Program-made: the position numbers and the translations under genes
Shown here: positions 1 through 64,000 of the stretch, in pieces
Numbering within the stretch: position 1 is the first letter of the stretch
How the letters are laid out: each line of letters begins with the position of its first letter
DNA from: an uncultured Holophagaceae bacterium
GTDB lineage: Bacteria > Acidobacteriota > Holophagae > Holophagales > Holophagaceae
DNA: 64,000 nucleotides
Reading direction: 5' to 3'
Assembly (NCBI GenBank): GCA_903913215.1
Contig: CAIWKE010000011.1
Span: 124,001-188,000 of the forward strand
The notes under the pieces: model-generated
What the model was told of the DNA's origin: nothing
The model's database searches: none
What the model saw: only the letters and a program-made list of their open reading frames with translations

Positions 1-449
1 GAGCAGGCGTTCATGAGAGTGGCCCGGGGCCCGCAGGCGCCCAGGCGCCGGGCCAGGGCGTCCGCCACATTGCAGGGGGTCTGGTAGGCAGGCTCCAGGG
101 CCCGGCCTCGGCCTCCGGCCAGGCGCTCCTCCAGGTACGCCTCAGCCACGGGCAGGCCGCTGGTGCCCGCGCCCTGGAAGACGCCGATGCGCCCCGGATC
201 GCCCGGGGGCGTGAAGCCGTCCAGGGCCTCCTCCAGGGCCAGCAGGGCCATGCGCTCACAGAGGGTCTGGTGCCGCAGGGCTGCCAGGGGCACTTGGCCG
301 GCGATCTGGGCTGGTTCCAGGGGCAGGTTCAGGCGGGTGAGGGGCCCCAGGCCATCCCGGCCCTCCAGCATGGCCGCCCAGGTGGTCTCCCGGCCCGGAG
401 CCAGGGAGGAGACCATGCCGAAACCCGTGACCACCACCCGCCGATTCAT
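1..449 (-). CDS. Beta-ketoacyl-ACP synthase (KAS/FabF-like), N-terminal part, cut by window edge
   Basis: The reverse strand from an ATG at 449 is open to base 1 (149 residues). It begins MNRRVVVTGFGMVSSLAPGR, the N-terminal strand of FabF-type condensing enzymes, and reaches GPRATLMNAC at the edge, where the Cys fits the catalytic Cys of KAS enzymes (usually in a TACA-like motif). It would condense malonyl-ACP with an acyl-ACP in the cytosol. The ATG overlaps the stop of the FabZ-like gene by four bases (ATGA), so it is translationally coupled to the ACP and dehydratase genes upstream. The His residues of the active site lie outside the window. MNAC rather than TACA may mean a divergent KAS or a chain-length-factor relative; the missing half is needed to tell. 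Confidence 0.8.
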   Translation of the reverse strand, partial: MNRRVVVTGFGMVSSLAPGRETTWAAMLEGRDGLGPLTRLNLPLEPAQIAGQVPLAALRHQTLCERMALLALEEALDGFTPPGDPGRIGVFQGAGTSGLPVAEAYLEERLAGGRGRALEPAYQTPCNVADALARRLGACGPRATLMNAC

Positions 450-853
450 AGGCGCTTCACCAGCAGGGTGGCGGTGCAGAGGTCCCGGTCCTCGCAGCGC
501 ACGGTGCCTTTGACCTTCATGAGGCCCCCAAAACTGCCCTCGGCGCTGACTTCCAGGCGGAGGCGGTCCCCCGGGAAGGCTGGAGCCTTGAAGCGGGCAT
601 CCTGGACCCCAGCCAGGAAGATGGCGGCGCCATGCAGGGATTCCGCCTCCAGGAAGCCCCCGGCCTGGGCCAGCATCTCCAGCAGGAGGACGCCGGGGAC
701 CAGGGGGCGGCCCTCGAAGTGACCCTGGAGGTAGGGCTCGCCGAAGGTGACCAACTTCTCCGCCAGCACCCGCACCCCGGGTTCGCGCTCCAGGACCCGA
801 TCCACCAGGAGGAAGGGGTAGCGGTGCGGCAGGTGGCCTGGGATATCGGTCAT
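446..853 (-). CDS. FabZ-like 3-hydroxyacyl-ACP dehydratase (hot-dog fold)
   Basis: 135 residues, the normal FabZ length. It has the HRYPFLLVDRV strand near the N terminus and GHFEGRPLVPGVLLLEMLAQ at about residues 44-63, with the catalytic His (GHF) and Glu (LLE) of FabZ both present; the usual GHFPG is GHFEG here. The predicted role is removal of water from 3-hydroxyacyl-ACP to give trans-2-enoyl-ACP. It sits seven bases after the ACP gene and overlaps the ketosynthase by ATGA, so the three form one operon. There is no lpxA/lpxD neighbour, so this is unlikely to be the housekeeping lipid A copy; a secondary fatty-acid or polyene pathway is more likely (inference). Confidence 0.82.
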   Translation of the reverse strand: MTDIPGHLPHRYPFLLVDRVLEREPGVRVLAEKLVTFGEPYLQGHFEGRPLVPGVLLLEMLAQAGGFLEAESLHGAAIFLAGVQDARFKAPAFPGDRLRLEVSAEGSFGGLMKVKGTVRCEDRDLCTATLLVKRL

Positions 854-860
854 GAAGCGC

Positions 861-1118
861 CTAGGCCTTGGCGTGCTCGGCGATGAAGTCCGTCAGGGCC
901 TGGACTGACTTGAAGGCCTTGAGGCCCGCGGCCTCGTCCTCAATCTTCACGCCGAAGACCTGCTCGATGCCCAGGACCAGCTCCAGGGCATCGATGGAAT
1001 CCAGGCCCAGGCCGTCCCCGAAGAGGGGGGCCCCGTCCTCGATGTCGTCGGGGGCCATGTCCTCAAGCTTGAGCCGCTCGATGATCATCTCTTTGACGCG
1101 CAGCTTGAGGTCGCTCAT
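861..1118 (-). CDS. Acyl carrier protein of a secondary type II fatty-acid/polyene cluster
   Basis: 85 residues. The phosphopantetheine attachment motif GLDSIDALEL is present with Ser41. The block LFGDGLGLDSIDALEL is closer to ACPs of aryl polyene and similar type II systems than to housekeeping AcpP, which has LGADSLDTVEL. It would carry acyl intermediates as thioesters for the FabZ-like and KAS proteins encoded directly downstream. First gene of the visible part of a leftward operon; a TAGAAT box about 30 bases before the start could be its -10 element. The assignment as an ACP is firm; the pathway is inference. Confidence 0.85.
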   Translation of the reverse strand: MSDLKLRVKEMIIERLKLEDMAPDDIEDGAPLFGDGLGLDSIDALELVLGIEQVFGVKIEDEAAGLKAFKSVQALTDFIAEHAKA

Positions 1119-1253
1119 GGGTTTCCTGGAAAAAAGGGGTCAAAGGGATTCTATCCTGGGAGGGCTCCCGAAGCCTTGTGATCTTGACACGATAGCGGTC
1201 CCGCCAAAGGGCGCTAAGCTGGTGGATCGCGGAATCCTCCGCCCGAGAGCGCC
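1119..1253. promoter_or_regulatory. Divergent promoter region between ACP operon and nuoA
   Basis: 135 bp separate the two outward-facing operons. On the minus strand TAGAAT at 1153-1148 matches a -10 box in five of six positions and lies 30 bp from the ACP start; no good -35 is visible. On the plus strand TTGACA occurs at 1185-1190 but no convincing -10 follows at 16-18 bp. A GTGAT half-site (1178-1182) resembles the left half of the Crp-type sites elsewhere in the window, but the right half is not conserved. Confidence 0.35.
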
Positions 1254-1634
1254 ATGGCCAATCCCGCATCGCCCTTCCTGTCGGTCCTCATCCTCATGCT
1301 GGTCGCCGCCGTGACGGCTGTCGCCATCCTTATCCTGTCCGGCAAGCTGCTGACGATCTGGAAGCCGAAGAACGCCCAGGCGGCCAAGCTGCGGGTCTAC
1401 GAGTGCGGCGTGCCGCCCGTCCAGACCGGGGCCCGGCACAAGTACTCGGTGAAATTCTATCTGACCGCCATGCTCTTCATCCTGTTCGACGTGGAAGCGG
1501 CCTTCCTGCTCCCCTGGGCGGTGAACTACAAGCAGGCCCTATGGACCTTCGGGGCCATGCTGAGCTTCATGGCCACCCTCCTCGTGGGCTTTGTCTACGC
1601 CTGGGGCAAGGGTGCCTTCGAGTGGGAGCGCTGA
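1254..1634 (+). CDS. nuoA: NADH-quinone oxidoreductase subunit A
   Basis: 126 residues with three hydrophobic helices (about 8-31, 68-88, 96-116), the NuoA layout. The conserved loop YECGVPP (Cys49 region) and [27 protein letters not shown] segment are typical of NuoA; the Cys loop faces the quinone site. Membrane-arm subunit of complex I, which couples NADH oxidation to proton pumping. First gene of nuoABCD; nuoB starts two bases after its stop. Confidence 0.95.
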
Positions 1635-1635
1635 G

Positions 1636-2244
1636 ATGTCCGAACTGAACATCAACGATGCGGTGATGACGACGCGCCTGGATGCGGTGGTCAACTGGGG
1701 CCGCAAGAACAGCCTCTGGCCCATGCCCTTCGGCGTGGCCTGCTGCGCCATCGAGTTCATGAGCATGATGTCCTCGAAATACGATCTCAGCCGCTTCGGC
1801 GCCGAGGCCATGCGCTTCAGTCCCCGGCAGAGCGACATGATGCTGATCCTAGGCACCATCACCAACAAGATGGCCCCGGTGCTGCGCACGATCTACGCAC
1901 AGATGGCCGAGCCCAAGTGGGTCATCTCCGTGGGGGTCTGCGCCTCCTCCGGTGGCATGTATCGCACCTACGCCACCCTACAAGGTGTGGATCGCATCAT
2001 CCCCGTGGACGTCTACGTGCCCGGCTGCCCGCCCCGGCCTGAGAGCATGATCTACGGGGTCATGAAGCTGCAGGAGAAGATCGAGAAGGAATCCATGTCC
2101 ATGCGCAAGGATCACATCCAGCGCTTCTACGACAGCCTGGCCCGCCAGGAGGGCATCCAGGCGGAGAAGGGCCTCACCAGCCAGCAGACCATCCGCGAGA
2201 TGCTGATGGATGCCGCCGACCACGGCGTCGGCACGATCTTCTAG
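1636..2244 (+). CDS. nuoB: NADH-quinone oxidoreductase subunit B (cluster N2)
   Basis: 202 residues from the ATG at 1636; a longer in-frame start at 1591 would overlap nuoA and has no family support. The ligands of the N2 [4Fe-4S] cluster are all visible: the tandem Cys pair in [10 protein letters not shown], the Cys of [10 protein letters not shown] and the Cys of [10 protein letters not shown]2 passes electrons to quinone at the NuoB/NuoD interface in the peripheral arm. It follows nuoA with one intervening base, and nuoC starts 11 bases later. Confidence 0.96.
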
Positions 2245-2255
2245 GCGGAGCAGCC

Positions 2256-2744
2256 ATGGTCATCGAGCACATCGACGCACAGATCCCCGGCGCCATCACG
2301 GATCGCCACGCCTTCCGGGGCGACCAGACCATCGTCATCGCCAAGGAGAACCTCCTCGCCGTGGTGGACCTGCTGTACTGCGAGGGCTTCCAGTTGCTGG
2401 TGGACATCACCGCCGTGGACTGGCCCGAGCGGGCGGATAGATTCGACGTGGTCTACCACTGGCTCAACCTGGCCAGCCAGGAGCGCCTGCGTGTGAAGGT
2501 CCCCGTGGCCGACGGGGTTGCCGTGCCCACCCTTACCGGCACCTACAAGACGGCGGACTGGTTTGAGCGGGAGGTCTTCGACCTCTTCGGCATCCGTTTC
2601 GAGGGCCACCCTGATCTGCGGCGCCTGCTCACCTGGGAGGACTTCCCGGGCCATGCCCTGCGGAAGGACTTCCCGCTGGATGGCGGCGACGCCTTCTGCA
2701 TGGAAGGCTGCACCGCCCCCTACAACAATGGCTCGAGGGGTTAG
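2256..2744 (+). CDS. nuoC: NADH-quinone oxidoreductase subunit C (30 kDa)
   Basis: 162 residues. The signature of the 30 kDa subunit is present near the C terminus (EREVFDLFGIRFEGHPDLRR followed by LLTWEDFPGHALRKDFPL). It is a stand-alone NuoC, not the NuoCD fusion of E. coli, since nuoD follows as its own gene three bases later. It forms part of the quinone-reducing module of complex I. The C terminus ends shortly after the signature in a Gly/Asn-rich tail. Confidence 0.94.
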   Translation: MVIEHIDAQIPGAITDRHAFRGDQTIVIAKENLLAVVDLLYCEGFQLLVDITAVDWPERADRFDVVYHWLNLASQERLRVKVPVADGVAVPTLTGTYKTADWFEREVFDLFGIRFEGHPDLRRLLTWEDFPGHALRKDFPLDGGDAFCMEGCTAPYNNGSRG

Positions 2745-2747
2745 GAC

Positions 2748-3953
2748 ATGACCATGGAATCCATCGCCATGACCCGCCAGATGCTCGACGGCGACAAGAT
2801 GATCGTCAACATGGGGCCCTCGCACCCCACCACTCACGGCACCCTGCGCATCGTGCTGGAACTGGAGGGCGAGACCATCACCAAGGCCACCCCGGAGATG
2901 GGCTACCTCCACCGCGGCGTGGAGAAGCTGGCTGAGAGCCTCAGCTACCAGCAGTTCATCCCCCTCACGGACCGCCTGAACTACTGCAGCGCCATCATGA
3001 ACAACGTGGGCTACGCCATGGCGGTGGAAAAGCTGCTCGGCATCGAGATTCCCGAGCGGGCCCGGGCGCTGCGGGTGCTGCTTTCCGAGCTGTCCCGTGT
3101 GGCGGACCACATTGTCTGCGTGGGCGTGAACGCCGTGGACATCGGGGCCTTCACGGCCTTCCTCTACCTCTTCAAGCAGCGCGAGTCTGCCTACGACCTC
3201 TTCGAACTGGCGGCTGGTCAGCGCCTCCACACCAGCTTCACCCGCATCGGCGGCCTCTACCGGGACGTGCCCGAAAGCTTCGTGCCCAAGACTGAGCAGT
3301 TCCTGGTGGAATGCAGCGCGGCCATCGACGAACTGGAGCGCCTGCTCACCCACAACCCCATCTGGCATGACCGTACCAAGGGCATCGGCGCCATCAGTGC
3401 CGAGGACGCCGTGAACTGGGGCTGGACGGGCCCCAGCCTCCGCGCCGCGGGCGTCCCCCAGGATCTGCGCAAGGCCCAGCCCTACATGGGCTACGAGACC
3501 TACGACTTCGACATCCCCATCGGCACCACCGGCGATGTGTTCGACCGCTACATTGTCCGCGTTGAGGAAATGCGCCAGAGCCTGCGGATCATCCGCCAGG
3601 TGCTGGACCGCCTCGAGCCCGGTCCCGTGATGATCGACGACCCCAAGGTGGCCCTGCCGCCCAAGGAGAAGGTCTACACCCGCATGGAGAGTCTCATCCA
3701 CCACTTCAAGCTGGTGATGCATGGCATGGAGATGCCCGTGGGCGAGGTCTACAGCGCCACCGAAGCCGCCAACGGCGAGCTGGGCTTCTACATCGTCAGC
3801 GATGGCGGCAAGAACCCCTACCGCATCCGGGTCCGTCCCCCCTGCCTCCCCATCTTCAGCAGCTTCGAGAGCCAGGTGAAGGGCGGGCTGATCGCCGACG
3901 CCGTCGCCGTCCTCGGCGCCATGAATATCATTGCGGGCGAGCTGGATCGCTAA
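2748..3953 (+). CDS. nuoD: NADH-quinone oxidoreductase subunit D (49 kDa)
   Basis: 401 residues, usual NuoD length. MGPSHPTTHGTLRIVLELEG near the N terminus carries the His loop that lines the quinone pocket; later segments such as GYLHRGVEKLAE, FTRIGGLYRDVP and MGYETYDFDIPIG are characteristic, and the protein ends LGAMNIIAGELDR. It builds the quinone site together with NuoB. It is the last gene of this nuo block: nuoE comes more than 4 kb later. A long open frame on the opposite strand is an antisense shadow. Confidence 0.96.
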   Translation: MTMESIAMTRQMLDGDKMIVNMGPSHPTTHGTLRIVLELEGETITKATPEMGYLHRGVEKLAESLSYQQFIPLTDRLNYCSAIMNNVGYAMAVEKLLGIEIPERARALRVLLSELSRVADHIVCVGVNAVDIGAFTAFLYLFKQRESAYDLFELAAGQRLHTSFTRIGGLYRDVPESFVPKTEQFLVECSAAIDELERLLTHNPIWHDRTKGIGAISAEDAVNWGWTGPSLRAAGVPQDLRKAQPYMGYETYDFDIPIGTTGDVFDRYIVRVEEMRQSLRIIRQVLDRLEPGPVMIDDPKVALPPKEKVYTRMESLIHHFKLVMHGMEMPVGEVYSATEAANGELGFYIVSDGGKNPYRIRVRPPCLPIFSSFESQVKGGLIADAVAVLGAMNIIAGELDR

Positions 3954-4376
3954 AGCGCCGAGGACGGCCAGCGGGCGAAGCCCGCTGCCGGACTGGGGGC
4001 ATGAGGCCGAAGCAGGGAGGCTCCAGCTCCATGAGCCTGCGAGCGGGAAGGCGCTCGGGGAGCGCCGAGCGCACAGCTCCCTGTCTGCGCTTGACCCAGG
4101 TGCTGGTGCAGGCTGCCATCAGCCTGGGGGCGACACAGGTGTCTCCTGCCTGATCCAGAGGAAGGGGATCCCATCCGAGTAGGCACCCACGACTTCAATT
4201 GCACGCGTCGCGGACCCTTGAAGTAAACCGTATCTTGCACTGCCAATATGGCGATCTGGTAGCCTGATAAATACATAAAATGCCGCAACAAGAAAATGTG
4301 CATCCATCTTTATTTTAAAGATGATCGTGGAAAAAACAGAACCTACATTTTGTCCAACATCCCCAGGAGGTTGACT
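3954..4376. other. Intergenic region after nuoD
   Basis: About 420 bp without a credible gene. It begins with a small GC hairpin (gcgggc-gaa-gcccgc, 3972-3986) that could end the nuoABCD transcript but has no T-tract. The first half stays GC-rich; from about 4190 the base content falls, with AT-rich stretches (4258-4350) that suit a promoter for the next gene. Reading frames here show no family likeness and no ribosome site. Confidence 0.5.
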
Positions 4377-4718
4377 TTGTCTGTTCGCGTTGTGTTGTTC
4401 TCCGCCGGGTGCTTGCTTGGGGCAACCCTCTCTGTCCCAGCCTGGGCCGAGGACTGCCGGTCGGAGTACAACCGGAGGATTGATCACATCGAACACAATC
4501 TTGCGAAGGAACGCGATGAGGCCCGCAGGGACCATGACCTTCTGGAGCGTGTCTATCGTGAGCATCGCGGTGGCCCTGCACTCAAGGAAGAGCTTCGCAA
4601 AGACCTGGAGCGCGCCAAGGAAGAACTGGCTCGAATCGAGCGGGTCATGGTGGAGAAACGCGAAGAGGCGCGACGCCAGCTCCATGAATGTGAGGAGCGG
4701 CAGCGCCGCCGCCACTAG
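4377..4718 (+). CDS. Small secreted coiled-coil protein, unknown function
   Basis: The frame is open from 4296, but the likely start is TTG at 4377: AGGAGG at 4365-4370 lies six bases upstream and the product then opens with a clean signal peptide (SVRVVLFSAGCLLGATLSVPAWA, cleavage after AWA). The mature protein is about 90 residues, almost all charged (Glu, Arg, Lys, Asp), and should form a long helix or coiled coil; it has two Cys (EDC near the start, HEC near the end). I do not recognise a family. It sits alone between nuoD and another secreted protein and could be periplasmic. Confidence 0.55.
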   Translation: MSVRVVLFSAGCLLGATLSVPAWAEDCRSEYNRRIDHIEHNLAKERDEARRDHDLLERVYREHRGGPALKEELRKDLERAKEELARIERVMVEKREEARRQLHECEERQRRRH

Positions 4719-4807
4719 GTCCGGTCCGGCCACCTGATTGCCGCCCGGGACCCATGCCATGTCAGGTCACGGTTTACATTGATTCAACTTCAAGAGAGGA
4801 AGCGCCC

Positions 4808-6793
4808 ATGCCAGCTCCCAAGTCTCTCCGAATGACCCATCTCAGCTTGCCGTTGGCCGGGGCGCGACTCGCCATGGCGCTTCTGGCGGTCAATGCCCTG
4901 GCGCTGCACGCCGACGACAAAGAAAAGGATAAGGAGAAGAGCAAGAAGCAGGAGCCAGCGCACACCGCCCCGGCCCCGAAACCCCAACCAGCCCCGGCCC
5001 CGAAACCCCAGCAGGCGCCTGCCCAGCCAGTCGCTCCGCGTCCTTCGGCTCCCCCGGCCACAGCTCCGGCCCCGAGACCTCAGCCGGCGCCGACGCCACA
5101 GCCCGCTGCTCCGCGCCCCTCGACGCCTCCGACCACGGGGGCTCCGGTCCATCCCAGCCCAGGAGCACCGGTTGCTGGGGCACCGGGCCGCCCAGGTCCC
5201 GCGCCGACGCAGGTCCCTCCGGGTGGGCCAACATCTCTAGGGCATCCCGGAGCCGTCCCCGCCACACCCAGCCCATCTGGTCGCCCAGGTGCGGCTCCCG
5301 CGACCCCCAACCCTGCCGGCCGCCCCGTTCTCACACCGACTCCAACCAGTCCCACTGGCCCTTCCGGCACTTCTCATCCAGGTGGCCGACCTGCGCCGTA
5401 CCCGGGCCCGGCTGGCCGCCCTGAGCCATCGCACGGGGCCCCGGCCCCAGGCGCCCGACCTGGCGACCATGCTGCCGCCCCAAGTCGGCCCGGTCCAGAG
5501 CGCCAGGTGGTCCACACCAGAGGGGGTGGCGAAATCCATCGGACTGCCAGCGGGGCCATTCGTGAGGTCCGGACCCCCAGCGGGGCCATCATCCACCACG
5601 CTCCAAGCGGGGTCCGGCACGTGGAGGTGGTTCGCCCCGGCGGGCGCGTCATTGTGGCCAATGCCACGGGTCGCTCCGGCTATGTCCAGCGCCCACTGCA
5701 GTCCCACGGGCATGTCTATGTGCAACGGACCTTCATCTACAACGGGGTGGCGCATGCGTCGATCTACCGCCCCTGGTCCCATGGCGGCCGCGAGTACCAC
5801 GTGTTCATGCCGAACCACTACTACCACCCCGGTTTCTATTCCTGGGTCTACTCGCCCTGGGCCGTGCCGGTGAGCTACAGCTGGGGCTGGTCCGCCCGCC
5901 CCTGGTACGGCTATTACGGAGGGTACTTCTCGCCCTATCGCACCTATGCGAGTCCGGCCTTCTGGTTGGCCGATTTCGCCATCGCGGCCACGCTCGAAAC
6001 CGCCTATCTCGCTCAGAATGCCTCCACCAGCGCGCCGCCCGTAACCTACAGTGCCGCCACGGGCATGTCTCCTGAAGTGAAGGAAGCCATCGCCCAGGAG
6101 GTCCGGCGGCAGATGGATCAGGCCAAGGCGGACCAGGCCTACGCCCAGAGTTCCGGGCAGCCCAGCGCGCCACCGCCCCTTTTCTCTCCTGACGGTCCCA
6201 AGGTGTTCCTCGTCTCCAACAGCCTGATGGCCAATGCGGGCGATCTGGAGTGCCCGCTGGTTGAAGGTGATGTCCTGCGGGTGACCCAGACGCCTTCCCA
6301 GGATGCCGAGTGGACCGAGGTGAGGGTGCTGGCCAGTCGCGGCTCAAGCTGTCGAGCGGGCAGCTACCTATCCGTGAAGACCATGGATCTCCAGGAGATG
6401 CAGAACAGCATGCAGGCCACCATCGAGCGGGGCATGGTCAAGCTCCAGTCAGACCAGGGCAGGGATGGCATTCCGGCCCTTCCGTCCCAGGCCATGGGAA
6501 CGGTCAAGGCTTCCTATACGGATGACATCCGGCCCGACGCGAGTGCCCAGGCCGAACTGAGCCAGGCGGTGGGCGAGGCCAATCGGTCGGAACAGGCCAT
6601 CATCAGTGAGGGTGGGCAGCTTCCCGCGGAGCCCGGCTCAGGGGCGACCGTCTCGTTGGGGATGAGCATTGCCGAGGTGGAATCGGCCCTCGGGAAACCC
6701 AAGAGCAGGGTCGATCTCGGAGCCAAGAAGATCCACGTCTACCAGGATCTGAAGGTCACGTTCCTGAATGGCAGGGTGAGCGACGTGCAGTAG
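4808..6793 (+). CDS. Secreted Pro-rich, Tyr/Trp-rich protein with C-terminal LGKPK module, unknown function
   Basis: 661 residues from ATG 4808, chosen over 4754 because AGAGAGGAAG precedes it and a signal peptide then follows (hydrophobic segment ending ALALHA). Layout: short Lys/Glu stretch, about 180 residues of Pro/Ala/Gly repeats (PAPKPQ, PRPS, GRPG types), a region of short beta-like repeats (SGAIREVRTPSGAI), a block very rich in Tyr, Trp and His at about residues 310-380, a helical middle with PEVKEAIAQEVRRQ, and a C-terminal module with GMSIAEVESALGKPK and KKIHVYQDLKVTF. I know similar unnamed proteins from Acidobacteriota by general pattern only. It is probably exported or cell-envelope attached. 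The Pro-rich arm could span the wall or periplasm (inference). Confidence 0.7.
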   Translation: MPAPKSLRMTHLSLPLAGARLAMALLAVNALALHADDKEKDKEKSKKQEPAHTAPAPKPQPAPAPKPQQAPAQPVAPRPSAPPATAPAPRPQPAPTPQPAAPRPSTPPTTGAPVHPSPGAPVAGAPGRPGPAPTQVPPGGPTSLGHPGAVPATPSPSGRPGAAPATPNPAGRPVLTPTPTSPTGPSGTSHPGGRPAPYPGPAGRPEPSHGAPAPGARPGDHAAAPSRPGPERQVVHTRGGGEIHRTASGAIREVRTPSGAIIHHAPSGVRHVEVVRPGGRVIVANATGRSGYVQRPLQSHGHVYVQRTFIYNGVAHASIYRPWSHGGREYHVFMPNHYYHPGFYSWVYSPWAVPVSYSWGWSARPWYGYYGGYFSPYRTYASPAFWLADFAIAATLETAYLAQNASTSAPPVTYSAATGMSPEVKEAIAQEVRRQMDQAKADQAYAQSSGQPSAPPPLFSPDGPKVFLVSNSLMANAGDLECPLVEGDVLRVTQTPSQDAEWTEVRVLASRGSSCRAGSYLSVKTMDLQEMQNSMQATIERGMVKLQSDQGRDGIPALPSQAMGTVKASYTDDIRPDASAQAELSQAVGEANRSEQAIISEGGQLPAEPGSGATVSLGMSIAEVESALGKPKSRVDLGAKKIHVYQDLKVTFLNGRVSDVQ

Positions 6794-6877
6794 CGCCTGC
6801 TCTGGCCCCCGGTTGGTCACCCTGGCGGTGGCGAGCCGGGGGCGAGACGTTACCAGGAATGGCGGCGAATCTCGAAA

Positions 6878-7369
6878 TCACGCGCCCTGCAACGCCTCCA
6901 ACTGGATGCGATGGTCATTGCGGACCCGCTCCAGCAGGCTGAGGAGGGTCTCCCGCTCCTCGGTGCTGAGACAGCGGGCCACCTGGCTGCACAGGGTGTC
7001 GTGCTGACCGTGCATCTTGGCTTCCAGGGCCAGGCCCTTGGGAGTGATCTGCACGCGACTGCCCCGGCGATCGGCGGGGTTCTCGCAGCGTTTCACCAGC
7101 CCCCGGGCCTCCAGGCGGTTCACCAGGCGGGGCACGTCCGCGAACCGGTAGATCATGCGGCAGCGGATGTCCTTCACCAGGTAGCCGTCCTTGGAGCCGC
7201 CCTTGAGGATGCGGAGCACGTTGAACTGCTGGTCAGAGACGCCCTCGGGTTCGTAGAGGCCCTGATCAAAGAGCCGGGCCACGTATTCCCGGGTGAGGAG
7301 CAGGGCCAGGGCCACCTCGTGGCCGGGCTCCAGGGGGCGGTTGATCTGAAGTTCCTCGCGGATGTGCAT
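6878..7369 (-). CDS. MarR-family transcriptional regulator
   Basis: 163 residues. A winged helix-turn-helix is seen with the MarR pattern: GVSDQQFNVLRILKG, then DIRCRMIYRFADVPRLVNRLEARGLVKR (recognition helix) and the wing NPADRRGSRVQITPKG. It binds DNA as a dimer and commonly represses neighbouring genes until a ligand binds. It is divergent from yceI, with 112 bp between the starts, so control of yceI is the simplest guess. The ATG at 7369 has an AGGAGCCC ribosome site upstream on the minus strand. Confidence 0.88.
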   Translation of the reverse strand: MHIREELQINRPLEPGHEVALALLLTREYVARLFDQGLYEPEGVSDQQFNVLRILKGGSKDGYLVKDIRCRMIYRFADVPRLVNRLEARGLVKRCENPADRRGSRVQITPKGLALEAKMHGQHDTLCSQVARCLSTEERETLLSLLERVRNDHRIQLEALQGA

Positions 7370-7481
7370 GGGGGCTCCTGCCTGGCCAGGATGGCAGAAA
7401 ATCCAAAAAAAAGGTGTTGCAACTCAGAAAAACAGGACTAGACTTCAATGCATGGTGAAACACCTATTTTATGGAGTCCAC
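7370..7481. promoter_or_regulatory. Divergent marR/yceI promoter region
   Basis: The 112 bp spacer is AT-richer than its surroundings and has an A-tract. On the plus strand a possible promoter is TTGCAA (7416-7421) and TAGACT about 16 bp later, each matching four of six consensus positions. TTGCAA lies inside the palindrome GTTGCAAC, and a partly symmetric TTCA-N8-TGAA follows near 7446-7461; either could be a MarR operator. This is inference from symmetry alone. Confidence 0.35.
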
Positions 7482-8051
7482 ATGCGCCACCCCCTTCGTG
7501 CCCTGTTCGCCACCCTGGCTCTGGCCGCCCTTCCGGTCCTGGCCCAGGACACCTACAAGATCGACCCCGTCCACAGCGAAGTCAGCTTCAAGATCCGCCA
7601 CACCCTGGCCAAGGTCAGCGGCCGCTTCGCCAAGTTCTCCGGCGAGATCACCGTGGACAACAAGGACATCAGCAAGTCCTCGGTGAACGTCACCATCGAT
7701 GCCGCCAGCGTCAACACCGACAACGAGATGCGCGATGCCCACCTGCGCAAGGCCGATTTCTTCGATGTGGCCCAGTTCCCCACCATCACCTTCAAGAGCA
7801 CCTCGGTGAAGGAAGTGGCCAAGGGCAAGCTGGAGATCACCGGCGACTTCACCATGCACGGGGTGACCAAGCGCATCACCTTCCCCATCACCAATGCGGG
7901 CACCCAGGCCGGCGGCAAGCCTGGTTCCGTGGTGGCGGGCTTCATTGACGGCGCCCTCACGGTCAACCGCAGCGAGTACGGCATCAAGTACGGCCTGGGT
8001 ATGGTGGGCGACGAGGTCGCCATCAGCCTCAACGTTGAAGCCAGCAAGTAA
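7482..8051 (+). CDS. YceI-family secreted lipid-binding protein
   Basis: 189 residues from ATG 7482; the upstream in-frame ATGs would spoil the signal peptide MRHPLRALFATLALAALPVLAQ. The mature protein starts DTYKIDPVHSEVSFKIRH, a YceI hallmark, followed by GRFAKFSGEITVD, NTDNEMRDAHLRKADFFDV and ITGDFTMHGVTK, all standard. YceI proteins are periplasmic lipocalin-like barrels that bind polyprenoid-type lipids and are often induced by stress. The divergent MarR gene is the likely regulator. A hairpin follows the stop. Confidence 0.92.
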   Translation: MRHPLRALFATLALAALPVLAQDTYKIDPVHSEVSFKIRHTLAKVSGRFAKFSGEITVDNKDISKSSVNVTIDAASVNTDNEMRDAHLRKADFFDVAQFPTITFKSTSVKEVAKGKLEITGDFTMHGVTKRITFPITNAGTQAGGKPGSVVAGFIDGALTVNRSEYGIKYGLGMVGDEVAISLNVEASK

Positions 8052-8092
8052 GCAGTCGCAGGTTCTGGCCAGCAGCCAGAGGCGGTCGTGAT

Positions 8093-8121
8093 GGGGGGCA
8101 CCGGGTTTACCGGCGCCCCCC
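8093..8121 (+). terminator. Hairpin after yceI
   Basis: Stem ggggggc-a-ccgg pairs with ccgg-c-gcccccc around a five-base loop, with one internal mismatch, followed by acctgctttt. It sits between yceI and nuoE and probably ends the yceI transcript; the T-run is short. Confidence 0.55.
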
Positions 8122-8164
8122 ACCTGCTTTTCTGGATAAACTGGCCAATCATGCGAGTGCGCCC

Positions 8165-8740
8165 ATGAACCATCCCCAATCCCCCGAGACTTCCAAGGAA
8201 CCCCTGGCCCCGGGCCAGCGGCTGCCGGAATCCGAGCGCAAGGAGTTCAGCGCCGAGGCCTTGGCCGAGATCCAGGGCATCATGGCCAAGTACCCGGAGA
8301 AGCTCGCGGCCACCCTGCCTGCCCTGCACATCGCCCAGCGCGAGTTCGGCTTTGTGAGCCTGGCGGCCATGAAGGCGGTGGCCAAGGCCATCGGCATCCC
8401 CGAGGGACATGTCTTCGGGGTCGCCACTTTCTACACCATGTATCAGAAGGCCCCGGTGGGTAAGTACCACTTTTCGGTCTGCACCAACATCAGCTGCGCC
8501 TTGCGCGGGGCCGCTCAATTGCTGGAGAAAGTCTGCGAAAAGACAGGTGTGAAGCCCGGCGCAGGCCCCAGCCCTGATGGCATGTGGAGCGTGGAAGAGG
8601 TGGAGTGCCTGGCCGGCTGCGGTGTCGCCCCTTGTGTCCAGGTGAACCACGATGTGTACGACGAGCTGGTTGATGAGCAGAAGCTGATCGAAGTGATGGA
8701 AGCCTGCAAGCGCGGTGAATACCGCCCTTGGGCACAGTGA
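8165..8740 (+). CDS. nuoE: NADH-quinone oxidoreductase subunit E ([2Fe-2S])
   Basis: 191 residues. Helical N-terminal domain (EALAEIQGIMAKYPEKLAATLPALHIAQREFGFVS) and a thioredoxin-like C-terminal domain with the [2Fe-2S] ligands CTNISC and CLAGC (GVAPC follows). Part of the NADH-dehydrogenase module that docks to NuoF. nuoF starts 14 bases after the stop. The pair nuoEF is split from nuoABCD by four unrelated genes, and nuoG is not adjacent. Confidence 0.95.
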   Translation: MNHPQSPETSKEPLAPGQRLPESERKEFSAEALAEIQGIMAKYPEKLAATLPALHIAQREFGFVSLAAMKAVAKAIGIPEGHVFGVATFYTMYQKAPVGKYHFSVCTNISCALRGAAQLLEKVCEKTGVKPGAGPSPDGMWSVEEVECLAGCGVAPCVQVNHDVYDELVDEQKLIEVMEACKRGEYRPWAQ

Positions 8741-8754
8741 GCGGGGGAAGAATC

Positions 8755-10125
8755 ATGGTCGCCATCCGCACCAAGCCTGATCACCACACCTACACCTTCC
8801 CGGGCTTCGGCTCGGAGAAGTTCCCAAACCTCCTGCTCCGGGGCGCGGGCGACCTGAACAACTGGCACCTGAACGTCTACGAGCAGCAGCACGAGGGCTA
8901 CGTGGCCATGAAGGCCGCCCTGAAGATGGAGCCTGTGGCCGTCACCGACGAGGTCAAGGCTTCGGGCCTGCGCGGCCGCGGTGGCGCGGGCTTCCCCGCG
9001 GGCCTCAAGTGGTCCTTCATGCCCAAGGACAGTGCGGACCGCAAGTTCACCCGCTACCTGGTGTGCAACGCCGACGAAGGCGAGCCTGGCACCTTCAAAG
9101 ATCGCGTCATCCTCGAGTACAACCCCCATCAGCTGATCGAGGGCATGATCATCGGCGGCTGGGCCATGCAGTGTGTCACCGGCTACGTCTACATCCGTGG
9201 CGAGTTCCTCTGGCTCATCGAGAAGCTCGAGGCCGCCATCCAGGAAGCCCGCGATGCGGGCTACCTCGGCAAGAACATCCTCGGCACCGGCTGGGACTAC
9301 GACATCCTCGTCCACCGTGGCGCGGGCGCCTACATCTGCGGCGAGGAGACGGCCCTGCTGAACTCCCTGGAAGGCCGTCGGGGCGAGCCCCGTGTGAAGC
9401 CGCCCTTCCCGGCGGCCAAGGGCGCCTTCGGCCAGCCCACGACGATCAACAACGTGGAGACCCTGGCGGCAGTGCCCCCCATCATGCGCATGGGCGGCGC
9501 CGAGTACGCCAAGATCGGTTCGCCCAAGAACTCCGGCACCCGCATCTTCGGCGTCAGCGGCCATGTGAAGCGGCCTGGCATCTACGAGCTGCCCATGGGC
9601 ACGCCCATGAACTTCCTGGTGGAAGAGCTCTGCGGCGGTTCCAGCACCGGCAAGAAGATCAAGGCCATCATCCCCGGTGGCGCCAGCTGCCCCATGCTGG
9701 ATGAGAAGGACTTCGACGTGCCCATGGACTTCGACAACCTGAGGGCCCGGGGCTCCATGGGCGGCTCCGGGGGCCTCATCGTCATGGACGAGAGCGTCTG
9801 TATCGTGCAGGCCACCCTACGCCTGATCAAGTTCTACGCCCACGAGAGCTGCGGCCAGTGCACACCCTGCCGCGAAGGCTGCAACTGGATGGAGATGATC
9901 CTCCATCGCATCGAGCATGGCGAAGGCCGTCCCGGTGACCTAGAGCTCCTGTCCAGCCTCACGCCCCGCATCGCCGGGCGCACGCTCTGCCCCCTGGGTG
10001 ACGCGGCCTGCGGCCCCATGGACTCGGCCCTGCAGAAGTTCCGACACGAGTTCGAGCATCACATTACTCACAAGACCTGCTACGTCCAGGGTTCGCGCCT
10101 GCTCTCGACGGTGGGCGCCCACTAG
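8755..10125 (+). CDS. nuoF: NADH-quinone oxidoreductase subunit F (NADH/FMN-binding)
   Basis: 456 residues from ATG 8755 (GGGGGAAGAATC ribosome site upstream); an in-frame ATG at 8728 overlaps nuoE and lacks support. The glycine-rich NADH/FMN motif GLRGRGGAGFPAGLKW, the GEETALLNSLEGRRGEPR segment and the N3 [4Fe-4S] ligands SCGQCTPCREGC and LCPLGDAAC are all intact. It is the entry point for electrons from NADH. Its stop codon shares its last base with the GTG start of the next gene. Confidence 0.96.
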   Translation: MVAIRTKPDHHTYTFPGFGSEKFPNLLLRGAGDLNNWHLNVYEQQHEGYVAMKAALKMEPVAVTDEVKASGLRGRGGAGFPAGLKWSFMPKDSADRKFTRYLVCNADEGEPGTFKDRVILEYNPHQLIEGMIIGGWAMQCVTGYVYIRGEFLWLIEKLEAAIQEARDAGYLGKNILGTGWDYDILVHRGAGAYICGEETALLNSLEGRRGEPRVKPPFPAAKGAFGQPTTINNVETLAAVPPIMRMGGAEYAKIGSPKNSGTRIFGVSGHVKRPGIYELPMGTPMNFLVEELCGGSSTGKKIKAIIPGGASCPMLDEKDFDVPMDFDNLRARGSMGGSGGLIVMDESVCIVQATLRLIKFYAHESCGQCTPCREGCNWMEMILHRIEHGEGRPGDLELLSSLTPRIAGRTLCPLGDAACGPMDSALQKFRHEFEHHITHKTCYVQGSRLLSTVGAH

Positions 10126-11012
10126 TGCCCATCACTGGAATCGGGCTGGTCTTCACGCTCATCGGGGCCCTCTCCTGGGCCCTGTTTGATGCCACCCGCA
10201 AGCGCCTCTCGCGGGAGATCTCCCCGGTCTACCTGGGGCTCCTGCTGCCCCTGGTGCAAGCCCCACTGCTGGCCCTCTGGGCCGCCTCGCGGGAGCCCCT
10301 GGGGCTGCCTGCGGCTTGCCTGCTGCCCCTGGTGACCTCGGCCCTGGTGAATGGCGTGGCCCTGGTGCTCTTCCTGGATGCCCTGCGCCTCTCACCCATG
10401 AGCCTCACCATCCCGCTGCTGAGCTTTACGCCGGTGATCTCGACCACCCTGGCCTGGATCTTCCGGGGCCAGGCCCCGGGCGCCGCCCAGTACGCGGGCG
10501 CCGTGCTGGTGGTGTCCGGGGCCGTGGTGCTGGGCATGGGTGGCGGCGCCTGGCGCAGCCTGGCCAGTTCCGTGCGGGAACCCGGCGTGCGGCGCATGGC
10601 CCTGGTGGCCTTGCTCTGGAGCCTCACTTCCGTCCTGGATCAGACAGCCGTTTCGCGCGGCGCCGGTGCCTGGTACGCCCCGGCCGTGACGGCGGCTGTG
10701 GCCCTGCTCATGCTGGCCTGGACCCTGGCCCGGGGCCAGTTCCGGGCCTTCCTGAGCGCAGCCAAGCCCCTGGCCACCCACCCCCTGCTGACGGGCACCG
10801 CCATCGTCATTGGCGCCACGGCCCTGGCCGTGCAGATCGAGTCCTTCCGTTATGCCCCGGTGGGCTTCATCGAGGTGGTCAAACGCGGCACGGGCATGGC
10901 CAGCGCCGTGCTCCTGGGCCGCTTCCTCTTCGGCGAGCCCCTCAACCGCTCCAAGGGCCTGGCCGTGCTGCTGCTGACCCTGGGTGTGGCCCTGGTGGTG
11001 GGACTGCGCTAA
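10125..11012 (+). CDS. EamA/DMT-family transporter
   Basis: 295 residues, ten predicted membrane helices in two five-helix halves, as in EamA proteins of the drug/metabolite transporter superfamily. It starts at GTG 10125, overlapping the nuoF stop by one base, so it is translated with nuoEF although a link to respiration is not obvious. The substrate is unknown; relatives export amino acids or other small metabolites. The segment FRYAPVGFIEVVKRGTGMASAVLLG is typical of the second half of DMT proteins. Confidence 0.8.
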   Translation: MPITGIGLVFTLIGALSWALFDATRKRLSREISPVYLGLLLPLVQAPLLALWAASREPLGLPAACLLPLVTSALVNGVALVLFLDALRLSPMSLTIPLLSFTPVISTTLAWIFRGQAPGAAQYAGAVLVVSGAVVLGMGGGAWRSLASSVREPGVRRMALVALLWSLTSVLDQTAVSRGAGAWYAPAVTAAVALLMLAWTLARGQFRAFLSAAKPLATHPLLTGTAIVIGATALAVQIESFRYAPVGFIEVVKRGTGMASAVLLGRFLFGEPLNRSKGLAVLLLTLGVALVVGLR

Positions 11013-11100
11013 GGCTGGCCTGACCTAACGCAATAGGGAAATGGAACCCCCAAAGGCGCGAAAAGGGCGGGGAATAAACCCACTTTCGTGTGCCCGAAGG

Positions 11101-11132
11101 GCTTTCGCGGCTTTCGCGGCTTTAGCGGTTGC
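11101..11132 (+). repeat. CTTTCGCGG short tandem repeat
   Basis: Two exact nine-base copies of ctttcgcgg and a third variant copy (ctttagcgg), then ttgcc. The array lies between the 3' ends of the convergent DMT-transporter and cytidylate-kinase-like genes, reaching into the last codons of the latter. Related motifs recur near 14902 and, inverted, near 41619. Confidence 0.6.
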
Positions 11133-11832
11133 CCTTCTCCTGCCACCCGGACAGCACCAACCCCATGCAGGCCTGGGCGATACTCTCGACGCTCTGGCGC
11201 TCGTTGTTGAAGATGGCGTCATACCAGCGCGAGGCGGTGATATCCACCTGCAGGGCCTTGCTGATGAACTTCTCCCGGAGTTTGGACTGGGCGCGGACCA
11301 GGTTCTCGGCTTCGGCCAAGGGCAGGTCCAGGCGGCGGGCCATGCTGTGGGCGCGGAACTCGAAGCTGCCCACTAGGCGGACGTGGAAGCAGTTCTTCAG
11401 ATCCTGGCAGACCACGGCGGCGCCCCGGCCCACGATGATGGCGCGGCCCTCCATGGCGATGGGGATCAGGTGGCGCACCAACCGAGCGTAGGCCACATCG
11501 TGGGTCAATGAGCCGATGTGGCTCAAGATCAGATCCTGGGCGTGGCTCTCGTCGCCCAGGCGGTGGAGGAGATCCCGGGAGAGCTGCTCATCTGAGGCCA
11601 CCTTGTCCAGGAGGGTCTTGTCGAAGATGGTCCAGGCCGACCCACTGGCCTTGCCCAGGAGTTCTTGCAGGCGCAGGGCCAGGGGAAAGCCCTCGCAGCC
11701 GTACTCCCGGGAAATGGTGACGGAGGGCTGGGCCAGGGGCTTGGGGGCCGGTGCCTGGCGGGCGCGCACCTGGATCCAGGCCGCCTCCCGCTGTTCGATG
11801 CTGGGGATGAGGGAAACATAGGTCTTGGCCAT
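11122..11832 (-). CDS. Cytidylate kinase-like family protein
   Basis: 236 residues. The segment VTISREYGCEGFPLALRLQELLG fits the P-loop region of the cytidylate kinase-like family (Cytidylate_kin2), and IIVGRGAAVVCQD plus the later RAHSMARRLDLPLAEAENLVRAQ match that family. Unlike housekeeping Cmk, these proteins have a weak P-loop and no known physiological substrate. Monocistronic and convergent with the DMT gene. ATP binding is plausible; function is unknown. Confidence 0.75.
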   Translation of the reverse strand: MAKTYVSLIPSIEQREAAWIQVRARQAPAPKPLAQPSVTISREYGCEGFPLALRLQELLGKASGSAWTIFDKTLLDKVASDEQLSRDLLHRLGDESHAQDLILSHIGSLTHDVAYARLVRHLIPIAMEGRAIIVGRGAAVVCQDLKNCFHVRLVGSFEFRAHSMARRLDLPLAEAENLVRAQSKLREKFISKALQVDITASRWYDAIFNNERQSVESIAQACMGLVLSGWQEKGNR

Positions 11833-11985
11833 ACAGCCTCCAGGGCTTGGGTGCAGGGCGACGACACCCTGAAGCTAGGGCCTTCTGGGGGCCTGGCAAG
11901 GCTTCCGTGCATAGAAGATTCGCAGATCTTTCTATCTGGGCTGCCCCGGCTCGCAGGTGCCCGGGACCGAGGCTAGGCTGGAGGC

Positions 11986-13329
11986 ATGCGTCTCCTTGCC
12001 TCCTTCCTTCTGTTCTCGCTGCTTCAGGCCCAGGATGCCTTCCTGGTGAAGCCCTACCTGCAGTTGGGTGACGCGCCCCGGATCACCAAGTTCGAGCGCC
12101 TGGATCTGCTCTGGCAGACCGAGGACCGCGATGGGGCCTGGGTCGTGGAGGTGCAGGGCCCCAGGGGCTGGCAACCCCAGGCCGTGCCCACCTTCCGAAC
12201 CCTGAACGCCCCGCCCCTGGCGGCCCACCGCATCTACCGCAGCGTGCTACGACAACTGCCCCCGGGCCAGCGCCTGCCCTACCGCCTGAAGCTGGGCGGG
12301 CAGGTGGTCTTTGAGTCCACGGCTCAGGCCCGCAAGGCAGGCGCCCACCGGCTGGTGGTCTTCGGCGATGCGGCCAATGGCAGCAAAGAACAGAGCGCCA
12401 TCGCCCAGGCCGTGGCCGCCACGCAACCGGATGCGGTGTTCATCACGGGAGACCTCGTCTACGGCCGGGGTCGGGCGTCTGAATACCGGGACCACTTCTT
12501 CCCGGTCTACAACAGCGAGGCGGCGCCGCTGCTGCGCAGCATCCCCTTCATCGGGGTCGTGGGCAACCATGATGTGCCCTGGGCGCAGTTGCCCGATGCT
12601 TCGGCCTTTTTCGCCTACTGGTCCCTGCCCCTGAACGGGCCCGCCCTGAAGGCCGGCGAGCCCAACGCGGCCCCAGCGAAGGCGGGTGTCCACGATGCCA
12701 TGGTGGCTGCCGCAGGCCCGGCCTTCCCGAGCATGGGAAGCTTCAGCTTCGACTATGGCCAGGTGCACTGGACCGTGCTGGATTCCAACCGCTACGCGGA
12801 CTGGGAGAGCCCCGCCCTGAAGGCCTGGCTGGAGGCGGACCTCAAGGCCGCCCAGCACGCCACCTGGCGCATTGTGGCCCTGCACCACCCCCTCTTCCAG
12901 AGCGCCAAGAGCCACGAAGAAGACCAGTGGATGCGCCCCATCAGCCCCCTCCTGGAGAGATACCACGTTGATCTGGTGCTCGCGGGCCACGTGCACAACT
13001 ACCAGCGCACGGCCCCCCTCCGCTTCCAGCCCACCAAGATCGGCGAGCGGGGCAGGCCGGTGGAGGGCAGCTTCCAGGTGGACGAGGCCTTCGACGGCCA
13101 GACCCACACCCGCGCCCAGGGCATCATCCACATCGTCACAGGCGCCGGTGGTGCTGAGCTCTACGACCCCTGGCAGACCGACGCCAAGACCAGCTGGCAG
13201 CACTGGACCCGGGCCTTCGTGTCCGACCAGCACTCCTTCACCGTGCTGGACGTGGACGGCAAGACTCTGAAGCTACGCCAGCTGAACGCCGCAGGGCGGG
13301 AGCTGGATGCCATCACGATGACAAAGTAG
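11986..13329 (+). CDS. Secreted purple-acid-phosphatase-like metallophosphoesterase
   Basis: 447 residues with a short signal peptide (MRLLASFLLFSLLQAQ). An N-terminal beta domain is followed by the calcineurin-like fold with all metal motifs: VVFGDAANG, ITGDLVYGRG, VVGNHD, ALHHPLF and AGHVHNYQR. The GHVHNYQR ending is typical of purple acid phosphatase relatives. It should hydrolyse phosphomonoesters in the periplasm or outside the cell, perhaps for phosphate scavenging. GGAGGC precedes ATG 11986. Monocistronic; converges on the MFS gene. Confidence 0.88.
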   Translation: MRLLASFLLFSLLQAQDAFLVKPYLQLGDAPRITKFERLDLLWQTEDRDGAWVVEVQGPRGWQPQAVPTFRTLNAPPLAAHRIYRSVLRQLPPGQRLPYRLKLGGQVVFESTAQARKAGAHRLVVFGDAANGSKEQSAIAQAVAATQPDAVFITGDLVYGRGRASEYRDHFFPVYNSEAAPLLRSIPFIGVVGNHDVPWAQLPDASAFFAYWSLPLNGPALKAGEPNAAPAKAGVHDAMVAAAGPAFPSMGSFSFDYGQVHWTVLDSNRYADWESPALKAWLEADLKAAQHATWRIVALHHPLFQSAKSHEEDQWMRPISPLLERYHVDLVLAGHVHNYQRTAPLRFQPTKIGERGRPVEGSFQVDEAFDGQTHTRAQGIIHIVTGAGGAELYDPWQTDAKTSWQHWTRAFVSDQHSFTVLDVDGKTLKLRQLNAAGRELDAITMTK

Positions 13330-13339
13330 GGCTGGGCGC

Positions 13340-14806
13340 TCAGGCGCTGGCTGTGCCTGAATGCGCGCCCCGCGTCATGGAGGCCCAAGCCCCCAGCAGG
13401 GCCAGCCCGGCGCCGGTGGCCATGGCGCTGCGGTAGCCCAGGGCGAAGGCGGCGGCAGCCTGGGGGGAGCCACCCACGCGCAACAGCAGGCGCCAACCGC
13501 CGGGGCCCAGGTGGCTGGCGGCGATGCCGCCCAGGATGGCCACGCTGAGGGCCTGGCCCGTGACGCGCATGGTGCCCAGAAAGGCGCTGGCTACGCTGAG
13601 CTGGCTGCGGTCCACGCTGCCCATGATGGCACTGGTGTTGGGGGCGCTGAAGGCGGCCATGCCCACCCCCACGATGGCCAGAGCCGAGGCGATGGGCAGG
13701 ATGGACTGGCTGGCGCCCAGGACGCTCAGGAGGCCCATGCCCAGGGCGGTGAGCAGCATGCCTGTGGTGCTCAGGAGACGGGAGCCCACGCGGTCGCTGA
13801 GGCGGCCTGCGAGGGGGCTGAGGCAGGCCTGCATGAGGGGCTGGCCCAGCATGATCCAGCCCGCCACCTTGGCGGACCTTCCCTGCACCAACTGCAGGTG
13901 CACGGCCGTGAGGATGGCGATGGCGTAGAGGGCCATGTAGTTGAGCAGGGCCGCGAGATTGGCGGCGGCGAAGAGGCGGTTCTTTCGCAAGAGGTCCAGG
14001 TCCACCAGGGGCAGGGTCGCGTGGGTCTCGCGCTGCCAGAAGGCCAGGGCTGAGAAGGCCGACAGCGTCAGCAGGGACCAGACCCGCGCCGAGTGCCAGC
14101 CCCACTCGGAGGCGAAGGTCAGGGGCACCAGCAGGCCCAACAGGAGCGAGGCCAGCAGCGCCGCGCCGGGGAGGTCCATCCGGCCCGCAGCCAGGGGCGC
14201 GACGGCCTTTCGGGTGACTTCGGTGCGGGGCAGGATGCGCCAGCCCCAAACGAAAACCACCAGGCCCACGGGCAGGTTCACCAGGAAGATCCAGGGCCAG
14301 CCGAAGTGGTCCACGAGAAAGCCGCCCAGCGGTGGCCCCACGCTGAGGCCCAGGTAGACGGCCATGACGTTGATGCCCAGTGCCCGACCCCGCTCGTGGC
14401 CCGGAAAGACTGAGGTGACGATGGCCGAGGAGGTGGCATAGAGCAGGGCCCCGCCCACGCCCTGGAGGATGCGGCTGAGGATGAGCGTGCTGCCATTCCA
14501 GCTGAGGGCCGCTGCCAGGGAGGCCACCGTGAAGATGGCGATGCCGCCCAGGTAGAAGTGCACACGGCTGCGCTGGTCCGCCAGGCGCCCCAGTGGGATG
14601 AGCAGGATGGCGATGCTCAGCAGGTAGGCCGCCTGCACCCAGAGCGACGTGGCGAAGCTGAGGTTCAGCAGGGGGCCCATTTTCGGCAGAGCCACCGCGA
14701 CGATGGAGGCATCCAGGGGCGTCATGAAGGCGCCCACACTGGTCAGGGCCAGCAGGGCCCAGCGGTGGTGGCCGAGGTGGGATTCCTGATCTGGGGGCAG
14801 AGCCAT
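13340..14806 (-). CDS. MFS drug-efflux transporter, DHA2 (14-helix) type
   Basis: 488 residues with about 14 hydrophobic helices. Motif A after helix 2 is present (LGRLADQRSRVHFY) and motif C-like segments follow (VYLGLSVGPPLGGFLVD). The first helix has the DHA2 signature MTPLDASIVAVALP with the intramembrane Asp. It likely exports toxic compounds using the proton gradient. Monocistronic; no regulator adjoins it. Confidence 0.85.
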   Translation of the reverse strand: MALPPDQESHLGHHRWALLALTSVGAFMTPLDASIVAVALPKMGPLLNLSFATSLWVQAAYLLSIAILLIPLGRLADQRSRVHFYLGGIAIFTVASLAAALSWNGSTLILSRILQGVGGALLYATSSAIVTSVFPGHERGRALGINVMAVYLGLSVGPPLGGFLVDHFGWPWIFLVNLPVGLVVFVWGWRILPRTEVTRKAVAPLAAGRMDLPGAALLASLLLGLLVPLTFASEWGWHSARVWSLLTLSAFSALAFWQRETHATLPLVDLDLLRKNRLFAAANLAALLNYMALYAIAILTAVHLQLVQGRSAKVAGWIMLGQPLMQACLSPLAGRLSDRVGSRLLSTTGMLLTALGMGLLSVLGASQSILPIASALAIVGVGMAAFSAPNTSAIMGSVDRSQLSVASAFLGTMRVTGQALSVAILGGIAASHLGPGGWRLLLRVGGSPQAAAAFALGYRSAMATGAGLALLGAWASMTRGAHSGTASA

Positions 14807-14960
14807 GAACAGCCTCGTGTGCGGACCTGCCGACGATACTCGATCTTCACCGACAAAGAGCGCCGCCGCCAGCGTGAGCCGGGGAGGAATGTGTGGCTGC
14901 TGCGCTTTTCGCGGTTGCCCTCATAAGAGCTGATCAGGCCCGATTTTCAGTGAAACAAAA

Positions 14961-15032
14961 TGGCCGGGGATGGACGGTGATGGACGGGGATGTGATCAGT
15001 CATCCCCGTCCATCACCGTCCATCCCCGGCCA
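14961..15032. repeat. Perfect 32-bp inverted repeat with 8-base loop
   Basis: Arms 14961-14992 and 15001-15032 are exact reverse complements of 32 bases; the loop is tgatcagt. Each arm holds an internal duplication (gatggacgg twice). It lies between the start of the MFS gene and the stop of the small secreted protein, both on the minus strand. Read on that strand it is followed by TTTTGTTT, so it may act as that gene's terminator, but it is far longer than needed and could be a dispersed palindromic element. Confidence 0.9.
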
Positions 15033-15062
15033 AAGAAAATCCAGGCTTCAGCCCGCTCTCTC

Positions 15063-15557
15063 CTATCGTCCGAAGCTGATGGAGTAGGTCAAGTCCTTGG
15101 GCAGGGACGCGCTCTTAACCGTGACGGAGACGCTCAGCTTGCCGTCCGCGCCCACCTGCCAGAGGTTCGTCCGCTCGCCCTCTTCGTTCTTGAAGGTCTG
15201 GACAAGCCGGTTGCCATCAACCTTGGCGGTGACCTGGAAGACCTTGCCATCCTCCCGGGTCCAGGGCACAGCCTTGCCGCTGGCCGGGGTCTTGATGGGT
15301 GTGCGGGCGTCGTACTGGATCGAAATCTCCTGGGCCCCCGTGATCATGGTGACCTTCTGGTAGGCGGGGTTGGTCTCCTTCAGCCGCCCCCGGGCGATGG
15401 GCCGTTTGATGAAGTTCATGTCCTTCACCGTGGCCTCAATGGCCGCCTCGATGCCGGAGTTGGAGACATGCTTCCACACACCGCTGAAGGCGGAATCCTG
15501 GGCCATGAGCGACATGGCCGCAAAGGCGGGTACAAGGAAGAGCCGGACTGAGTGCAT
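15063..15557 (-). CDS. Small secreted protein, unknown function
   Basis: 164 residues from ATG 15557 (TGGAGTTCC ribosome site on the minus strand); the longer frame from 15632 puts 25 residues before a clear signal peptide, MHSVRLFLVPAFAAMSLMAQ. The mature part starts DSAFSGVWKHVSN and alternates beta-strand-like stretches (VTMITGAQEISIQYD, KVFQVTAKVDGNRLVQTF), like a small lipocalin-type barrel. I do not recognise a named family. Probably periplasmic. It is followed by the long inverted repeat. Confidence 0.65.
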   Translation of the reverse strand: MHSVRLFLVPAFAAMSLMAQDSAFSGVWKHVSNSGIEAAIEATVKDMNFIKRPIARGRLKETNPAYQKVTMITGAQEISIQYDARTPIKTPASGKAVPWTREDGKVFQVTAKVDGNRLVQTFKNEEGERTNLWQVGADGKLSVSVTVKSASLPKDLTYSISFGR

Positions 15558-15680
15558 TGGAACTCCAGGGGATCGGTGTCCCACCTTAGCAGGGTTGAGG
15601 AGGCACACCGGGGCCAGGCCCTTCCGGGGCATCCCCTTTGAGATGCCGTACCTCTACACTCGGGGCTGGGCGGTGATTCG

Positions 15681-17267
15681 ATGCGGTGGATCCATTCCTG
15701 GCTGGTGGGCGCACTGTTGCTGAGCGCGGGTCTGTCCCTGGGAGCCGCTCCCGAGACTCAGGCCGCTCTGATCCGCGCCTTGGGGGATTCCAATCCAAGC
15801 GTGCGCGAGCGGGCTGCGGCGGACCTTGGCCGGCTGAGCCCCCCGAGCCCCGAGGCCATTGCGGCCCTGGTGGCGGCCCTGGGCAACGGGGACCTCTACC
15901 TGCGCGGCGCGGCCGCCGTGGCGCTCGGTCAGCTGGGGAGACCCGCCGTCCCGGCCCTGGCGCTGGCGTTGCAGGGCCCGAACGCCGAACTGCGCTTTTC
16001 CGCGGCCATCGCCCTGGGGCGCTGTGGCAGTGCCGCCCGGAGCGCTCAAACCGAGCTGAGGAAGGCCCTGATGGATGCCAGCGCCCAGGTGCGCGGTGCG
16101 GCAGCGGTGGCCCTCGGAGGACTCGGGCCTGAGGCGCGCCTTGCCGTGCCCGGCCTCACGGACCTGCTCCATGACCAGGATCAGGTCGTGCGCCGCGCTG
16201 CGGCCCAGGCTCTGCGCCAGATCGCTCCCGAGGCCCGGGCCAGCCAGCTCCAGCCCGAGGCGCTGCAGGCCACCCTGGATGCGCTCCTGCCCACCCTGAT
16301 GCAGGAACATCAGGTGCCCGGCGTTTCCATCGCGCTGATCCGGGATCGGAAGGTGGTGTGGACCCAGGCCTACGGGGTGCTCAACGTCCAGACCCGGGAG
16401 CCGGTCAGGCCGGACACCGTCTTCGAGGCGGCCTCCATGAGCAAGCCGATCTTCGCCTTGCTGGCCATGCGTCTGGTGGAAGCGAAGCGCCTGGACCTCG
16501 ACCGGCCCCTGGTGGCCTACGGGGCCGAACTACAAGTCCCTGACCAGCCCTGGCGGAAGCAGGTCACCGCCCGCATGGTGCTGTCCCACACCGCCGGCTT
16601 TCCCAACTGGCGCCCGGGCGGCGAGGAATGCGAGGGGCCTCTGCCCCTGCTCTTCGAGCCCGGGACCCGGTTCTGGTATTCCGGTGAGGGGATCTTCTAC
16701 TTGCAGCGCCAGGTGGAGCGGATCACGGGCCTGCCCCTGGACCGCTTGGCCGAGCGGGCCCTCTTCCAGCCCCTGGGGCTCCGGCTGACCGGCTTCGCTT
16801 GGACCCCGGAGCTGGGGGCGCAGCAGGCCAGCGGGCACCGGGAGGATGGCGCGGTGCTCAGCGCGTCGAAATATGTCCACCCCAACGCGGCCTACACGCT
16901 CTACACCACCGCCGGCGAATTCGCGCGCCTGCTGGTGGAGGTGCTGGTGGCAGAGCAGGGCGGCTCGGCGGTGGTCTCCCAGAAAGGGGTCCGGGAAATG
17001 CTCCGGCACCAGGTCAGCGTAGGGGCCCGGGAACCCGTGGAACGCCCTGGCGCCGCCCAGGGCCTGGCGGTCCACTGGGGCCTGGGCTGGTCCATCAATG
17101 AGACGCCCCAGGGAGACATCGCTCACCACAGCGGGGCCAATCAGACCGGCTTCCGCTGTTTCTCCCAGTTCTCCCCCAGCCGTGGCACAGGGATCGTCAT
17201 CCTTACCAACAGCCTCGGAGGCGGCGACCTCTGGACCCGCGTCATCGCCGCCCTCGGGGATTATTGA
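15681..17267 (+). CDS. HEAT-repeat / beta-lactamase-fold serine hydrolase fusion, secreted
   Basis: 528 residues. A signal peptide (to about residue 22) is followed by four or five HEAT-like repeats (residues 25-190; e.g. PSVRERAAADLGRL, LYLRGAAAVALGQLG, AQVRGAAAVALGGLG). Residues 205-525 form a class C beta-lactamase/esterase domain: HQVPGVSIALI, the catalytic SxxK box S252-M-S-K255, Y333-S-G in place of YxN, and H483-S-G in place of KTG. It probably cuts an ester or amide bond in the periplasm; true beta-lactamase action is unlikely with HSG (inference). Joining HEAT repeats to this hydrolase is uncommon. Confidence 0.85.
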   Translation: MRWIHSWLVGALLLSAGLSLGAAPETQAALIRALGDSNPSVRERAAADLGRLSPPSPEAIAALVAALGNGDLYLRGAAAVALGQLGRPAVPALALALQGPNAELRFSAAIALGRCGSAARSAQTELRKALMDASAQVRGAAAVALGGLGPEARLAVPGLTDLLHDQDQVVRRAAAQALRQIAPEARASQLQPEALQATLDALLPTLMQEHQVPGVSIALIRDRKVVWTQAYGVLNVQTREPVRPDTVFEAASMSKPIFALLAMRLVEAKRLDLDRPLVAYGAELQVPDQPWRKQVTARMVLSHTAGFPNWRPGGEECEGPLPLLFEPGTRFWYSGEGIFYLQRQVERITGLPLDRLAERALFQPLGLRLTGFAWTPELGAQQASGHREDGAVLSASKYVHPNAAYTLYTTAGEFARLLVEVLVAEQGGSAVVSQKGVREMLRHQVSVGAREPVERPGAAQGLAVHWGLGWSINETPQGDIAHHSGANQTGFRCFSQFSPSRGTGIVILTNSLGGGDLWTRVIAALGDY

Positions 17268-17272
17268 TCTAT

Positions 17273-17306
17273 CTCAGACATGGCCCCGAACGGGGCCATG
17301 TCTGAG
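17273..17306. terminator. Bidirectional hairpin between convergent genes
   Basis: Perfect 15-bp stem (ctcagacatggcccc with its complement) around the loop gaac. It begins six bases after the serine hydrolase stop and 14 bases before the OTC stop on the other strand. There is no T-tract on either side, so termination strength is uncertain. Confidence 0.7.
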
Positions 17307-17319
17307 CAGGTGCAGAACC

Positions 17320-18312
17320 CTACCCGATGGTCGCCACCATGATGGCCTTGATGGTGTGCATGCGGTTCTCCGCCTCGTCGAAGACCACGCTGTGGCGGCT
17401 GCGGAAGACTTCGTCAGTCACTTCGCGGATGTCGAAGCCCAGGGCCTTCTGATCCTTGGCCAGTTTGGTTTCGAAGTCGTGGAAGGCGGGCAGGCAGTGG
17501 AGGAACTTCAGGTCGGGGTTGCCGGTCTTCGCCACCATCTCCATTGTGATCTTGAAAGGCGTGAGCAGCTTCACGCGGGCTGGGATCTGATCCTCCTCGC
17601 CCATGCTGGCCCAGACGTCCGTGTAGAGCACATCCGCGCCCCGGACGGCCTCGTCCACGTTGTCCGTCACTTCGATGGTGGCGCCGGTGGCCTTGGCGGC
17701 CTCGCGGGCGGCCTTGAGCACCTTGGGATCCGGGGCCAGTTCCTTGGGCCCCAGGGCCACCATGTGCATGCCGGTCTTGGCGGCGCCGTACATCAGGGCG
17801 TAGCTCATGTTGTTGCGGATGTCACCGCAGAACACGAGCTTCACCTTGTGCAGGGGCTTGGCCACGTGCTCCTCGATGGTGAGGAAGTCCGCCAGGATCT
17901 GGGTGGGGTGGTCCGTGTCCGTGAGGCCATTCCACACGGGCACGCCGCTGTGCTTCGCCAGGGCTTCGACCACTTCCTGCTTGTAGCCGCGGTACTCGAT
18001 GCCGTCATAGAAGCGGCCCAGCACCTTGGCGCTGTCCTCGATGGATTCCTTCTTCCCGATCTGGGAACTGGCAGAGTCCAGGAAGGTGACGTGGGCGCCC
18101 TCCTCCAGGGCGCCCACCTCGAAGGCGCAGCGGGTGCGGGTGCTGGTCTTCTCAAAGAGCAGCACGATGTTCTTGCCCTTGAGCAGATCATTGAAGACGC
18201 CCATGCGCTTCTTGGCCTTCAGGTCGCGGGACAGGTCCAGCAGGAAGCGGACCTCCGCGGGCGAGAAGTCCATGAGGGTGAGGAAACTACGCCCTTTGAG
18301 GTTGACGGCCAT
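17320..18312 (-). CDS. argF: Ornithine carbamoyltransferase
   Basis: 330 residues. The carbamoyl-phosphate motif STRTRCAFE, the DHPTQILAD segment and the ornithine loop HCLPAFHD are intact. It makes citrulline from ornithine and carbamoyl phosphate in arginine synthesis, in the cytosol. No other arg or arc genes adjoin it, so an anabolic role is assumed; the sequence is also close to the ArgI/ArcB-type OTCs of about 335 residues. Monocistronic, with GGGAGCACATC before the start. Confidence 0.94.
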
Positions 18313-18428
18313 GATGTGCTCCCGGATGTGCTGACAAAGGGTACTCAGAATGCCGAGATGTCCACAAGGACAAGGGGTTTTTGGCAGCCTTTCCTTGACG
18401 GTTTGTCGAGAATGAACCCTTGGATGCC

Positions 18429-21086
18429 CTATTTCCGGCGCCAGGCATCGAAAGGTCGGGCCCCCAACAGGAAGGAGACCCGCTTCTCGCGCTGGGAGGC
18501 ATCCCCAAGGTGCAGATGGACCCAGCCCGCGGACAGCTCCAGGAAGAAATCTCGGAGCACAGTCCTTGCCACCAGGCCAAGACCCTGGATCCGCAGCCCC
18601 CCACTCAAGTCGGACGGGTTGAGCGCGGCACGGCCCAGGTCGTAGCGGGGCCCGATCTGCCAGCCGGTGCCCAGGATAGAGGCTTGGGTGTAGGGCAGGC
18701 CAATTTTAAAGGCGACCATGCTAGGCATCAGGTAGGCGGCGCTGCGGGTGCCGATGAAGGAGTCGCTGCCCCCACCCACCCACCAGCGGTCCGCAGGGGC
18801 GTCCTGAGTGAGGGCGACCTCTGCGTCCATCATGAGGCCCCAGGCGGAACCCAGTGGCTGTTGCCGCTGAAGCCGGCCATAGCCGCGCCAGTAGGGCTTG
18901 CCGCTTTCCACTGAAAGGCTACGATCCGCGCTCAGGCGCAGGAGGGTGCCCTCCGTGGGCAGGGTGTGGAAGTCCAGGTCGTCCCACTCCAGCCAAGAGC
19001 GGGCCACGGTGGCCTTGGGGGTGTCGGACTGCGCGCCAGCGATGGAGAAGGTGCCCTGATGCTGGAAAGCTGCCAGCCCGATGCGACCGCGTTCTTCGCG
19101 GCCCCAGCGCAGGACCGCCTCCAGGCCCAGTTCCTGGCGGGTGAACTGGAGGCCCAGCTGGCTGGTCTCCTGGAGGAACAGTACGCCGCCCTGAACGTCC
19201 TGCTTGGACCAGGTACCGAAGGCCCCCAGGGACAGGGCCGGGAAGGCGTTCAGGCTCCAGCCCAGGTGGCCATCCAGGTGTTTCTGCAGGCTGTCCGCCG
19301 AGGCCTCCAGAGAGCCGCCCAGGCCGCTGCCGAAGAGGTTCCGACCCCGCACCAGGACCCCGCCATGAATGCCCCAGTCCGTCTCGTAGGCCAGGGTGAG
19401 GTTCAGCAGGGCGGGCTCGATGCCCACGGGGCGCAGCTTGAGGACCAGACCATCCTCCTGCTCCTCAAGACGGGTCTCAAGGCGGCGGAAGCCCAGGTGG
19501 TCCCGGGTGCGTCCCAGCACCTCCTCCAGTTCCGCGGCGCGAAGCACCTGCCCCTCCAGGCTCTGGGCGGCCCGATGGGTGGCGTGGGCCAGAGGACCGG
19601 GTTCCACCTCGACCCGCATCAGGACAGGCTCATGCACCACCAGCAGCAGTTCGCCATCGCGGAAGCCGCTGCCCCGCAGATCCAGCACCGTGGCGCCCTT
19701 GCCCACGCCCTCGCCGATGAGCTCCTGCTCCAGCTGGCCGAAGCGGGCGGCATGGAAGGGCTGACCCGGCTCCAGGCCCCGCTCGCGCAGGAGGCTGGCG
19801 ATCCGCCCGGGCACGTCGGCGGGCCAGTCTTTAGGCAGATCCAGGCGGACCCGCTGGATGGGGGCCGCGGCCTCCCAGTGGAAAATGGCGGTGCCCGTGA
19901 CTTCCGCGGGCAGGTCCACCCAGGCCCGCGCTAGGGGCAGGCGCCGGTGGGCCCGGCGCAGCAGGCGCCATAGCTCAGCCCGCTTCCAGGGACCTGCACC
20001 CGGTCTAGTCTCCGCCAGGAGGGCCTGGAGCTCCGGTGGCTCGGGGCCGTCGACTGTAACCTTGGTTGCCGCCGGGGCCTCGACTCCATCCACCAGCAGG
20101 ACCTCCAGCTGGGGCAGGGCCTGGGTCAGGGCTTTGGCGCCAGCGGTGAAGAGGATGGCCTCGCTGCCCTTGTAGGCGAACTCGTCGACGGAGTCCGTTT
20201 CGGGCCGCAGCACCAGATCCGAGGCCGCTTCGCTGCGGAACTCCGTGACGCGCATGGCCAGGTCCAGGCTGCGGTTGAGGAGGCTCAGAATGTCCGTGGG
20301 TGCCGAGGCATCCCAGCTGCGTCCGATGTTGACCCCCACGATGCGGGCGCCGGGGAAGGCCGTGCGGGCGGCCATGGCCGGGAGGTTCTCCACCAGCCCG
20401 CCATCCACCAGGCGCTCCTCACCGATGGATACCGGAGCCAGCAGGCCCGGGATGGACATGGAGGCCTTCACCGCATCCACCAGATCCCCCTGGGCCAGCA
20501 CCCGCGCCTCGCCACGTGTGAGGCTTGAAGTGACGATGCGCAGCCGGGAGCCCAGTCGGTCGAAGCTCGTGCCACTCAGGGCCTGGGCCCGGGCCAGGGT
20601 TTCGAAGAGGGCGATGCGGAGACGGCGGGCGCGGTCCTCGCCGGGCACCAGCATGAGCCGCCCCTGGGAGAAGGCCAGGCCCATGAGGGTGCCGTGCAGA
20701 TCTTCGTCCTCGGTGGCGCTAAGGCCCGGGGTGCGCCGCCGGTCATCCAGGACCAGGGCGAAATCACGGCGCAGGAATACCCGCTCACTGCCGGCGCCCC
20801 CGAAGCCGCTGGCGAAGAGGGCGCCCGCCAGGCTGCCGGCGCTGGTGCCCACCAGGCCTTGGGGATGCCAGCCCTCCTCCTCCAGGCGGCGCAGCAGGCC
20901 CGCGTGGGCCAGACCCTTGGCGCTGCCCCCCCGCAGGGCCAGGACCAGCGGCCGTTCCCCGGGGGCGTGCAATTCCGACAGGAACTGGAAGCGCTGATCT
21001 GGGGGCCGTACGCTGAGTTCCATGCGCTCTTGGGCTCCTGCGGCCAGGCAGAGTCCAAGCAGGGGGAGAAGCAGGCGGCGGCGCAT
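18429..21086 (-). CDS. Patatin-like phospholipase with C-terminal outer-membrane beta-barrel (PlpD-like)
   Basis: 885 residues. A signal peptide (to about Gln19) leads to a patatin domain: oxyanion loop [13 protein letters not shown] (52-63), nucleophile G-T-S82-A-G and the catalytic DGG (in [14 protein letters not shown]). A middle region has POTRA-like repeats, and the last 300 residues form an Omp85/BamA-type surface-antigen barrel ([49 protein letters not shown]). This is the PlpD/type Vd layout, in which the lipase is tied to a barrel in the outer membrane. Monocistronic; divergent from the CBS gene. Confidence 0.9.
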
Positions 21087-21220
21087 AATTGTTCGCCAGC
21101 ATAGCCCAGGATCGGCAGGCCCGGAATTTCCGGATTCCCACTCTCCGAGTTCAGCCCTATAGTCAGGGCCACGGTTCCAACACCCATTTCAACAAGGCCC
21201 TATGGGCTGCGGAGGCAAGG

Positions 21221-21649
21221 ATGAGGCCACTCAATCAGCTGATCGCCGAGAAGAAGTCCCTGCTGTCGGTGGGACCGGATGACACGGTCTTCACGGCCCT
21301 GACGCTCCTGTCCCAGTACGAGATCGGCGCCCTGCCGGTGGTGGATGGCGGTCGCCTGGTGGGCATTTTCTCGGAGCGCGACTATGCCCGGAAGATCGTC
21401 CTCAAGGGCAAGACCTCCAAGGACACCCCAGTACGGGAGATCATGAGCGAGAAGGTCAGCTGTGTGACCCTCGCCCAGTCCATCGAGGAGTGCATGGCCC
21501 TCATGACAGATAAGCGCGTGCGCCATCTGCCCGTGATCGGCGACCACAACGAGCTGTTGGGCATCCTCTCCATCGGCGACCTGGTGAAGGAAGTCATCTC
21601 CGACCAGAAGTTCACCATCGACCAGCTGGTGCATTACATCCACAGCTGA
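21221..21649 (+). CDS. CBS-domain protein (two CBS modules)
   Basis: 143 residues from ATG 21221 (GGAGG eight bases upstream); a frame open from 21089 has no family support before this Met. The two CBS motifs cover almost the whole protein (VFTALTLLSQYEIGALPVVDGGRLVGIFSERDYAR and IEECMALMTDKRVRHLPVIGDHNELLGILSIGDLVK). Such stand-alone pairs bind adenosine nucleotides and modulate partners that are unknown here. It is divergent from the patatin gene. Confidence 0.88.
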   Translation: MRPLNQLIAEKKSLLSVGPDDTVFTALTLLSQYEIGALPVVDGGRLVGIFSERDYARKIVLKGKTSKDTPVREIMSEKVSCVTLAQSIEECMALMTDKRVRHLPVIGDHNELLGILSIGDLVKEVISDQKFTIDQLVHYIHS

Positions 21650-21758
21650 ACAAGGATCGGGGGAAAGCTCAGCGCTGCTGAGGCTGCGACCGATACCAGA
21701 GGCTTCGACGTCGCGCTGAGCTGGATTAAACAATCCCCAAAATGAAGGGTGTGCGGTT

Positions 21759-22550
21759 CTACTGGCCCTCAGTGGGATCGGTAATCAGGACAGTCGCGGG
21801 GTCCACGGCTTTGCCATCGCGGCGGACCTCGAAGTGGAGGTGGGACCCCGTGGCCCTGCCGGCGGAACCGACCTGGGCGATGGTTTCGTGGGAGGCCACC
21901 TCGTCCCCCACCTTCACCAGGGATTTGGAGACATGGCCGTACACGCTCTCCAGGCCATCCGGGTGGCGGAGGATCACGGTGTTGCCGTAGCCGGACTTCC
22001 ACCCAGAATAGACCACGCTGCCTGCGGCGAAAGCCGCGATGGGGGAACCGGAGGGCGCCGCCACATCGACACCCTCGTGCTGGGCCAGGTGCCCGGTGAA
22101 GGGATCCTTCCGGCGGCCGAATTCCGACGTCACTGTCACCGCGCCGTCCACCAGGGTCCTCCACTTGGCGGCGGAGGCCTGGCTTGCGGTTTGGACTGGG
22201 CTGCTTTCCGTGGTGAGGGTGCCCAGCACGGAGAGGTCCAGCTTCTGGCCCACGTAGATCTTGTTGGGGTTGGCGATCTGGTTGGCCTTGGCCACGGCCT
22301 GGACGGCGGCGTGCAATTCCCGCTGGGAATAGCGGCCCTGCTTCGCCCGGAGGGCCTCCGCACAGATCTTCGAGAGGCAGTCGCCCCGGCTGACGACGGC
22401 CTTCAGGACCGGGGGCGCGGCGGGCGCAGGGTCTGCGGCGCTCACGGCGGCCAGGAGATCCTGGAAGGAGGCCGTGTGCGGCTTACGGGTGGGGGGCAGG
22501 GCTGTTTCCAGCGCCACCGTCCCAAGGTTGCCAATCGCCAAGTCACCCAT
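21759..22550 (-). CDS. LysM plus M23 metallopeptidase
   Basis: 263 residues. A LysM-like region (about 48-110; SRGDCLSKICAEAL and ANPNKIYVGQKLDL) is followed by a peptidase M23/LytM domain with the zinc motifs HEGVDVAAPSG (HxxxD) and GSHLHFEVRRDG (HxH). Domain and ligands are complete, so it should be an active glycyl-type endopeptidase of peptidoglycan. There is no signal peptide at the N terminus; MGDLAIGNLGTVALETA with a later SFQDLLA is reminiscent of flagellar or type III exported proteins, but no flagellar gene is near. The next gene on this strand (DUF2835) follows 60 bases past its... start side, i.e. it lies upstream. Confidence 0.82.
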   Translation of the reverse strand: MGDLAIGNLGTVALETALPPTRKPHTASFQDLLAAVSAADPAPAAPPVLKAVVSRGDCLSKICAEALRAKQGRYSQRELHAAVQAVAKANQIANPNKIYVGQKLDLSVLGTLTTESSPVQTASQASAAKWRTLVDGAVTVTSEFGRRKDPFTGHLAQHEGVDVAAPSGSPIAAFAAGSVVYSGWKSGYGNTVILRHPDGLESVYGHVSKSLVKVGDEVASHETIAQVGSAGRATGSHLHFEVRRDGKAVDPATVLITDPTEGQ

Positions 22551-22610
22551 GTCGATATCCCAGCTGAAAAGGACTGCTGGGCACTGGACTGCAATAAGCA
22601 GGCCAGGGGC

Positions 22611-22832
22611 TCAAGAGAGCCGTTCCAGTCGGGCCCCCTTGTGCTGGTCATCGCAGGTCAGGCGGAAGTTGCCGTGGATGCCGGAGGGGCTCACGAAGGC
22701 CTTCAGGAGGCCTGCCGGGAACTGGACCGTCTGCCCGTTCCGGCAGCGCACCACCACGTCCCGGACCAGGCCCTGGTAATAGGCCAGGTAGCGGTCCGGG
22801 GACAGGTCCAGCTGGAATTCGAACTGTTTCAT
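22611..22832 (-). CDS. DUF2835 family protein
   Basis: 73 residues from ATG 22832. The whole protein matches the DUF2835 pattern: KQFEFQLDLSPDRYLAYYQG, VVVRCRNGQTVQFPAG, FVSPSGIHGNFRLTCDD, ending LERL. The family is small, cytosolic and of unknown role. It lies 16 bases downstream of the SDR gene and 60 bases before the M23 gene, so the three may share a transcript. Confidence 0.82.
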   Translation of the reverse strand: MKQFEFQLDLSPDRYLAYYQGLVRDVVVRCRNGQTVQFPAGLLKAFVSPSGIHGNFRLTCDDQHKGARLERLS

Positions 22833-22848
22833 CGCAACGGGGAAAGAC

Positions 22849-23973
22849 TCAGCCCTTGGGCTGGGAGGCACGCCAGGCGGCGATGAGTTTGGTCTCCTGC
22901 TCGGCGCTCGGGCCCGCCAGCTTCGTGCGGCCCTTTTCGGCCTTCTCCTGGGTCTTGTACCAGGCCAGGGTGTCGCGCACGGTCTCAGCGGCGGGGCGGA
23001 ACTTCAGGCCCGCCTTCACGGCGCGGTCATTGCGCCAGGTGTGGAAGCCCTTGGTCTCACCTGCATAGGGGGCCCAGATGGAGAAGTCGATGCCCTCCTG
23101 CTTGACCAGGAAATCCGTGGGGATCCACACGGGCTTGGCGGTGGGGCTGCCGAACTTCTGGAAGGCGGCCACCAGGTCGCCCCAGGGCAGGCGCTTCTCG
23201 GGGCCGCAGGCGTTGAACACGCCCGTGGTGCCCTGCTCTACCAGGTGCACCAGCCAGGCCGCCAGGTCGCGCACATCGATGATCTCCACGGGATCCGTGG
23301 TCGCGCCGGGGACGGCGATGTCGCCGCCCTTGTCGAACCGCACGGGCCAGTAGGTGAAGCGGCCTGAGGGGTCATCGGGCCCTACGATGTAGCCGGGGCG
23401 GATGATGGTGGTGCGGCCGGACATGGCCTTTTGCGCAGCCTGTTCGCAGAGGGCCTTGAGGCCGCCGTAGTTCTGATACTCCTTGCCCATGTCCTCCACG
23501 GTGGGGTCCGCGAGGGTGGCCAGGGCCGCATCCTCGGTGCCGTTCTCGGGGTTGGGCTCTTTGTAGGCGCTGATGCTGGAGATGTAGAGGTACTGCTTGG
23601 TCCGGGGCGCCAGCAGGGCCGCCGAAGCACCGACCATCCGAGGGTAGTAGCCGCTGTTGTCGATGACTGCATCCCAGGTGCCGGTCTCCAGGGCCTTCAG
23701 TCCCTCATCCTTCTTGGGGTCGCGGTCCCCGTGGAGCTTCTCCACGCCGGGGAAGAGGTCGGGCCGCGTCTTGCCCCGGTTGAACATGGTCACCGAATGG
23801 CCCCGGGCCTGGGCCAGTTCGATGGTGGCGGGGCCCAGGTAGCCGGTGCCGCCCAGAATGAGGATCTTCTTGGGGCTCACCTTGGCGGGGGCGGCGGAGA
23901 GGTCCAGACCCGTGGCCGCAAGGGCGCTAGCCGTGGCGGACCACTGGAGGAAGTCGCGACGGGAGACGGTCAT
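22849..23973 (-). CDS. Tat-exported NAD-dependent epimerase/dehydratase (SDR)
   Basis: 374 residues from ATG 23973. It opens with a twin-arginine signal, SRRDFLQWSATASALAATGLD, then a Rossmann motif ILILGGTGYLGP. An extended-SDR layout follows, with YISSISAYKEP and YGGLKALCE (Tyr and Lys of the catalytic YxxxK replaced by a YGGLK variant). Tat export of a folded protein with bound NAD(P) is known for glucose-fructose oxidoreductase; for an SDR it is less common. The substrate is likely a nucleotide sugar or sugar derivative (inference). An in-frame upstream Met at 24045 lacks support. Confidence 0.82.
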   Translation of the reverse strand: MTVSRRDFLQWSATASALAATGLDLSAAPAKVSPKKILILGGTGYLGPATIELAQARGHSVTMFNRGKTRPDLFPGVEKLHGDRDPKKDEGLKALETGTWDAVIDNSGYYPRMVGASAALLAPRTKQYLYISSISAYKEPNPENGTEDAALATLADPTVEDMGKEYQNYGGLKALCEQAAQKAMSGRTTIIRPGYIVGPDDPSGRFTYWPVRFDKGGDIAVPGATTDPVEIIDVRDLAAWLVHLVEQGTTGVFNACGPEKRLPWGDLVAAFQKFGSPTAKPVWIPTDFLVKQEGIDFSIWAPYAGETKGFHTWRNDRAVKAGLKFRPAAETVRDTLAWYKTQEKAEKGRTKLAGPSAEQETKLIAAWRASQPKG

Positions 23974-24060
23974 GGGAGCTCCGGCAGGTTGGAGGGTGAT
24001 GCCTCGTGAATTGATATAAACTCCCCTGAGTCCATCCCGCAACACCTTTCTGGATCGCCC

Positions 24061-25335
24061 ATGACCCCTGCCCGCCTGCTCCGCCGCCTCGTGCTGCTCG
24101 ACGAGGGCGAGGCCCCGGCCCTGCTGTGGTCCACCTTCTACTTCTTCCTGCTGCTCTTCGGCTTCTACCTGCTGCGCCCGGTGCGGGAGGCCATTGGCAT
24201 CGCCCGGGGCGCCGACAAGCTGCCCTGGCTCATGACCGGCACCCTCTTGGCCATGGTGCTGGTGAACCCCGCCTTTGCCACCCTGGTCTCAAAGCTTCCC
24301 CGGCGCCGCTTCATCCCGCTCACCTACCGCGGCTTTGCGCTCTGCATGCTGGCCTTCTTCCTGGCCTTCCGCTTCCTCCCTCACCACGGCGGCGCGGCCC
24401 TGGGCTATGGCTTCTACATCTGGCTGAGCGTATTCAACCTCTTCGTGGTGTCCGTGTTCTGGGGCCTCATGACGGATGTCTGGAGCGAGGTCCAGGGCAA
24501 GCGGCTTTTCGGCTTCATCGCCACGGGCGGCACCCTGGGTGCCATTGCGGGGGCGGCACTCACGGGGCTGCTCACCAAGGGCTTCGCGCTGGGTGCGCTG
24601 CGCGTGAAGGTGGACCCCCTCTCCCTGCTGCTGCTCTCGGCCCTCACGCTGGAGCTGGCCGTGCAGTGTGTGCGGCGCCTCGCCACGATTTTCCAACTGG
24701 GCCACGTGGCCCATGGCGAGCGGGAGCCGGGTCCCGGGCCCCTGGAGGGCCTGCGCCTCATCGCCACTTCGCGCTACCTGCAGCTCATCTGCATCTACAT
24801 GCTGCTCTTCACCATCACCAGCACCTTCCTCTACCTGCAGCAGGGGAGCATCGTGGAGCGCAGCTTCGTGGGCACCGCCGCCCGCACGACGGCCTTCGCC
24901 CGCATCGACCTCTATGTGAACGTGCTCACCCTGCTCACCCAGGTCTTTCTTACTGGCCGGCTGCTGACGCGTCTGGGCATCCCCGTGGTGCTCTCCATTC
25001 TGCCAGTGCTGACCCTGGGCGGCTTCGGTGCGCTGCTGGTCTGGCCCACCTTCGGCGTCATGGCTCTGGTCCAGGTGCTGCGCCGGGGCCTCCACTACGC
25101 CGTGGACCGCCCCGCCCGGGAGATCCTCTACATTCCGTTGGGTCCCGAGGAACGCTACAAGTCAAAACCCTTCATCGATACCTTTGTGTATCGGGGCGGG
25201 GATCTCCTGGGCGTTTGGGCGCCCACGGTCCTGGTGGCTCTGGCAATCCCGGTGGGCCTCGCGGCCCTGGGCTGTTCGGGCCTCTGGCTGGGCAGCAGCC
25301 TCGCACTGGGACGGCGGGCGGGGAAAGCGGGTTGA
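24061..25335 (+). CDS. NTP/NDP-exchange-like (Tlc/MFS-type) membrane transporter
   Basis: 424 residues with 10-12 hydrophobic helices. The start (ALLWSTFYFFLLLFGFYLLRPVREAIGI) and the segment LRRGLHYAVDRPAREILYIPLGPEERYKSKPFIDTFVYRGGD are hallmarks of the bacterial branch related to ATP/ADP translocases. Free-living bacteria carry such proteins without known substrates, so nucleotide exchange is not established. It is the gene just before the thr leader, whose possible promoter overlaps its last codons. Confidence 0.7.
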   Translation: MTPARLLRRLVLLDEGEAPALLWSTFYFFLLLFGFYLLRPVREAIGIARGADKLPWLMTGTLLAMVLVNPAFATLVSKLPRRRFIPLTYRGFALCMLAFFLAFRFLPHHGGAALGYGFYIWLSVFNLFVVSVFWGLMTDVWSEVQGKRLFGFIATGGTLGAIAGAALTGLLTKGFALGALRVKVDPLSLLLLSALTLELAVQCVRRLATIFQLGHVAHGEREPGPGPLEGLRLIATSRYLQLICIYMLLFTITSTFLYLQQGSIVERSFVGTAARTTAFARIDLYVNVLTLLTQVFLTGRLLTRLGIPVVLSILPVLTLGGFGALLVWPTFGVMALVQVLRRGLHYAVDRPAREILYIPLGPEERYKSKPFIDTFVYRGGDLLGVWAPTVLVALAIPVGLAALGCSGLWLGSSLALGRRAGKAG

Positions 25336-25360
25336 CCTTTGCCCGGCCATCCACGATGAT
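25332..25360 (+). promoter_or_regulatory. Possible promoter of the thr operon
   Basis: TTGACC (25332-25337) and GATGAT (25355-25360) are 17 bp apart and match sigma-70 boxes in five and three to four of six positions. Transcription would start near 25367, right at or just before the ATG at 25368. The -35 overlaps the stop of the transporter gene. Confidence 0.4.
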
Positions 25361-25367
25361 ATTTCTC

Positions 25368-25493
25368 ATGCATTTGCCTGTGGATCAGCTCTCCTGCGCC
25401 GCGCGGAACTCCGTGCTGGGCGAGAGCCTGTCCCGGTCCATGAACACCAATACCACTGGTCACATTACGCTCACCGATCCGCGGGGCGCCTGA
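25368..25493 (+). CDS. thr operon leader peptide
   Basis: A 41-codon frame ending MNTNTTGHITLTDPRGA and TGA at 25491. Five of ten residues in the block TNTTGHITLT are Thr, with one Ile, as in the E. coli thrL peptide, and thrABC starts 104 bases later. The start is uncertain: ATG 25356, 25368 or 25440 (17 residues) are all in frame, and none has a strong ribosome site. The stretch just before the stop (25479-25487) is complementary to the terminator's first arm, which suits control by ribosome stalling at Thr codons. Confidence 0.7.
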   Translation: MHLPVDQLSCAARNSVLGESLSRSMNTNTTGHITLTDPRGA

Positions 25494-25515
25494 CCTGATT
25501 TCGAACCTCAGACTC

Positions 25516-25544
25516 GGCCCCGCGGTAACCCCGCGGGGCCTTTT
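25516..25544 (+). terminator. thr attenuator terminator
   Basis: Perfect 10-bp stem (ggccccgcgg, 25516-25525; ccgcggggcc, 25531-25540) with a five-base loop and TTTT. The 5' arm can instead pair with ccgcggggc at 25479-25487, inside the last codons of the leader peptide. A ribosome stalled at the Thr codons would leave that segment free and block the terminator; one that reaches the stop codon would cover it. This is the classic attenuation layout. Confidence 0.8.
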
Positions 25545-25597
25545 CGCATAGAGCCTTCCAGACCCTTCCAGACCCTTCCAAAATCAACGGAGCTCCC

Positions 25598-28081
25598 ATG
25601 TCATCCAACGCCATCCGCGTCATGAAATTCGGCGGCACCAGCCTGGCCGGGGCTGAGCGCCTGCGGGCCACCGCCGACCTGGTGGCGGCGGCCAGACTGG
25701 AGCGCCGGGTCTGCGTGGTGGCCTCCGCCATGGCGGGCATCACCAACCTGTTGCTGCACGGCGGTCGGGTTCCGGATCGCCCCGAAGCGGACCTCCTGCT
25801 GCAGAGCTACCGGGAGCGCCACGAGGAGGTGGTGGTGGCCCTGGCGCCGGACCTGGGCGACGAGGCCGGCCCGTTGCGGGAGGAACTGGCCACCCTGGAG
25901 GCCCTGGGCCGCCGTCTGCTGCACGGCATGGCCCTGCTGGAGGAGGGCCCACCCTCGGTGCTGGCGCAGGTCTCCAGCCTCGGTGAGCGGGCCTCCTGCG
26001 CCATTCTGATGGCCATCCTCAAGGCCCGGGGCTTGGCACCCCGCTACCTGGATCCGGTGGAATTCGTGCGCGTGGAGGGCGATCCCCTCCAGGCCCGGCC
26101 CTGCATGGCTGAGATCGAGGCCGGCTTCCAGGCGCTGAAGGCTGGACCCGACCAGCTCTGGGTGCTGCCGGGCTTCTTCGGCGGTGATGGCCATGGGCGC
26201 ATCCTGTCCCTGGGGCGGGGCGGCTCGGATCACAGCGCGGCTCTGGCCGCCGCCGCCTTCGGCGCAGACATGCTGGAGATCTGGACCGATGTGGCGGGCC
26301 TCTACAGTGCCGACCCGGGCCTGGTGCCCGAGGCCTTCCCTCTGCCCGAGGCCAGCTTCGAGGAGGCCATGGAGCTCTCCTTCTTCGGCGCCAAGGTGCT
26401 CCATCCCAAGACCATCCCGCCGGTGCGGGAGCGGGGCATCCCTGTGCGGGTCTGCAGCAGCTTCGATCCGGCCCACCCGGGCACCGTCATCCGCGAGCAG
26501 GTGCCGCCGCCGCCCAGCGGTGTGCGGGGCCTCTCCTTCCTGCGGGACCTCTCGGTGGTGAACCTCACTGGGCCCGGCATGCCCGGCGTGCCCGGCATCG
26601 CGGGCCGCGTCTTCAGCGCCCTGGCCCGCAAGGGCATTTCCGTGGTGCTCATCACCCAGAGCTCCTCCGAGCTGTCCATCTGCTTCGCCGTCCGGCGGGC
26701 GGACGGGCCCGGGGCCGTGGCCGCCATCCAGGAGGCCTTTCCCATGGAGCTGTCGGCGGGCTTCATCGATCCCGTAAGCCTGCAGCCGAATCTGGCGGTG
26801 CTGAGCATTGTGGGCGACGGCATGCGCACCCGGGCCGGTGTGGCGGGCACCTTTTTTGATGCCCTGGCCGAGGTGGGCTGCAACGTGGTGGCCATCGCCC
26901 AGGGGGCCAGCGAGCGCATCATCTCCGCGGTGGTGGAGGAGGCCGTGGGCGCCGCTGCCATGGCCCACATCCACCGCCGCTTCTTCCGGGCCCATGTGGT
27001 GGTGGACATCCACCTGTTGGGCGCGGGCAATGTGGGGGGCAGCCTGCTGGGCCAGATTCAGCGTCAGAAGGCCCAGCTGGCCACTCAGGGCCTGGAGCTG
27101 CGGGTGGTGACCATCGCCACCAGCAAGCGCATGAAGATGGATCCCAAGGGGCTCGACCTCAGTCGCTGGCGTGAAGAGCTGCCCCAGGCGGGGCCCATGG
27201 ACCTGGACCAGCTCATGGGCACCGTGCGCCATGGGCCGCCAGCCCTATCGGTGCTGGTGGACTGCACCACCAGCGGCGAGCTGGCGGGCCGCTACCCGGA
27301 ACTCTTCGACGCGGGCTTCCACATCGTGACCGCCAACAAGAAGGCCAACAGCAGCAGCCAGGCCTTCTACCGCGAACTGCGGCAGAGCGCCGCCCGGCGC
27401 GGCCGGCGTTTCCTCTACGAAGCCAACGTGGGCGCGGGCCTGCCGATCATCGACACCGTGAAGAACCTGGTCCTCACCGGGGACCGCGTGCTGCGCGGCG
27501 AGGGCATCCTGTCCGGCTCCATGTCCTACATCCTGGGCCTGCTGGGCGAGGGCGTGGACCTCTCCCAGGCCGTGCGCTCCGCCAAGGAGAGTGGCTTCAC
27601 GGAGCCGGATCCCCGGGACGACCTCAGCGGCATGGACGTGGCCCGCAAGCTCATCATCTTGGCCCGGGAGCTGGGCATGGAACTGGAACTGGCGGACGTG
27701 GTGGTGGAGGGCCTGCTGCCCGCGGACTTCGATGCCAGCGGCGACATCCCCGCCTTCATGGACCGCCTGCCCACCCTGGACGCCAGCTTCCGGGCGCGCC
27801 TCGCGGCCCTCAAGGCTGCGGGCAAGTCCCTGCGCTACGTGGGGAGCCTCTCGGATGAGGGTTGCCGCGTGGGGCTTCTGGAGGTCGACGCGGAACACCC
27901 CTTCAGCGCCATCAAGGGCGGCGAGAACGCCCTGGCCCTGCTCACCGAGCGCTACCAGCCCCATCCCATGGTCATTCGCGGCTATGGCGCCGGGGCCGAG
28001 GTCACGGCCGCGGGCGTGCTGGCGGATGTGCTGCGCCTGGTGCCCCCCGGCTCCCGACCCGGGGTGCGGAGGTTCTCATGA
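25598..28081 (+). CDS. thrA: Bifunctional aspartate kinase / homoserine dehydrogenase
   Basis: 827 residues, the length of ThrA/MetL. Aspartate kinase domain (1-450): [24 protein letters not shown] segments ([36 protein letters not shown]). Homoserine dehydrogenase (460-827): Rossmann [32 protein letters not shown] and SGSMSYILG. It catalyses the first and third steps from aspartate to threonine and methionine. Two ACT-like repeats suggest feedback inhibition by Thr (by analogy). GGAGCTCCC precedes ATG 25598. thrB overlaps the stop by ATGA. Confidence 0.95.
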
Positions 28082-29094
28082 GCGCCATGGCTTCGTCTCC
28101 GGGCGTAGTCGCCTACGCACCAGCCAGCGTGGGCAACTTTGCGGCGGGCTTCGATCTGCTGGGCGCCTGCCTGGCCCCTCTGGATGGCAGCCTCCTGGGG
28201 GACCTCCTGGAGGCCCGCCCCGCCGAGCGCGATGAGTTCCACCTGGTGGGGCCCTATGCCTCCCTCCTGAGCGGTGACAGCCGCCCCAATCTGGTGGTGC
28301 GGGCGGCGGGGCTGTATGCCGAGGCCCTGGCGGCCAAGGGGCTCAAGTGCGGTCCCTTCCGCCTCACCTTGGAGAAGCGCCTGCCGGTCTCCAGCGGCCT
28401 GGGTTCCAGCGCCAGTTCCATCGTGGCGGCCCTGGTGGCCCTCCAGGCCCTCTGCGGCGATCCGCTCACCCAGGGTGAACTGCTGGAGATGGCGGGCCGC
28501 GCCGAGTCCCACGCCAGCAACGGTCTCCACCTCGACAATGTGGCGCCCTGCCTGCTGGGCGGTCTGCAGCTCATGGTGCCCGGCTCCCAGCGGGCCCAGT
28601 CCACGCGGCGCCTGCCCTGGCCCGAGGACCTGCTGGTGGTCGTGGTGCACCCGGACTACAGCCTGCCCACGGCTGAGAGCCGGGCCGTGTTGCCACCCAC
28701 GCTGAGCTGGTCCGACACCCTGGGCTTTGCGGGCAACCTCGCAGGCTTCGTCCAGGGCGTGCAGAGCGGCGATCGGGCCCTGCTGGGCCGCTGCCTGCGG
28801 GATCCGCTGGTGGAGCCCCACCGCGCGCGGCTCGTGCCCGGCTTTCTCAAGACCAAGGCTGCGGCCCTGGCCGCGGGGGCCGTGGGTTGCAGCCTGGCGG
28901 GCTCGGGCCCGTCCATTTTCGCCGTGGCGGAATCCGAGGCCGTCGCGGCCCAAATCCTGGATGCCATCCAATGCGGCTTCCGCGCCGAAGGCCTCAAGAA
29001 CCGGGGCTGGGTCTGCTGCCTGGATCCCCGGGGCGCGCGATTGGTCGATGCACAGATCCAGGTTCCCAGCCTGGCAGGAGAGGTGAAGTCATGA
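28078..29094 (+). CDS. thrB: Homoserine kinase
   Basis: 338 residues, GHMP kinase family. [19 protein letters not shown] at the N terminus and the ATP loop [20 protein letters not shown] are diagnostic; the C-terminal glycine loop is [14 protein letters not shown]. It phosphorylates homoserine for threonine synthase. ATG overlaps the thrA stop (ATGA) and its own stop overlaps thrC (ATGA), so the three are translationally coupled. Confidence 0.95.
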
Positions 29095-30359
29095 AGCTCG
29101 TCAGCACCCGCACACCGTCCCTGGAAGCCACTTTCCTGGAGGCCGTCCAGGCCGGGCTCGCCCCCGATGGCGGCCTCTACATTCCCACGGAGATCCCCCG
29201 CTTCGCCGATGCGGCGGAGCTGTTGAAGGTGGACTTCCAGACTCGCTCGGCGGAGGTCCTGCATCGCCTCATCGGCGCCGAGATCCCCCGCGCGGACCTG
29301 GACGCCCTGGTGCGCCGCACGTTCACCTTCGGGGCCCCAGTGGTGCCGGTCGTGGGAAACATCTCCGCCCTGGAGCTGTTCCATGGGCCCACGCTGGCCT
29401 TCAAGGACTTCGGTGCCCGCTTCCTGGCCCAGGTCATGGCCTATGCCACCACGGGGCACCGCCGCACCGTTCTGACCGCCACCTCCGGCGACACCGGGGC
29501 CGCCGTCGCCCAGGCCTTCTGGGGCCTGCCCGGTGTGCAGGTGGTGGTGCTCTATCCCAAGGGCCGCGTCTCGCCCCTGCAGGAGCGGCAGTTCGCCACC
29601 TGTAGCGGCAACGTGCTGGCCCTGGCCGTGGAGGGCGCCTTCGATGACTGCCAGCGCCTGGTGAAGGCCGCCTTCGAGGACGCGGAGCTGGTCTCGAGCC
29701 TGGGCCTCACCTCCGCCAACAGCATCAACATTGCGCGGCTCCTGGCCCAGACCCTCTACTACTTCGAGGCGGCCGCGCAGCTGCCCGGCGACGCGCCCCT
29801 GGTGGCGTCCGTGCCCAGCGGCAACTTCGGCAACCTCTATGCGGGCCTGCTGGCCCAGCGCTGCGGGGCGCCCATCTCACGCTTCGTGGTGGCCACCAAT
29901 GCCAACCGCGTGGTGCCTGAGTATCTAGAGACTGGTACCTACCTGCCCCGGCCCAGCGTGGCCACGCTGTCGAATGCCATGGACGTGGGGGCGCCCAGTA
30001 ACTGGGAGCGCATCCACTCGCTGTTCCACGGCGACCACGACGCCATGGCTTCAGAGCTGCGATGGGGCAGCTGCACCGATGCGGAGACCAGTGCCACGGT
30101 GCTGGAGCTGGACCAGAAGGGTTACCTGGCGGATCCGCACGGTGCTGTGGCCTGCCACGTGCTGCGCCGTCACCTGCGCGCGGGCGAGCAGGGCCTCTTC
30201 CTGGCCACGGCCCATCCGGCCAAGTTCAGCGAAGCCCTGGTGCCCACCCTGGGCCGCGAGATCCCCCTGCCCAAGGCCCTCAGCGAGCTGCTGGACCTGC
30301 CCCTCCTCTGCGAGCCCCTGCCCGCAGACCAGGCGGCACTGAAGCGGCGGCTGCTGTAG
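29091..30359 (+). CDS. thrC: Threonine synthase
   Basis: 422 residues, PLP fold II. The PLP lysine lies in LAFKDFGARF; the phosphate-binding loop is VPSGNFGNLYAG and the upstream TATSGDTGAAVAQAF is typical. It converts phosphohomoserine to threonine. Last gene of the thr operon; no clear terminator follows before the hemerythrin fusion gene 135 bases on. Confidence 0.95.
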   Translation: MKLVSTRTPSLEATFLEAVQAGLAPDGGLYIPTEIPRFADAAELLKVDFQTRSAEVLHRLIGAEIPRADLDALVRRTFTFGAPVVPVVGNISALELFHGPTLAFKDFGARFLAQVMAYATTGHRRTVLTATSGDTGAAVAQAFWGLPGVQVVVLYPKGRVSPLQERQFATCSGNVLALAVEGAFDDCQRLVKAAFEDAELVSSLGLTSANSINIARLLAQTLYYFEAAAQLPGDAPLVASVPSGNFGNLYAGLLAQRCGAPISRFVVATNANRVVPEYLETGTYLPRPSVATLSNAMDVGAPSNWERIHSLFHGDHDAMASELRWGSCTDAETSATVLELDQKGYLADPHGAVACHVLRRHLRAGEQGLFLATAHPAKFSEALVPTLGREIPLPKALSELLDLPLLCEPLPADQAALKRRLL

Positions 30360-30494
30360 GGGCGGCCGAAACGTGCGTGAACTATAGCCAGGGATGACCG
30401 GGCAACAACAAGAGAGAGACGTTGCGTTAATTACTCGCGCTGTCTGACCTGCATCCCGATGAGGAAGCAGGTTCAACTGTTCGGGGGTGTTCAG

Positions 30495-31508
30495 ATGGTT
30501 CACATCCAATGGAAAGACCGTTACAACATCGACTACAAGGAAATCGACGCGCAGCATAAGGTGCTCTTGGATCTGCTCAACGAGCTGATCGATCTGGCGG
30601 GGGGCAGTGGGCACCCGGAACAGATCACGGGCATCTTCCATCGGCTATACGAATACGTCCTTACGCACTTCTCCACGGAGGAGGGGTACATGAGGGCCTG
30701 CAATTACCCGCGCCTGGCTGAGCATGAAGCACTCCATGCCTCTTTCATCCAGAAGATGGTCGAGCTCAACAATGCCTTCGATCCAGAGGATCCGCACCTC
30801 CTGGACGAGACCCTCGATTTCATCAAGACCTGGTACATCGACCACATCCTCAAGGCCGACCTGGACTACGCGCCCACCTTGAAGCATTACCATAGCGAGG
30901 CGCCCATCCGGGCCGTGCTGTTCGACTTCGACAATGTCCTCTGCGCCTTCGACCAGGCGAAATTCCTTGAGGGCCTGGCCAAGCTCTGCGGCGTGCAGGC
31001 CAAGGATCTGGAGGGACGGCTGTTCCACGATTCGACGCTGACCCAGGACTACGAGCGTGGAGAGCTCAACTCGGACGGCTTCCTGGCGGGGGTCGCAGCG
31101 CTCTTCGGGGCGGACCTGCCCGAGGAGGCCTTCATCCAGGCTTATACGGATGGCTTCTCACCCACGCCGGCCATGTTCGACCTGGTCCAGCGGATCAAAC
31201 GCCGGTACCGGGTGGGGCTCATCGCCAACACCACGCCCTGGCACTTTGACCATGTCATCACCAAGACCGACATCTTCTCGGTCTTCGACAGCGTGTCGTT
31301 GTCCTACGAGGTGGGAGCCATCAAGCCCGATCCCCGGCTCTTCGAGGACGCCCTGCACAAGCTGGACCTCATGGCAGAGGAATGCCTCTACATCGATGAC
31401 AGGCCAGCCTTCGCCCAATCGGCGACGGAACATCTGCTGCATGGCATCACCTACACCACGCCCATCGCCCTGATGGCGGAACTGCGAAGGCATAAGGTCA
31501 CCTTCTGA
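30495..31508 (+). CDS. Bacteriohemerythrin-HAD hydrolase fusion protein
   Basis: 337 residues from ATG 30495; the family start (VHIQWKDRYNID) favours this over 30459. Residues 1-125 are a bacteriohemerythrin with all seven di-iron ligands: His21, His58, Glu62, His77, His81, His117, Asp122. Residues 138-337 are a HAD phosphatase: motif I DFD (Asp144, Asp146), motif II ANTT, motif III KPDP, motif IV YIDDRP. The first part would bind O2 or sense it; the second acts on a phosphate ester of unknown identity. Direct fusion of these two domains is unusual and suggests an oxygen- or redox-dependent phosphatase (inference). No cognate partner gene is visible. Confidence 0.88.
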   Translation: MVHIQWKDRYNIDYKEIDAQHKVLLDLLNELIDLAGGSGHPEQITGIFHRLYEYVLTHFSTEEGYMRACNYPRLAEHEALHASFIQKMVELNNAFDPEDPHLLDETLDFIKTWYIDHILKADLDYAPTLKHYHSEAPIRAVLFDFDNVLCAFDQAKFLEGLAKLCGVQAKDLEGRLFHDSTLTQDYERGELNSDGFLAGVAALFGADLPEEAFIQAYTDGFSPTPAMFDLVQRIKRRYRVGLIANTTPWHFDHVITKTDIFSVFDSVSLSYEVGAIKPDPRLFEDALHKLDLMAEECLYIDDRPAFAQSATEHLLHGITYTTPIALMAELRRHKVTF

Positions 31509-31510
31509 CC

Positions 31511-31534
31511 CCCCGCTCGCCGAAGCGAGCGGGG
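31511..31534. terminator. Hairpin between convergent genes
   Basis: ccccgctcg and cgagcgggg form a nine-bp stem with a six-base loop, three bases after the fusion-gene stop. No T-run follows; it may stop transcription from either side of the convergent pair. Confidence 0.5.
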
Positions 31535-31575
31535 CATGGGTGGCCGCTGCCAGCAATGAAAATTCGGCCCCAGAC

Positions 31576-31989
31576 CTACTTGACCTGCAGGGTCTCGATG
31601 TAGGCGGTGAGGTTGGCCACCCGGGTCTGGATGACGGGTTCCTGGGCGTGGTTCATGCTCAGGAAGAAGGGGCCCCAGACTGCCATCTCGCGGCGACCGT
31701 GGGTCTTGACGTCCGCCTCACCCCTGATGACCTGGGCCACGCGCTGGGCGGGGTAGGTCCCCCCGTTCTGGATGCTGAGCTGAGTCAGGTCGGGTATGGT
31801 CCCCTTCAGGTAGGGCGCCACGCCGCCATCGCCTCTGCCCTTGAGTCCGTGGCAGCTGGCGCAGTAGTACTCGAACATCACGGGGCCGGAAACCTGGGGT
31901 TCCGGGGCGGGCTTCTTGGCGGAGCCCCCAGCCAGGGCGGGCAGGGCCAGCAGGGTGATGATGAGGAGCGGAGCAACTGAGTGGATCAT
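31576..31989 (-). CDS. Monoheme c-type cytochrome, periplasmic
   Basis: 137 residues. Signal peptide (MIHSVAPLLIITLLALPALAG), a short Pro/Lys linker, then one heme motif CASCH and the following GLKGRGDGG, typical of class I cytochromes c. A Met in FFLSMNHA or EMAVWGPF could be the sixth ligand. It would carry electrons in the periplasm. GGAGGTCCC precedes the ATG. Monocistronic; converges on the hemerythrin-HAD gene. The next 197 bp (31990-32186) hold no gene. Confidence 0.88.
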   Translation of the reverse strand: MIHSVAPLLIITLLALPALAGGSAKKPAPEPQVSGPVMFEYYCASCHGLKGRGDGGVAPYLKGTIPDLTQLSIQNGGTYPAQRVAQVIRGEADVKTHGRREMAVWGPFFLSMNHAQEPVIQTRVANLTAYIETLQVK

Positions 31990-32186
31990 GGGACCTCCTG
32001 GGGGCGGCGGGGGCCGAGAGGCTTTCCACCCACCGGGGAGAACCCGGGGGTGGCTCTCCGAAACCGCTCACGGCTCGGCAGCCTGATGAAGGTTAGGTCC
32101 AGATTGGGGCTCAAACAAGACTTCGCCATCATCTTTAAATGATCTGTGGCCCGGATTCGCCAAACGCCTCACAAATCGTCAAGCCC

Positions 32187-32852
32187 TTAAAGGCCATCCA
32201 CGATCAGTACGGCGGGTTGGAAGGGCAGGCCTGCGGCCTCGGCGGGGGTCTTCATGCCCCAGACGGCCAGGCGGCTGGCATAGGGAGCCCAGAGCTCAGG
32301 CCGGGCCTTGACGGCCTTGAGGGGGGGGTGGAGCCAGAGGGCCTCGGGCAGGTCCGCCAGCTCCTCGGCGCTGAGGTCCAGGGCCTCGTCGGTCTCCCAG
32401 AGGAAGCCGCAGCGAGCGGTTTCACAGGCGGCCCAGAGTTGCAGCACCTCGCTGGGCTCGAAGCTGCTGAAGAGAACCCGGTCCAGGGCCTCGGCGGCTT
32501 CCACCGTGGCCAGGGCCTGCTGCCAGCCGGGCTCGCCCTTCAGCTCCACGTTGATGAGCTGGGCGGGGAGTTCCAGGGCGTCTGCCAGGCGGGGCAGAGG
32601 CTCGCCGTTCTTGAGGGGGGGCAGCTCCGCCGCCTTCATCTGGCGCAGGAGGCCCGTGCCCTGGGCCGTGCGGGCCAGGTCTTCGTCGTGAAGCACCATG
32701 CAGACGCCGTCCCGGGTGGGCTGCACATCCAGCTCGAAGCCCGCCATGCCCGCGGCCAGGGCAGCCTGGAAGGCCTCCATGGAGTTCTCCAGGTGGCGGG
32801 AGGAGAGGCCACGGTGGCCGAGGATGAGGGGCGAGGGCGAGGGTGAGGACAT
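32187..32852 (-). CDS. Glycerophosphodiester phosphodiesterase
   Basis: 221 residues, cytosolic GDPD family. Catalytic pieces are all present: LGHRG, the ENSMEAF segment, FELDVQPTRDG (Glu, Asp) and VLHDEDL (His). It splits glycerophosphodiesters such as glycerophosphocholine to glycerol-3-phosphate and an alcohol. No signal peptide, so more like UgpQ than GlpQ. Monocistronic. Confidence 0.9.
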   Translation of the reverse strand: MSSPSPSPLILGHRGLSSRHLENSMEAFQAALAAGMAGFELDVQPTRDGVCMVLHDEDLARTAQGTGLLRQMKAAELPPLKNGEPLPRLADALELPAQLINVELKGEPGWQQALATVEAAEALDRVLFSSFEPSEVLQLWAACETARCGFLWETDEALDLSAEELADLPEALWLHPPLKAVKARPELWAPYASRLAVWGMKTPAEAAGLPFQPAVLIVDGL

Positions 32853-32975
32853 GGCGACTCCGGGTTCGGGCTTGATTTTGACTCAAGCGGGCCCATCCCT
32901 CGCCGGATTCGTCTTTTCGTCCATTTGGCCGATGAGAAGGTATCGCGCGAGGCTGATGAAGAGGGGGCGTTCGAC

Positions 32976-34166
32976 ATGCGGATCCTGCTGGTGGGACAAG
33001 ACGCCAACCTACTTGCGGAGACCCGTCGCGCCTTCTGGCGGGACCACCGGGGCTGGGAGACGCTCTTTGCCGCCTCGGGCGCTGAGGCCCTCCAGCTCCT
33101 GGGCCGTGACCCAGTGGACATCCTCGTCAGTGACATGCGGCTCCCGGACATGAGCGGGGCCGAGCTCTTCCATGAGGTGCGGGGCATCGAGCCCGGCACG
33201 GTGCGCATCGCCCTGGCGGACCACGCCACCGCCGAGTGGGAGGAGAAGGCCGAGGGGGACCTGCATCGGCTCCTCGTTAAGCCCGTGAGCGCAGCCTTCC
33301 TGCAAGGCGTGATTGAAAGCCTCTGCATCGAGGACGATGACACCAGCGTCCGCGCCGTGCGGGCCTTTGTGGGGGGCCTGGACCGCATCCCCAGCCTGCC
33401 CAGCCTCTACTCTGAGCTGCTGGCCCTGCTGCAGCGCCAGGACGTGGGCATGGGCGAAGTGGCCCGGCTCATCCGCAAGGACCTGGGGATCGCCAGCCAG
33501 GTGCTCAAGGTGGCGAACTCGGTCCACTGCTCCGCGGATCGCCCCGTGAGGGAGATCGGCCAGGCCGCCGCCATGCTGGGCATCGACTCCCTGCGCTCCC
33601 TGGTCCTCTTCCGTGGCCTCATCTCGGGCATCGACTCGCCCCGGCCGCAGGGGCTGGATCTGGAGCAGCTCTGGCACCACTCCTTCCAGGTGGCCACGGG
33701 CGTGCGCAAGTTGACCGTGCTGGAAGGCGAGACCCAGCTGGCGGACCTGGCCTTTTCCGTGGGCCTCCTGCATGACATCGGCCTGGTGGTGCTGGCCACG
33801 GATCCCAGCGGTCGCTACCACAAGGTTCTGACCCAGGCTCAGTCCACCCGGATCCCCTTGGCGGTGCTGGAGCAGGAGGTGTACGGCGTCGACCACACCC
33901 AGGTGGGGGCCCATCTGCTGAGCCTCTGGGGCCTGCCGCCCAGTTTCTGCCGTCCTGTCCGGGAGCACCACGCGCCGCCCCTGGTGGAGACGGGCTTCCC
34001 CCTTTCGGCGGCCCTGCATCTGGCGGATGTGCGCCACGGCGGGGGCACCCAGGTCGGCCTTTTTGCCGACGGCCGCTGGGGCCTGCATCCCCACGTGCTG
34101 GCCGACGCTGAGCGCTTCGCCCGCTGGAAGGCCTGCCTGAGTGGGGACACCGGTTCTGATTCCTAA
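32976..34166 (+). CDS. Response regulator with HDOD output domain
   Basis: 396 residues from ATG 32976 (frame open from 32925, but RILLVGQD at this Met is the receiver start). Residues 1-115 are a receiver: Asp in ILVSDMRLPDMSG and Lys in LLVKPVSA. Residues 145-340 are an HDOD domain (IPSLPSLYSELLALLQ, LIRKDLGIASQVLKVANS, LLHDIGLVVLA). HDOD proteins lack the HD-GYP catalytic residues and mediate signalling. No partner kinase is adjacent. Its TAA overlaps the stop of the convergent flavoprotein gene by four bases. Confidence 0.88.
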   Translation: MRILLVGQDANLLAETRRAFWRDHRGWETLFAASGAEALQLLGRDPVDILVSDMRLPDMSGAELFHEVRGIEPGTVRIALADHATAEWEEKAEGDLHRLLVKPVSAAFLQGVIESLCIEDDDTSVRAVRAFVGGLDRIPSLPSLYSELLALLQRQDVGMGEVARLIRKDLGIASQVLKVANSVHCSADRPVREIGQAAAMLGIDSLRSLVLFRGLISGIDSPRPQGLDLEQLWHHSFQVATGVRKLTVLEGETQLADLAFSVGLLHDIGLVVLATDPSGRYHKVLTQAQSTRIPLAVLEQEVYGVDHTQVGAHLLSLWGLPPSFCRPVREHHAPPLVETGFPLSAALHLADVRHGGGTQVGLFADGRWGLHPHVLADAERFARWKACLSGDTGSDS

Positions 34167-35500
34167 AGCACCTTCCCAGGATTGAAGATTCCGCACGGAT
34201 CCATGGCCCGTTTGAGGGCGCGCAGGACCTGGATGTGGCCTGGATGGGACAGGGCCAGGAAGGCCTCCCGCTTGGCGAGGCCGATGCCGTGCTCGCCGCT
34301 GAGGGTGCCGCCCAGGTCCAGCGCCAGGCGGAAGAGGTCGTACAGCTGGCGCTCCAGCTCCTCCGGGGCCGTCTCACCGGCGGCCAGCAGGTTCACGTGC
34401 AGGTTGCCGTCCCCCAGGTGGCCGTAGCTGACGCTGGGGATGTCGAGCTGCTCAAGTCGCTGGAAGAAATCCTTCAGTCGGCTGCGGGGCACGACGATGT
34501 CCTCGCTCACCTTCCTGGGATGGCGCTCCTTCAGGAAGGCACTGGTGAGGCGGCGCACGGCCCAGATGTCCTGGCGCTGCCGCTCGTCGGTGGCCATCTC
34601 CAGGCCCTCGGTCAAGGGCCCCAACAGGTCCAGCAGGCCCTCCAGAAAGGTCTCGCTGCCGCAGCCCCGGTCATCGAACTCGAGGATGGCCAGGGCCTCT
34701 CCGGGCAGGCGCCGGGCCGCCTCGGGCCCATGGGCTCGCAACTCTGCCAGCACGGCGGGATCAAAGAACTCGAAGGCGCTGGGCAGGTAGCCGGCGGCAC
34801 AGAGGCGGCCCGGAAGGTCCAGCAGGTCCGCCCAGTGACGCGTCGGCAGCAGGAGGGTGGTGAACTCCCGGGGCTTGGGCATGAGCCGCAGGGTGGCGCC
34901 GAGGATGAGGCCGAAGATCCCCTCGCTGCCGACCAGGAGCTGGGTCAGGTTGGGCCCCGCGTTGGCCTTCACGCTGGGGATGCCGAATGTGTGGATCTCG
35001 CCGTCCTCCAGGAGGGCCTCCACGGCCAGCACCCAGTTCCGGGTCATGCCGTACTTGCAGGCGTTGGGACCGCCGGCGTTGGTGGCCAGGGTGCCGCCCA
35101 GGGCGCAGCTTTCCCAGGAGTTGGGATCCGGCGGATAGAAGAAGCCCTCGGCCTCTGCCGCGGCCTTCACGTCCCGCAGCGAGGCACTGGCCGGGGCCTG
35201 GAGGCTGAGGTCCTGGGCCGAGACCTGGAGGCTGCCCGGCCAGGCGGAGAGGTCCACCACCACGCTCCGCTCGGTGGGCACGCAGCCCCCGGCCTTGCCG
35301 GTGCCAGCGCCCCGGGGCACGAGGCCGAAGCCCTCGGCCTTGGCCCGCCGCACCAGTTCCCGCAGGGCTGCGGGTCCGTGGGGCCGCACCACGGCCAGCG
35401 GCCGGGGACCTTGGACGTGGGACTCGTCCCTGCGGAAGGGTTCCAGGTCACTCGGCTCCCGAAGGACGGTGGCCTCGGGCAGGTCCCTGAGAACGTCCAT
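34163..35500 (-). CDS. FAD-binding oxidase, GlcD / D-lactate dehydrogenase type
   Basis: 445 residues. N-terminal PCMH FAD domain (VVRPHGPAALRELVRRAKAEG, VPRGAGTGKAGGCVP, NSWESCALGGTLATNAGG) and C-terminal GlcD cap ending SGEHGIGLAKREAF and IFNPGKVL; HLGDGNLHVNLL is also present. It oxidises a 2-hydroxy acid such as lactate or glycolate, passing electrons to quinone or a partner. Five bases after pyrH, so it ends the ribosomal/translation operon. No iron-sulfur partner gene adjoins it. Confidence 0.88.
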   Translation of the reverse strand: MDVLRDLPEATVLREPSDLEPFRRDESHVQGPRPLAVVRPHGPAALRELVRRAKAEGFGLVPRGAGTGKAGGCVPTERSVVVDLSAWPGSLQVSAQDLSLQAPASASLRDVKAAAEAEGFFYPPDPNSWESCALGGTLATNAGGPNACKYGMTRNWVLAVEALLEDGEIHTFGIPSVKANAGPNLTQLLVGSEGIFGLILGATLRLMPKPREFTTLLLPTRHWADLLDLPGRLCAAGYLPSAFEFFDPAVLAELRAHGPEAARRLPGEALAILEFDDRGCGSETFLEGLLDLLGPLTEGLEMATDERQRQDIWAVRRLTSAFLKERHPRKVSEDIVVPRSRLKDFFQRLEQLDIPSVSYGHLGDGNLHVNLLAAGETAPEELERQLYDLFRLALDLGGTLSGEHGIGLAKREAFLALSHPGHIQVLRALKRAMDPCGIFNPGKVL

Positions 35501-35505
35501 GGCTG

Positions 35506-36210
35506 CTAGCCCACCAGGGTGCCGACAGCCTCGCCCTTGACGGCGGCGATGAGGTTGCCGGGCTTGTTCATGTCGAAGACGAGGATGGGCAGCTTGTTGT
35601 CCATGCAGAGCGCGATGGCGGCGGCGTCCATGACCTTCAGCCCCTTTTCCAGAACCTCCTGGAAGCTGATGCGGTCGAAGCGGGTGGCGCTGGGATCCTT
35701 CTTGGGGTCCGCTGAATAAATGCCGTCCACGTTGGTGGCCTTCATGACCACCTCGGCGCTGATCTCGTTGCCGCGCAGCGCAGCGGCGGTGTCGGTGGTG
35801 AAGTAGGGATTGCCCGTGCCGGCGCCGAAGATGACCACACGGCCCTTCTCCAGGTGGCGGCTGGCCCGGCGGCGGATGTAGGTCTCGGTGACCTTGGGCA
35901 TCTCCAGGCCCGACATGGTGCGGGTCACGACGCCCTTGTGCTCCAGCGCGTCCTGGAGGGCCAGGGCGTTAATCATGGTGGCCAGCATGCCCATGTGATC
36001 GGCGGTGGTGCGGTCCATGCCCTTGGTGGCGCCCACGACGCCGCGGAAGATGTTGCCCCCGCCGATGACCAGGGCCACCTCCACACCCATCTCCCGGATA
36101 GCCTTCACCTGGTCCGCGATCATGGAAACCACGGCGGGGTCGATGCCGTATTTCTGGTCGCCCATGAGGGCTTCGCCGGAGAGCTTGAGGAGGATGCGCT
36201 TGAACTTCAT
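35506..36210 (-). CDS. pyrH: UMP kinase
   Basis: 234 residues, amino-acid-kinase fold. KLSGEALMG, the glycine loop GGGNIFRG and [14 protein letters not shown] are diagnostic of bacterial PyrH. It makes UDP from UMP and ATP. It follows tsf in the usual rpsB-tsf-pyrH order, but frr, the usual next gene, is replaced by a flavoprotein gene. A strong hairpin separates it from tsf. Confidence 0.96.
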
Positions 36211-36247
36211 GGGGACTCCGTCTGGGACCTTTTGGATCTGATGCTAC

Positions 36248-36286
36248 CTACAAAAGGGGCGGCCAAGACGGCCGCCCCTTTTGTAG
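36248..36286 (-). terminator. Hairpin between tsf and pyrH
   Basis: Perfect 17-bp stem (arms 36248-36264 and 36270-36286) with a five-base loop; read on the minus strand the second arm ends ccccttttgtag. It starts 13 bases after the tsf stop and 38 before the pyrH start, so it should lower pyrH expression relative to tsf. Confidence 0.75.
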
Positions 36287-36298
36287 CAGAGAAAAGCA

Positions 36299-36949
36299 CT
36301 ACTTGGCGGCGGCCACTTCGGCGGCGAAGTTCTCGCTGCGCTTCTCGAGGCCCTCGCCCATGATGTACTTCGTGAAGCGGCGGATGATGAGCTTCTCGCC
36401 GATCTCCGCAGTCTTCGAGGACAGATACTGCTGGATGGTGAGGTCGGGGTTCATGATGAAGGGCTGCTCCAGGAGGCAGACCTCCTTGAAGATGCTGTTC
36501 ATCTTGCCCTCGACGATGCGCTCGACGATGTTGGCGGGCTTGCCGGTGGCCAGGGCCTGCTCCATGGCGATGCGCTTCTCGGTCTCCAGGAAGTCCTGGG
36601 TGACCTCTTCCTTGGTGACGAAGCGGGGTGCGGGGTCGGCGGCCGCGATGTGCATCGCAATCTCCTTGACCATGCGCTGGAAGGCCTCGTTGCGGGCCAC
36701 GAAGTCAGTCTCGGAATTGACCTCGACCAGCACGCCCACGCGGCCGCCGGGGTGGATGTAGGCCTCGACGATGCCCTCGGCGGCGATGCGGTCGGCCTTC
36801 TTGGCGGAAGCCGCCAGGCCCTTCTTGCGCAGCCACTCGTTGGCCTGCTCCATGTTCCCGTCGTTCTCTTCCAGGGCCTTCTTGCAGTCCATCATGCCGA
36901 GGCCGGTCTTCTCGCGAAGCGCCTTCACGTCCAGTGCTGTGAATGCCAT
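36299..36949 (-). CDS. tsf: Elongation factor Ts
   Basis: 216 residues, short EF-Ts. [21 protein letters not shown] is the signature at the N terminus, and [18 protein letters not shown] the second; the TDFVA core contacts EF-Tu. It exchanges GDP on EF-Tu. The C terminus ([14 protein letters not shown]) is complete. It lies in rplM-rpsI-rpsB-tsf-pyrH, 145 bp after rpsB. Confidence 0.96.
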
Positions 36950-37094
36950 GTCATCTCCTAAAAATCAATGTTTCAAGCATGAAAACACCCGTCGATGTTC
37001 GCAGAGAGGGCGGAGGCTCGCAGGGAATGAACCAGGGGTCACCTGTTCTCCGCGATCTCCGCCTCCTCAGTGTCTTCAGCGAGTGTGGTTGTCT
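36950..37094. repeat. rpsB-tsf spacer with ccgc/gcag short repeats
   Basis: The 145-bp spacer contains gcagagagggcggaggctcgcag and, on the other strand sense, ctccgcgatctccgcctcc, which resembles short dispersed repeats (gcggag/gcagag types) found in many environmental genomes. No hairpin with a T-run is seen. It may be an insertion of such a repeat in the operon. Confidence 0.4.
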
Positions 37095-37847
37095 CTAGCC
37101 TTCGACTTCCATCTTCTCGGCCATCATCTTCTTCATGTCATCGGTGTCGCCCTTGTCCTTGAAGGACTGGCGCCCCTCGAGGATGGAGTCGGCCACGCGC
37201 TCGGAGAAGAGCAGGATGGAGCGGATCGCATCGTCATTGGCGGGGATCACGTAGTCCACCATGTCGGGATCGCAGTTGGTATCAACGATACCCACGACCT
37301 TGATGCCCAGCTTCTTGGCTTCGGTGACGGCGATGTCCTCGCGATGGGGATCGATGACGAAGATGACGTCAGGCAGCGAGCGCATGTCGCGGATGCCGTG
37401 GAAGGAGGCTTCCAGCTTCAGGCGGGTGCGGTTCAGGGTAAGGAGTTCCTTCTTGGAGAGCAGCGCCGTGCGGGCGGGGTCCGCCAGGGTGGCTTCGATC
37501 TCGCGGAACTTCTCGAGGCTCTTCTTGATGGTGGAGAAGTTGGTCAGCATGCCGCCCAGCCAGCGGTTGTTGACGTAGAAGGCGCCGCAGCGGCCGGCCT
37601 GCTCAGCGATGAGGTCCTGGGCCTGGGGCTTGGTGGCCACGAAGAGGAAGTTCTTCCCCTCGCCAGCGCACTTGGTGAGGTAGTTGGCGGCGGTGTTCCA
37701 GAGGCGCAGGGTCTTCTGGAGGTCGATGATGTAGATGCTGTTGCGGGCGCCGAAGATGTACTGCTTCATCTTGGGGTTCCAACGCTTGGTCTGGTGTCCG
37801 AAATGGGCACCGGCCTCGAGGAGTTCCTTCATTTGGATGGCAGCCAT
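37095..37847 (-). CDS. rpsB: 30S ribosomal protein S2
   Basis: 250 residues from ATG 37847 (GGGAGGCCAGC ribosome site); the extra nine residues of the longer frame are not conserved. [31 protein letters not shown] and the [36 protein letters not shown] block are diagnostic. Part of the small ribosomal subunit. It follows rpsI after a terminator-like hairpin. Confidence 0.97.
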
Positions 37848-37971
37848 GCTGGCCTCCCTGTTCAAGCGGCGCATCGAGTGAAGGGCGCCGCGGGTGGGAT
37901 GAAAGGCGAAAGGTTGAATCCCTGCGCCCGAATCGTCCGGGCCAGCAGCGCTGGGCGGACCGGAAAAGCAG

Positions 37972-37995
37972 AAGGGGGATCCGAGGATCCCCCTT
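37972..37995 (-). terminator. Hairpin between rpsI and rpsB
   Basis: Stem aagggggatc / gatccccctt with loop cgag, 12 bases after the rpsI stop. On the minus strand ctgcttttcc follows. It may attenuate or end the rplM-rpsI transcript before rpsB. Confidence 0.6.
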
Positions 37996-38006
37996 CCAAG
38001 AACGGA

Positions 38007-38399
38007 TTAGCGCTTGCTGAACTGGAAGCGACGACGGGCGGCCTTGCGACCGGGCTTCTTACGTTCCTTCATGCGGGGGTCGCGGGTCAGGAGACCGGCG
38101 CCGCGCAGCATGGACTTCAACTGGTCGTTGTAGCTCAGGAGGGCGCGGGAGATGCCCATGCGGATGGCCGAAGCCTGGCCGGCAGGGCCGCCGCCGCTGA
38201 CGCTGATGATCATGTCGAACTTGCCATCGAGATCGGCCAGCACGAGGGGCTGGTGAACCATCATGCGAAGCACGGCATTGGGGAAGTAGCTCTCCAGGGT
38301 GCGGCCGTTGACAGTGATCTTGCCGGTGCCGGGGCGGAGGAAGGCACGGGCAGCCGCGCTCTTGCGGCGGCCGGTTCCATAGTTCTGGGTAATAGCCAT
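38007..38399 (-). CDS. rpsI: 30S ribosomal protein S9
   Basis: 130 residues. [26 protein letters not shown] at the start and the basic tail ending [17 protein letters not shown] are diagnostic; the tail reaches the ribosomal P site. 13 bases after rplM, the usual pair. Confidence 0.97.
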
Positions 38400-38412
38400 G
38401 GGTTCCTCGCCT

Positions 38413-38847
38413 CTACTTCTGGATGTTCAGGATCTGGGGCTGCTGGGCGCTCTGCTCGTGCTCGGGGCCGGCATAGACCTTCAGCTTGCGATACATGGCG
38501 CGACCCAGGGGGCCCTTGGGCAGCATGCCCTTGACGGCGCTCTCGATGATGCGCTCGGGGAAGGTCGCCTTCAGCACCTCGGCACGGACTTCCTTCATGG
38601 AGCCGGGCTGGGTGGTGGTGCGACGGTAGATCTTCTGCACGCCCTTCTTGCCGGTCAGTACTGCCTTCTCGGCGTTGATCACGATCACATGGTCGCCGGT
38701 GTCGAGGAAGGGCGTCCAAGTCGGCTTGTTCTTGCCGGACAGGACATCCGCGACGGCGGTGCTCAGGCGGCCGACGGGAATGCCCGTCGCGTCCACCAGG
38801 AACCACTGGCGCTTGAGTTCATTGGCTTTCGGGAAGTACGTGCTCAT
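38413..38847 (-). CDS. rplM: 50S ribosomal protein L13
   Basis: 144 residues from ATG 38847; the longer open frame to 38907 has no conserved N terminus. [49 protein letters not shown] is the family core, and the [20 protein letters not shown] motif follows. First gene of the rplM-rpsI-rpsB-tsf-pyrH group; its promoter should lie in 38848-39013. Confidence 0.97.
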
Positions 38848-39013
38848 GGCCTGCTCCGGAATCTCAATCGGGCTGTGCAGACGCCACCCCAGAGGTGGTG
38901 AATTCACAGAAGGGAAAGCTTATCGTTGACGGCCTGGGGGGTCAAGCCGAGATTTCTCAGCAGGCGCCGAGCTGGCCATCAAGGCAGCCCCCACCCATAA
39001 CTTGGAGGGCCTC

Positions 39014-40081
39014 CTAGCCCAGCCGCGCCAGTTCCTGGACGATGCGGCTGGCCGCCATGCCGTCCACCAGGGCCATGCCATCGCGCACCTGCTCCTGCCG
39101 GTTGTCCTGCCCCTCGGGCCCCAGCCACTGGGCCAGGGCCTCGCGCACGATGCCGAGGTCCGCTTCGGGGCCCACGCCCAGGTCGAAGCAGCCGTTGGCC
39201 ATGCCCAGATCAGAGAGGATGAGGTGCTGGCGTTCGTTCTGGGCCCACACCGTGGCGGGGATGCCCATGCAGAGGGACTCGGCCAGGGTCACGCCCGCTG
39301 AGCACCAGATGGCGTCGTAGTCGGGGATGCGGCGGGTGAGGGCGGGCAGGCCCTTCAGCACAGTGCAGCCGGGGAAGGGCTCACCCTGGATGCCATTGGG
39401 AGCCAGCAGGGTGCAGGTACCCCGCCAGCGGTCCTCCGCCGCCAGCTGCTTCAGCGTGTCGAAGGCCTTCTGGGCCAGGTTGGGGCCATCGCTGCCCCCG
39501 AACGTGATGAGCAGCTTGTGGACCGCCAGGGGCTGGAGGGGCATGCGCTTGGGGCGCAGCTCCAGGGCGGTCTTGTCCACCACGATGAAGCTGGAGCCGC
39601 GCAGCACTCGGCATTGTCCCGCACGGGACTCGAAGGGACGCACCTTGCGGCCGTCCACCACCTTCACGGGATGGTCCGCCCAGCGCACGCCCTCAAGGAA
39701 GGGCTGGAAAAGGAGGTCCGCAACTTCGTGGGCCTCGGTGTCGTCCTCCATCACCGCCACCTTGAGGGGGCGGAGGGCCTCCAGGAAGGCCGTGGTGGTA
39801 TCCCACTGGTCCACGAGGACCAGGGCGGCGCCGGCCTTGAGGTCATCGGGCAGGGGGGCATGCAGGGCCTCACCCAGGTCGCGAGTCTCGCAGGGCAGGG
39901 GCTGGTCCAGGAAGGGGTGGACGCCGCTGCCCACGCGGCGGGCCCGCTCGTCGCCAGAGACGGCGATGCAGACCTGGCCGCCCAGGGCGCGCCAGGATTC
40001 CTGGAGGGCCAGGGCCCGGGCCACATGGCCCAGCCCAAGGCGCTGATCGGCGTGAACGCGGAGGATCAAGTTGGGGGTCAT
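39014..40081 (-). CDS. PseG/SpsG-like nucleotide-sugar hydrolase or glycosyltransferase
   Basis: 355 residues of GT-B-like fold. ILRVHADQRLGLGHVARALALQESWRALG carries the GxGH loop of PseG (UDP-sugar hydrolase of pseudaminic acid synthesis), and LITFGGSDGPNLAQKAF with WCSAGVTLAESLCMGIPA resembles the donor-binding half of that family. PseG normally has about 340 residues. No other pse genes are nearby, so the substrate is open. Probably acts in glycan synthesis in the cytosol. Confidence 0.65.
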   Translation of the reverse strand: MTPNLILRVHADQRLGLGHVARALALQESWRALGGQVCIAVSGDERARRVGSGVHPFLDQPLPCETRDLGEALHAPLPDDLKAGAALVLVDQWDTTTAFLEALRPLKVAVMEDDTEAHEVADLLFQPFLEGVRWADHPVKVVDGRKVRPFESRAGQCRVLRGSSFIVVDKTALELRPKRMPLQPLAVHKLLITFGGSDGPNLAQKAFDTLKQLAAEDRWRGTCTLLAPNGIQGEPFPGCTVLKGLPALTRRIPDYDAIWCSAGVTLAESLCMGIPATVWAQNERQHLILSDLGMANGCFDLGVGPEADLGIVREALAQWLGPEGQDNRQEQVRDGMALVDGMAASRIVQELARLG

Positions 40082-40184
40082 GGTGCGGAGAGTCTAACCG
40101 TGCAGAACATGTAAGGGGAAGGGTGATCCTGCCGGAGATATGATGCTCCCAGTCTGTCCCCCGGCCCCGCCATTGGAGATGCCC

Positions 40185-40973
40185 ATGTCCGACACGTACC
40201 CCGCGCCTGCGCTGAGCCAGGCCCCCGGCGCCCGGGCTGCCAAGATCTGCGGCATTCTCGCCATCGGGTTCGCGCTCACCTGCGCCGGGATTCCGATCGC
40301 CATCATTCTGGGCATCGTGGCCCTGGTGAAGCAGGGCAAGGCCAAGCGGGTGGCCAGGGCGGCGCCATACCAGTACGAGCCCGTGCCGGCCACGGCCCTG
40401 GTCACGGGCATCATCGGCCTGGCCCTGTCCGCCATCATGATTCCAGTTGGGGGCATCGTCAGCGCCGTCGCCATACCGGCATTCTTGATTCAGCGAGAGC
40501 GGGCCCGGGAAGCGGCCGTCCAGTCCAATCTGGAGGTGGTCCAGAAGCAGGCCCAGACGCTCCTGGCGGACCTTCAGGTCCGGCAGCCAGCCCGGGCGCC
40601 CTTCCAGGACGCCCTACTGGAGGCCCTGACCAGGGATCCCGTGGTGAAGGCCCTCAAGAACCCCGTCAGCCCGGAGCTGCCGGGTTTCATGATGGGGACC
40701 GCCGCCCGGGGTGCGACCATCCCGCTGGGCACCGTGGTGGGCTGGGCTGCGGAAGAGACGAATGCAGGCGTCACCACATCCCTGCTCCAGTTCAAGGCCA
40801 TGGTGCGCCAGGGGCGGGAGGACAAGGCGCTGGAGGCAGAGGTGGTCACTCACACCCAGGAGCGGGTGCAGCGGCAGACCGAGGACGGCTGGCAGGTCGT
40901 GGAGGGCGAAGGCCCCAAGCCCAACCTGGAGCCCCCGGCCGAAGCGCCCGCGCCGGAAGCGCCGAAGCGTTGA
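40185..40973 (+). CDS. DUF4190-type membrane protein
   Basis: 262 residues from ATG 40185 (TTGGAG six bases upstream). Two hydrophobic stretches, about 19-46 and 66-94, enclose a short Lys/Arg loop (KQGKAKRVARAA), as in DUF4190 proteins. The second helix is followed by AIPAFLIQRERAREAAVQSNLEVV, which resembles a type IV pilin helix end, but no prepilin cleavage site is present. The C-terminal 170 residues are soluble and end in a Pro/Ala/Glu tail. Function unknown. Confidence 0.65.
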   Translation: MSDTYPAPALSQAPGARAAKICGILAIGFALTCAGIPIAIILGIVALVKQGKAKRVARAAPYQYEPVPATALVTGIIGLALSAIMIPVGGIVSAVAIPAFLIQRERAREAAVQSNLEVVQKQAQTLLADLQVRQPARAPFQDALLEALTRDPVVKALKNPVSPELPGFMMGTAARGATIPLGTVVGWAAEETNAGVTTSLLQFKAMVRQGREDKALEAEVVTHTQERVQRQTEDGWQVVEGEGPKPNLEPPAEAPAPEAPKR

Positions 40974-40985
40974 GTCCCGGCGACA

Positions 40986-41567
40986 TCAAGGATAGGGATG
41001 CCCCTCGGCGAAGCCGGGCTGAGGCTGGTCGATCTTGGGCGCCTCGGCAAGGGGCCAGCCGTCCAGGAAGTAGGCCTCCTTGTAGCGCACGTAGCGTGTC
41101 CACACGCTGCCCACCAGCTCGCGCTGACCCTCGCTGAGGGGGCCCTTCACCACGGCGGGCCAGCCCGCCACCAGGCTGTGGGGCGGGGCCTTGAAGCCCT
41201 CGCGCACCAGGCTCCCCGCGGCCACGAGGCAGCCCTCGCCGATGTCGGCGCCGTCCATGATGGTGGTGCTCATGCCAATGAGGACGCCCTTGCGGATGGT
41301 GCAGCCATGAAGCATCACGTTGTGAGCGATGCTCACCTCCTCCTCGATGAGCAGGGGCCACTTGTGGTTCGTGACATGGAGGCAGCAGCCATCCTGGATG
41401 TTGGTGCGGGCGCCGATGCGGATCCAGTTCACATCACCCCGGATGGCGCAGTTGAACCAGATGCTGGCATCGTCCCCCACGCTGACATCCCCGAGGATGA
41501 GGGCGCTGTCGGGAATGAAGACCCGGGAGCCGATTTTGGGAACCATGCCTTGAAATGGACGGATCAT
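40986..41567 (-). CDS. Gamma-carbonic-anhydrase family protein (left-handed beta-helix)
   Basis: 193 residues from ATG 41567; a GTG two codons upstream (41573) is possible. Hexapeptide repeats (LGDVSVGDDASIWFN, IGARTNIQDG, IRKGVLIGMS, IGEGCLVAAGS) form the beta-helix, and the metal-binding His residues are in VTNHKW and IAHNVMLHG. It is close to YrdA/CaiE proteins. Carbonic anhydrase action is possible but not shown for many members. Monocistronic; convergent with the DUF4190 gene. Confidence 0.85.
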   Translation of the reverse strand: MIRPFQGMVPKIGSRVFIPDSALILGDVSVGDDASIWFNCAIRGDVNWIRIGARTNIQDGCCLHVTNHKWPLLIEEEVSIAHNVMLHGCTIRKGVLIGMSTTIMDGADIGEGCLVAAGSLVREGFKAPPHSLVAGWPAVVKGPLSEGQRELVGSVWTRYVRYKEAYFLDGWPLAEAPKIDQPQPGFAEGHPYP

Positions 41568-41618
41568 CCGCACCTCAACATTCAGCTCCCAGTATCAGGC
41601 CAAGGGCGAGCAAGCTGG

Positions 41619-41640
41619 AACCGCGAAAACACGCGAAAGG
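41619..41640 (-). repeat. CTTTCGCG-type short repeat (inverted copy)
   Basis: On the minus strand this reads ctttcgcgtgttttcgcggttc, matching the motif at 11101-11132 in most positions. It lies in the 89-bp gap between gamma carbonic anhydrase and the YeiH-type gene. Confidence 0.4.
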
Positions 41641-41656
41641 GTTGCCAGGCGTCACT

Positions 41657-42628
41657 TCAGCCCACCGTGAGCCACCCCATTTTCACAGCCCCCAGGCCCA
41701 GGCTGGCCACCAGCAGCCACAGCACCAGGCCCTGAAGCAAGGGGCGTAGGCCCACGCTGCGCAGAGCTTCACGGCTGAGACCGGCGCCGATGAGGAAGAG
41801 GGTGAGCACCAGCAGGCGCCGGGCGCCGAAGGCCACGGCCTGGCCCGCCCCGTGGAGCGCGGGCACAAAGGTCACCAGCGCCGCCATGGCCAGAAAGCCG
41901 GCGATGAACCAAGGCTGCTTCAGGGGCGGGGCGTCCGGGGCGACCGTGGCCCGACGTGCCACCAGCCAGCCGATGCCCAGGGTGAGGGGCACGATCCAGA
42001 GGGCCCGGGCCAGCTTCACGGTGGTCGCCACCTCCAGGGCCCTGGGGCCATAGGCCAGCCCGGCGCCCACCACGGAGCTGGTGTCGTGGATGGCCAGGGC
42101 CGCCCAGAGGCCGAAACCGTCCTGGCTCAGGCCCGCTGCATGGCCGATGGGCGGGAAGAGCAGCAGAGCGGCGGCATTGAGGAGGAACACTGTGGCCAGG
42201 GCCACAGAAATCTCCTGCTCCTTGGCCCTCAGCACTGGCGCCACGGCAGCGATGGCGCTGCCGCCGCAGATGGCCGTGCCCACGGAGATGAGCAGGCCCG
42301 CATCCCGCTCGACTTTGAAGAGGCGGGCCAGCCACCAACCCAGGGCCAGCACCAGGCTCAGACTCAGGGCCGTGTACCCCAGTCCGTGCAGCCCAGCCCG
42401 GGCCACGGCGCGGAGGTTCATGTCCGCCCCCAGACCGACCACGGCCAGGGGGAGTAGGTGGTGAGTCCAGGCCTGGGTGCGCTCCTGATGGGGGTTGCCT
42501 AGGCCCAGGGCCAATGCGGCTCCGCCCACCAGGGCCGCAGCTGAGGGTGTGAAGGGTGCCAGGGCCAGCAGACCCCCCAGCAGGAGCAGGAGGGTGGCGA
42601 ATCGTGGTTTAGAGGCGGTCCTGGTCAT
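41657..42628 (-). CDS. YeiH-type putative sulfate exporter (UPF0324)
   Basis: 323 residues from ATG 42628; the longer frame runs into the divergent gene. About ten membrane helices. SVGTAICGGSAIAAVAPVLRAKEQE is the family hallmark, with ALAIHDTSSVVGAG. Members are predicted to export sulfate or small anions such as sulfite/taurine products, though substrates are rarely proven. Divergent from the aminotransferase gene, 22 bp between starts. Confidence 0.85.
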   Translation of the reverse strand: MTRTASKPRFATLLLLLGGLLALAPFTPSAAALVGGAALALGLGNPHQERTQAWTHHLLPLAVVGLGADMNLRAVARAGLHGLGYTALSLSLVLALGWWLARLFKVERDAGLLISVGTAICGGSAIAAVAPVLRAKEQEISVALATVFLLNAAALLLFPPIGHAAGLSQDGFGLWAALAIHDTSSVVGAGLAYGPRALEVATTVKLARALWIVPLTLGIGWLVARRATVAPDAPPLKQPWFIAGFLAMAALVTFVPALHGAGQAVAFGARRLLVLTLFLIGAGLSREALRSVGLRPLLQGLVLWLLVASLGLGAVKMGWLTVG

Positions 42629-42650
42629 GGCTTCAGGGTACCCTTGCCTG

Positions 42651-43862
42651 ATGACTGAGCAGCTCATCCCCACCCGGCGTGCCTTTCCAGCGGACGATCC
42701 CATCTTCGCGCTCAATGCCGAGGCCCAGGGGCGCAAGGCCCAGGGAGAATCCATCCTCAATGCCACTGTGGGTGCCCTCCTGGATGACTCGGGGCAGCTG
42801 GTGGTGCTGGAGTCCGTCATGGATCTCTGGCGGGAGCTGGGTGCGCTGGATGTGGCGCCCTACGCGCCCATCGCCGGGGATCCGGCCTTCCTAAAGGCCC
42901 TGGTGCAGCGCCACTGGCCCAGCCTGGGCTCGGCCGGTTCCGCCTGCGCCACGCCCGGGGGCAGCGGCGCCATCTCGCTCTCCATGCGCAATTTCCTGGA
43001 AGTGGGCCAGCAGGTGCTCACCACGGCACCATTCTGGGGGCCCTACGCCACCATGGCGGCGGAAAACGGCCTGGGTTTGGTGACGGTCCCCTGGCCGGAA
43101 GTGGACCAGCCCCTGGATGCCGCTGCCTGGGCGCAGGCCCTGCACACCCTGCTGAAGACCCAGGGGCGGGTGCTGCTGCTGCTGAACGATCCCTGCCACA
43201 ACCCCTCGGGGCGCAGCCTCTCCCCCGCAGATCGCCAGGCGTTGGCGGGAGTGCTGCGGGAGGCTTCGGCCCTGGGGCCCATCACCCTGCTGCTGGATTT
43301 CGCCTACCTGGACTACACCCGGGATCCGGCCTTCGTGGCGGCGGCCCTGGCGGATTACGCAAAGCTTGGGGCTGAGGGCTGCGTGCTGGTGGGGGCCTCC
43401 ATGTCCCTTTCCAAGTCCATGACCCTCTACGGTGCCCGCTGCGGCGCCATCGCCTTCCCCTGGTGCGCGGATCCGGCCCTGCAGGCGGCCCTCACCCAGT
43501 CTTGCCGGGGCACCTGGTCCAACTGCGCCCGGGCCCCCCAGGCCCTGCTCCTGCGCCTGGCCCAGGACGGCAAGGCCCAGGCCCGGCTCGCCGCTGAGCA
43601 CCGCCACTGGTCCGACCGGCTGGCCTCCCGCGCGACGGCCCTGGACGCGGCCCTGGAGGCCGAGGGCATGGCGCCTCTCCACTGGCAGGGCGGCTTCTTC
43701 GTCACGGTGCCCGCAGAGGATCCCGAGGCTGTGGGGGCCCGGCTGCGGGCCGAGGGCGTATTCACGGTGCCCCTGCCCGAAGGCCTGCGCGTGGGGATCT
43801 GCGGCATGAAGGCTACGGAGGCGCCCCGCCTGGCCCAGGCGCTGCGCAGGGGCCTGCGATGA
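42651..43862 (+). CDS. Class I/II PLP-dependent aminotransferase
   Basis: 403 residues from ATG 42651 (the open frame from 42495 overlaps the divergent gene). The fold I pattern is visible: ATPGGSGAISLSMRNFL, LLLLNDPCHNPSGRSL (Asn of the NPxG motif), LLDFAYLDYT and the PLP Lys in SMSLSKSMTLYG. This resembles aspartate/tyrosine aminotransferases. The donor and acceptor are not clear. It ends 46 bp before the tRNA gene. Confidence 0.88.
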   Translation: MTEQLIPTRRAFPADDPIFALNAEAQGRKAQGESILNATVGALLDDSGQLVVLESVMDLWRELGALDVAPYAPIAGDPAFLKALVQRHWPSLGSAGSACATPGGSGAISLSMRNFLEVGQQVLTTAPFWGPYATMAAENGLGLVTVPWPEVDQPLDAAAWAQALHTLLKTQGRVLLLLNDPCHNPSGRSLSPADRQALAGVLREASALGPITLLLDFAYLDYTRDPAFVAAALADYAKLGAEGCVLVGASMSLSKSMTLYGARCGAIAFPWCADPALQAALTQSCRGTWSNCARAPQALLLRLAQDGKAQARLAAEHRHWSDRLASRATALDAALEAEGMAPLHWQGGFFVTVPAEDPEAVGARLRAEGVFTVPLPEGLRVGICGMKATEAPRLAQALRRGLR

Positions 43863-43908
43863 TTCGGGCTTGGAAATGGCACCTTCCTGAGCTAATCTGA
43901 TCGACCGC

Positions 43909-43983
43909 GGGCGTATAACTCAGCGGTAGAGTGCTACCTTCACACGGTAGAAGTCCCAGGTTCGAATCCTGGTACGCCCACCA
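43909..43983 (+). tRNA. tRNA-Val (anticodon CAC)
   Basis: 75 bases with CCA encoded. Acceptor stem gggcgta/tacgccc, D arm with cagcggtag, anticodon stem ctacc/ggtag around ttcacac (anticodon CAC, codon GUG) and T arm with ggttcgaatcc. All arms pair. A terminator follows 10 bases later. Confidence 0.95.
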
Positions 43984-43992
43984 CTGAAAGTT

Positions 43993-44022
43993 AAGGCCCT
44001 GATCGTGATCGGGGCCTTTTCT
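43993..44022 (+). terminator. Rho-independent terminator after tRNA-Val
   Basis: Stem aaggccctgatc / gatcggggcctt with a two-to-four-base loop and one G-T pair, followed by ttcttctt. It ends the tRNA transcript upstream of efp. Confidence 0.75.
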
Positions 44023-44052
44023 TCTTCCCAGCCAGTTCTCCGGGAGTCTCCC

Positions 44053-44619
44053 ATGCCACTGATCCTCGCCACCCAGGTTCGCGCCGGAATGATCGTGAAC
44101 TTCGAGAACGAGCTCTGCCGCGTCATCAGCACGGAGCACCAGACCCCCGGCAACCTGCCGGCCCGCGTGCAGGTGAAGATGAAGCGCCTCAAGGACGGCA
44201 TCAACCGCGAGAACCGCTTCGGCAGCTCCGACAAGGTGGACAAGGCCAGCCTCGAGCAGCACATGCTGGAATACCTCTACGAGGACGGCCCCAGCCTGGT
44301 CTTCATGAACAACGAGACCTACGAGCAGGTGGAAGTCGGCAAGGACATCCTGGGCGATGACCTGGTCTTCCTCGAGGCCAACATGCAGGTGGAGATTGAG
44401 TTCTATGAGGGGCAGCCCATGGGCGCCACCCTGCCGCCCAGCGTAGTGCTCGAGATCCTGGAGACGGACCCCGTCATGAAGAATGCCAATGCCACGGGTT
44501 CCTACAAGCCCGCCAAGATGAGCAACGGCATCACCGTGGGCGTTCCCCCCTACATGGAAGCGGGACAGAAGATCCGTGTGAACACGGTCGATCGCACCTT
44601 CATGGAACGGGTGAAGTAG
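44053..44619 (+). CDS. efp: Elongation factor P with Asn34 in place of Lys34
   Basis: 188 residues from ATG 44053 (frame open from 44005, but MPLILATQVRAG is the family start). Three beta-barrel domains as in EF-P. The loop that carries modified Lys34 in E. coli reads HQTPGNLPAR, with Asn34 at the tip. EF-P rescues ribosomes stalled at polyproline. Asn here means neither lysylation (EpmA) nor rhamnosylation of Arg (EarP) can occur at this site. No modification gene adjoins. The C-terminal VGVPPYMEAGQKIRVNTVDRTF is typical. Confidence 0.93.
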   Translation: MPLILATQVRAGMIVNFENELCRVISTEHQTPGNLPARVQVKMKRLKDGINRENRFGSSDKVDKASLEQHMLEYLYEDGPSLVFMNNETYEQVEVGKDILGDDLVFLEANMQVEIEFYEGQPMGATLPPSVVLEILETDPVMKNANATGSYKPAKMSNGITVGVPPYMEAGQKIRVNTVDRTFMERVK

Positions 44620-44631
44620 CCTTTTTCCTAG

Positions 44632-44674
44632 AAGCAGCAGGCCCGGGGCTGATGAGGTTCCGGGCCTGCTGCTT
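44632..44674. other. Long hairpin after efp
   Basis: Arms 44632-44646 and 44660-44674 are exact 15-base complements with a 13-base loop. No T-run follows. It lies 13 bases after the efp stop and may end its transcript or stabilise the mRNA. Confidence 0.6.
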
Positions 44675-44770
44675 GAATGGGCAGAACGCGCCGGGACTTG
44701 GCCCTTGTGATTTTGGCCAGACGAAATTCCAACCGCGCGGTAAAGTACTGGTTTCCTAGTTACTGAGTGA

Positions 44771-44784
44771 GTGATCCGGATCAC
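44771..44784. promoter_or_regulatory. Crp-type palindrome upstream of the Crp/Fnr gene
   Basis: gtgatccggatcac is a perfect 14-bp palindrome with the Crp core GTGA-N6-TCAC, ending 49 bp before the regulator's start. The regulator's recognition helix (SREAFSR) keeps the Arg-Glu-Arg that reads GTGA, so autoregulation is likely. Confidence 0.65.
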
Positions 44785-44833
44785 AATCCGTGATGAACTG
44801 TGAGATAACTGACCCAACCCCCGGTGGAGTCCC

Positions 44834-45508
44834 ATGCCTCAAGCAGTCCTCAATCTGAGACGGATCGAGTTCCTGGCCGGACTGCCGATGAGTGCGGCCG
44901 AGGAACTGGCCAGCATCGCCGAGCTTCGCCGCTTTCCGGACGGCGCCCGGGTCTATACCCAGGGTGACCAGGTCCCGGGTGTCTACGTCGTCGTCAAGGG
45001 CGGACTGAAGGTCTTCCGCACCGACGGCCGGGGGCGGGTTCAGGTACTCCAGTTCCTCAAGATCGGGGACTGCGTGGGCGAGGTGGCCGTGTTCGACGGC
45101 GCTCCCATTGCCTCCAGTGCGGAATCCCACGGCGAGACCGAGTGTTGGCTCATCCCCGCCGCTCACCTCCGCCAGATCGTCCACCGCCATCCCGAAGTGG
45201 CCGAGATGATGATCCACCACTTCTCCGCCAAGGTGCGCCACCTGGTGACCCTCGTGGAGACCCTCAGCCTGCACAGCGTGCCCGAGCGCGTGGCCCAGCT
45301 GCTGCTGGAAGCCCACGAGTCCAATCCCATGCGCTCTCTGGTGGAATTCCAGGAGACGCAGGAGGATCTGGCCCAGTGCATCGGCGCCAGCCGCGAAGCT
45401 TTCAGCCGCGCCCTGCGCCTGCTCACGGACCTGGGTCTGATCCAGAGCACCTTCCCGGTGGTTCGCATCTTGGATCTGGGGAAGCTGCAGCGCTACGCCA
45501 AGGGCTGA
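44834..45508 (+). CDS. Crp/Fnr-family transcriptional regulator
   Basis: 224 residues. A cyclic-nucleotide-type beta-roll (GDQVPGVYVVVKGGLKVF; GDCVGEVAVFDGAPIASSAESH) is followed by a dimer helix and an HTH (QEDLAQCIGASREAFSRALRLLTDLGLI). The Arg-Ser pair that binds cAMP phosphate in E. coli Crp is missing (IASS), and there is no N-terminal Cys cluster as in Fnr, so the signal is unknown. Recognition-helix residues favour GTGA half-sites. A matching palindrome lies in its own upstream region. Two hairpins follow the gene. Confidence 0.88.
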   Translation: MPQAVLNLRRIEFLAGLPMSAAEELASIAELRRFPDGARVYTQGDQVPGVYVVVKGGLKVFRTDGRGRVQVLQFLKIGDCVGEVAVFDGAPIASSAESHGETECWLIPAAHLRQIVHRHPEVAEMMIHHFSAKVRHLVTLVETLSLHSVPERVAQLLLEAHESNPMRSLVEFQETQEDLAQCIGASREAFSRALRLLTDLGLIQSTFPVVRILDLGKLQRYAKG

Positions 45509-45512
45509 CGCG

Positions 45513-45539
45513 CTCCAAACATGCTGCGCATGTTTGGAG
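45513..45539. terminator. Hairpin 1 after the Crp/Fnr gene
   Basis: Perfect 12-bp stem, ctccaaacatgc with its complement, loop tgc, four bases after the stop. It is paired with a related hairpin 21 bp on; both carry ctccaaa/tttggag. Confidence 0.7.
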
Positions 45540-45560
45540 GTAGATAAAGACCTTTTGCTC

Positions 45561-45587
45561 CCTCCAAAACGCGAAGCGTTTTGGAGG
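45561..45587. terminator. Hairpin 2, between the Crp/Fnr gene and moeA
   Basis: Perfect 12-bp stem, cctccaaaacgc with its complement, loop gaa, ending four bases before the moeA stop on the other strand. It shares the stem base cctccaaa with hairpin 1. The two probably serve opposite strands of this convergent pair. Confidence 0.7.
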
Positions 45588-45591
45588 CGTG

Positions 45592-46731
45592 CTACACGAC
45601 CGGCAGGTAACGGACCTTAGCCCCCTCCTGGGCGCCTCCGGGTTCGATCCAGGCGCAGGCGTCGGCTTGGGCGAGGGTGACGAGATCCGCGGAGCCTTTG
45701 CCGTGCAGAGGCTCCAGGCGGCCTTCCACGAGGCGGCAAGGGTGGAGCAGGGGGCGATCCCCCTTATGCTTCACGGGGGCATCCAGGCGCGTGCGGCGCC
45801 AGGGATCGGGGAACGCGCGGCCTTCCAGGCGGGCCAGGGCCACGGGCAGGAAGAGCTGGGCGTTGATGTAGGCGGAGACGGGGTTGCCGGGGAGGCCCAG
45901 CACCAGCAGGTCCCCCAGCAGGGCCGCCAGCATGGGCTTGCCGGGCTTGAGGCGGATCTTGTGGAAGAGCAGGGTGGCGCCCAGATCCTTCAGCACGGCG
46001 GGCAGGTGGTCGTGCTCGCCCATGCTCACGCCGCCAGAGGTGAGCAGGATGCGGATGTTCCCGGGCTCGCGCAGGGCGTGGGCCAGGGTCGGGGGATCGT
46101 CCGGCAGGGAGGGGCGCAGCTCCACCTCGGCGCCCAGGGCCTGGGCCAGGGCCGCCAGCATGGGGCCGTTGGAGTCGCGGATCTGATAGGGGGCCGGGTG
46201 GGCCACCAGCTCATTGCCCGTGGAGGCCACGGCCACGCGGATGCGCGCGCCCAGCGGGAGCGCCCGGCCCTCCTGGGCCATGAGGGCCCGGCGGGCGGCG
46301 TTGAGCGGCGTGCCACCCGGCAGCAGCAGGTCTCCGGCCCGGGCCTGCACTCCCTGTGGCCGCACATGGTCGCCGGCCTCGGCCAGGATCAGAGGGCGGA
46401 CCGAGTCCCCTTCCACATCCAACTGCTCCACGGGCACGATGGCATCGGCGCCCTTTGGCAGGGCGGCCCCGGTCATGATGCGCACGGCGGTGCCCGGCAA
46501 GACCGTGAAGGCGGCCGGGTCATCCCCGGCGAAGAGGGTGCCCAGCAGGCGCCGCGGCGCACTGCCCTCGGCACTGCGCAGGGCCACCCCGTCCATGGAG
46601 GCGCGGGCCGTGGCCGGGTCGTCGCGCTCGGCCCGCAGCTCCGCCAGCGCGGGCGCAGGCAGCGCCTCCCAGAGCCGTTGCAGCGCCTCCTCCAGGGGAA
46701 GCAGGTCCGGGTGATCGCAGCTCATGGCCAT
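45592..46731 (-). CDS. moeA: Molybdopterin molybdenumtransferase
   Basis: 379 residues, slightly short for MoeA. ASMDGVALR, RIMTGAALPKGADAIVPVE, VASTGNELV, LTSGGVSMGEHDHLPAVL and GLPGNPVSAYINA are all hallmarks. It inserts molybdate into adenylylated molybdopterin. ATG 46725 is a possible later start. It lies just downstream of the Rrf2 gene (36 bp between them), likely co-transcribed. Confidence 0.94.
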   Translation of the reverse strand: MAMSCDHPDLLPLEEALQRLWEALPAPALAELRAERDDPATARASMDGVALRSAEGSAPRRLLGTLFAGDDPAAFTVLPGTAVRIMTGAALPKGADAIVPVEQLDVEGDSVRPLILAEAGDHVRPQGVQARAGDLLLPGGTPLNAARRALMAQEGRALPLGARIRVAVASTGNELVAHPAPYQIRDSNGPMLAALAQALGAEVELRPSLPDDPPTLAHALREPGNIRILLTSGGVSMGEHDHLPAVLKDLGATLLFHKIRLKPGKPMLAALLGDLLVLGLPGNPVSAYINAQLFLPVALARLEGRAFPDPWRRTRLDAPVKHKGDRPLLHPCRLVEGRLEPLHGKGSADLVTLAQADACAWIEPGGAQEGAKVRYLPVV

Positions 46732-46767
46732 GCCTCGATCCTACCCCGGCCCAGGGGAGGTTCCGGC

Positions 46768-47211
46768 TCAGGCGTGCCGAAGGGGGCGGATTTCCGTGTC
46801 CTTGCCGTGCCGGAAGCCGATGATCTGCAGATCCCGGATGGTGGCCTCGGTCATGGAGCTGGCGACCTGCTTCTTCACGGCGCTCCAGGCCTCGTGCAGC
46901 GGGCAGGGATGGTCGCAGTTGCAGGAGGGGAACCCCATGATGCAGCCTTCCAGCGAGTCCGGGCCTTCCATGGCCGTGACCACCTCACCCACCGTGATGT
47001 GGTGCGAGGCGCGGGTGAGACGGAAGCCGCCCTTGGGGCCGCGCACGGATTCCAGGATGTCGGCCTGCACAAGACCCTGGAGGATCTTGGCGAGGTAGGG
47101 GCCTGGCAATTCCAGGCGCGCGGCCAGGTCCTTGGCCAGACTGTAGGTCCCATCCTCGGGAAGGGCCGCGAGTGCGCGGAGTGCGTAGCCGGTGGCGGTC
47201 GAGAAGAGCAT
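46768..47211 (-). CDS. Rrf2-family regulator with Cys cluster
   Basis: 147 residues from ATG 47211 (AAGGATCCGAAT upstream). Winged HTH (LAKDLAARLELPGPYLAKILQGLVQADILESVRGPKGGFRLTR) followed by a Cys group, EGCIMGFPSCNCDHPCPLHEAW, that can hold an Fe-S cluster as in IscR, NsrR or RsrR. It may sense NO, O2 or Fe-S status. Upstream of moeA and downstream of ywiC. Two more Rrf2 genes lie at 59418 and 60071. Confidence 0.9.
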   Translation of the reverse strand: MLFSTATGYALRALAALPEDGTYSLAKDLAARLELPGPYLAKILQGLVQADILESVRGPKGGFRLTRASHHITVGEVVTAMEGPDSLEGCIMGFPSCNCDHPCPLHEAWSAVKKQVASSMTEATIRDLQIIGFRHGKDTEIRPLRHA

Positions 47212-47305
47212 ATTCGGATCCTTTAGTTGCCCCAGCATCGTGGCGAAGTGCGGTGCCGTCCACCCCTTTTTTGACCAACATCAGCATTGGTAATTCTTAC
47301 AATAT

Positions 47306-48070
47306 CTAAATTAGGGCCCTCCAAAGCAGCAACAGGCCCGTGGCGCTGAGTCCACCCTCTCTCCAACCCAGAGACTTTGCAGGAATTGCCCGAAAGGGCA
47401 TCACGGCGCGTACATAGAGCAGTAAGGTCCATAATGTCCAGATTTTTCCAGCGGTTCCAAGGCTTGCCAGCAGCATCGTGGAGCCAATGAACAGTAGGCC
47501 GTGGAGCAGGTGGACGGGAATATTCCGTTGCTGAAGTTCCGCGGCGGGGAGTTGGTGGGCCTGGCCCAGCCTGCGGCGCACGTGCGCCAGGTTCGCCCCG
47601 CCCACCAGGGTGATGAAGAGCCAGGCGCGGCCCGCTTCCCCTAGGCTGCTGCCTCCGGCCATGAGCATGGTGGCCGCCAATCCCGCAAAGGCGCCCTGGG
47701 CGGCAAGCTCCACCCACAGCGAGCGCACCGCGCGCTGCTGATCCGCCCAGAGGGCCACGAACACCAGGGGGCTGAGGCAGGCCAGGGGAATGAGGATCTG
47801 CGGCCCCGCAAGCCGGAGGGCCCCCAGGCCGAGGGTGCCGGCCAGTCCGATGAAGAGGACCAGGGCGCGGAGCTGGGCGTCGCGCTGACCACTCAGTACC
47901 CGGCGCAAGGGTGGCCGGGCCAGGAACAGGGTCAGGGCCGCCAGGCCCAGGAGCAGACCGGCCCAGGTCGGTCGCAACAGCAGACCCAGCACCAGGGGAA
48001 AGCCCAGCATGAACCAACTGCCGTGCTCGGGCGGGAGCAGGGTGCGCCAGGGGGGGAGGACTCGGCTCAT
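47306..48070 (-). CDS. YwiC-like membrane protein
   Basis: 254 residues from ATG 48070; an upstream frame to 48268 is not supported. The N terminus has LLPPEHGSWFMLGFPLVLGLLL, the family hallmark, then about eight helices, and NIPVHLLHGLLFIG near the end. YwiC proteins are of unknown function and often lie near nitrate or nitrite respiration genes; here moeA and a Cys-cluster Rrf2 gene are close. Confidence 0.75.
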   Translation of the reverse strand: MSRVLPPWRTLLPPEHGSWFMLGFPLVLGLLLRPTWAGLLLGLAALTLFLARPPLRRVLSGQRDAQLRALVLFIGLAGTLGLGALRLAGPQILIPLACLSPLVFVALWADQQRAVRSLWVELAAQGAFAGLAATMLMAGGSSLGEAGRAWLFITLVGGANLAHVRRRLGQAHQLPAAELQQRNIPVHLLHGLLFIGSTMLLASLGTAGKIWTLWTLLLYVRAVMPFRAIPAKSLGWREGGLSATGLLLLWRALI

Positions 48071-48132
48071 TTCGGCTTCCTTTGTCCGAAATATAGTCTG
48101 CGCCCCTTTCGGCCCTGTGGCCATGCGTCGGG

Positions 48133-50286
48133 TCACATTTCGGTGGCGATGACCCGCAGGCCCTCCAAGGCTTCTTCCATGGTGAGGAAGAGGGGCAGGC
48201 CCGCGTCGCGCAGGCCCTGGCGGTAATCGTCGTAGAGGGGACCGCCCTCCACGGCCACGCCCACCCACTTGCCGCTGCTCAGGGCCAGGGTCTTCAGGGC
48301 CGAGGCGAAGGCGCCATAGGCTTCGGGGTTCACGGTGTCCAGGCGCTTGGTGAGGGGCACCAGGCCCACCACCACCACATCCGCCTCGGTGCCCAGCAGC
48401 AGTTCCACGGCGGCCAGGTAGGCGGCCTCATCGGCCATGGGGGTGAGGTCCAGGGGCAGGCGAGCGCTGACCAGGCCGGTGAGCTGGTGGGCCGCGATGG
48501 TGGCCGTGAGGGCAGCGGTCTCGGCCTCGCTGAGCCGTGAGCCCCGGAAGGGCCCCGTGAGCAGGTCCGCCGAGGCCACGGACTCAAAGCCCGCATTGGT
48601 CATGATGGCCACGGCCTGGGGTCGGCCCTTGGGGTAGGCCCCCAGCCAGGCCAAAGCGGCGTCGAAGGCCTCGATGCGCTCGGCCAGCAGGACGCCCGCA
48701 CGTCGCAGCAGGCTGGCCTGGAGGGCATGGTCCCCGGCCAGGGCGCCGGTGTGGCTGCTGGCGGCGGCCATGCCTTCCTGGCTGCGGCCCCCCTTATAGA
48801 GGAGGACCCGGCGCCCGGTGGCGCACAGATCCCTGGCGGCCTGGGCCGTGGCCTGCAGGTCCCCGGGAGCGAAGCCCTCCAGGTAGGCGCCCACCACCTG
48901 CACGGCCGGATCCGAGCCGAAGCCCCACAGGAAGTCCGAGCAGCGCAGGTCCATCTGGTTGCCAATGGCCACGGCGGCCCGCAGACCCAGCTCTGTGCGG
49001 CGGCTCAGGCGGGTGATGAGGAAGGCGCCGCTCTGGCTCAACAGGGCCACGTGGCCGGGCTTGGCGCGGAGGGGCAGCTTCTCCTCGGGGATGAAGAGCG
49101 TGTTGAGGCCCAGGTCGGGGCTGAAGAGGCCGAGGCCGTTGGGCCCCACCAAGGCGGGCGTCCACTGGCCCGCTCGCCGGTGCTGCTCCAGGCAGGCCAC
49201 CAGGCGCTGACCCAGGCCTTCTGTGTCGGCGCCATCGCCTAGGCCGCCGGCCACCAGGTAGACCACCGTGGCGCCGCCACCCTGGCGGCAGAGCTGCTCT
49301 ACGGCCTCCAGGGTCTGGGGGGCGGGCAGGGAGAGGATGAGCTGGTCCGTGGGTGCCGCGGCGAGTTGGGCCACGGAGTCCAGGCAGGGCAGGCCCAGGA
49401 ATTCCGTGCTGCCAGGCTTGATGAGGCGCAGGGCGCCGCTCGGCAGCTGCGAGGTCTGGATGTTCTCAAGGATGATGCGGCCCACGGTGCCCGGGCGGCT
49501 GGAGACCCCGGCCAGAACGAGGCTGCGTGGGCTCAGCAGCGCCTGGTACCAGGTGGGATCCGGTGGAAAGACAGCCGGGGACTGGGCGCCGCCCAGCGTG
49601 CCCACGCCATCCAGGGCTGTGGGCAGGCCCTCACTATCCAGTACCACGGGGTTCAGCTCCAGCAACGTGACCCCCTCGGCTTCCAGGGCGGCTACGGCGC
49701 GCCAGAGCCCCTGGAGGAAGGTCAGGAGCTTCGCTTCGTCCGTGAGGGCCGTGGTGCCCCGCTGGCGGCCCAGCCAGGTGCGACCCAGCCAGTGCTCACG
49801 CAGCTCCGCCAGGGCCTGCTCCGGGGTCGTGAAGGCGATGGGCCAGAGCAGCGGCGGAGCCAAGGCCGCCCAGGCGTCTGCCTGGAGGCCGCCGATGCCG
49901 CAGACCGCGAGCCAGCCGCCGTCAGGATCCCGCTTGAGGGACACGAGGGCCTCCGTGGGTAGGCCAGACAGCTTCTGGAAGGCGACCTTCTCGCAGACCA
50001 GGCCGCCAATCCAGGGATGCTCAGGCACCCGGGTCTGCATGGCGGCGGCCTCCGCTTCCAGGGCCGCCCGGTCGAAGGGGCCGAAGTGAACGGCGCCGCG
50101 ATCGGACTTGTGCCAGAGCTGGTCCGCGATGCCCTTGAGGACGATGGGCTCACCAGGGCTGAAGGGGAGCGGGCCTTTGCCCCGAAGCTCACCGTCGATG
50201 AATCCGTGGCGGGGCACCCGCAGGCCTGCGGCGGCGAGCAGGCCGTAGGCCCGCCCCTCGTGGAGGAATCCAGAGGCGCTCTGCAT
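48133..50286 (-). CDS. Acyl-CoA synthetase (ADP-forming), fused subunits in beta-alpha order
   Basis: 717 residues from ATG 50286. Residues 1-230 are an ATP-grasp domain (IVLKGIADQLWHKSD), then CoA-binding (LVLAGVSSRPGTVGRIILENI) and succinyl-CoA-ligase-like domains, with the catalytic His in SSHTGALAGDHAL. It converts an acyl-CoA with ADP and Pi to acid, CoA and ATP. The order here (ATP-grasp first) is the reverse of the common alpha-then-beta fusion. It starts one base after the iorB stop, so it likely uses the aryl-acetyl-CoA made by IorAB. Confidence 0.88.
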   Translation of the reverse strand: MQSASGFLHEGRAYGLLAAAGLRVPRHGFIDGELRGKGPLPFSPGEPIVLKGIADQLWHKSDRGAVHFGPFDRAALEAEAAAMQTRVPEHPWIGGLVCEKVAFQKLSGLPTEALVSLKRDPDGGWLAVCGIGGLQADAWAALAPPLLWPIAFTTPEQALAELREHWLGRTWLGRQRGTTALTDEAKLLTFLQGLWRAVAALEAEGVTLLELNPVVLDSEGLPTALDGVGTLGGAQSPAVFPPDPTWYQALLSPRSLVLAGVSSRPGTVGRIILENIQTSQLPSGALRLIKPGSTEFLGLPCLDSVAQLAAAPTDQLILSLPAPQTLEAVEQLCRQGGGATVVYLVAGGLGDGADTEGLGQRLVACLEQHRRAGQWTPALVGPNGLGLFSPDLGLNTLFIPEEKLPLRAKPGHVALLSQSGAFLITRLSRRTELGLRAAVAIGNQMDLRCSDFLWGFGSDPAVQVVGAYLEGFAPGDLQATAQAARDLCATGRRVLLYKGGRSQEGMAAASSHTGALAGDHALQASLLRRAGVLLAERIEAFDAALAWLGAYPKGRPQAVAIMTNAGFESVASADLLTGPFRGSRLSEAETAALTATIAAHQLTGLVSARLPLDLTPMADEAAYLAAVELLLGTEADVVVVGLVPLTKRLDTVNPEAYGAFASALKTLALSSGKWVGVAVEGGPLYDDYRQGLRDAGLPLFLTMEEALEGLRVIATEM

Positions 50287-50287
50287 G

Positions 50288-50887
50288 TCAGACTCCCACA
50301 GTGGCCTGGACCAGGCCCTGCCCGGCCTCGAAGGCCTCGATGTTCTTTTCGATGACGCGCTGGCCCTTGGCCTCGAAGCGCTGGGTGATGACTTCGCGCC
50401 AGATGCCATCGGCCACAGGCAGGAACCTGGAGGCCATACCCAGGAGGGCCATGCCGCCCGCCTGCTTGTGGCTGAGGCGCCGGGCCAGGTCCTCGGTGTC
50501 CACCAGGTGGCAGCCGCGCACGGCCTTCAGGGCCCCGTAGACCTGTTCCAGGGGGGGGTAGCCCTCCATGTCGCTCTGGGGCTCTTCCGAGACCACCAGG
50601 TGGCCGTTCATCTTGAGCATGGCCACGTAGCGCAGGGCCTCCAGGGGCTCCAGGGCGATGAGCAGGTCGGCGCAGCCTTCGTCGATGATGGGGGAGCTCA
50701 GGGGCACCTCGGCGAAGCAGACCATGGCGTGGACGCTGCCGCCCCGCTGGCTCATGCCGTGGATCTCGGATTGCAGGGCGTGGAAGCCGCTGCGGCGGAG
50801 GGCCTCCAGGACGATCTGGGCCAGGGAGAGGACACCCTGGCCGCCCACGCCGCAGAGGACGATGCCGTGAATGCGGGCTGAGGTCAT
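50288..50887 (-). CDS. iorB: Indolepyruvate:ferredoxin oxidoreductase, beta subunit
   Basis: 199 residues, gamma-domain family (POR_N type). IVLCGVGGQGVLSLAQIV and the EIHGMSQRGGSVHAMVCF block are diagnostic of IorB. With IorA it oxidises arylpyruvates to arylacetyl-CoA, CO2 and reduced ferredoxin. ATG overlaps the iorA stop (ATGA). Confidence 0.93.
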   Translation of the reverse strand: MTSARIHGIVLCGVGGQGVLSLAQIVLEALRRSGFHALQSEIHGMSQRGGSVHAMVCFAEVPLSSPIIDEGCADLLIALEPLEALRYVAMLKMNGHLVVSEEPQSDMEGYPPLEQVYGALKAVRGCHLVDTEDLARRLSHKQAGGMALLGMASRFLPVADGIWREVITQRFEAKGQRVIEKNIEAFEAGQGLVQATVGV

Positions 50888-52545
50888 GAGTGGCTCTCCT
50901 GGCAGGCGGCCAGCGCGGTGCAGGCCTTCAATTCACGGTCGTGGTCCCGGAGCACGCCGCGGCGCAGGGATTGGATGCACTCGCGCCGGAAGACCAGCAC
51001 GGAGGGGCCCGGGTGCCGCAGGGCGGCCTCCAGGGCCTGGACATTGGCCTCGTGCTGCCGGGGCAGGGGGGTGAGCACCTGGAGCTGGGCTTCGGGGATG
51101 CCCAGACCAAGCACCATGCGCTCCACCTGGTCCAGGGCCATGCTGGGCTGCTGGCCGGTCATGCCCACCACCCGGTTGTCCAGGATGAGGACGGTGACGT
51201 TGGCGCCGGAGGCCGCAGCCGTGAGCAGGGCGGGCATGCCGCTGTGGCCGAAGGTGGAGTCCCCGATGACGGCCACGGAGGGGGACTGGCCCGCCAGGGC
51301 GGCGCCCGCGGCCATGCTGATGCTGGCGCCCATCTCCACCACCGCATGGATGGCGTTCATGGGCTCCTGGGCCGCCAGGGTGTAGCAGCCGATATCACCG
51401 AAGACGCGGGCGTCCGCAGCGCCCACGTTCTTGAGCGCCTCACGCAGGGCCTCAAAGGCGTCCGTGTGGCCGCAACCCTCGCAAAGGCGGGGCGCACGCA
51501 GGGGCAGTTGCAGGTCCGAGGCGGCTTTGGCCTCGGCGGTCTTGAGGCCCAGGGCCTTCTTCAGGAGGCGGGGCGTCAGTTCGCCGGTGCGGGGCAGGGC
51601 CCCGTCCAGCTTGCCGTGGATGGCGACGTTGCCGCGCAGGAAGGTCAGCCGCTCCTCCAGGACCGGGTAGGCCTCCTCGAAGACGAAGATTTCGTCCACC
51701 TGGGCCAGGAGGTCCTTCTCCAGAGAGGGCTCCATGGGATAGGCGGCGATCTCCAGGCGGGGAAGGCTGAGTAGTTCCGGGTATTCCAGGCTCAGCTGCT
51801 CGAAGTAGGCGCGGCCCATGCCCGCCAGGGCCACGCCCCGGCGCGAGGTGCCCGGGATAAGGCGGTTCAGGGGGGCCACCTGCTGGGCCATGAGGGGCAG
51901 CTTGGCCAGGAGGTCCAGGTAGCGGCGGCGAGCGTTGGACGGGATGAGCACCCAGTCCTGGATGGTGTCCTGGGGCGCGACGCCCAGGCCAGTGGGGGTC
52001 AGCACATCCCGGCGGGCCATGAGGCCGCGGCAGTGGGCCAGGCGGGTGACCACGCGGATCATGACGGGAACCTGGAGGCTCTCGGAGAGATCGAAGGCCC
52101 GCCAGGTGAAGTCGTAGCATTCCTGGACGGTGCTGGGCTCCAGCACCGGCAGCCAGGCGAACTTGGCCAGGCGGCGGCTGTCCTGCTCGTTCTGGCTGCT
52201 GTGCATGCCCGGGTCGTCCGCCACCAGGAGGACCAGACCACCCCGAACTCCAGTGAGAGCGGAGTTGGCATAGGCGTCCATGGCCACGTTCAGGCCCACA
52301 TGCTTCATGGTCACCAGGCTGCGCTGCCCGGCGTAGCTCATGCCCAGGGCCAGGTCATAGGCCACCTTCTCATTGGCGGCCCATTGGGCCACCCGGCCCG
52401 TAGGCTCGGCGTGGATCATGGCCTCGACATACTCGAAGCCCTCAGTAGAAGGTGTGCCGGGATACCCGAAGGCCCCCTTGATGCCAGCGTCGAAGGCAGC
52501 ACAACCCACCGCTTCAACGCCCAACGCCAGGCTGGTCTGTGCCAT
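50884..52545 (-). CDS. iorA: Indolepyruvate:ferredoxin oxidoreductase, alpha subunit, without the usual C-terminal ferredoxin domain
   Basis: 553 residues from ATG 52545. Pyrimidine domain (GYPGTPSTEGFEYVEA), then TPP domain (LCEGCGHTDAFEAL, VIGDSTFGHSGMPALL, LDNRVVGMTGQQPS). Typical IorA exceeds 600 residues and ends in two CxxCxxCxxxCP [4Fe-4S] motifs; here the protein ends after RECIQSLRRGVLRDH with scattered Cys and none of those motifs. Electron exit must use another partner, or a separate ferredoxin. First gene of iorA-iorB-ligase; a Crp-type site lies 49 bp upstream. Confidence 0.92.
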   Translation of the reverse strand: MAQTSLALGVEAVGCAAFDAGIKGAFGYPGTPSTEGFEYVEAMIHAEPTGRVAQWAANEKVAYDLALGMSYAGQRSLVTMKHVGLNVAMDAYANSALTGVRGGLVLLVADDPGMHSSQNEQDSRRLAKFAWLPVLEPSTVQECYDFTWRAFDLSESLQVPVMIRVVTRLAHCRGLMARRDVLTPTGLGVAPQDTIQDWVLIPSNARRRYLDLLAKLPLMAQQVAPLNRLIPGTSRRGVALAGMGRAYFEQLSLEYPELLSLPRLEIAAYPMEPSLEKDLLAQVDEIFVFEEAYPVLEERLTFLRGNVAIHGKLDGALPRTGELTPRLLKKALGLKTAEAKAASDLQLPLRAPRLCEGCGHTDAFEALREALKNVGAADARVFGDIGCYTLAAQEPMNAIHAVVEMGASISMAAGAALAGQSPSVAVIGDSTFGHSGMPALLTAAASGANVTVLILDNRVVGMTGQQPSMALDQVERMVLGLGIPEAQLQVLTPLPRQHEANVQALEAALRHPGPSVLVFRRECIQSLRRGVLRDHDRELKACTALAACQESHS

Positions 52546-52593
52546 GCGAATCTCCCACCTTGTCAAGAACAAGGATTATGGTGGGCGCGGTCA

Positions 52594-52607
52594 GTGGCAC
52601 GGATCAC
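52594..52607. promoter_or_regulatory. Crp-like site in the iorA / porin intergenic region
   Basis: gtggcacggatcac has a perfect ATCAC right half and two mismatches in the left half against GTGAY-N4-ATCAC. It lies 49 bp upstream of iorA and about 450 bp upstream of the porin gene on the other strand. Confidence 0.4.
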
Positions 52608-53053
52608 ACGGGGCATCCAGGACCCGGTGTGTGCCCCCCATCACAGGCCTCCGAGGCAGGGGGGGGAAGGGGCTGATTTCCGGGAACCTTTTCCAGTGCC
52701 CCAAGTCACAACTCTGTACCAAAACGGGGACCACAAATATTCAATTTTTGAATTCTATCCATGTTTTTTCATGTTATTGTTTTTTACAAAATTATTGTTT
52801 CTAATATTTAATTAACGAGCTGGCTCTGTCACAGATAAAAATAAAATCACCCTATACAACCATACAAGAATCCATAAAGCAGTATTCACGCTATTGAGGT
52901 CGGCTTTGTTCGGGCCTACTGTCGTTCCAGACCCGAGGATTACCCAACGCGGTTTTGATTTTTCGCACGACCGGTGGATGCAGACATCGGAATTACATTC
53001 ATTCGTCTTCTAGATCAACGAAACGCAGCACGAATTGCGAGACGAGGCGAAAC
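52608..53053. other. AT-rich intergenic region upstream of the electron-conduit operon
   Basis: 446 bp without a gene. Bases 52725-52910 are strikingly AT-rich against the GC-rich genome, with poly-T and poly-A runs (gttttttcatg, gttttttac, gataaaaataaaatc), then GC rises toward the porin start. It should contain the promoter for 53054-58730; CTATAC near 52850 could be a -10 element, but no clear -35 is seen. Confidence 0.6.
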
Positions 53054-54415
53054 ATGAAACGACACACCCAAGTGGCGGTGCTAGCCACCCTGATGTCAGC
53101 GACAGCCTGGGGCCAGGAGGTCAGCCTGTACGGGACCACCATGGCGCAGATGTGGAAGCAGGAGACGCCGGGCTTCAACAAGGCGACGGCGACCTACACG
53201 CCTGCGACTCAGTTCCTGGGCATCGACGCGACGAGCCTGGGCTCGAGCAACCTGTCGCTGCACCTGGCCGGGTGGGGCAAGACCGACCTCTCCGACGCGA
53301 GTTCCTATGACGGAACGAAGTCGGCGGGCTACCTGAACACGGGCTACCTGCAGTATCAGTTCGCCCAGGCCAATGCCGACATCAAGGCTGGTCGTTTCAC
53401 CATCAACCAGACGACGGGCTGGGAGCAGGTGGACGGCGTGAGCGCGCGGACCGACCTGAAGGGCGGCTTCGCGATTTCGGCCTTTGCCGGCAAGCCAGTG
53501 CTCTACAAGACCGTGGATCTGACCTCGCAGCACAACTACGACTTCCAGCGGGACCTGATTTTCGGATCCCGGCTGAGCTGGCGGAACACGTCCTTCGGCG
53601 AACTGGGCCTGTCCTACCTGCAGGACGGCACGAAGGCGGCCAAGGATCTGACGATCCCCCTGAACGTGGACTACACGCGCAAACAGCTGGGTGTGGACGT
53701 GCTGTTCGCGCCCACCAGCAACTTCGACCTGCGCGGCCGGACGGTGGCGGATGTCCGGAATGAGCGGACCAACGTGGCCGAGCACGACTACACCGCGTCG
53801 GTGAAGCTGGGCAATGGAATCACGCTGTCGGGGAACTTTGCCGAGCGCAACTTCCTCTACTACTTCGCGGGCACCAACCTGCCCTCCCTGTTCCGCCCTG
53901 ACGAGAACGACATGTTCCGCGGCTTCGGCTTCAAGGCAAGCTGGATCACGGCAGCCAATGTCGTGCTGGTGGCCGACTACAAGCACACCCACCGCGAGAG
54001 CTTCGGCGACACGAACCGGGCCGGCGGCGAAGCGCGCTGGGCCTTCAGTGATCGTGCGGTGATGTTCGGCTTCAGCGGGCACGTGGTGAACGCGACGGAC
54101 ACGATGTTCGTGGATCCCGCGAGTCCCTCCAAGAGCCTGAGCCACCGCGAAGGTCGGGGCTGGGTGATGCTGACGAAGGGCAAGTTCTCCTGCAGCCTGG
54201 ACGGGATCCTGCAGCGCTACGACGAGGGTAATCCTTACCTGGCCGGGCTGAAGAGCGTGTATGAAGTGGTGGGTTCCCTGGGCTACCAGGCGAGCACCAA
54301 CGTGAAAGTGTCCGGGGATCTCAGTTACGGCAGCACGCCCGTCGCGAAGCACGAGACGCGCGGATTGCTGCGGGCCGAGTACCGCTTCGGCATGGCTAGC
54401 AAGGGAGGTCGCTAA
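53054..54415 (+). CDS. Outer-membrane beta-barrel (porin) of a porin-cytochrome conduit
   Basis: 453 residues from ATG 53054; the frame is open from 52955 but the signal peptide MKRHTQVAVLATLMSATAWG starts here. The mature protein (QEVSLYGTTMAQMWKQ onward) is made of alternating polar/hydrophobic strands with aromatic ends and closes with LLRAEYRFGMASKGGR; the terminal Phe of classic porins is not exact. It is followed directly by three multiheme genes, with the stop touching the next start (54415 shared), so it is the best candidate for the barrel that lets cytochromes cross the outer membrane. It is shorter than MtrB/PioB. A family name cannot be given from sequence alone. Confidence 0.78.
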   Translation: MKRHTQVAVLATLMSATAWGQEVSLYGTTMAQMWKQETPGFNKATATYTPATQFLGIDATSLGSSNLSLHLAGWGKTDLSDASSYDGTKSAGYLNTGYLQYQFAQANADIKAGRFTINQTTGWEQVDGVSARTDLKGGFAISAFAGKPVLYKTVDLTSQHNYDFQRDLIFGSRLSWRNTSFGELGLSYLQDGTKAAKDLTIPLNVDYTRKQLGVDVLFAPTSNFDLRGRTVADVRNERTNVAEHDYTASVKLGNGITLSGNFAERNFLYYFAGTNLPSLFRPDENDMFRGFGFKASWITAANVVLVADYKHTHRESFGDTNRAGGEARWAFSDRAVMFGFSGHVVNATDTMFVDPASPSKSLSHREGRGWVMLTKGKFSCSLDGILQRYDEGNPYLAGLKSVYEVVGSLGYQASTNVKVSGDLSYGSTPVAKHETRGLLRAEYRFGMASKGGR

Positions 54416-54891
54416 TGGCCCGGAAGACGATTGCACTGAAGGTCCTCGGGATCGTGCTGGGACTTGGCGCGCTGATGGCGTGCAGCCTGGTGTCTCCAGA
54501 GGCGAGCTTCGCCCGGACTCACCCCCAGGAACTGGGCGCTGGGCGTCCGGCCTGCTCGGAATGCCACACGACGGATGTGTCGAAGGGTGCCCTGAAGCCC
54601 TACGCGTCCTTCGACCACACGCCGACCTTCGTCAAGGACCACAAGTTCCAGGCGAACCAGGACGCGAACACCTGTGCCTCCTGCCACGCGCAGTCCTTCT
54701 GTGTGGACTGCCACGGCGGCAAGGTGCCCATGAAGCCCTCGCTGAAGCTGAGCGACCGTCCTGACCGCGAGACGCCGCACCGGGGTGACTTCATGACGCT
54801 GCACCGGATGGAGGGAAAGATGGACCCCTCCAGCTGCTACGCGTGCCACGGGCGTGCGAATAACGACAAGTGCCGCGCGTGCCACCGGTAG
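54415..54891 (+). CDS. Pentaheme c-type cytochrome lipoprotein
   Basis: 158 residues. N-terminal helix ending ALMAC, a lipobox with Cys23. Five CxxCH motifs: CSECH (Cys47), CASCH (87), CVDCH (96), CYACH (141), CRACH (153). It should be a periplasmic-side wire passing electrons to the barrel, in the place of MtrA or OmaB. It starts on the last base of the porin gene's stop (TAATGG), which shows tight coupling. Confidence 0.85.
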   Translation: MARKTIALKVLGIVLGLGALMACSLVSPEASFARTHPQELGAGRPACSECHTTDVSKGALKPYASFDHTPTFVKDHKFQANQDANTCASCHAQSFCVDCHGGKVPMKPSLKLSDRPDRETPHRGDFMTLHRMEGKMDPSSCYACHGRANNDKCRACHR

Positions 54892-54920
54892 GAACCAGAG
54901 AAGACTCGAAGGGGAACATC

Positions 54921-55577
54921 ATGAACAGAACAAAATGGATGGCGGCGAGTTGCTTCGCGATGGTGCTGGCGCTGGTCGGACTCGGCTGTTCGGGCAAGGC
55001 CGGGAGCGCGGTGCCGGTGAGCGCGGTGACGGGTCAGCACCCGACGACGTGGCTGGCGGATCACTGGGCGGACTTCGTGCAGACGCCTGACCAGTGCCGG
55101 ACCTGCCACGGCTCGACCTCGGACCCTGCGTCGACGGGAGGCATCTCGAAGGTGAGCTGCTTCAGCTGCCACACGAAGGGCGTGGAGCATCCCGGGAACT
55201 GGGCGGATGCCGCGCAGCACGGCGCCCTGGGCGCAGAGCTGGCGCCGGTGGCTAACGTGGTGGGCGTGCCCCCCGCGATGGCGGGCTTCGCGCACTGCTC
55301 GAAGTGCCACGGCTCGACCTATGACAACGGCCCGGCCGTGTCCTGCAAGAGCTGCCACACGAAGGCACCGCACCCCGACAAGCCCTGGATCGCCAGCAGC
55401 ACCAAGGCGACCAGCCACGTGAACGCGGCCCTGGGGAATGCGCCTGAGTGCGCCAAGTGCCACACGGCCGGTGCGAACTCGCACATCAAGCCCCTGGTCA
55501 CCCCGCCCGCCGGCACCACCCCTGGCTGCTTCAACAACACCCTCTGCCACGGCATGGGCATTCCCGCTGGCGCCTGA
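54921..55577 (+). CDS. Multiheme c-type cytochrome lipoprotein (five CxxCH plus one CX5CH)
   Basis: 218 residues from ATG 54921 (GAAGGGGAACATC ribosome site); the longer frame from 54870 overlaps the previous gene. Lipobox VGLGC (Cys24). CxxCH at Cys59, 80, 126, 142, 177, and a C-terminal CFNNTLCH at Cys203 that spaces the two Cys by five residues. It resembles Geobacter-type CxxxxCH/CxxCH cytochromes. It lies 29 bp after the pentaheme gene. It could be a second conduit piece or an outer-surface hand-over protein. Confidence 0.85.
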   Translation: MNRTKWMAASCFAMVLALVGLGCSGKAGSAVPVSAVTGQHPTTWLADHWADFVQTPDQCRTCHGSTSDPASTGGISKVSCFSCHTKGVEHPGNWADAAQHGALGAELAPVANVVGVPPAMAGFAHCSKCHGSTYDNGPAVSCKSCHTKAPHPDKPWIASSTKATSHVNAALGNAPECAKCHTAGANSHIKPLVTPPAGTTPGCFNNTLCHGMGIPAGA

Positions 55578-55805
55578 AACAAGTCAGGCCAGGAACCTGG
55601 CGAGCGCCAGGTGAGGCCCGGAGGCGCAACCCCGATCAGCCTCAGCCACGACAACCAATCCCGGCACAAAATTTAAGTGATTGGATGTATCACAGCCAAG
55701 ACCCCAAGGAGGTGCGCTATCGAGAGCCAAGAGATACGCACTGACACCCCCCCGAACCAAATCCCTCAACCCCGCTTCACCACCTCAATTCAAGGAGCAC
55801 GGACC

Positions 55806-58730
55806 ATGAAGCAAAGACCTCTCAAACAGCTCTGCGGGCTCATCGCCACCGCAGCGATCGCGCTCGTGCTGATCGGTTGTAACGGGAAGGCCGGCCAGAA
55901 CGGCATCGACGGCACGAACGGCACCAACGGCACGAACGGGACCAACGGCACCAACGGCACCAATGGTGCTCAGGGCGTCGTCACCCTCAACGCTGCTGCC
56001 CTCACCCCTGACGAGTGGGCTGCCCTGCACCTGACGGGCACCGTCCAGAGCGTGGCCGTTTCCGCCACCTCCGGCAAGCCAGTGGTGAAGTTCACGGTCA
56101 CCGACACCAACGGCATGCCCGTGGTCGGTCTGGCCAAGTTCACCACCAAGGCCGCGACGGACGTGTACACCAAGTACGCCAACTTCGCGTTCACCATCGC
56201 CAAGCTTGTTCCCGGCGCCAACGGCAGCCCCAGCTACTGGGTGAACTACTGCATGAACAGCGTCCCGTCCCAGACGGCCGCTGGCGTTGCGGTGCCTTCC
56301 ATCCCCGGCAAGCCCAGCACCGACAACCAGGGCACCCTGGTCGACAACAACGATGGCACCTACAGCTACACCTTCTACCGCGACATCACCGCCGTCCAGG
56401 CCTTCCTTGATGGCTACACGGGCTACGATGCTGCTGGCCTGGCCACGGGCAAGAACTTCCGCGCCGACCTCGGTGACGTGACCTTCGCTCCCGCCCTGAC
56501 CCACCGCCTGGTGATCCAGCTCGGCGGCAACGCCCGCGGCACCAGCACCAACACCCCTGATGGCTCCAACACCGGCATCCTGGCGGTGCCCATCGGCGGC
56601 CCCACCAACGCCATCTACGACTTCATTCCCGCCACTGGCAAGCCTGTCACCGCCACGGACACCCAGCGCCAGATCGTCGACATAGACGCCTGCAACCGCT
56701 GCCACTCCAAGCTCGGCCCCCACGGTGGCTCGCGCATCGACACCCAGTACTGCGTGATCTGCCACACCGATCAGCGCAAGTACGGCAACGTCGAAGCCAC
56801 CACCACGCCCGTCGTGGCTGGCACCAGCCCCTACGGTGGCTACTCCGGCTCCACCAGCCGCATCAACGGCTTGGCCGCTGGCAACCTGGTGGCCTTCCTG
56901 CACCGCCTGCACATGGGCGAAGAGCTGCAGAAGACCGGCTACAACTACGGTGGCCTGGCCTTCAACGACATCACCTACCCCCAGCACATCGGCAACTGCC
57001 AGATGTGCCACACCGGCACCGCCACTTCGCCTTATGTCCAGGCCCAGGGCGACAACTGGAAGAACGTCCCCAGCCGCCTGGCCTGCGGCGCCTGCCACGA
57101 CAGCGTCAACTTCGTCACCGGCGTCAACCATGGTGATGGCGCCCTCAACGGCGGCCCCCAGCTGGACGACAAGAGCTGCGTGAACTGCCATGCCGCCGGC
57201 GCTGTCGCCGTCGTGCACACCCCCGTGGCCGGTCCTGACCTCACCAACGGCGGCATCCCCACCGCACAGGGTGGCGTCGCTTCCAACACCCACACCAACG
57301 CGTCCTTCGTGGCCGCCGACCTCACCAACCTGCCCGCCGGCGCCCACTGGTTCAAGTGGGACATCAAGTCCGTGTCCGTGGATGCCACGACGCGCCTGCC
57401 CAAGTGGGTCTTCCGCTTCCTGCAGGACGGCACCACCCCCGTGGTCTTCAATACCTGGGTTGCTGCTCAGACCCCCGCGACTGAGATGATGACCGGTTAT
57501 GCCGGCAGCCCCAATCTCTACATGGCCTTCTCGGTTCCCCAGGACGGCATCCTCAAGCCTGCCGACTGGAACTCCAGCGTCAGCATCAACCTCCGCAAAC
57601 TCTGGCGCGGTGGTGCTGCCACCGGTTCCACCCTCACCTATGACGCCACCACTGGCTACTACACGGCCGTCCTCGGCGGTGTCACTGTGCCCGCCAACGC
57701 CACCAACATCACGGGCGGCGTGGGCTACTTCTATGGTGTGGTCGCCGCCGGCACCACCGGTGATGCTGCCACGGATTCCCTGCAGCTCACCCAGACCAAC
57801 CTGGCTGCCTATCCCTTCAACAAGGTCACCCTTGGTGGCGTCAGCACCGCCATTCCCTTCCAGGGCGGCCTCTGCGTTCCCAACCCCAACATGTATATGG
57901 CCGTTGGCAGCACCACCCCCAACGCCTCGCCCCGCCGCGCCATCGTCGCCACTGCCAAGTGCAACGAGTGCCACCTGAACCTGGGTGTCTTCACCGGCAG
58001 CGTCTTCCACGACGGCCAGCGCAACGACGCCCCCACCTGCACCTTCTGCCACAACGTCAACGGCGTGAACTCGGGCTGGGGCTACAACATCAAGGAAGCC
58101 GTGCACTCCATCCACGCCGGCTCCAAGCGCACCACCCCCTACACCTGGCAGGCCGCTCACACCTACTGGGATGTGACCTACCCCGCCATCCTCAACAACT
58201 GCGAAGCCTGCCACGTGGCCGGTTCCTATGACTTCAGCGCCAGCGCCAGCACTTCCGCTGTCCCGAACCTCCTCTGGACGACCATCGCCAGCGGCACCAT
58301 GAGCGCGACCGGCATCAAGCTGACCGATCCCGCCCTCTTCGACGCGACGAAGACCTACATTTCTCCCTTCGTCACGGCCGGTGTGAACTACGGCCAGGGC
58401 CTCCAGGTGAACAGCACGACGGCCATCAAGGCCGCCACCACCTGGAACGGGGTTGTTACCCCGATCGCGATCGGCGGAACGCTCGAGCCCGAGCCGACCT
58501 CCCTCGTGAACTCCCCGATCACCTCTGCTTGCTACGCCTGCCATGACACTGCGATCGCCAAGGCTCACATGCTCGGCAATGGCGGTTCCATCGGTGTGGC
58601 CCGCAGCACCGTCACCACTGCGGTGGCCGGTGTCACCACGGTGCCCATCGTCCAGAACGAGCAGTGCTTGATCTGCCACGGCAATGGCAAGGTTGCGGAC
58701 ATCCGCGCCATGCACATGACCTGGAAGTAA
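55806..58730 (+). CDS. Decaheme OmcA/MtrC-family outer-surface cytochrome lipoprotein
   Basis: 974 residues from ATG 55806; the frame open from 55677 lacks a signal. Lipobox VLIGC (Cys22 region), then a collagen-like Gly-X-Y run (GIDGTNGTNGTN...). Ten CxxCH in two groups of five: Cys296, 316, 398, 427, 458 and Cys719, 745, 799, 909, 954, separated by beta-rich domains, which is the MtrC/OmcA plan (two pentaheme and two split-barrel domains). It would reduce Fe(III), electrodes or shuttles outside the cell. The 228-bp gap before it may hold its own ribosome site (AAGGAGCACGG precedes the ATG) and perhaps a promoter. Confidence 0.92.
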   Translation: MKQRPLKQLCGLIATAAIALVLIGCNGKAGQNGIDGTNGTNGTNGTNGTNGTNGAQGVVTLNAAALTPDEWAALHLTGTVQSVAVSATSGKPVVKFTVTDTNGMPVVGLAKFTTKAATDVYTKYANFAFTIAKLVPGANGSPSYWVNYCMNSVPSQTAAGVAVPSIPGKPSTDNQGTLVDNNDGTYSYTFYRDITAVQAFLDGYTGYDAAGLATGKNFRADLGDVTFAPALTHRLVIQLGGNARGTSTNTPDGSNTGILAVPIGGPTNAIYDFIPATGKPVTATDTQRQIVDIDACNRCHSKLGPHGGSRIDTQYCVICHTDQRKYGNVEATTTPVVAGTSPYGGYSGSTSRINGLAAGNLVAFLHRLHMGEELQKTGYNYGGLAFNDITYPQHIGNCQMCHTGTATSPYVQAQGDNWKNVPSRLACGACHDSVNFVTGVNHGDGALNGGPQLDDKSCVNCHAAGAVAVVHTPVAGPDLTNGGIPTAQGGVASNTHTNASFVAADLTNLPAGAHWFKWDIKSVSVDATTRLPKWVFRFLQDGTTPVVFNTWVAAQTPATEMMTGYAGSPNLYMAFSVPQDGILKPADWNSSVSINLRKLWRGGAATGSTLTYDATTGYYTAVLGGVTVPANATNITGGVGYFYGVVAAGTTGDAATDSLQLTQTNLAAYPFNKVTLGGVSTAIPFQGGLCVPNPNMYMAVGSTTPNASPRRAIVATAKCNECHLNLGVFTGSVFHDGQRNDAPTCTFCHNVNGVNSGWGYNIKEAVHSIHAGSKRTTPYTWQAAHTYWDVTYPAILNNCEACHVAGSYDFSASASTSAVPNLLWTTIASGTMSATGIKLTDPALFDATKTYISPFVTAGVNYGQGLQVNSTTAIKAATTWNGVVTPIAIGGTLEPEPTSLVNSPITSACYACHDTAIAKAHMLGNGGSIGVARSTVTTAVAGVTTVPIVQNEQCLICHGNGKVADIRAMHMTWK
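55875..55970 (+). repeat. Tandem repeat coding Gly-Thr-Asn collagen-like spacer
   Basis: Nine-base units of the type ggcacgaac / ggcaccaac / gggaccaac recur six times or more just after the lipobox codons of the decaheme gene, coding Gly-X-Y triplets. The length may vary by slippage and set the distance of the cytochrome from the membrane. Confidence 0.8.
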
Positions 58731-58742
58731 CAGTCCCACCCT

Positions 58743-58764
58743 GGGACCCGGCTCGCCGGGTCCC
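58743..58764 (+). terminator. First hairpin after the decaheme gene
   Basis: gggacccgg and ccgggtccc pair around ctcg, 13 bases after the stop. No T-run follows. Its arms are the same as those of the next hairpin, so alternative pairings are possible. Confidence 0.6.
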
Positions 58765-58781
58765 GCGGATCACCACCTAAG

Positions 58782-58818
58782 AGGGACCCGGACGCCTCCT
58801 GGCAACCGGGTCCCTTTT
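58782..58818 (+). terminator. Terminator of the conduit operon
   Basis: agggacccgg and ccgggtccct form a ten-bp stem with a 14-base loop and are followed by ttttct. It ends the operon that begins at 53054. Confidence 0.75.
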
Positions 58819-58890
58819 CTATGCGGGTGGCGTGGTTGACACTCTCCCTGGAAAGGCCTGAAAATGGAACTTAGTATTTTGAGGTAAACC

Positions 58891-59253
58891 ATGAATAAAA
58901 AATTAGTTAGAATCGCACTGACCGTCGCCTTCGGGCTCATGGTGGCTGGTGGCCTCCGGGCCCAGGATGAGGCGCCTGCCGCACCCAGGAAGCCCATCTC
59001 CAAGGGGGCCCAGGAGGCCAAGGCCAAGAAGGCCGCTGCCAAGGCCAAGGCCAAGGCGGAGGAGCGGGCCAAGGCTCTCAGCCTCAACACGGCCACCAAG
59101 GACCAGCTCAAGCAGCTGCCGGGACTCACCCCGGCCCAGGTGGACGCCATCGTGGCCAAGCGTCCCTACCACTCCAAGGCGGACCTGGTGGTGAAGGGCA
59201 TCATCACCGCGGAACAGTACCGGGCCATCAGCAAGAACATCGCCATCAAGTAG
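58891..59253 (+). CDS. Secreted helix-hairpin-helix protein (ComEA-like)
   Basis: 120 residues. Signal peptide (to GGLRAQ), an Ala/Lys/Glu-rich helical linker, then a ComEA-type double HhH (LSLNTATKDQLKQLPGLTPAQVDAIVAKRPYHSKADLVVKGIITAEQYRAI). ComEA binds DNA in the periplasm for uptake; no other com gene is near, so DNA binding is inferred from the fold. GAGGTAAACC precedes the ATG. A terminator follows. Confidence 0.85.
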   Translation: MNKKLVRIALTVAFGLMVAGGLRAQDEAPAAPRKPISKGAQEAKAKKAAAKAKAKAEERAKALSLNTATKDQLKQLPGLTPAQVDAIVAKRPYHSKADLVVKGIITAEQYRAISKNIAIK

Positions 59254-59280
59254 CCCAGATAGCCCTGAAACTCCGACCTC

Positions 59281-59313
59281 AGGCCCCCGCTCCAGCGGGG
59301 GCCTGACTTTTTT
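59281..59313 (+). terminator. Rho-independent terminator after the HhH gene
   Basis: aggcccccgct / agcgggggcct form an 11-bp stem with a minimal loop, followed by gac and six T. A strong intrinsic terminator. Confidence 0.9.
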
Positions 59314-59324
59314 GCCCAGCAATG

Positions 59325-59338
59325 GTGACGTAGATCAC
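59325..59338. promoter_or_regulatory. Crp-type site upstream of rrf2
   Basis: gtgacgtagatcac matches the GTGAY-N4-ATCAC form with a perfect right half and one C for T in the left, next to aagg. It lies 79 bp before the Rrf2 start at 59418. Confidence 0.5.
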
Positions 59339-59417
59339 AAGGGTGGTTGACCTAATAGATTACCGGAGCATCTTCATTTATAAGACTTGTTACAGCAGGT
59401 TCTATCAGGGGGATTCC

Positions 59418-59906
59418 ATGCTTCCACTGTCCCAGACCACGGGTTATGCGGTGCGAGCTTTGCGGTGCCTTCAGGAACCGGGCGGCCACCCGATGCTGGT
59501 GGAGGAGGTCGCGGAGTTCACCGGGATCCCCAGATCCTACTTATCCAAGCTGATCCACAAGCTCGCCAAGAAGGGGCTGGTGGTGGCCCGGCGCGGTCAC
59601 CATGGCGGCGTGGTCCTGGCCCGGCCCGCCACGGAGATCACCCTGGAAGACCTCTCCGAGGCCATCGACGGGGTCGCCTGGCGCAAGCGGTGCCTCATGG
59701 GCCTCATGGGCTGCACCTCCGAGAATCCCTGCGTGCTGCACCACTTCTGGGAAGAAACCCTGGAGCAGATCCTGGCCCGGCTCCGCTCTGTGAGTCTGGC
59801 CGACCTGGCCCAGAACTATGACCCGGGTGTAGACCGCTTCCGCGAAAGCCACGGGATGCTCGCCTCGGCTTCGGGCCCGGCCCATTCGGAGATGGTGGAG
59901 CATTAG
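59418..59906 (+). CDS. Rrf2-family regulator, paralogue 1 next to the conduit operon
   Basis: 162 residues from ATG 59418 (AGGGGG ribosome site). HTH: LPLSQTTGYAVRALRCL, GIPRSYLSKLIHKLAKKGLVVARRGHHGGVVLA. Cys ligands for Fe-S: RCLMGLMGCTSENPC. It is close in sequence to the convergent gene at 60071 (both start MLPLSQ and share IHKLAK-GLV and KRG/RRG-GGVVL). It may sense Fe-S, NO or redox state and control the cytochrome genes upstream (inference from place). Confidence 0.9.
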   Translation: MLPLSQTTGYAVRALRCLQEPGGHPMLVEEVAEFTGIPRSYLSKLIHKLAKKGLVVARRGHHGGVVLARPATEITLEDLSEAIDGVAWRKRCLMGLMGCTSENPCVLHHFWEETLEQILARLRSVSLADLAQNYDPGVDRFRESHGMLASASGPAHSEMVEH

Positions 59907-60022
59907 GTCCACACCATCCTGGGGGTTCCCCTCGCGGCGCATGCACCGCGAGGACCTATGGACGCACTGCGCGCCCAGCCAAGGCCCCCCGCGCTCGAGG
60001 GCTAACGGCCTAAGCTTGAACT

Positions 60023-60050
60023 GAAGAGGCCGCCCTGGGGCGGCCTCTTC
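60023..60050. terminator. Hairpin between the two convergent rrf2 genes
   Basis: gaagaggccgcc / ggcggcctcttc form a perfect 12-bp stem, loop ctgg, 21 bases before the stop of the minus-strand gene. It probably serves both. Confidence 0.75.
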
Positions 60051-60070
60051 CATTGGGGAGCTGAGAATAG

Positions 60071-60604
60071 CTAGACCTTCTTGACCGCGGGCTTCTTGGC
60101 TGCGGCAGGCTTCTTCGCGGCGGGCTTGGCAGCCTTCTTGACCCGGGGCTTGAGCTTCTTCTCGGGCAGGGCATCGGCGAGACGCCAGGTGCGGCTGTTC
60201 TGCTCGAAGGTGCGGATCTCCTCGAGGGAGATGTCCTTCAGGCATCGGTGGATGTGGTCGCGCTCAGCCTTCCAGAAGGTGTGGGAGGGGCAGGCCCGCT
60301 CGTCCGTGCAGTCCTTGAAACCAAGCAGGCACTGGTTCCGCCACTCGGAGCCGTCCACGGCCTCGGCGATGAGGTCCAGGGTGATCTCCTTGGCCGCCAA
60401 GGACAGCACCACGCCGCCCTTGTTGCCGCGCTTGGCCATCACGAGGCCCACCTTGGCGAGCTTGTGGATCATCTTGGAGAGATAGGGGCGGGGGAAGCCG
60501 GTGCGGGCCGCCACATCCACCACAAGGGTGGGCTTGCCGCCTGGATCTTCAAGGCAGCTCATGGCCAAGACCGCATAACCGGAGGACTGGGACAGTGGGA
60601 GCAT
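60071..60604 (-). CDS. Rrf2-family regulator, paralogue 2, with Lys/Ala/Pro-rich C-terminal tail
   Basis: 177 residues from ATG 60604 (MLPLSQ matches paralogue 1; ATG 60610 is also possible). HTH and Fe-S Cys group (NQCLLGFKDCTDERACPS) like paralogue 1. The last 30 residues are an AlgP/histone-H1-like tail (KKAAKPAAKKPAAAKKPAVKKV), which would bind DNA without sequence preference or bend it. Such a tail on an Rrf2 protein is unusual. Convergent with paralogue 1. Confidence 0.9.
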   Translation of the reverse strand: MLPLSQSSGYAVLAMSCLEDPGGKPTLVVDVAARTGFPRPYLSKMIHKLAKVGLVMAKRGNKGGVVLSLAAKEITLDLIAEAVDGSEWRNQCLLGFKDCTDERACPSHTFWKAERDHIHRCLKDISLEEIRTFEQNSRTWRLADALPEKKLKPRVKKAAKPAAKKPAAAKKPAVKKV

Positions 60605-60699
60605 GGTCACCTGCGTTGAAATGGGGGGATTGGACGTTCCAAATAATAGACGATCTTGAGGTCAAACACACCCAAAGAGTCGGAAATTGGATAATTTAA

Positions 60700-60727
60700 A
60701 AAAATCCCCGGTCACCCGGGGATTTTT
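60700..60727 (-). terminator. Rho-independent terminator of the DHOD-like gene
   Basis: A perfect 12-bp stem of ccgg plus gattttt type with loop; read on the minus strand it ends in seven T. It lies 17 bases after the DHOD-like stop. Confidence 0.9.
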
Positions 60728-60744
60728 GCCGTGGACTGGGTTGT

Positions 60745-61737
60745 TCAGGGCTTCCAGCCGTTCAGGATTCGCATGTAGTTCGCGCGGGTGAAGGCCTGGG
60801 GGTTCGGAGACTTCAGCAGGCTCATGCTGCCCCGGGCCTGGGCCAGGGATTCGTACTCGTGCTCTTCCAGCCACTCGGCCATGGTGGTGCGGGCCTGGGC
60901 CAGGCGCTCGGGGCCGTGGATGAGGAGGGCGGAGACCATCTGCACGGCGTCTGCACCGGCCATGACGGCCTTGAGGGCGCCGATGCCGTCGTGGACACCA
61001 CCGGTGACCGCGAGGCTGCCCTTGACGTGTCCGTGAAGCACCGCGAGCCAGCGCAGGCGCAGGAGCAGGTCCGAGGGGCTGGAGAGTTGGAGGGTGGGCT
61101 CGGCCAGCAGGTCCTCGATGTTGATGTCGGGCTGGAAGAAGCGGTTGAAGAGCACGAGGCCGTCGGCGCCCGCCGCTTCCAGTTCCACGGCGAAGTGGGC
61201 CAGGGCGGAGAAGAAGGGCGAGAGCTTCACGGACACGGGGATCGACACTTCAGTCTTCACGGCCTTCACGATGTCGAGGGTGCGCTTCTCGACGTCGGCG
61301 GTGCTCTCTTTGGCATCTGTGGGGATGTAGTAGACGTTGAGTTCCAGCGCGTCGGCGCCGGCGTCCTGCATGAGCTTGCCGTGGTGCAGCCAGCCTGCGG
61401 GGGTGATGCCGTTGAGGGAGGCGATGACGGGGACGGAGACAGCCGCCTTCACCCGCTGGATCTGCTCCAGGTACTTCTCGGGGCCGAGGCGGAACTCGTC
61501 GGGCTTGGGGAAGTAGGAGATGGCCTCGGCACTGTTATGCGCATGCAGCTCCATGTCCATGATGGTGCCCAGCTCTTCGCGGGTGATCTGCTCTTCGAAG
61601 AGGGAGTGCATCACGATGGCGGAGGCGCCAGCGTCTTCAAGGCGCTTGACCATGCCCATGTCATCGACCATGGGCGAGGCGCCCGCAATCAGGGGGTGGG
61701 CGAGCTGGAGGCCGAGGTAGGTGGTTGAGAGGTTCAT
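60745..61737 (-). CDS. Dihydroorotate-dehydrogenase-like flavoprotein
   Basis: 330 residues, FMN TIM barrel. NLSTTYLGLQLAHPLIAGASP at the start, then VIASLNGITPAGW, ALELNVYYIP, VSVKLSPFFSALAHFA and VTGGVHDGIGALKAVMAGADAVQMVSALL, the FMN-phosphate loop. It lacks the C-terminal [4Fe-4S] domain of dihydropyrimidine dehydrogenases. It is often found beside nifJ, as here (17 bp between the genes), so it may use ferredoxin-linked electrons; the true substrate is open. Confidence 0.85.
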   Translation of the reverse strand: MNLSTTYLGLQLAHPLIAGASPMVDDMGMVKRLEDAGASAIVMHSLFEEQITREELGTIMDMELHAHNSAEAISYFPKPDEFRLGPEKYLEQIQRVKAAVSVPVIASLNGITPAGWLHHGKLMQDAGADALELNVYYIPTDAKESTADVEKRTLDIVKAVKTEVSIPVSVKLSPFFSALAHFAVELEAAGADGLVLFNRFFQPDINIEDLLAEPTLQLSSPSDLLLRLRWLAVLHGHVKGSLAVTGGVHDGIGALKAVMAGADAVQMVSALLIHGPERLAQARTTMAEWLEEHEYESLAQARGSMSLLKSPNPQAFTRANYMRILNGWKP

Positions 61738-61753
61738 GGAGTCACCCGTCCCT

Positions 61754-64000
<2,247 letters not shown>

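Follow-up and report, generated by a model that had tools for sequence, protein, structure and literature searches.

Genes and features of the locus

The window, a stretch of 64 000 nucleotides from an uncultured Holophagaceae bacterium, carries four genes on its forward strand between positions 53054 and 58730, named here barrel, c5, c6 and c10. The order barrel, pentaheme, five-plus-one-heme and decaheme protein had been read in a preliminary description of this DNA and was confirmed by coordinates, heme motifs and lipoboxes. The features of the locus are listed below.

53054–54415, + strand: barrel, 453 aa, with a signal peptide and without CxxCH; ATG at 53054 to stop at 54415
54415–54891, + strand: c5, pentaheme lipoprotein cytochrome, 158 aa, five CxxCH; lipobox LMAC23
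54921–55577, + strand: c6, predicted hexaheme lipoprotein cytochrome, 218 aa, five CxxCH and one terminal CX5CH (CFNNTLCH); lipobox LGLGC23
55806–58730, + strand: c10, OmcA/MtrC-family decaheme lipoprotein, 974 aa, ten CxxCH; lipobox LIGC25, followed by a GTNGTNG linker
58891–59253, + strand: small exported helix-hairpin-helix (HhH, ComEA-like) protein; PF12836, 31.8 bits, cut-off 27
59279–59306, + strand: intrinsic-terminator-like hairpin of 12 pairs followed by a T run, closing the gene set
59412–59906, + strand: Rrf2-family regulator, possibly redox or iron-sulfur sensing; PF02082, 107.3 bits
60071–60610, − strand: second Rrf2-family regulator, convergent with that at 59412–59906

The ATG of c5 at 54415 starts on the last base of the barrel TAA (54413–54415), confirming the one-base overlap already reported for the first two genes, and this overlap was kept in all 13 of the relatives checked. 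A hydrophobic N-terminal stretch with a cysteine lipobox was present in all three cytochromes. Given the composition of the window's ordinary proteins, ∼0.0002 CxxCH motifs would be expected by chance per 158 aa, against the five found in c5. The NrfB-like family PF22678 had no match at the locus.

The source genome (3.9 Mb in 41 contigs, 95% complete) is by sequence kinship a Geothrix, as the relatives of the barrel at ∼69–71% identity come from named species of Geothrix, G. fermentans DSM 14018 (L009) among them, and the genomes closest in kinship are of the same genus. The acidobacterial setting suggested previously was thereby borne out.

Occurrence and conservation among Holophagaceae

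A barrel profile was searched across 297 Acidobacteriota genomes, and a broader barrel profile across 396 genomes representing 210 genera. The barrel was detected in 24 of the 297 genomes, all from one family, which by its named members is Holophagaceae; the broader profile matched 33 of the 396 genomes (8 of the 210 genera), again only Holophagaceae, with no match outside the family among these Acidobacteriota. c5 was found in the same 24 genomes, plus one distant match, and was accompanied by c6. Direct reading of Geothrix loci and of loci from several other Holophagaceae genera gave the order barrel, c5, c6, decaheme, and the gene-order comparison that had been proposed found barrel, c5 and c6 staying together within the family. 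Two Geothrix genomes (G040 and G244) seemingly lacked barrel and c5; loss of these genes was rejected, as the contigs begin inside c6 (first match at contig bases 2–6), just before the decaheme gene, very probably through an assembly break. No relative of c5, barrel or c10 turned up in searches of viral contigs and plasmids.

A distant c5-like pentaheme protein is encoded elsewhere in the phylum (L066, 9393–9908, − strand), beside an RnfC-like gene; the locus lacks a barrel of this family. There the same plan of a small pentaheme apparently works with an inner-membrane complex, and c5 alone is therefore not a marker of a conduit.

Conservation was compared on the mature proteins in 136 species pairs, and c5 was the most conserved of the four. 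Mean pairwise identity was 73.6% for c5, 65.3% for barrel, 62.3% for c6 and 57.1% for c10. Identity was higher in c5 than in barrel in 134 of 136 pairs (105 when shared C/H columns were left out), while the step from c6 to c10 was weak (94 of 136 pairs, and 63 of 136 without C/H columns). This gradient fits c5 as the most buried part, which is no proof of its position. The outermost lipoproteins are also the parts most often replaced in Geobacter conduits (PMC6148476).

The four proteins and a proposed exchangeable surface cytochrome

The barrel had no Pfam, NCBIfam or PDB sequence match, and a search of PDB sequences with the barrel profile returned nothing significant. An AlphaFold2 model built on 14 sequences had ∼21–22 strands (mean pLDDT 63, pTM 0.59), and the description of the barrel as a shorter one was upheld at 453 aa and with this number of strands in a medium-confidence model. 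The fold matches were ushers, OprD-type porins and TonB-dependent receptors, all at Z ∼15–17; MtrB was absent among the matches listed, which excludes nothing. The model supports an outer-membrane beta-barrel and fits a cytochrome sheath and a solute porin alike, leaning neither towards nor away from the substrate-specific porin that had been named beforehand as refuting a conduit. If the barrel were an ordinary solute porin that lies beside surface cytochromes by chance, the OprD-type matches (Z ∼16–17) would be in keeping with it, but ushers and TonB-receptor barrels match at about equal Z, barrel and c5 occur in exactly the same genomes of the family, and a second barrel copy in relatives again comes with c5 and a c6 domain; a solute porin is thus considered highly improbable. 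The barrel is instead proposed to be the sheath of a conduit. TonB-receptor barrels hold their plugs inside, and by analogy a barrel of ∼21–22 strands could be roomy enough for a domain of the size of c5.

The five CxxCH motifs and five free histidines of c5 were invariant throughout 23 sequences from several genera. The c5 profile gave nothing significant against PDB sequences; a weak match to MtrC (E 0.03) covered residues 203–309, the first pentaheme domain of MtrC. The AlphaFold model of c5 was poor (pLDDT 45), and no fold was assigned. c5 is proposed to be a wire inside the barrel or at its inner face. It might alternatively lie outside the barrel as a periplasm-facing docking lipoprotein, with the pore filled by a cytochrome encoded elsewhere, and clusters of that kind are known (extBCD without a nearby extA). 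The one-base overlap, the strict inheritance of barrel and c5 together and their joint presence in the paralogous cluster favour a tight pair, and the docking arrangement is regarded as rather unlikely.

c10 matched the OmcA/MtrC decaheme profile TIGR03507 at 446.9 bits (cut-off 209.3), over profile positions 2–672 of 672, and PF22113 at 162.5 bits; the nearest solved structure was MtrF (3pmq, E 3.7e-21). With a profile score above the curated cut-off, ten CxxCH motifs and an N-terminal lipobox, c10 fits the OmcA/MtrC family, so the identity first proposed for it was borne out. It is the sole OmcA/MtrC protein of the source genome, and is proposed to be the surface terminal reductase.

The CX5CH site of c6 was present in 23 of 23 sequences. 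Five of the free histidines in c6 were conserved throughout the 23 sequences and a sixth in 21 of them; the motif histidines likewise number six if CX5CH is counted. Bis-histidine multiheme proteins need one distal histidine per heme. Six conserved free histidines for six motifs argue that the CX5CH of c6 carries a heme, and on this pattern the site probably binds one. The c6 domain of the paralogous fusion proteins has CX4CH in place of CX2CH at its second site, so that motif spacing varies in this domain. A PDB sequence search with the c6 profile gave no match. Heme binding by CXnCH spacings above four was stated to be undetermined in PMC4245776; c6, having exactly one such site and one conserved free histidine to match it, would offer a clean test of CX5CH heme binding.

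The c6 module also forms the N-terminal domain of long multiheme lipoproteins, both in the source genome and in related genomes. In the source genome such a lipoprotein (L071) has 22 CxxCH motifs, and its N-terminal c6 domain scores 112 bits against the c6 profile. Two Geothrix genomes carry a second, diverged barrel–c5 pair (42% barrel identity), and this pair is followed by a protein of ∼1166 residues with 25 CxxCH, four CX4CH and one CX5CH and an N-terminal c6 domain. At another locus (L090) two c6 domains in a single frame come after the core, and upstream of the barrel there is a ten-heme gene of a different kind. Since the c6 domain is found joined to long multiheme lipoproteins, free c6 is suggested to link the membrane part to the tip, and it is proposed as the linker from c5 to the surface cytochrome. 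Relatives have up to eight OmcA/MtrC matches, several of them in tandem behind the core. Barrel, c5 and c6 thus form a fixed core and the proposed surface cytochrome is exchangeable, a pattern which sets a membrane-crossing part apart from one in contact with the acceptor.

Other large multiheme proteins were observed. The L071 region (contig C41, 36000–54000) of the source genome has, besides the gene of the 22-CxxCH lipoprotein, genes for a monoheme cytochrome, a small protein of ∼300 aa that resembles a barrel and a membrane protein containing a single CxxCH; this is a putative second outer-membrane redox set, which recurs at L083, L085, L086 and L088. A protein of 2078 residues that begins with a c6 domain (L084, 4060–10296, − strand) has 40 CxxCH, seven CX4CH and one CX5CH. 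In another acidobacterial family a protein of 1255 residues (L089, 6200–9967, + strand) has 51 CxxCH in very dense heme packing, and is followed by a protein of 442 aa.

Relation to known conduits and the proposed electron route

The four genes are considered highly likely to encode a porin-cytochrome electron conduit across the outer membrane, which very probably would form a wire of ∼21 hemes delivering electrons to metals or other acceptors outside a cell living in soil or sediment. Taken as a prediction from genes, the earlier suggestion that the set works as one trans-membrane wire is well supported by comparison, through conserved gene order, co-occurrence, the fixed core with its replaceable tip, the full complement of axial histidines and matching cytochromes of the inner membrane and periplasm encoded elsewhere in the genome. 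An outer-membrane beta-barrel and a multiheme periplasmic cytochrome are among the three elements by which conduit clusters have been defined (PMC6148476). The barrel element is present at the locus, as judged by the model and its fold matches; as both small cytochromes carry a lipobox, there is no clearly soluble periplasmic component.

As in MtrCAB of Shewanella, a decaheme lipoprotein of OmcA/MtrC type (TIGR03507), proposed for the surface, is encoded next to an outer-membrane barrel, but the barrel here has 453 aa and ∼21–22 strands, and c10 lacks the CX8C disulfide motif, having just two cysteines outside its heme sites, signal peptide and lipobox. In Shewanella-type MtrC this motif lies in domain III and goes with a flavin/oxygen switch (PMC9973256). 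MtrB_PioB (PF11854) had no match in the whole source genome and no MtrA-like periplasmic decaheme was present at the locus, the sole decaheme between 52.9 and 60.7 kb being the lipoprotein c10. The set is therefore not MtrCAB, and the absence of an MtrA-like decaheme noted in the preliminary description holds for the locus. OmbB-OmaB-OmcB of Geobacter (Pcc; PMC4245776) resembles the set in combining a smaller class of barrel (18–22 predicted strands) with cytochromes, but the locus has neither an octaheme periplasmic nor a dodecaheme outer cytochrome, and both small cytochromes carry a lipobox. A precedent for the pairing of five with six hemes is found in the Pcc of Geobacter sp. M18, which has a 5-heme and a 6-heme protein with atypical CXnCH motifs (PMC4245776).

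In gene layout, the nearest published system is extBCD/extEFG of Geobacter, in which the barrel gene is likewise followed directly by a pentaheme lipoprotein gene (PMC6148476). The preliminary likening to MtrCAB and OmbB-OmaB-OmcB with different components was incomplete in not naming this nearer layout. ExtB and ExtE are predicted to have 18 and 21 strands (PMC6148476), compared with ∼21–22 in the barrel model (mean pLDDT 63), and in the ext clusters too the outer lipoprotein is often exchanged between species. The locus differs in having no dodecaheme ExtA or ExtG and no ExtD, and in having a hexaheme lipoprotein and an OmcA/MtrC decaheme; some extBCD loci are also without extA nearby (PMC6148476).

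The set could on these grounds be a direct member of the ExtB/ExtE family, in which c5 would be ExtC or ExtF and replacement would be limited to the outer part; this would bear on its lineage and be compatible with conduit function. The shared order of barrel and pentaheme lipoprotein, the predicted strand numbers and the frequent replacement of outer lipoproteins in ext clusters are in favour, as are the reports of an ExtB/E-family complex in Holophaga (PMC7399161) and of extEFG homologs expressed in Holophaga (PMC11748539); the lack of a dodecaheme ExtA- or ExtG-like gene at the locus counts against membership, and the balance is judged to be even. Somewhat more tentatively, the set may represent a separate porin-cytochrome lineage, in which a pentaheme and a hexaheme lipoprotein would jointly take the place of the single periplasmic cytochrome and form the trans-membrane wire. 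The hexaheme protein would then use a CX5CH heme site and serve as a reusable adaptor, free where the tip is of MtrC type and fused where the tip is a very long multiheme protein.

Putative conduits have been reported in this family, and the existence of such conduits is thus not new. The reports describe a putative ExtB/E-family complex in a Holophaga metagenome bin (PMC7399161), putative OmbB-type and unassigned porin-cytochrome complexes in Geothrix metagenome bins (PMC6344600) and extEFG homologs expressed by a Holophaga (PMC11748539). These complexes are from the same bacterial family and may well comprise the cluster described here. The texts of the three papers neither set out the four-gene anatomy nor read c6 as a hexaheme protein nor compare core and tip; relative to them, these and the reusable c6 module are what is added here.

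Further multiheme proteins of the source genome could feed the conduit, judging from what is known of their families. Two neighbouring genes (L067, 4270–8398, − strand) encode multiheme proteins with fused cytochrome b561-type domains; these proteins resemble CbcL in general type and are candidate menaquinol oxidases for extracellular electron transfer. The genome also encodes a multiheme membrane protein of NapC/NirT-like kind (L068) and, at L069 and L070, CctA-like tetraheme proteins. In the proposed route, menaquinol would be oxidised at the inner membrane by the CbcL-like or NapC/NirT-like proteins encoded elsewhere, and CctA-like tetraheme cytochromes would ferry the electrons over the periplasm. 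The electrons would enter c5, held in or under the barrel, and pass through c6 to c10 on the surface, which would reduce Fe(III), Mn(IV), humics, electrodes or shuttles.

The conduit might instead run mainly inward, in Fe(II) or electrode oxidation, or serve a different partner, for example a redox shuttle or another cell. The related conduits Mto and Pio have been proposed for Fe(II) oxidation (PMC6344600), and Geothrix secretes redox-active compounds (Mehta-Kolte and Bond, 2012, as cited in PMC8258643). Against inward flow, Geothrix is a known Fe(III) reducer, its entry among Trout Bog MAGs lists reductive and no oxidative extracellular electron transfer genes (PMC12285243), and OmcA/MtrC-type tips are typical of reducers; these alternatives are held to be improbable. 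G. fermentans has the cluster, and its ability to reduce Fe(III) is proven (Coates, 1999, as cited in PMC8841776), in agreement with the outward route preferred here.

The locus is an obvious target for knock-out, being the only OmcA/MtrC-bearing site in the genome and kept across the family. Among acidobacteria, Geothrix is the classic iron reducer, known from aquifers, bogs and anode communities. A worked-out outer-membrane electron route for this genus was not found in the literature surveyed.

The conserved exported HhH gene and the terminator-like hairpin behind it had been missed previously. Other Holophagaceae also have the HhH gene, and it was found in the same position behind the decaheme gene at L037, L038, L039, L043 and L044; an HhH gene also lies beside mtrC in betaproteobacteria (PMC8805035), so that the pairing of HhH and decaheme genes recurs in a distant group. 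The hairpin has by far the longest stem found, terminator-like matches as a class being no more frequent than the shuffled expectation. The Rrf2-family gene at 59412–59906 occupies the same position at L043 and L044, and the convergent pair that it forms beside the conduit with 60071–60610 is present at both; redox or iron-sulfur control of the set by this pair is possible. The set is flanked on one side (48133–52572, − strand) by acyl-CoA synthetase-like and IorA/IorB-like oxidoreductase genes and on the other (60745–64000, − strand) by a pyruvate:ferredoxin-oxidoreductase-like gene, all named by eye, and the same flanking genes, again named by eye, were seen at L090.
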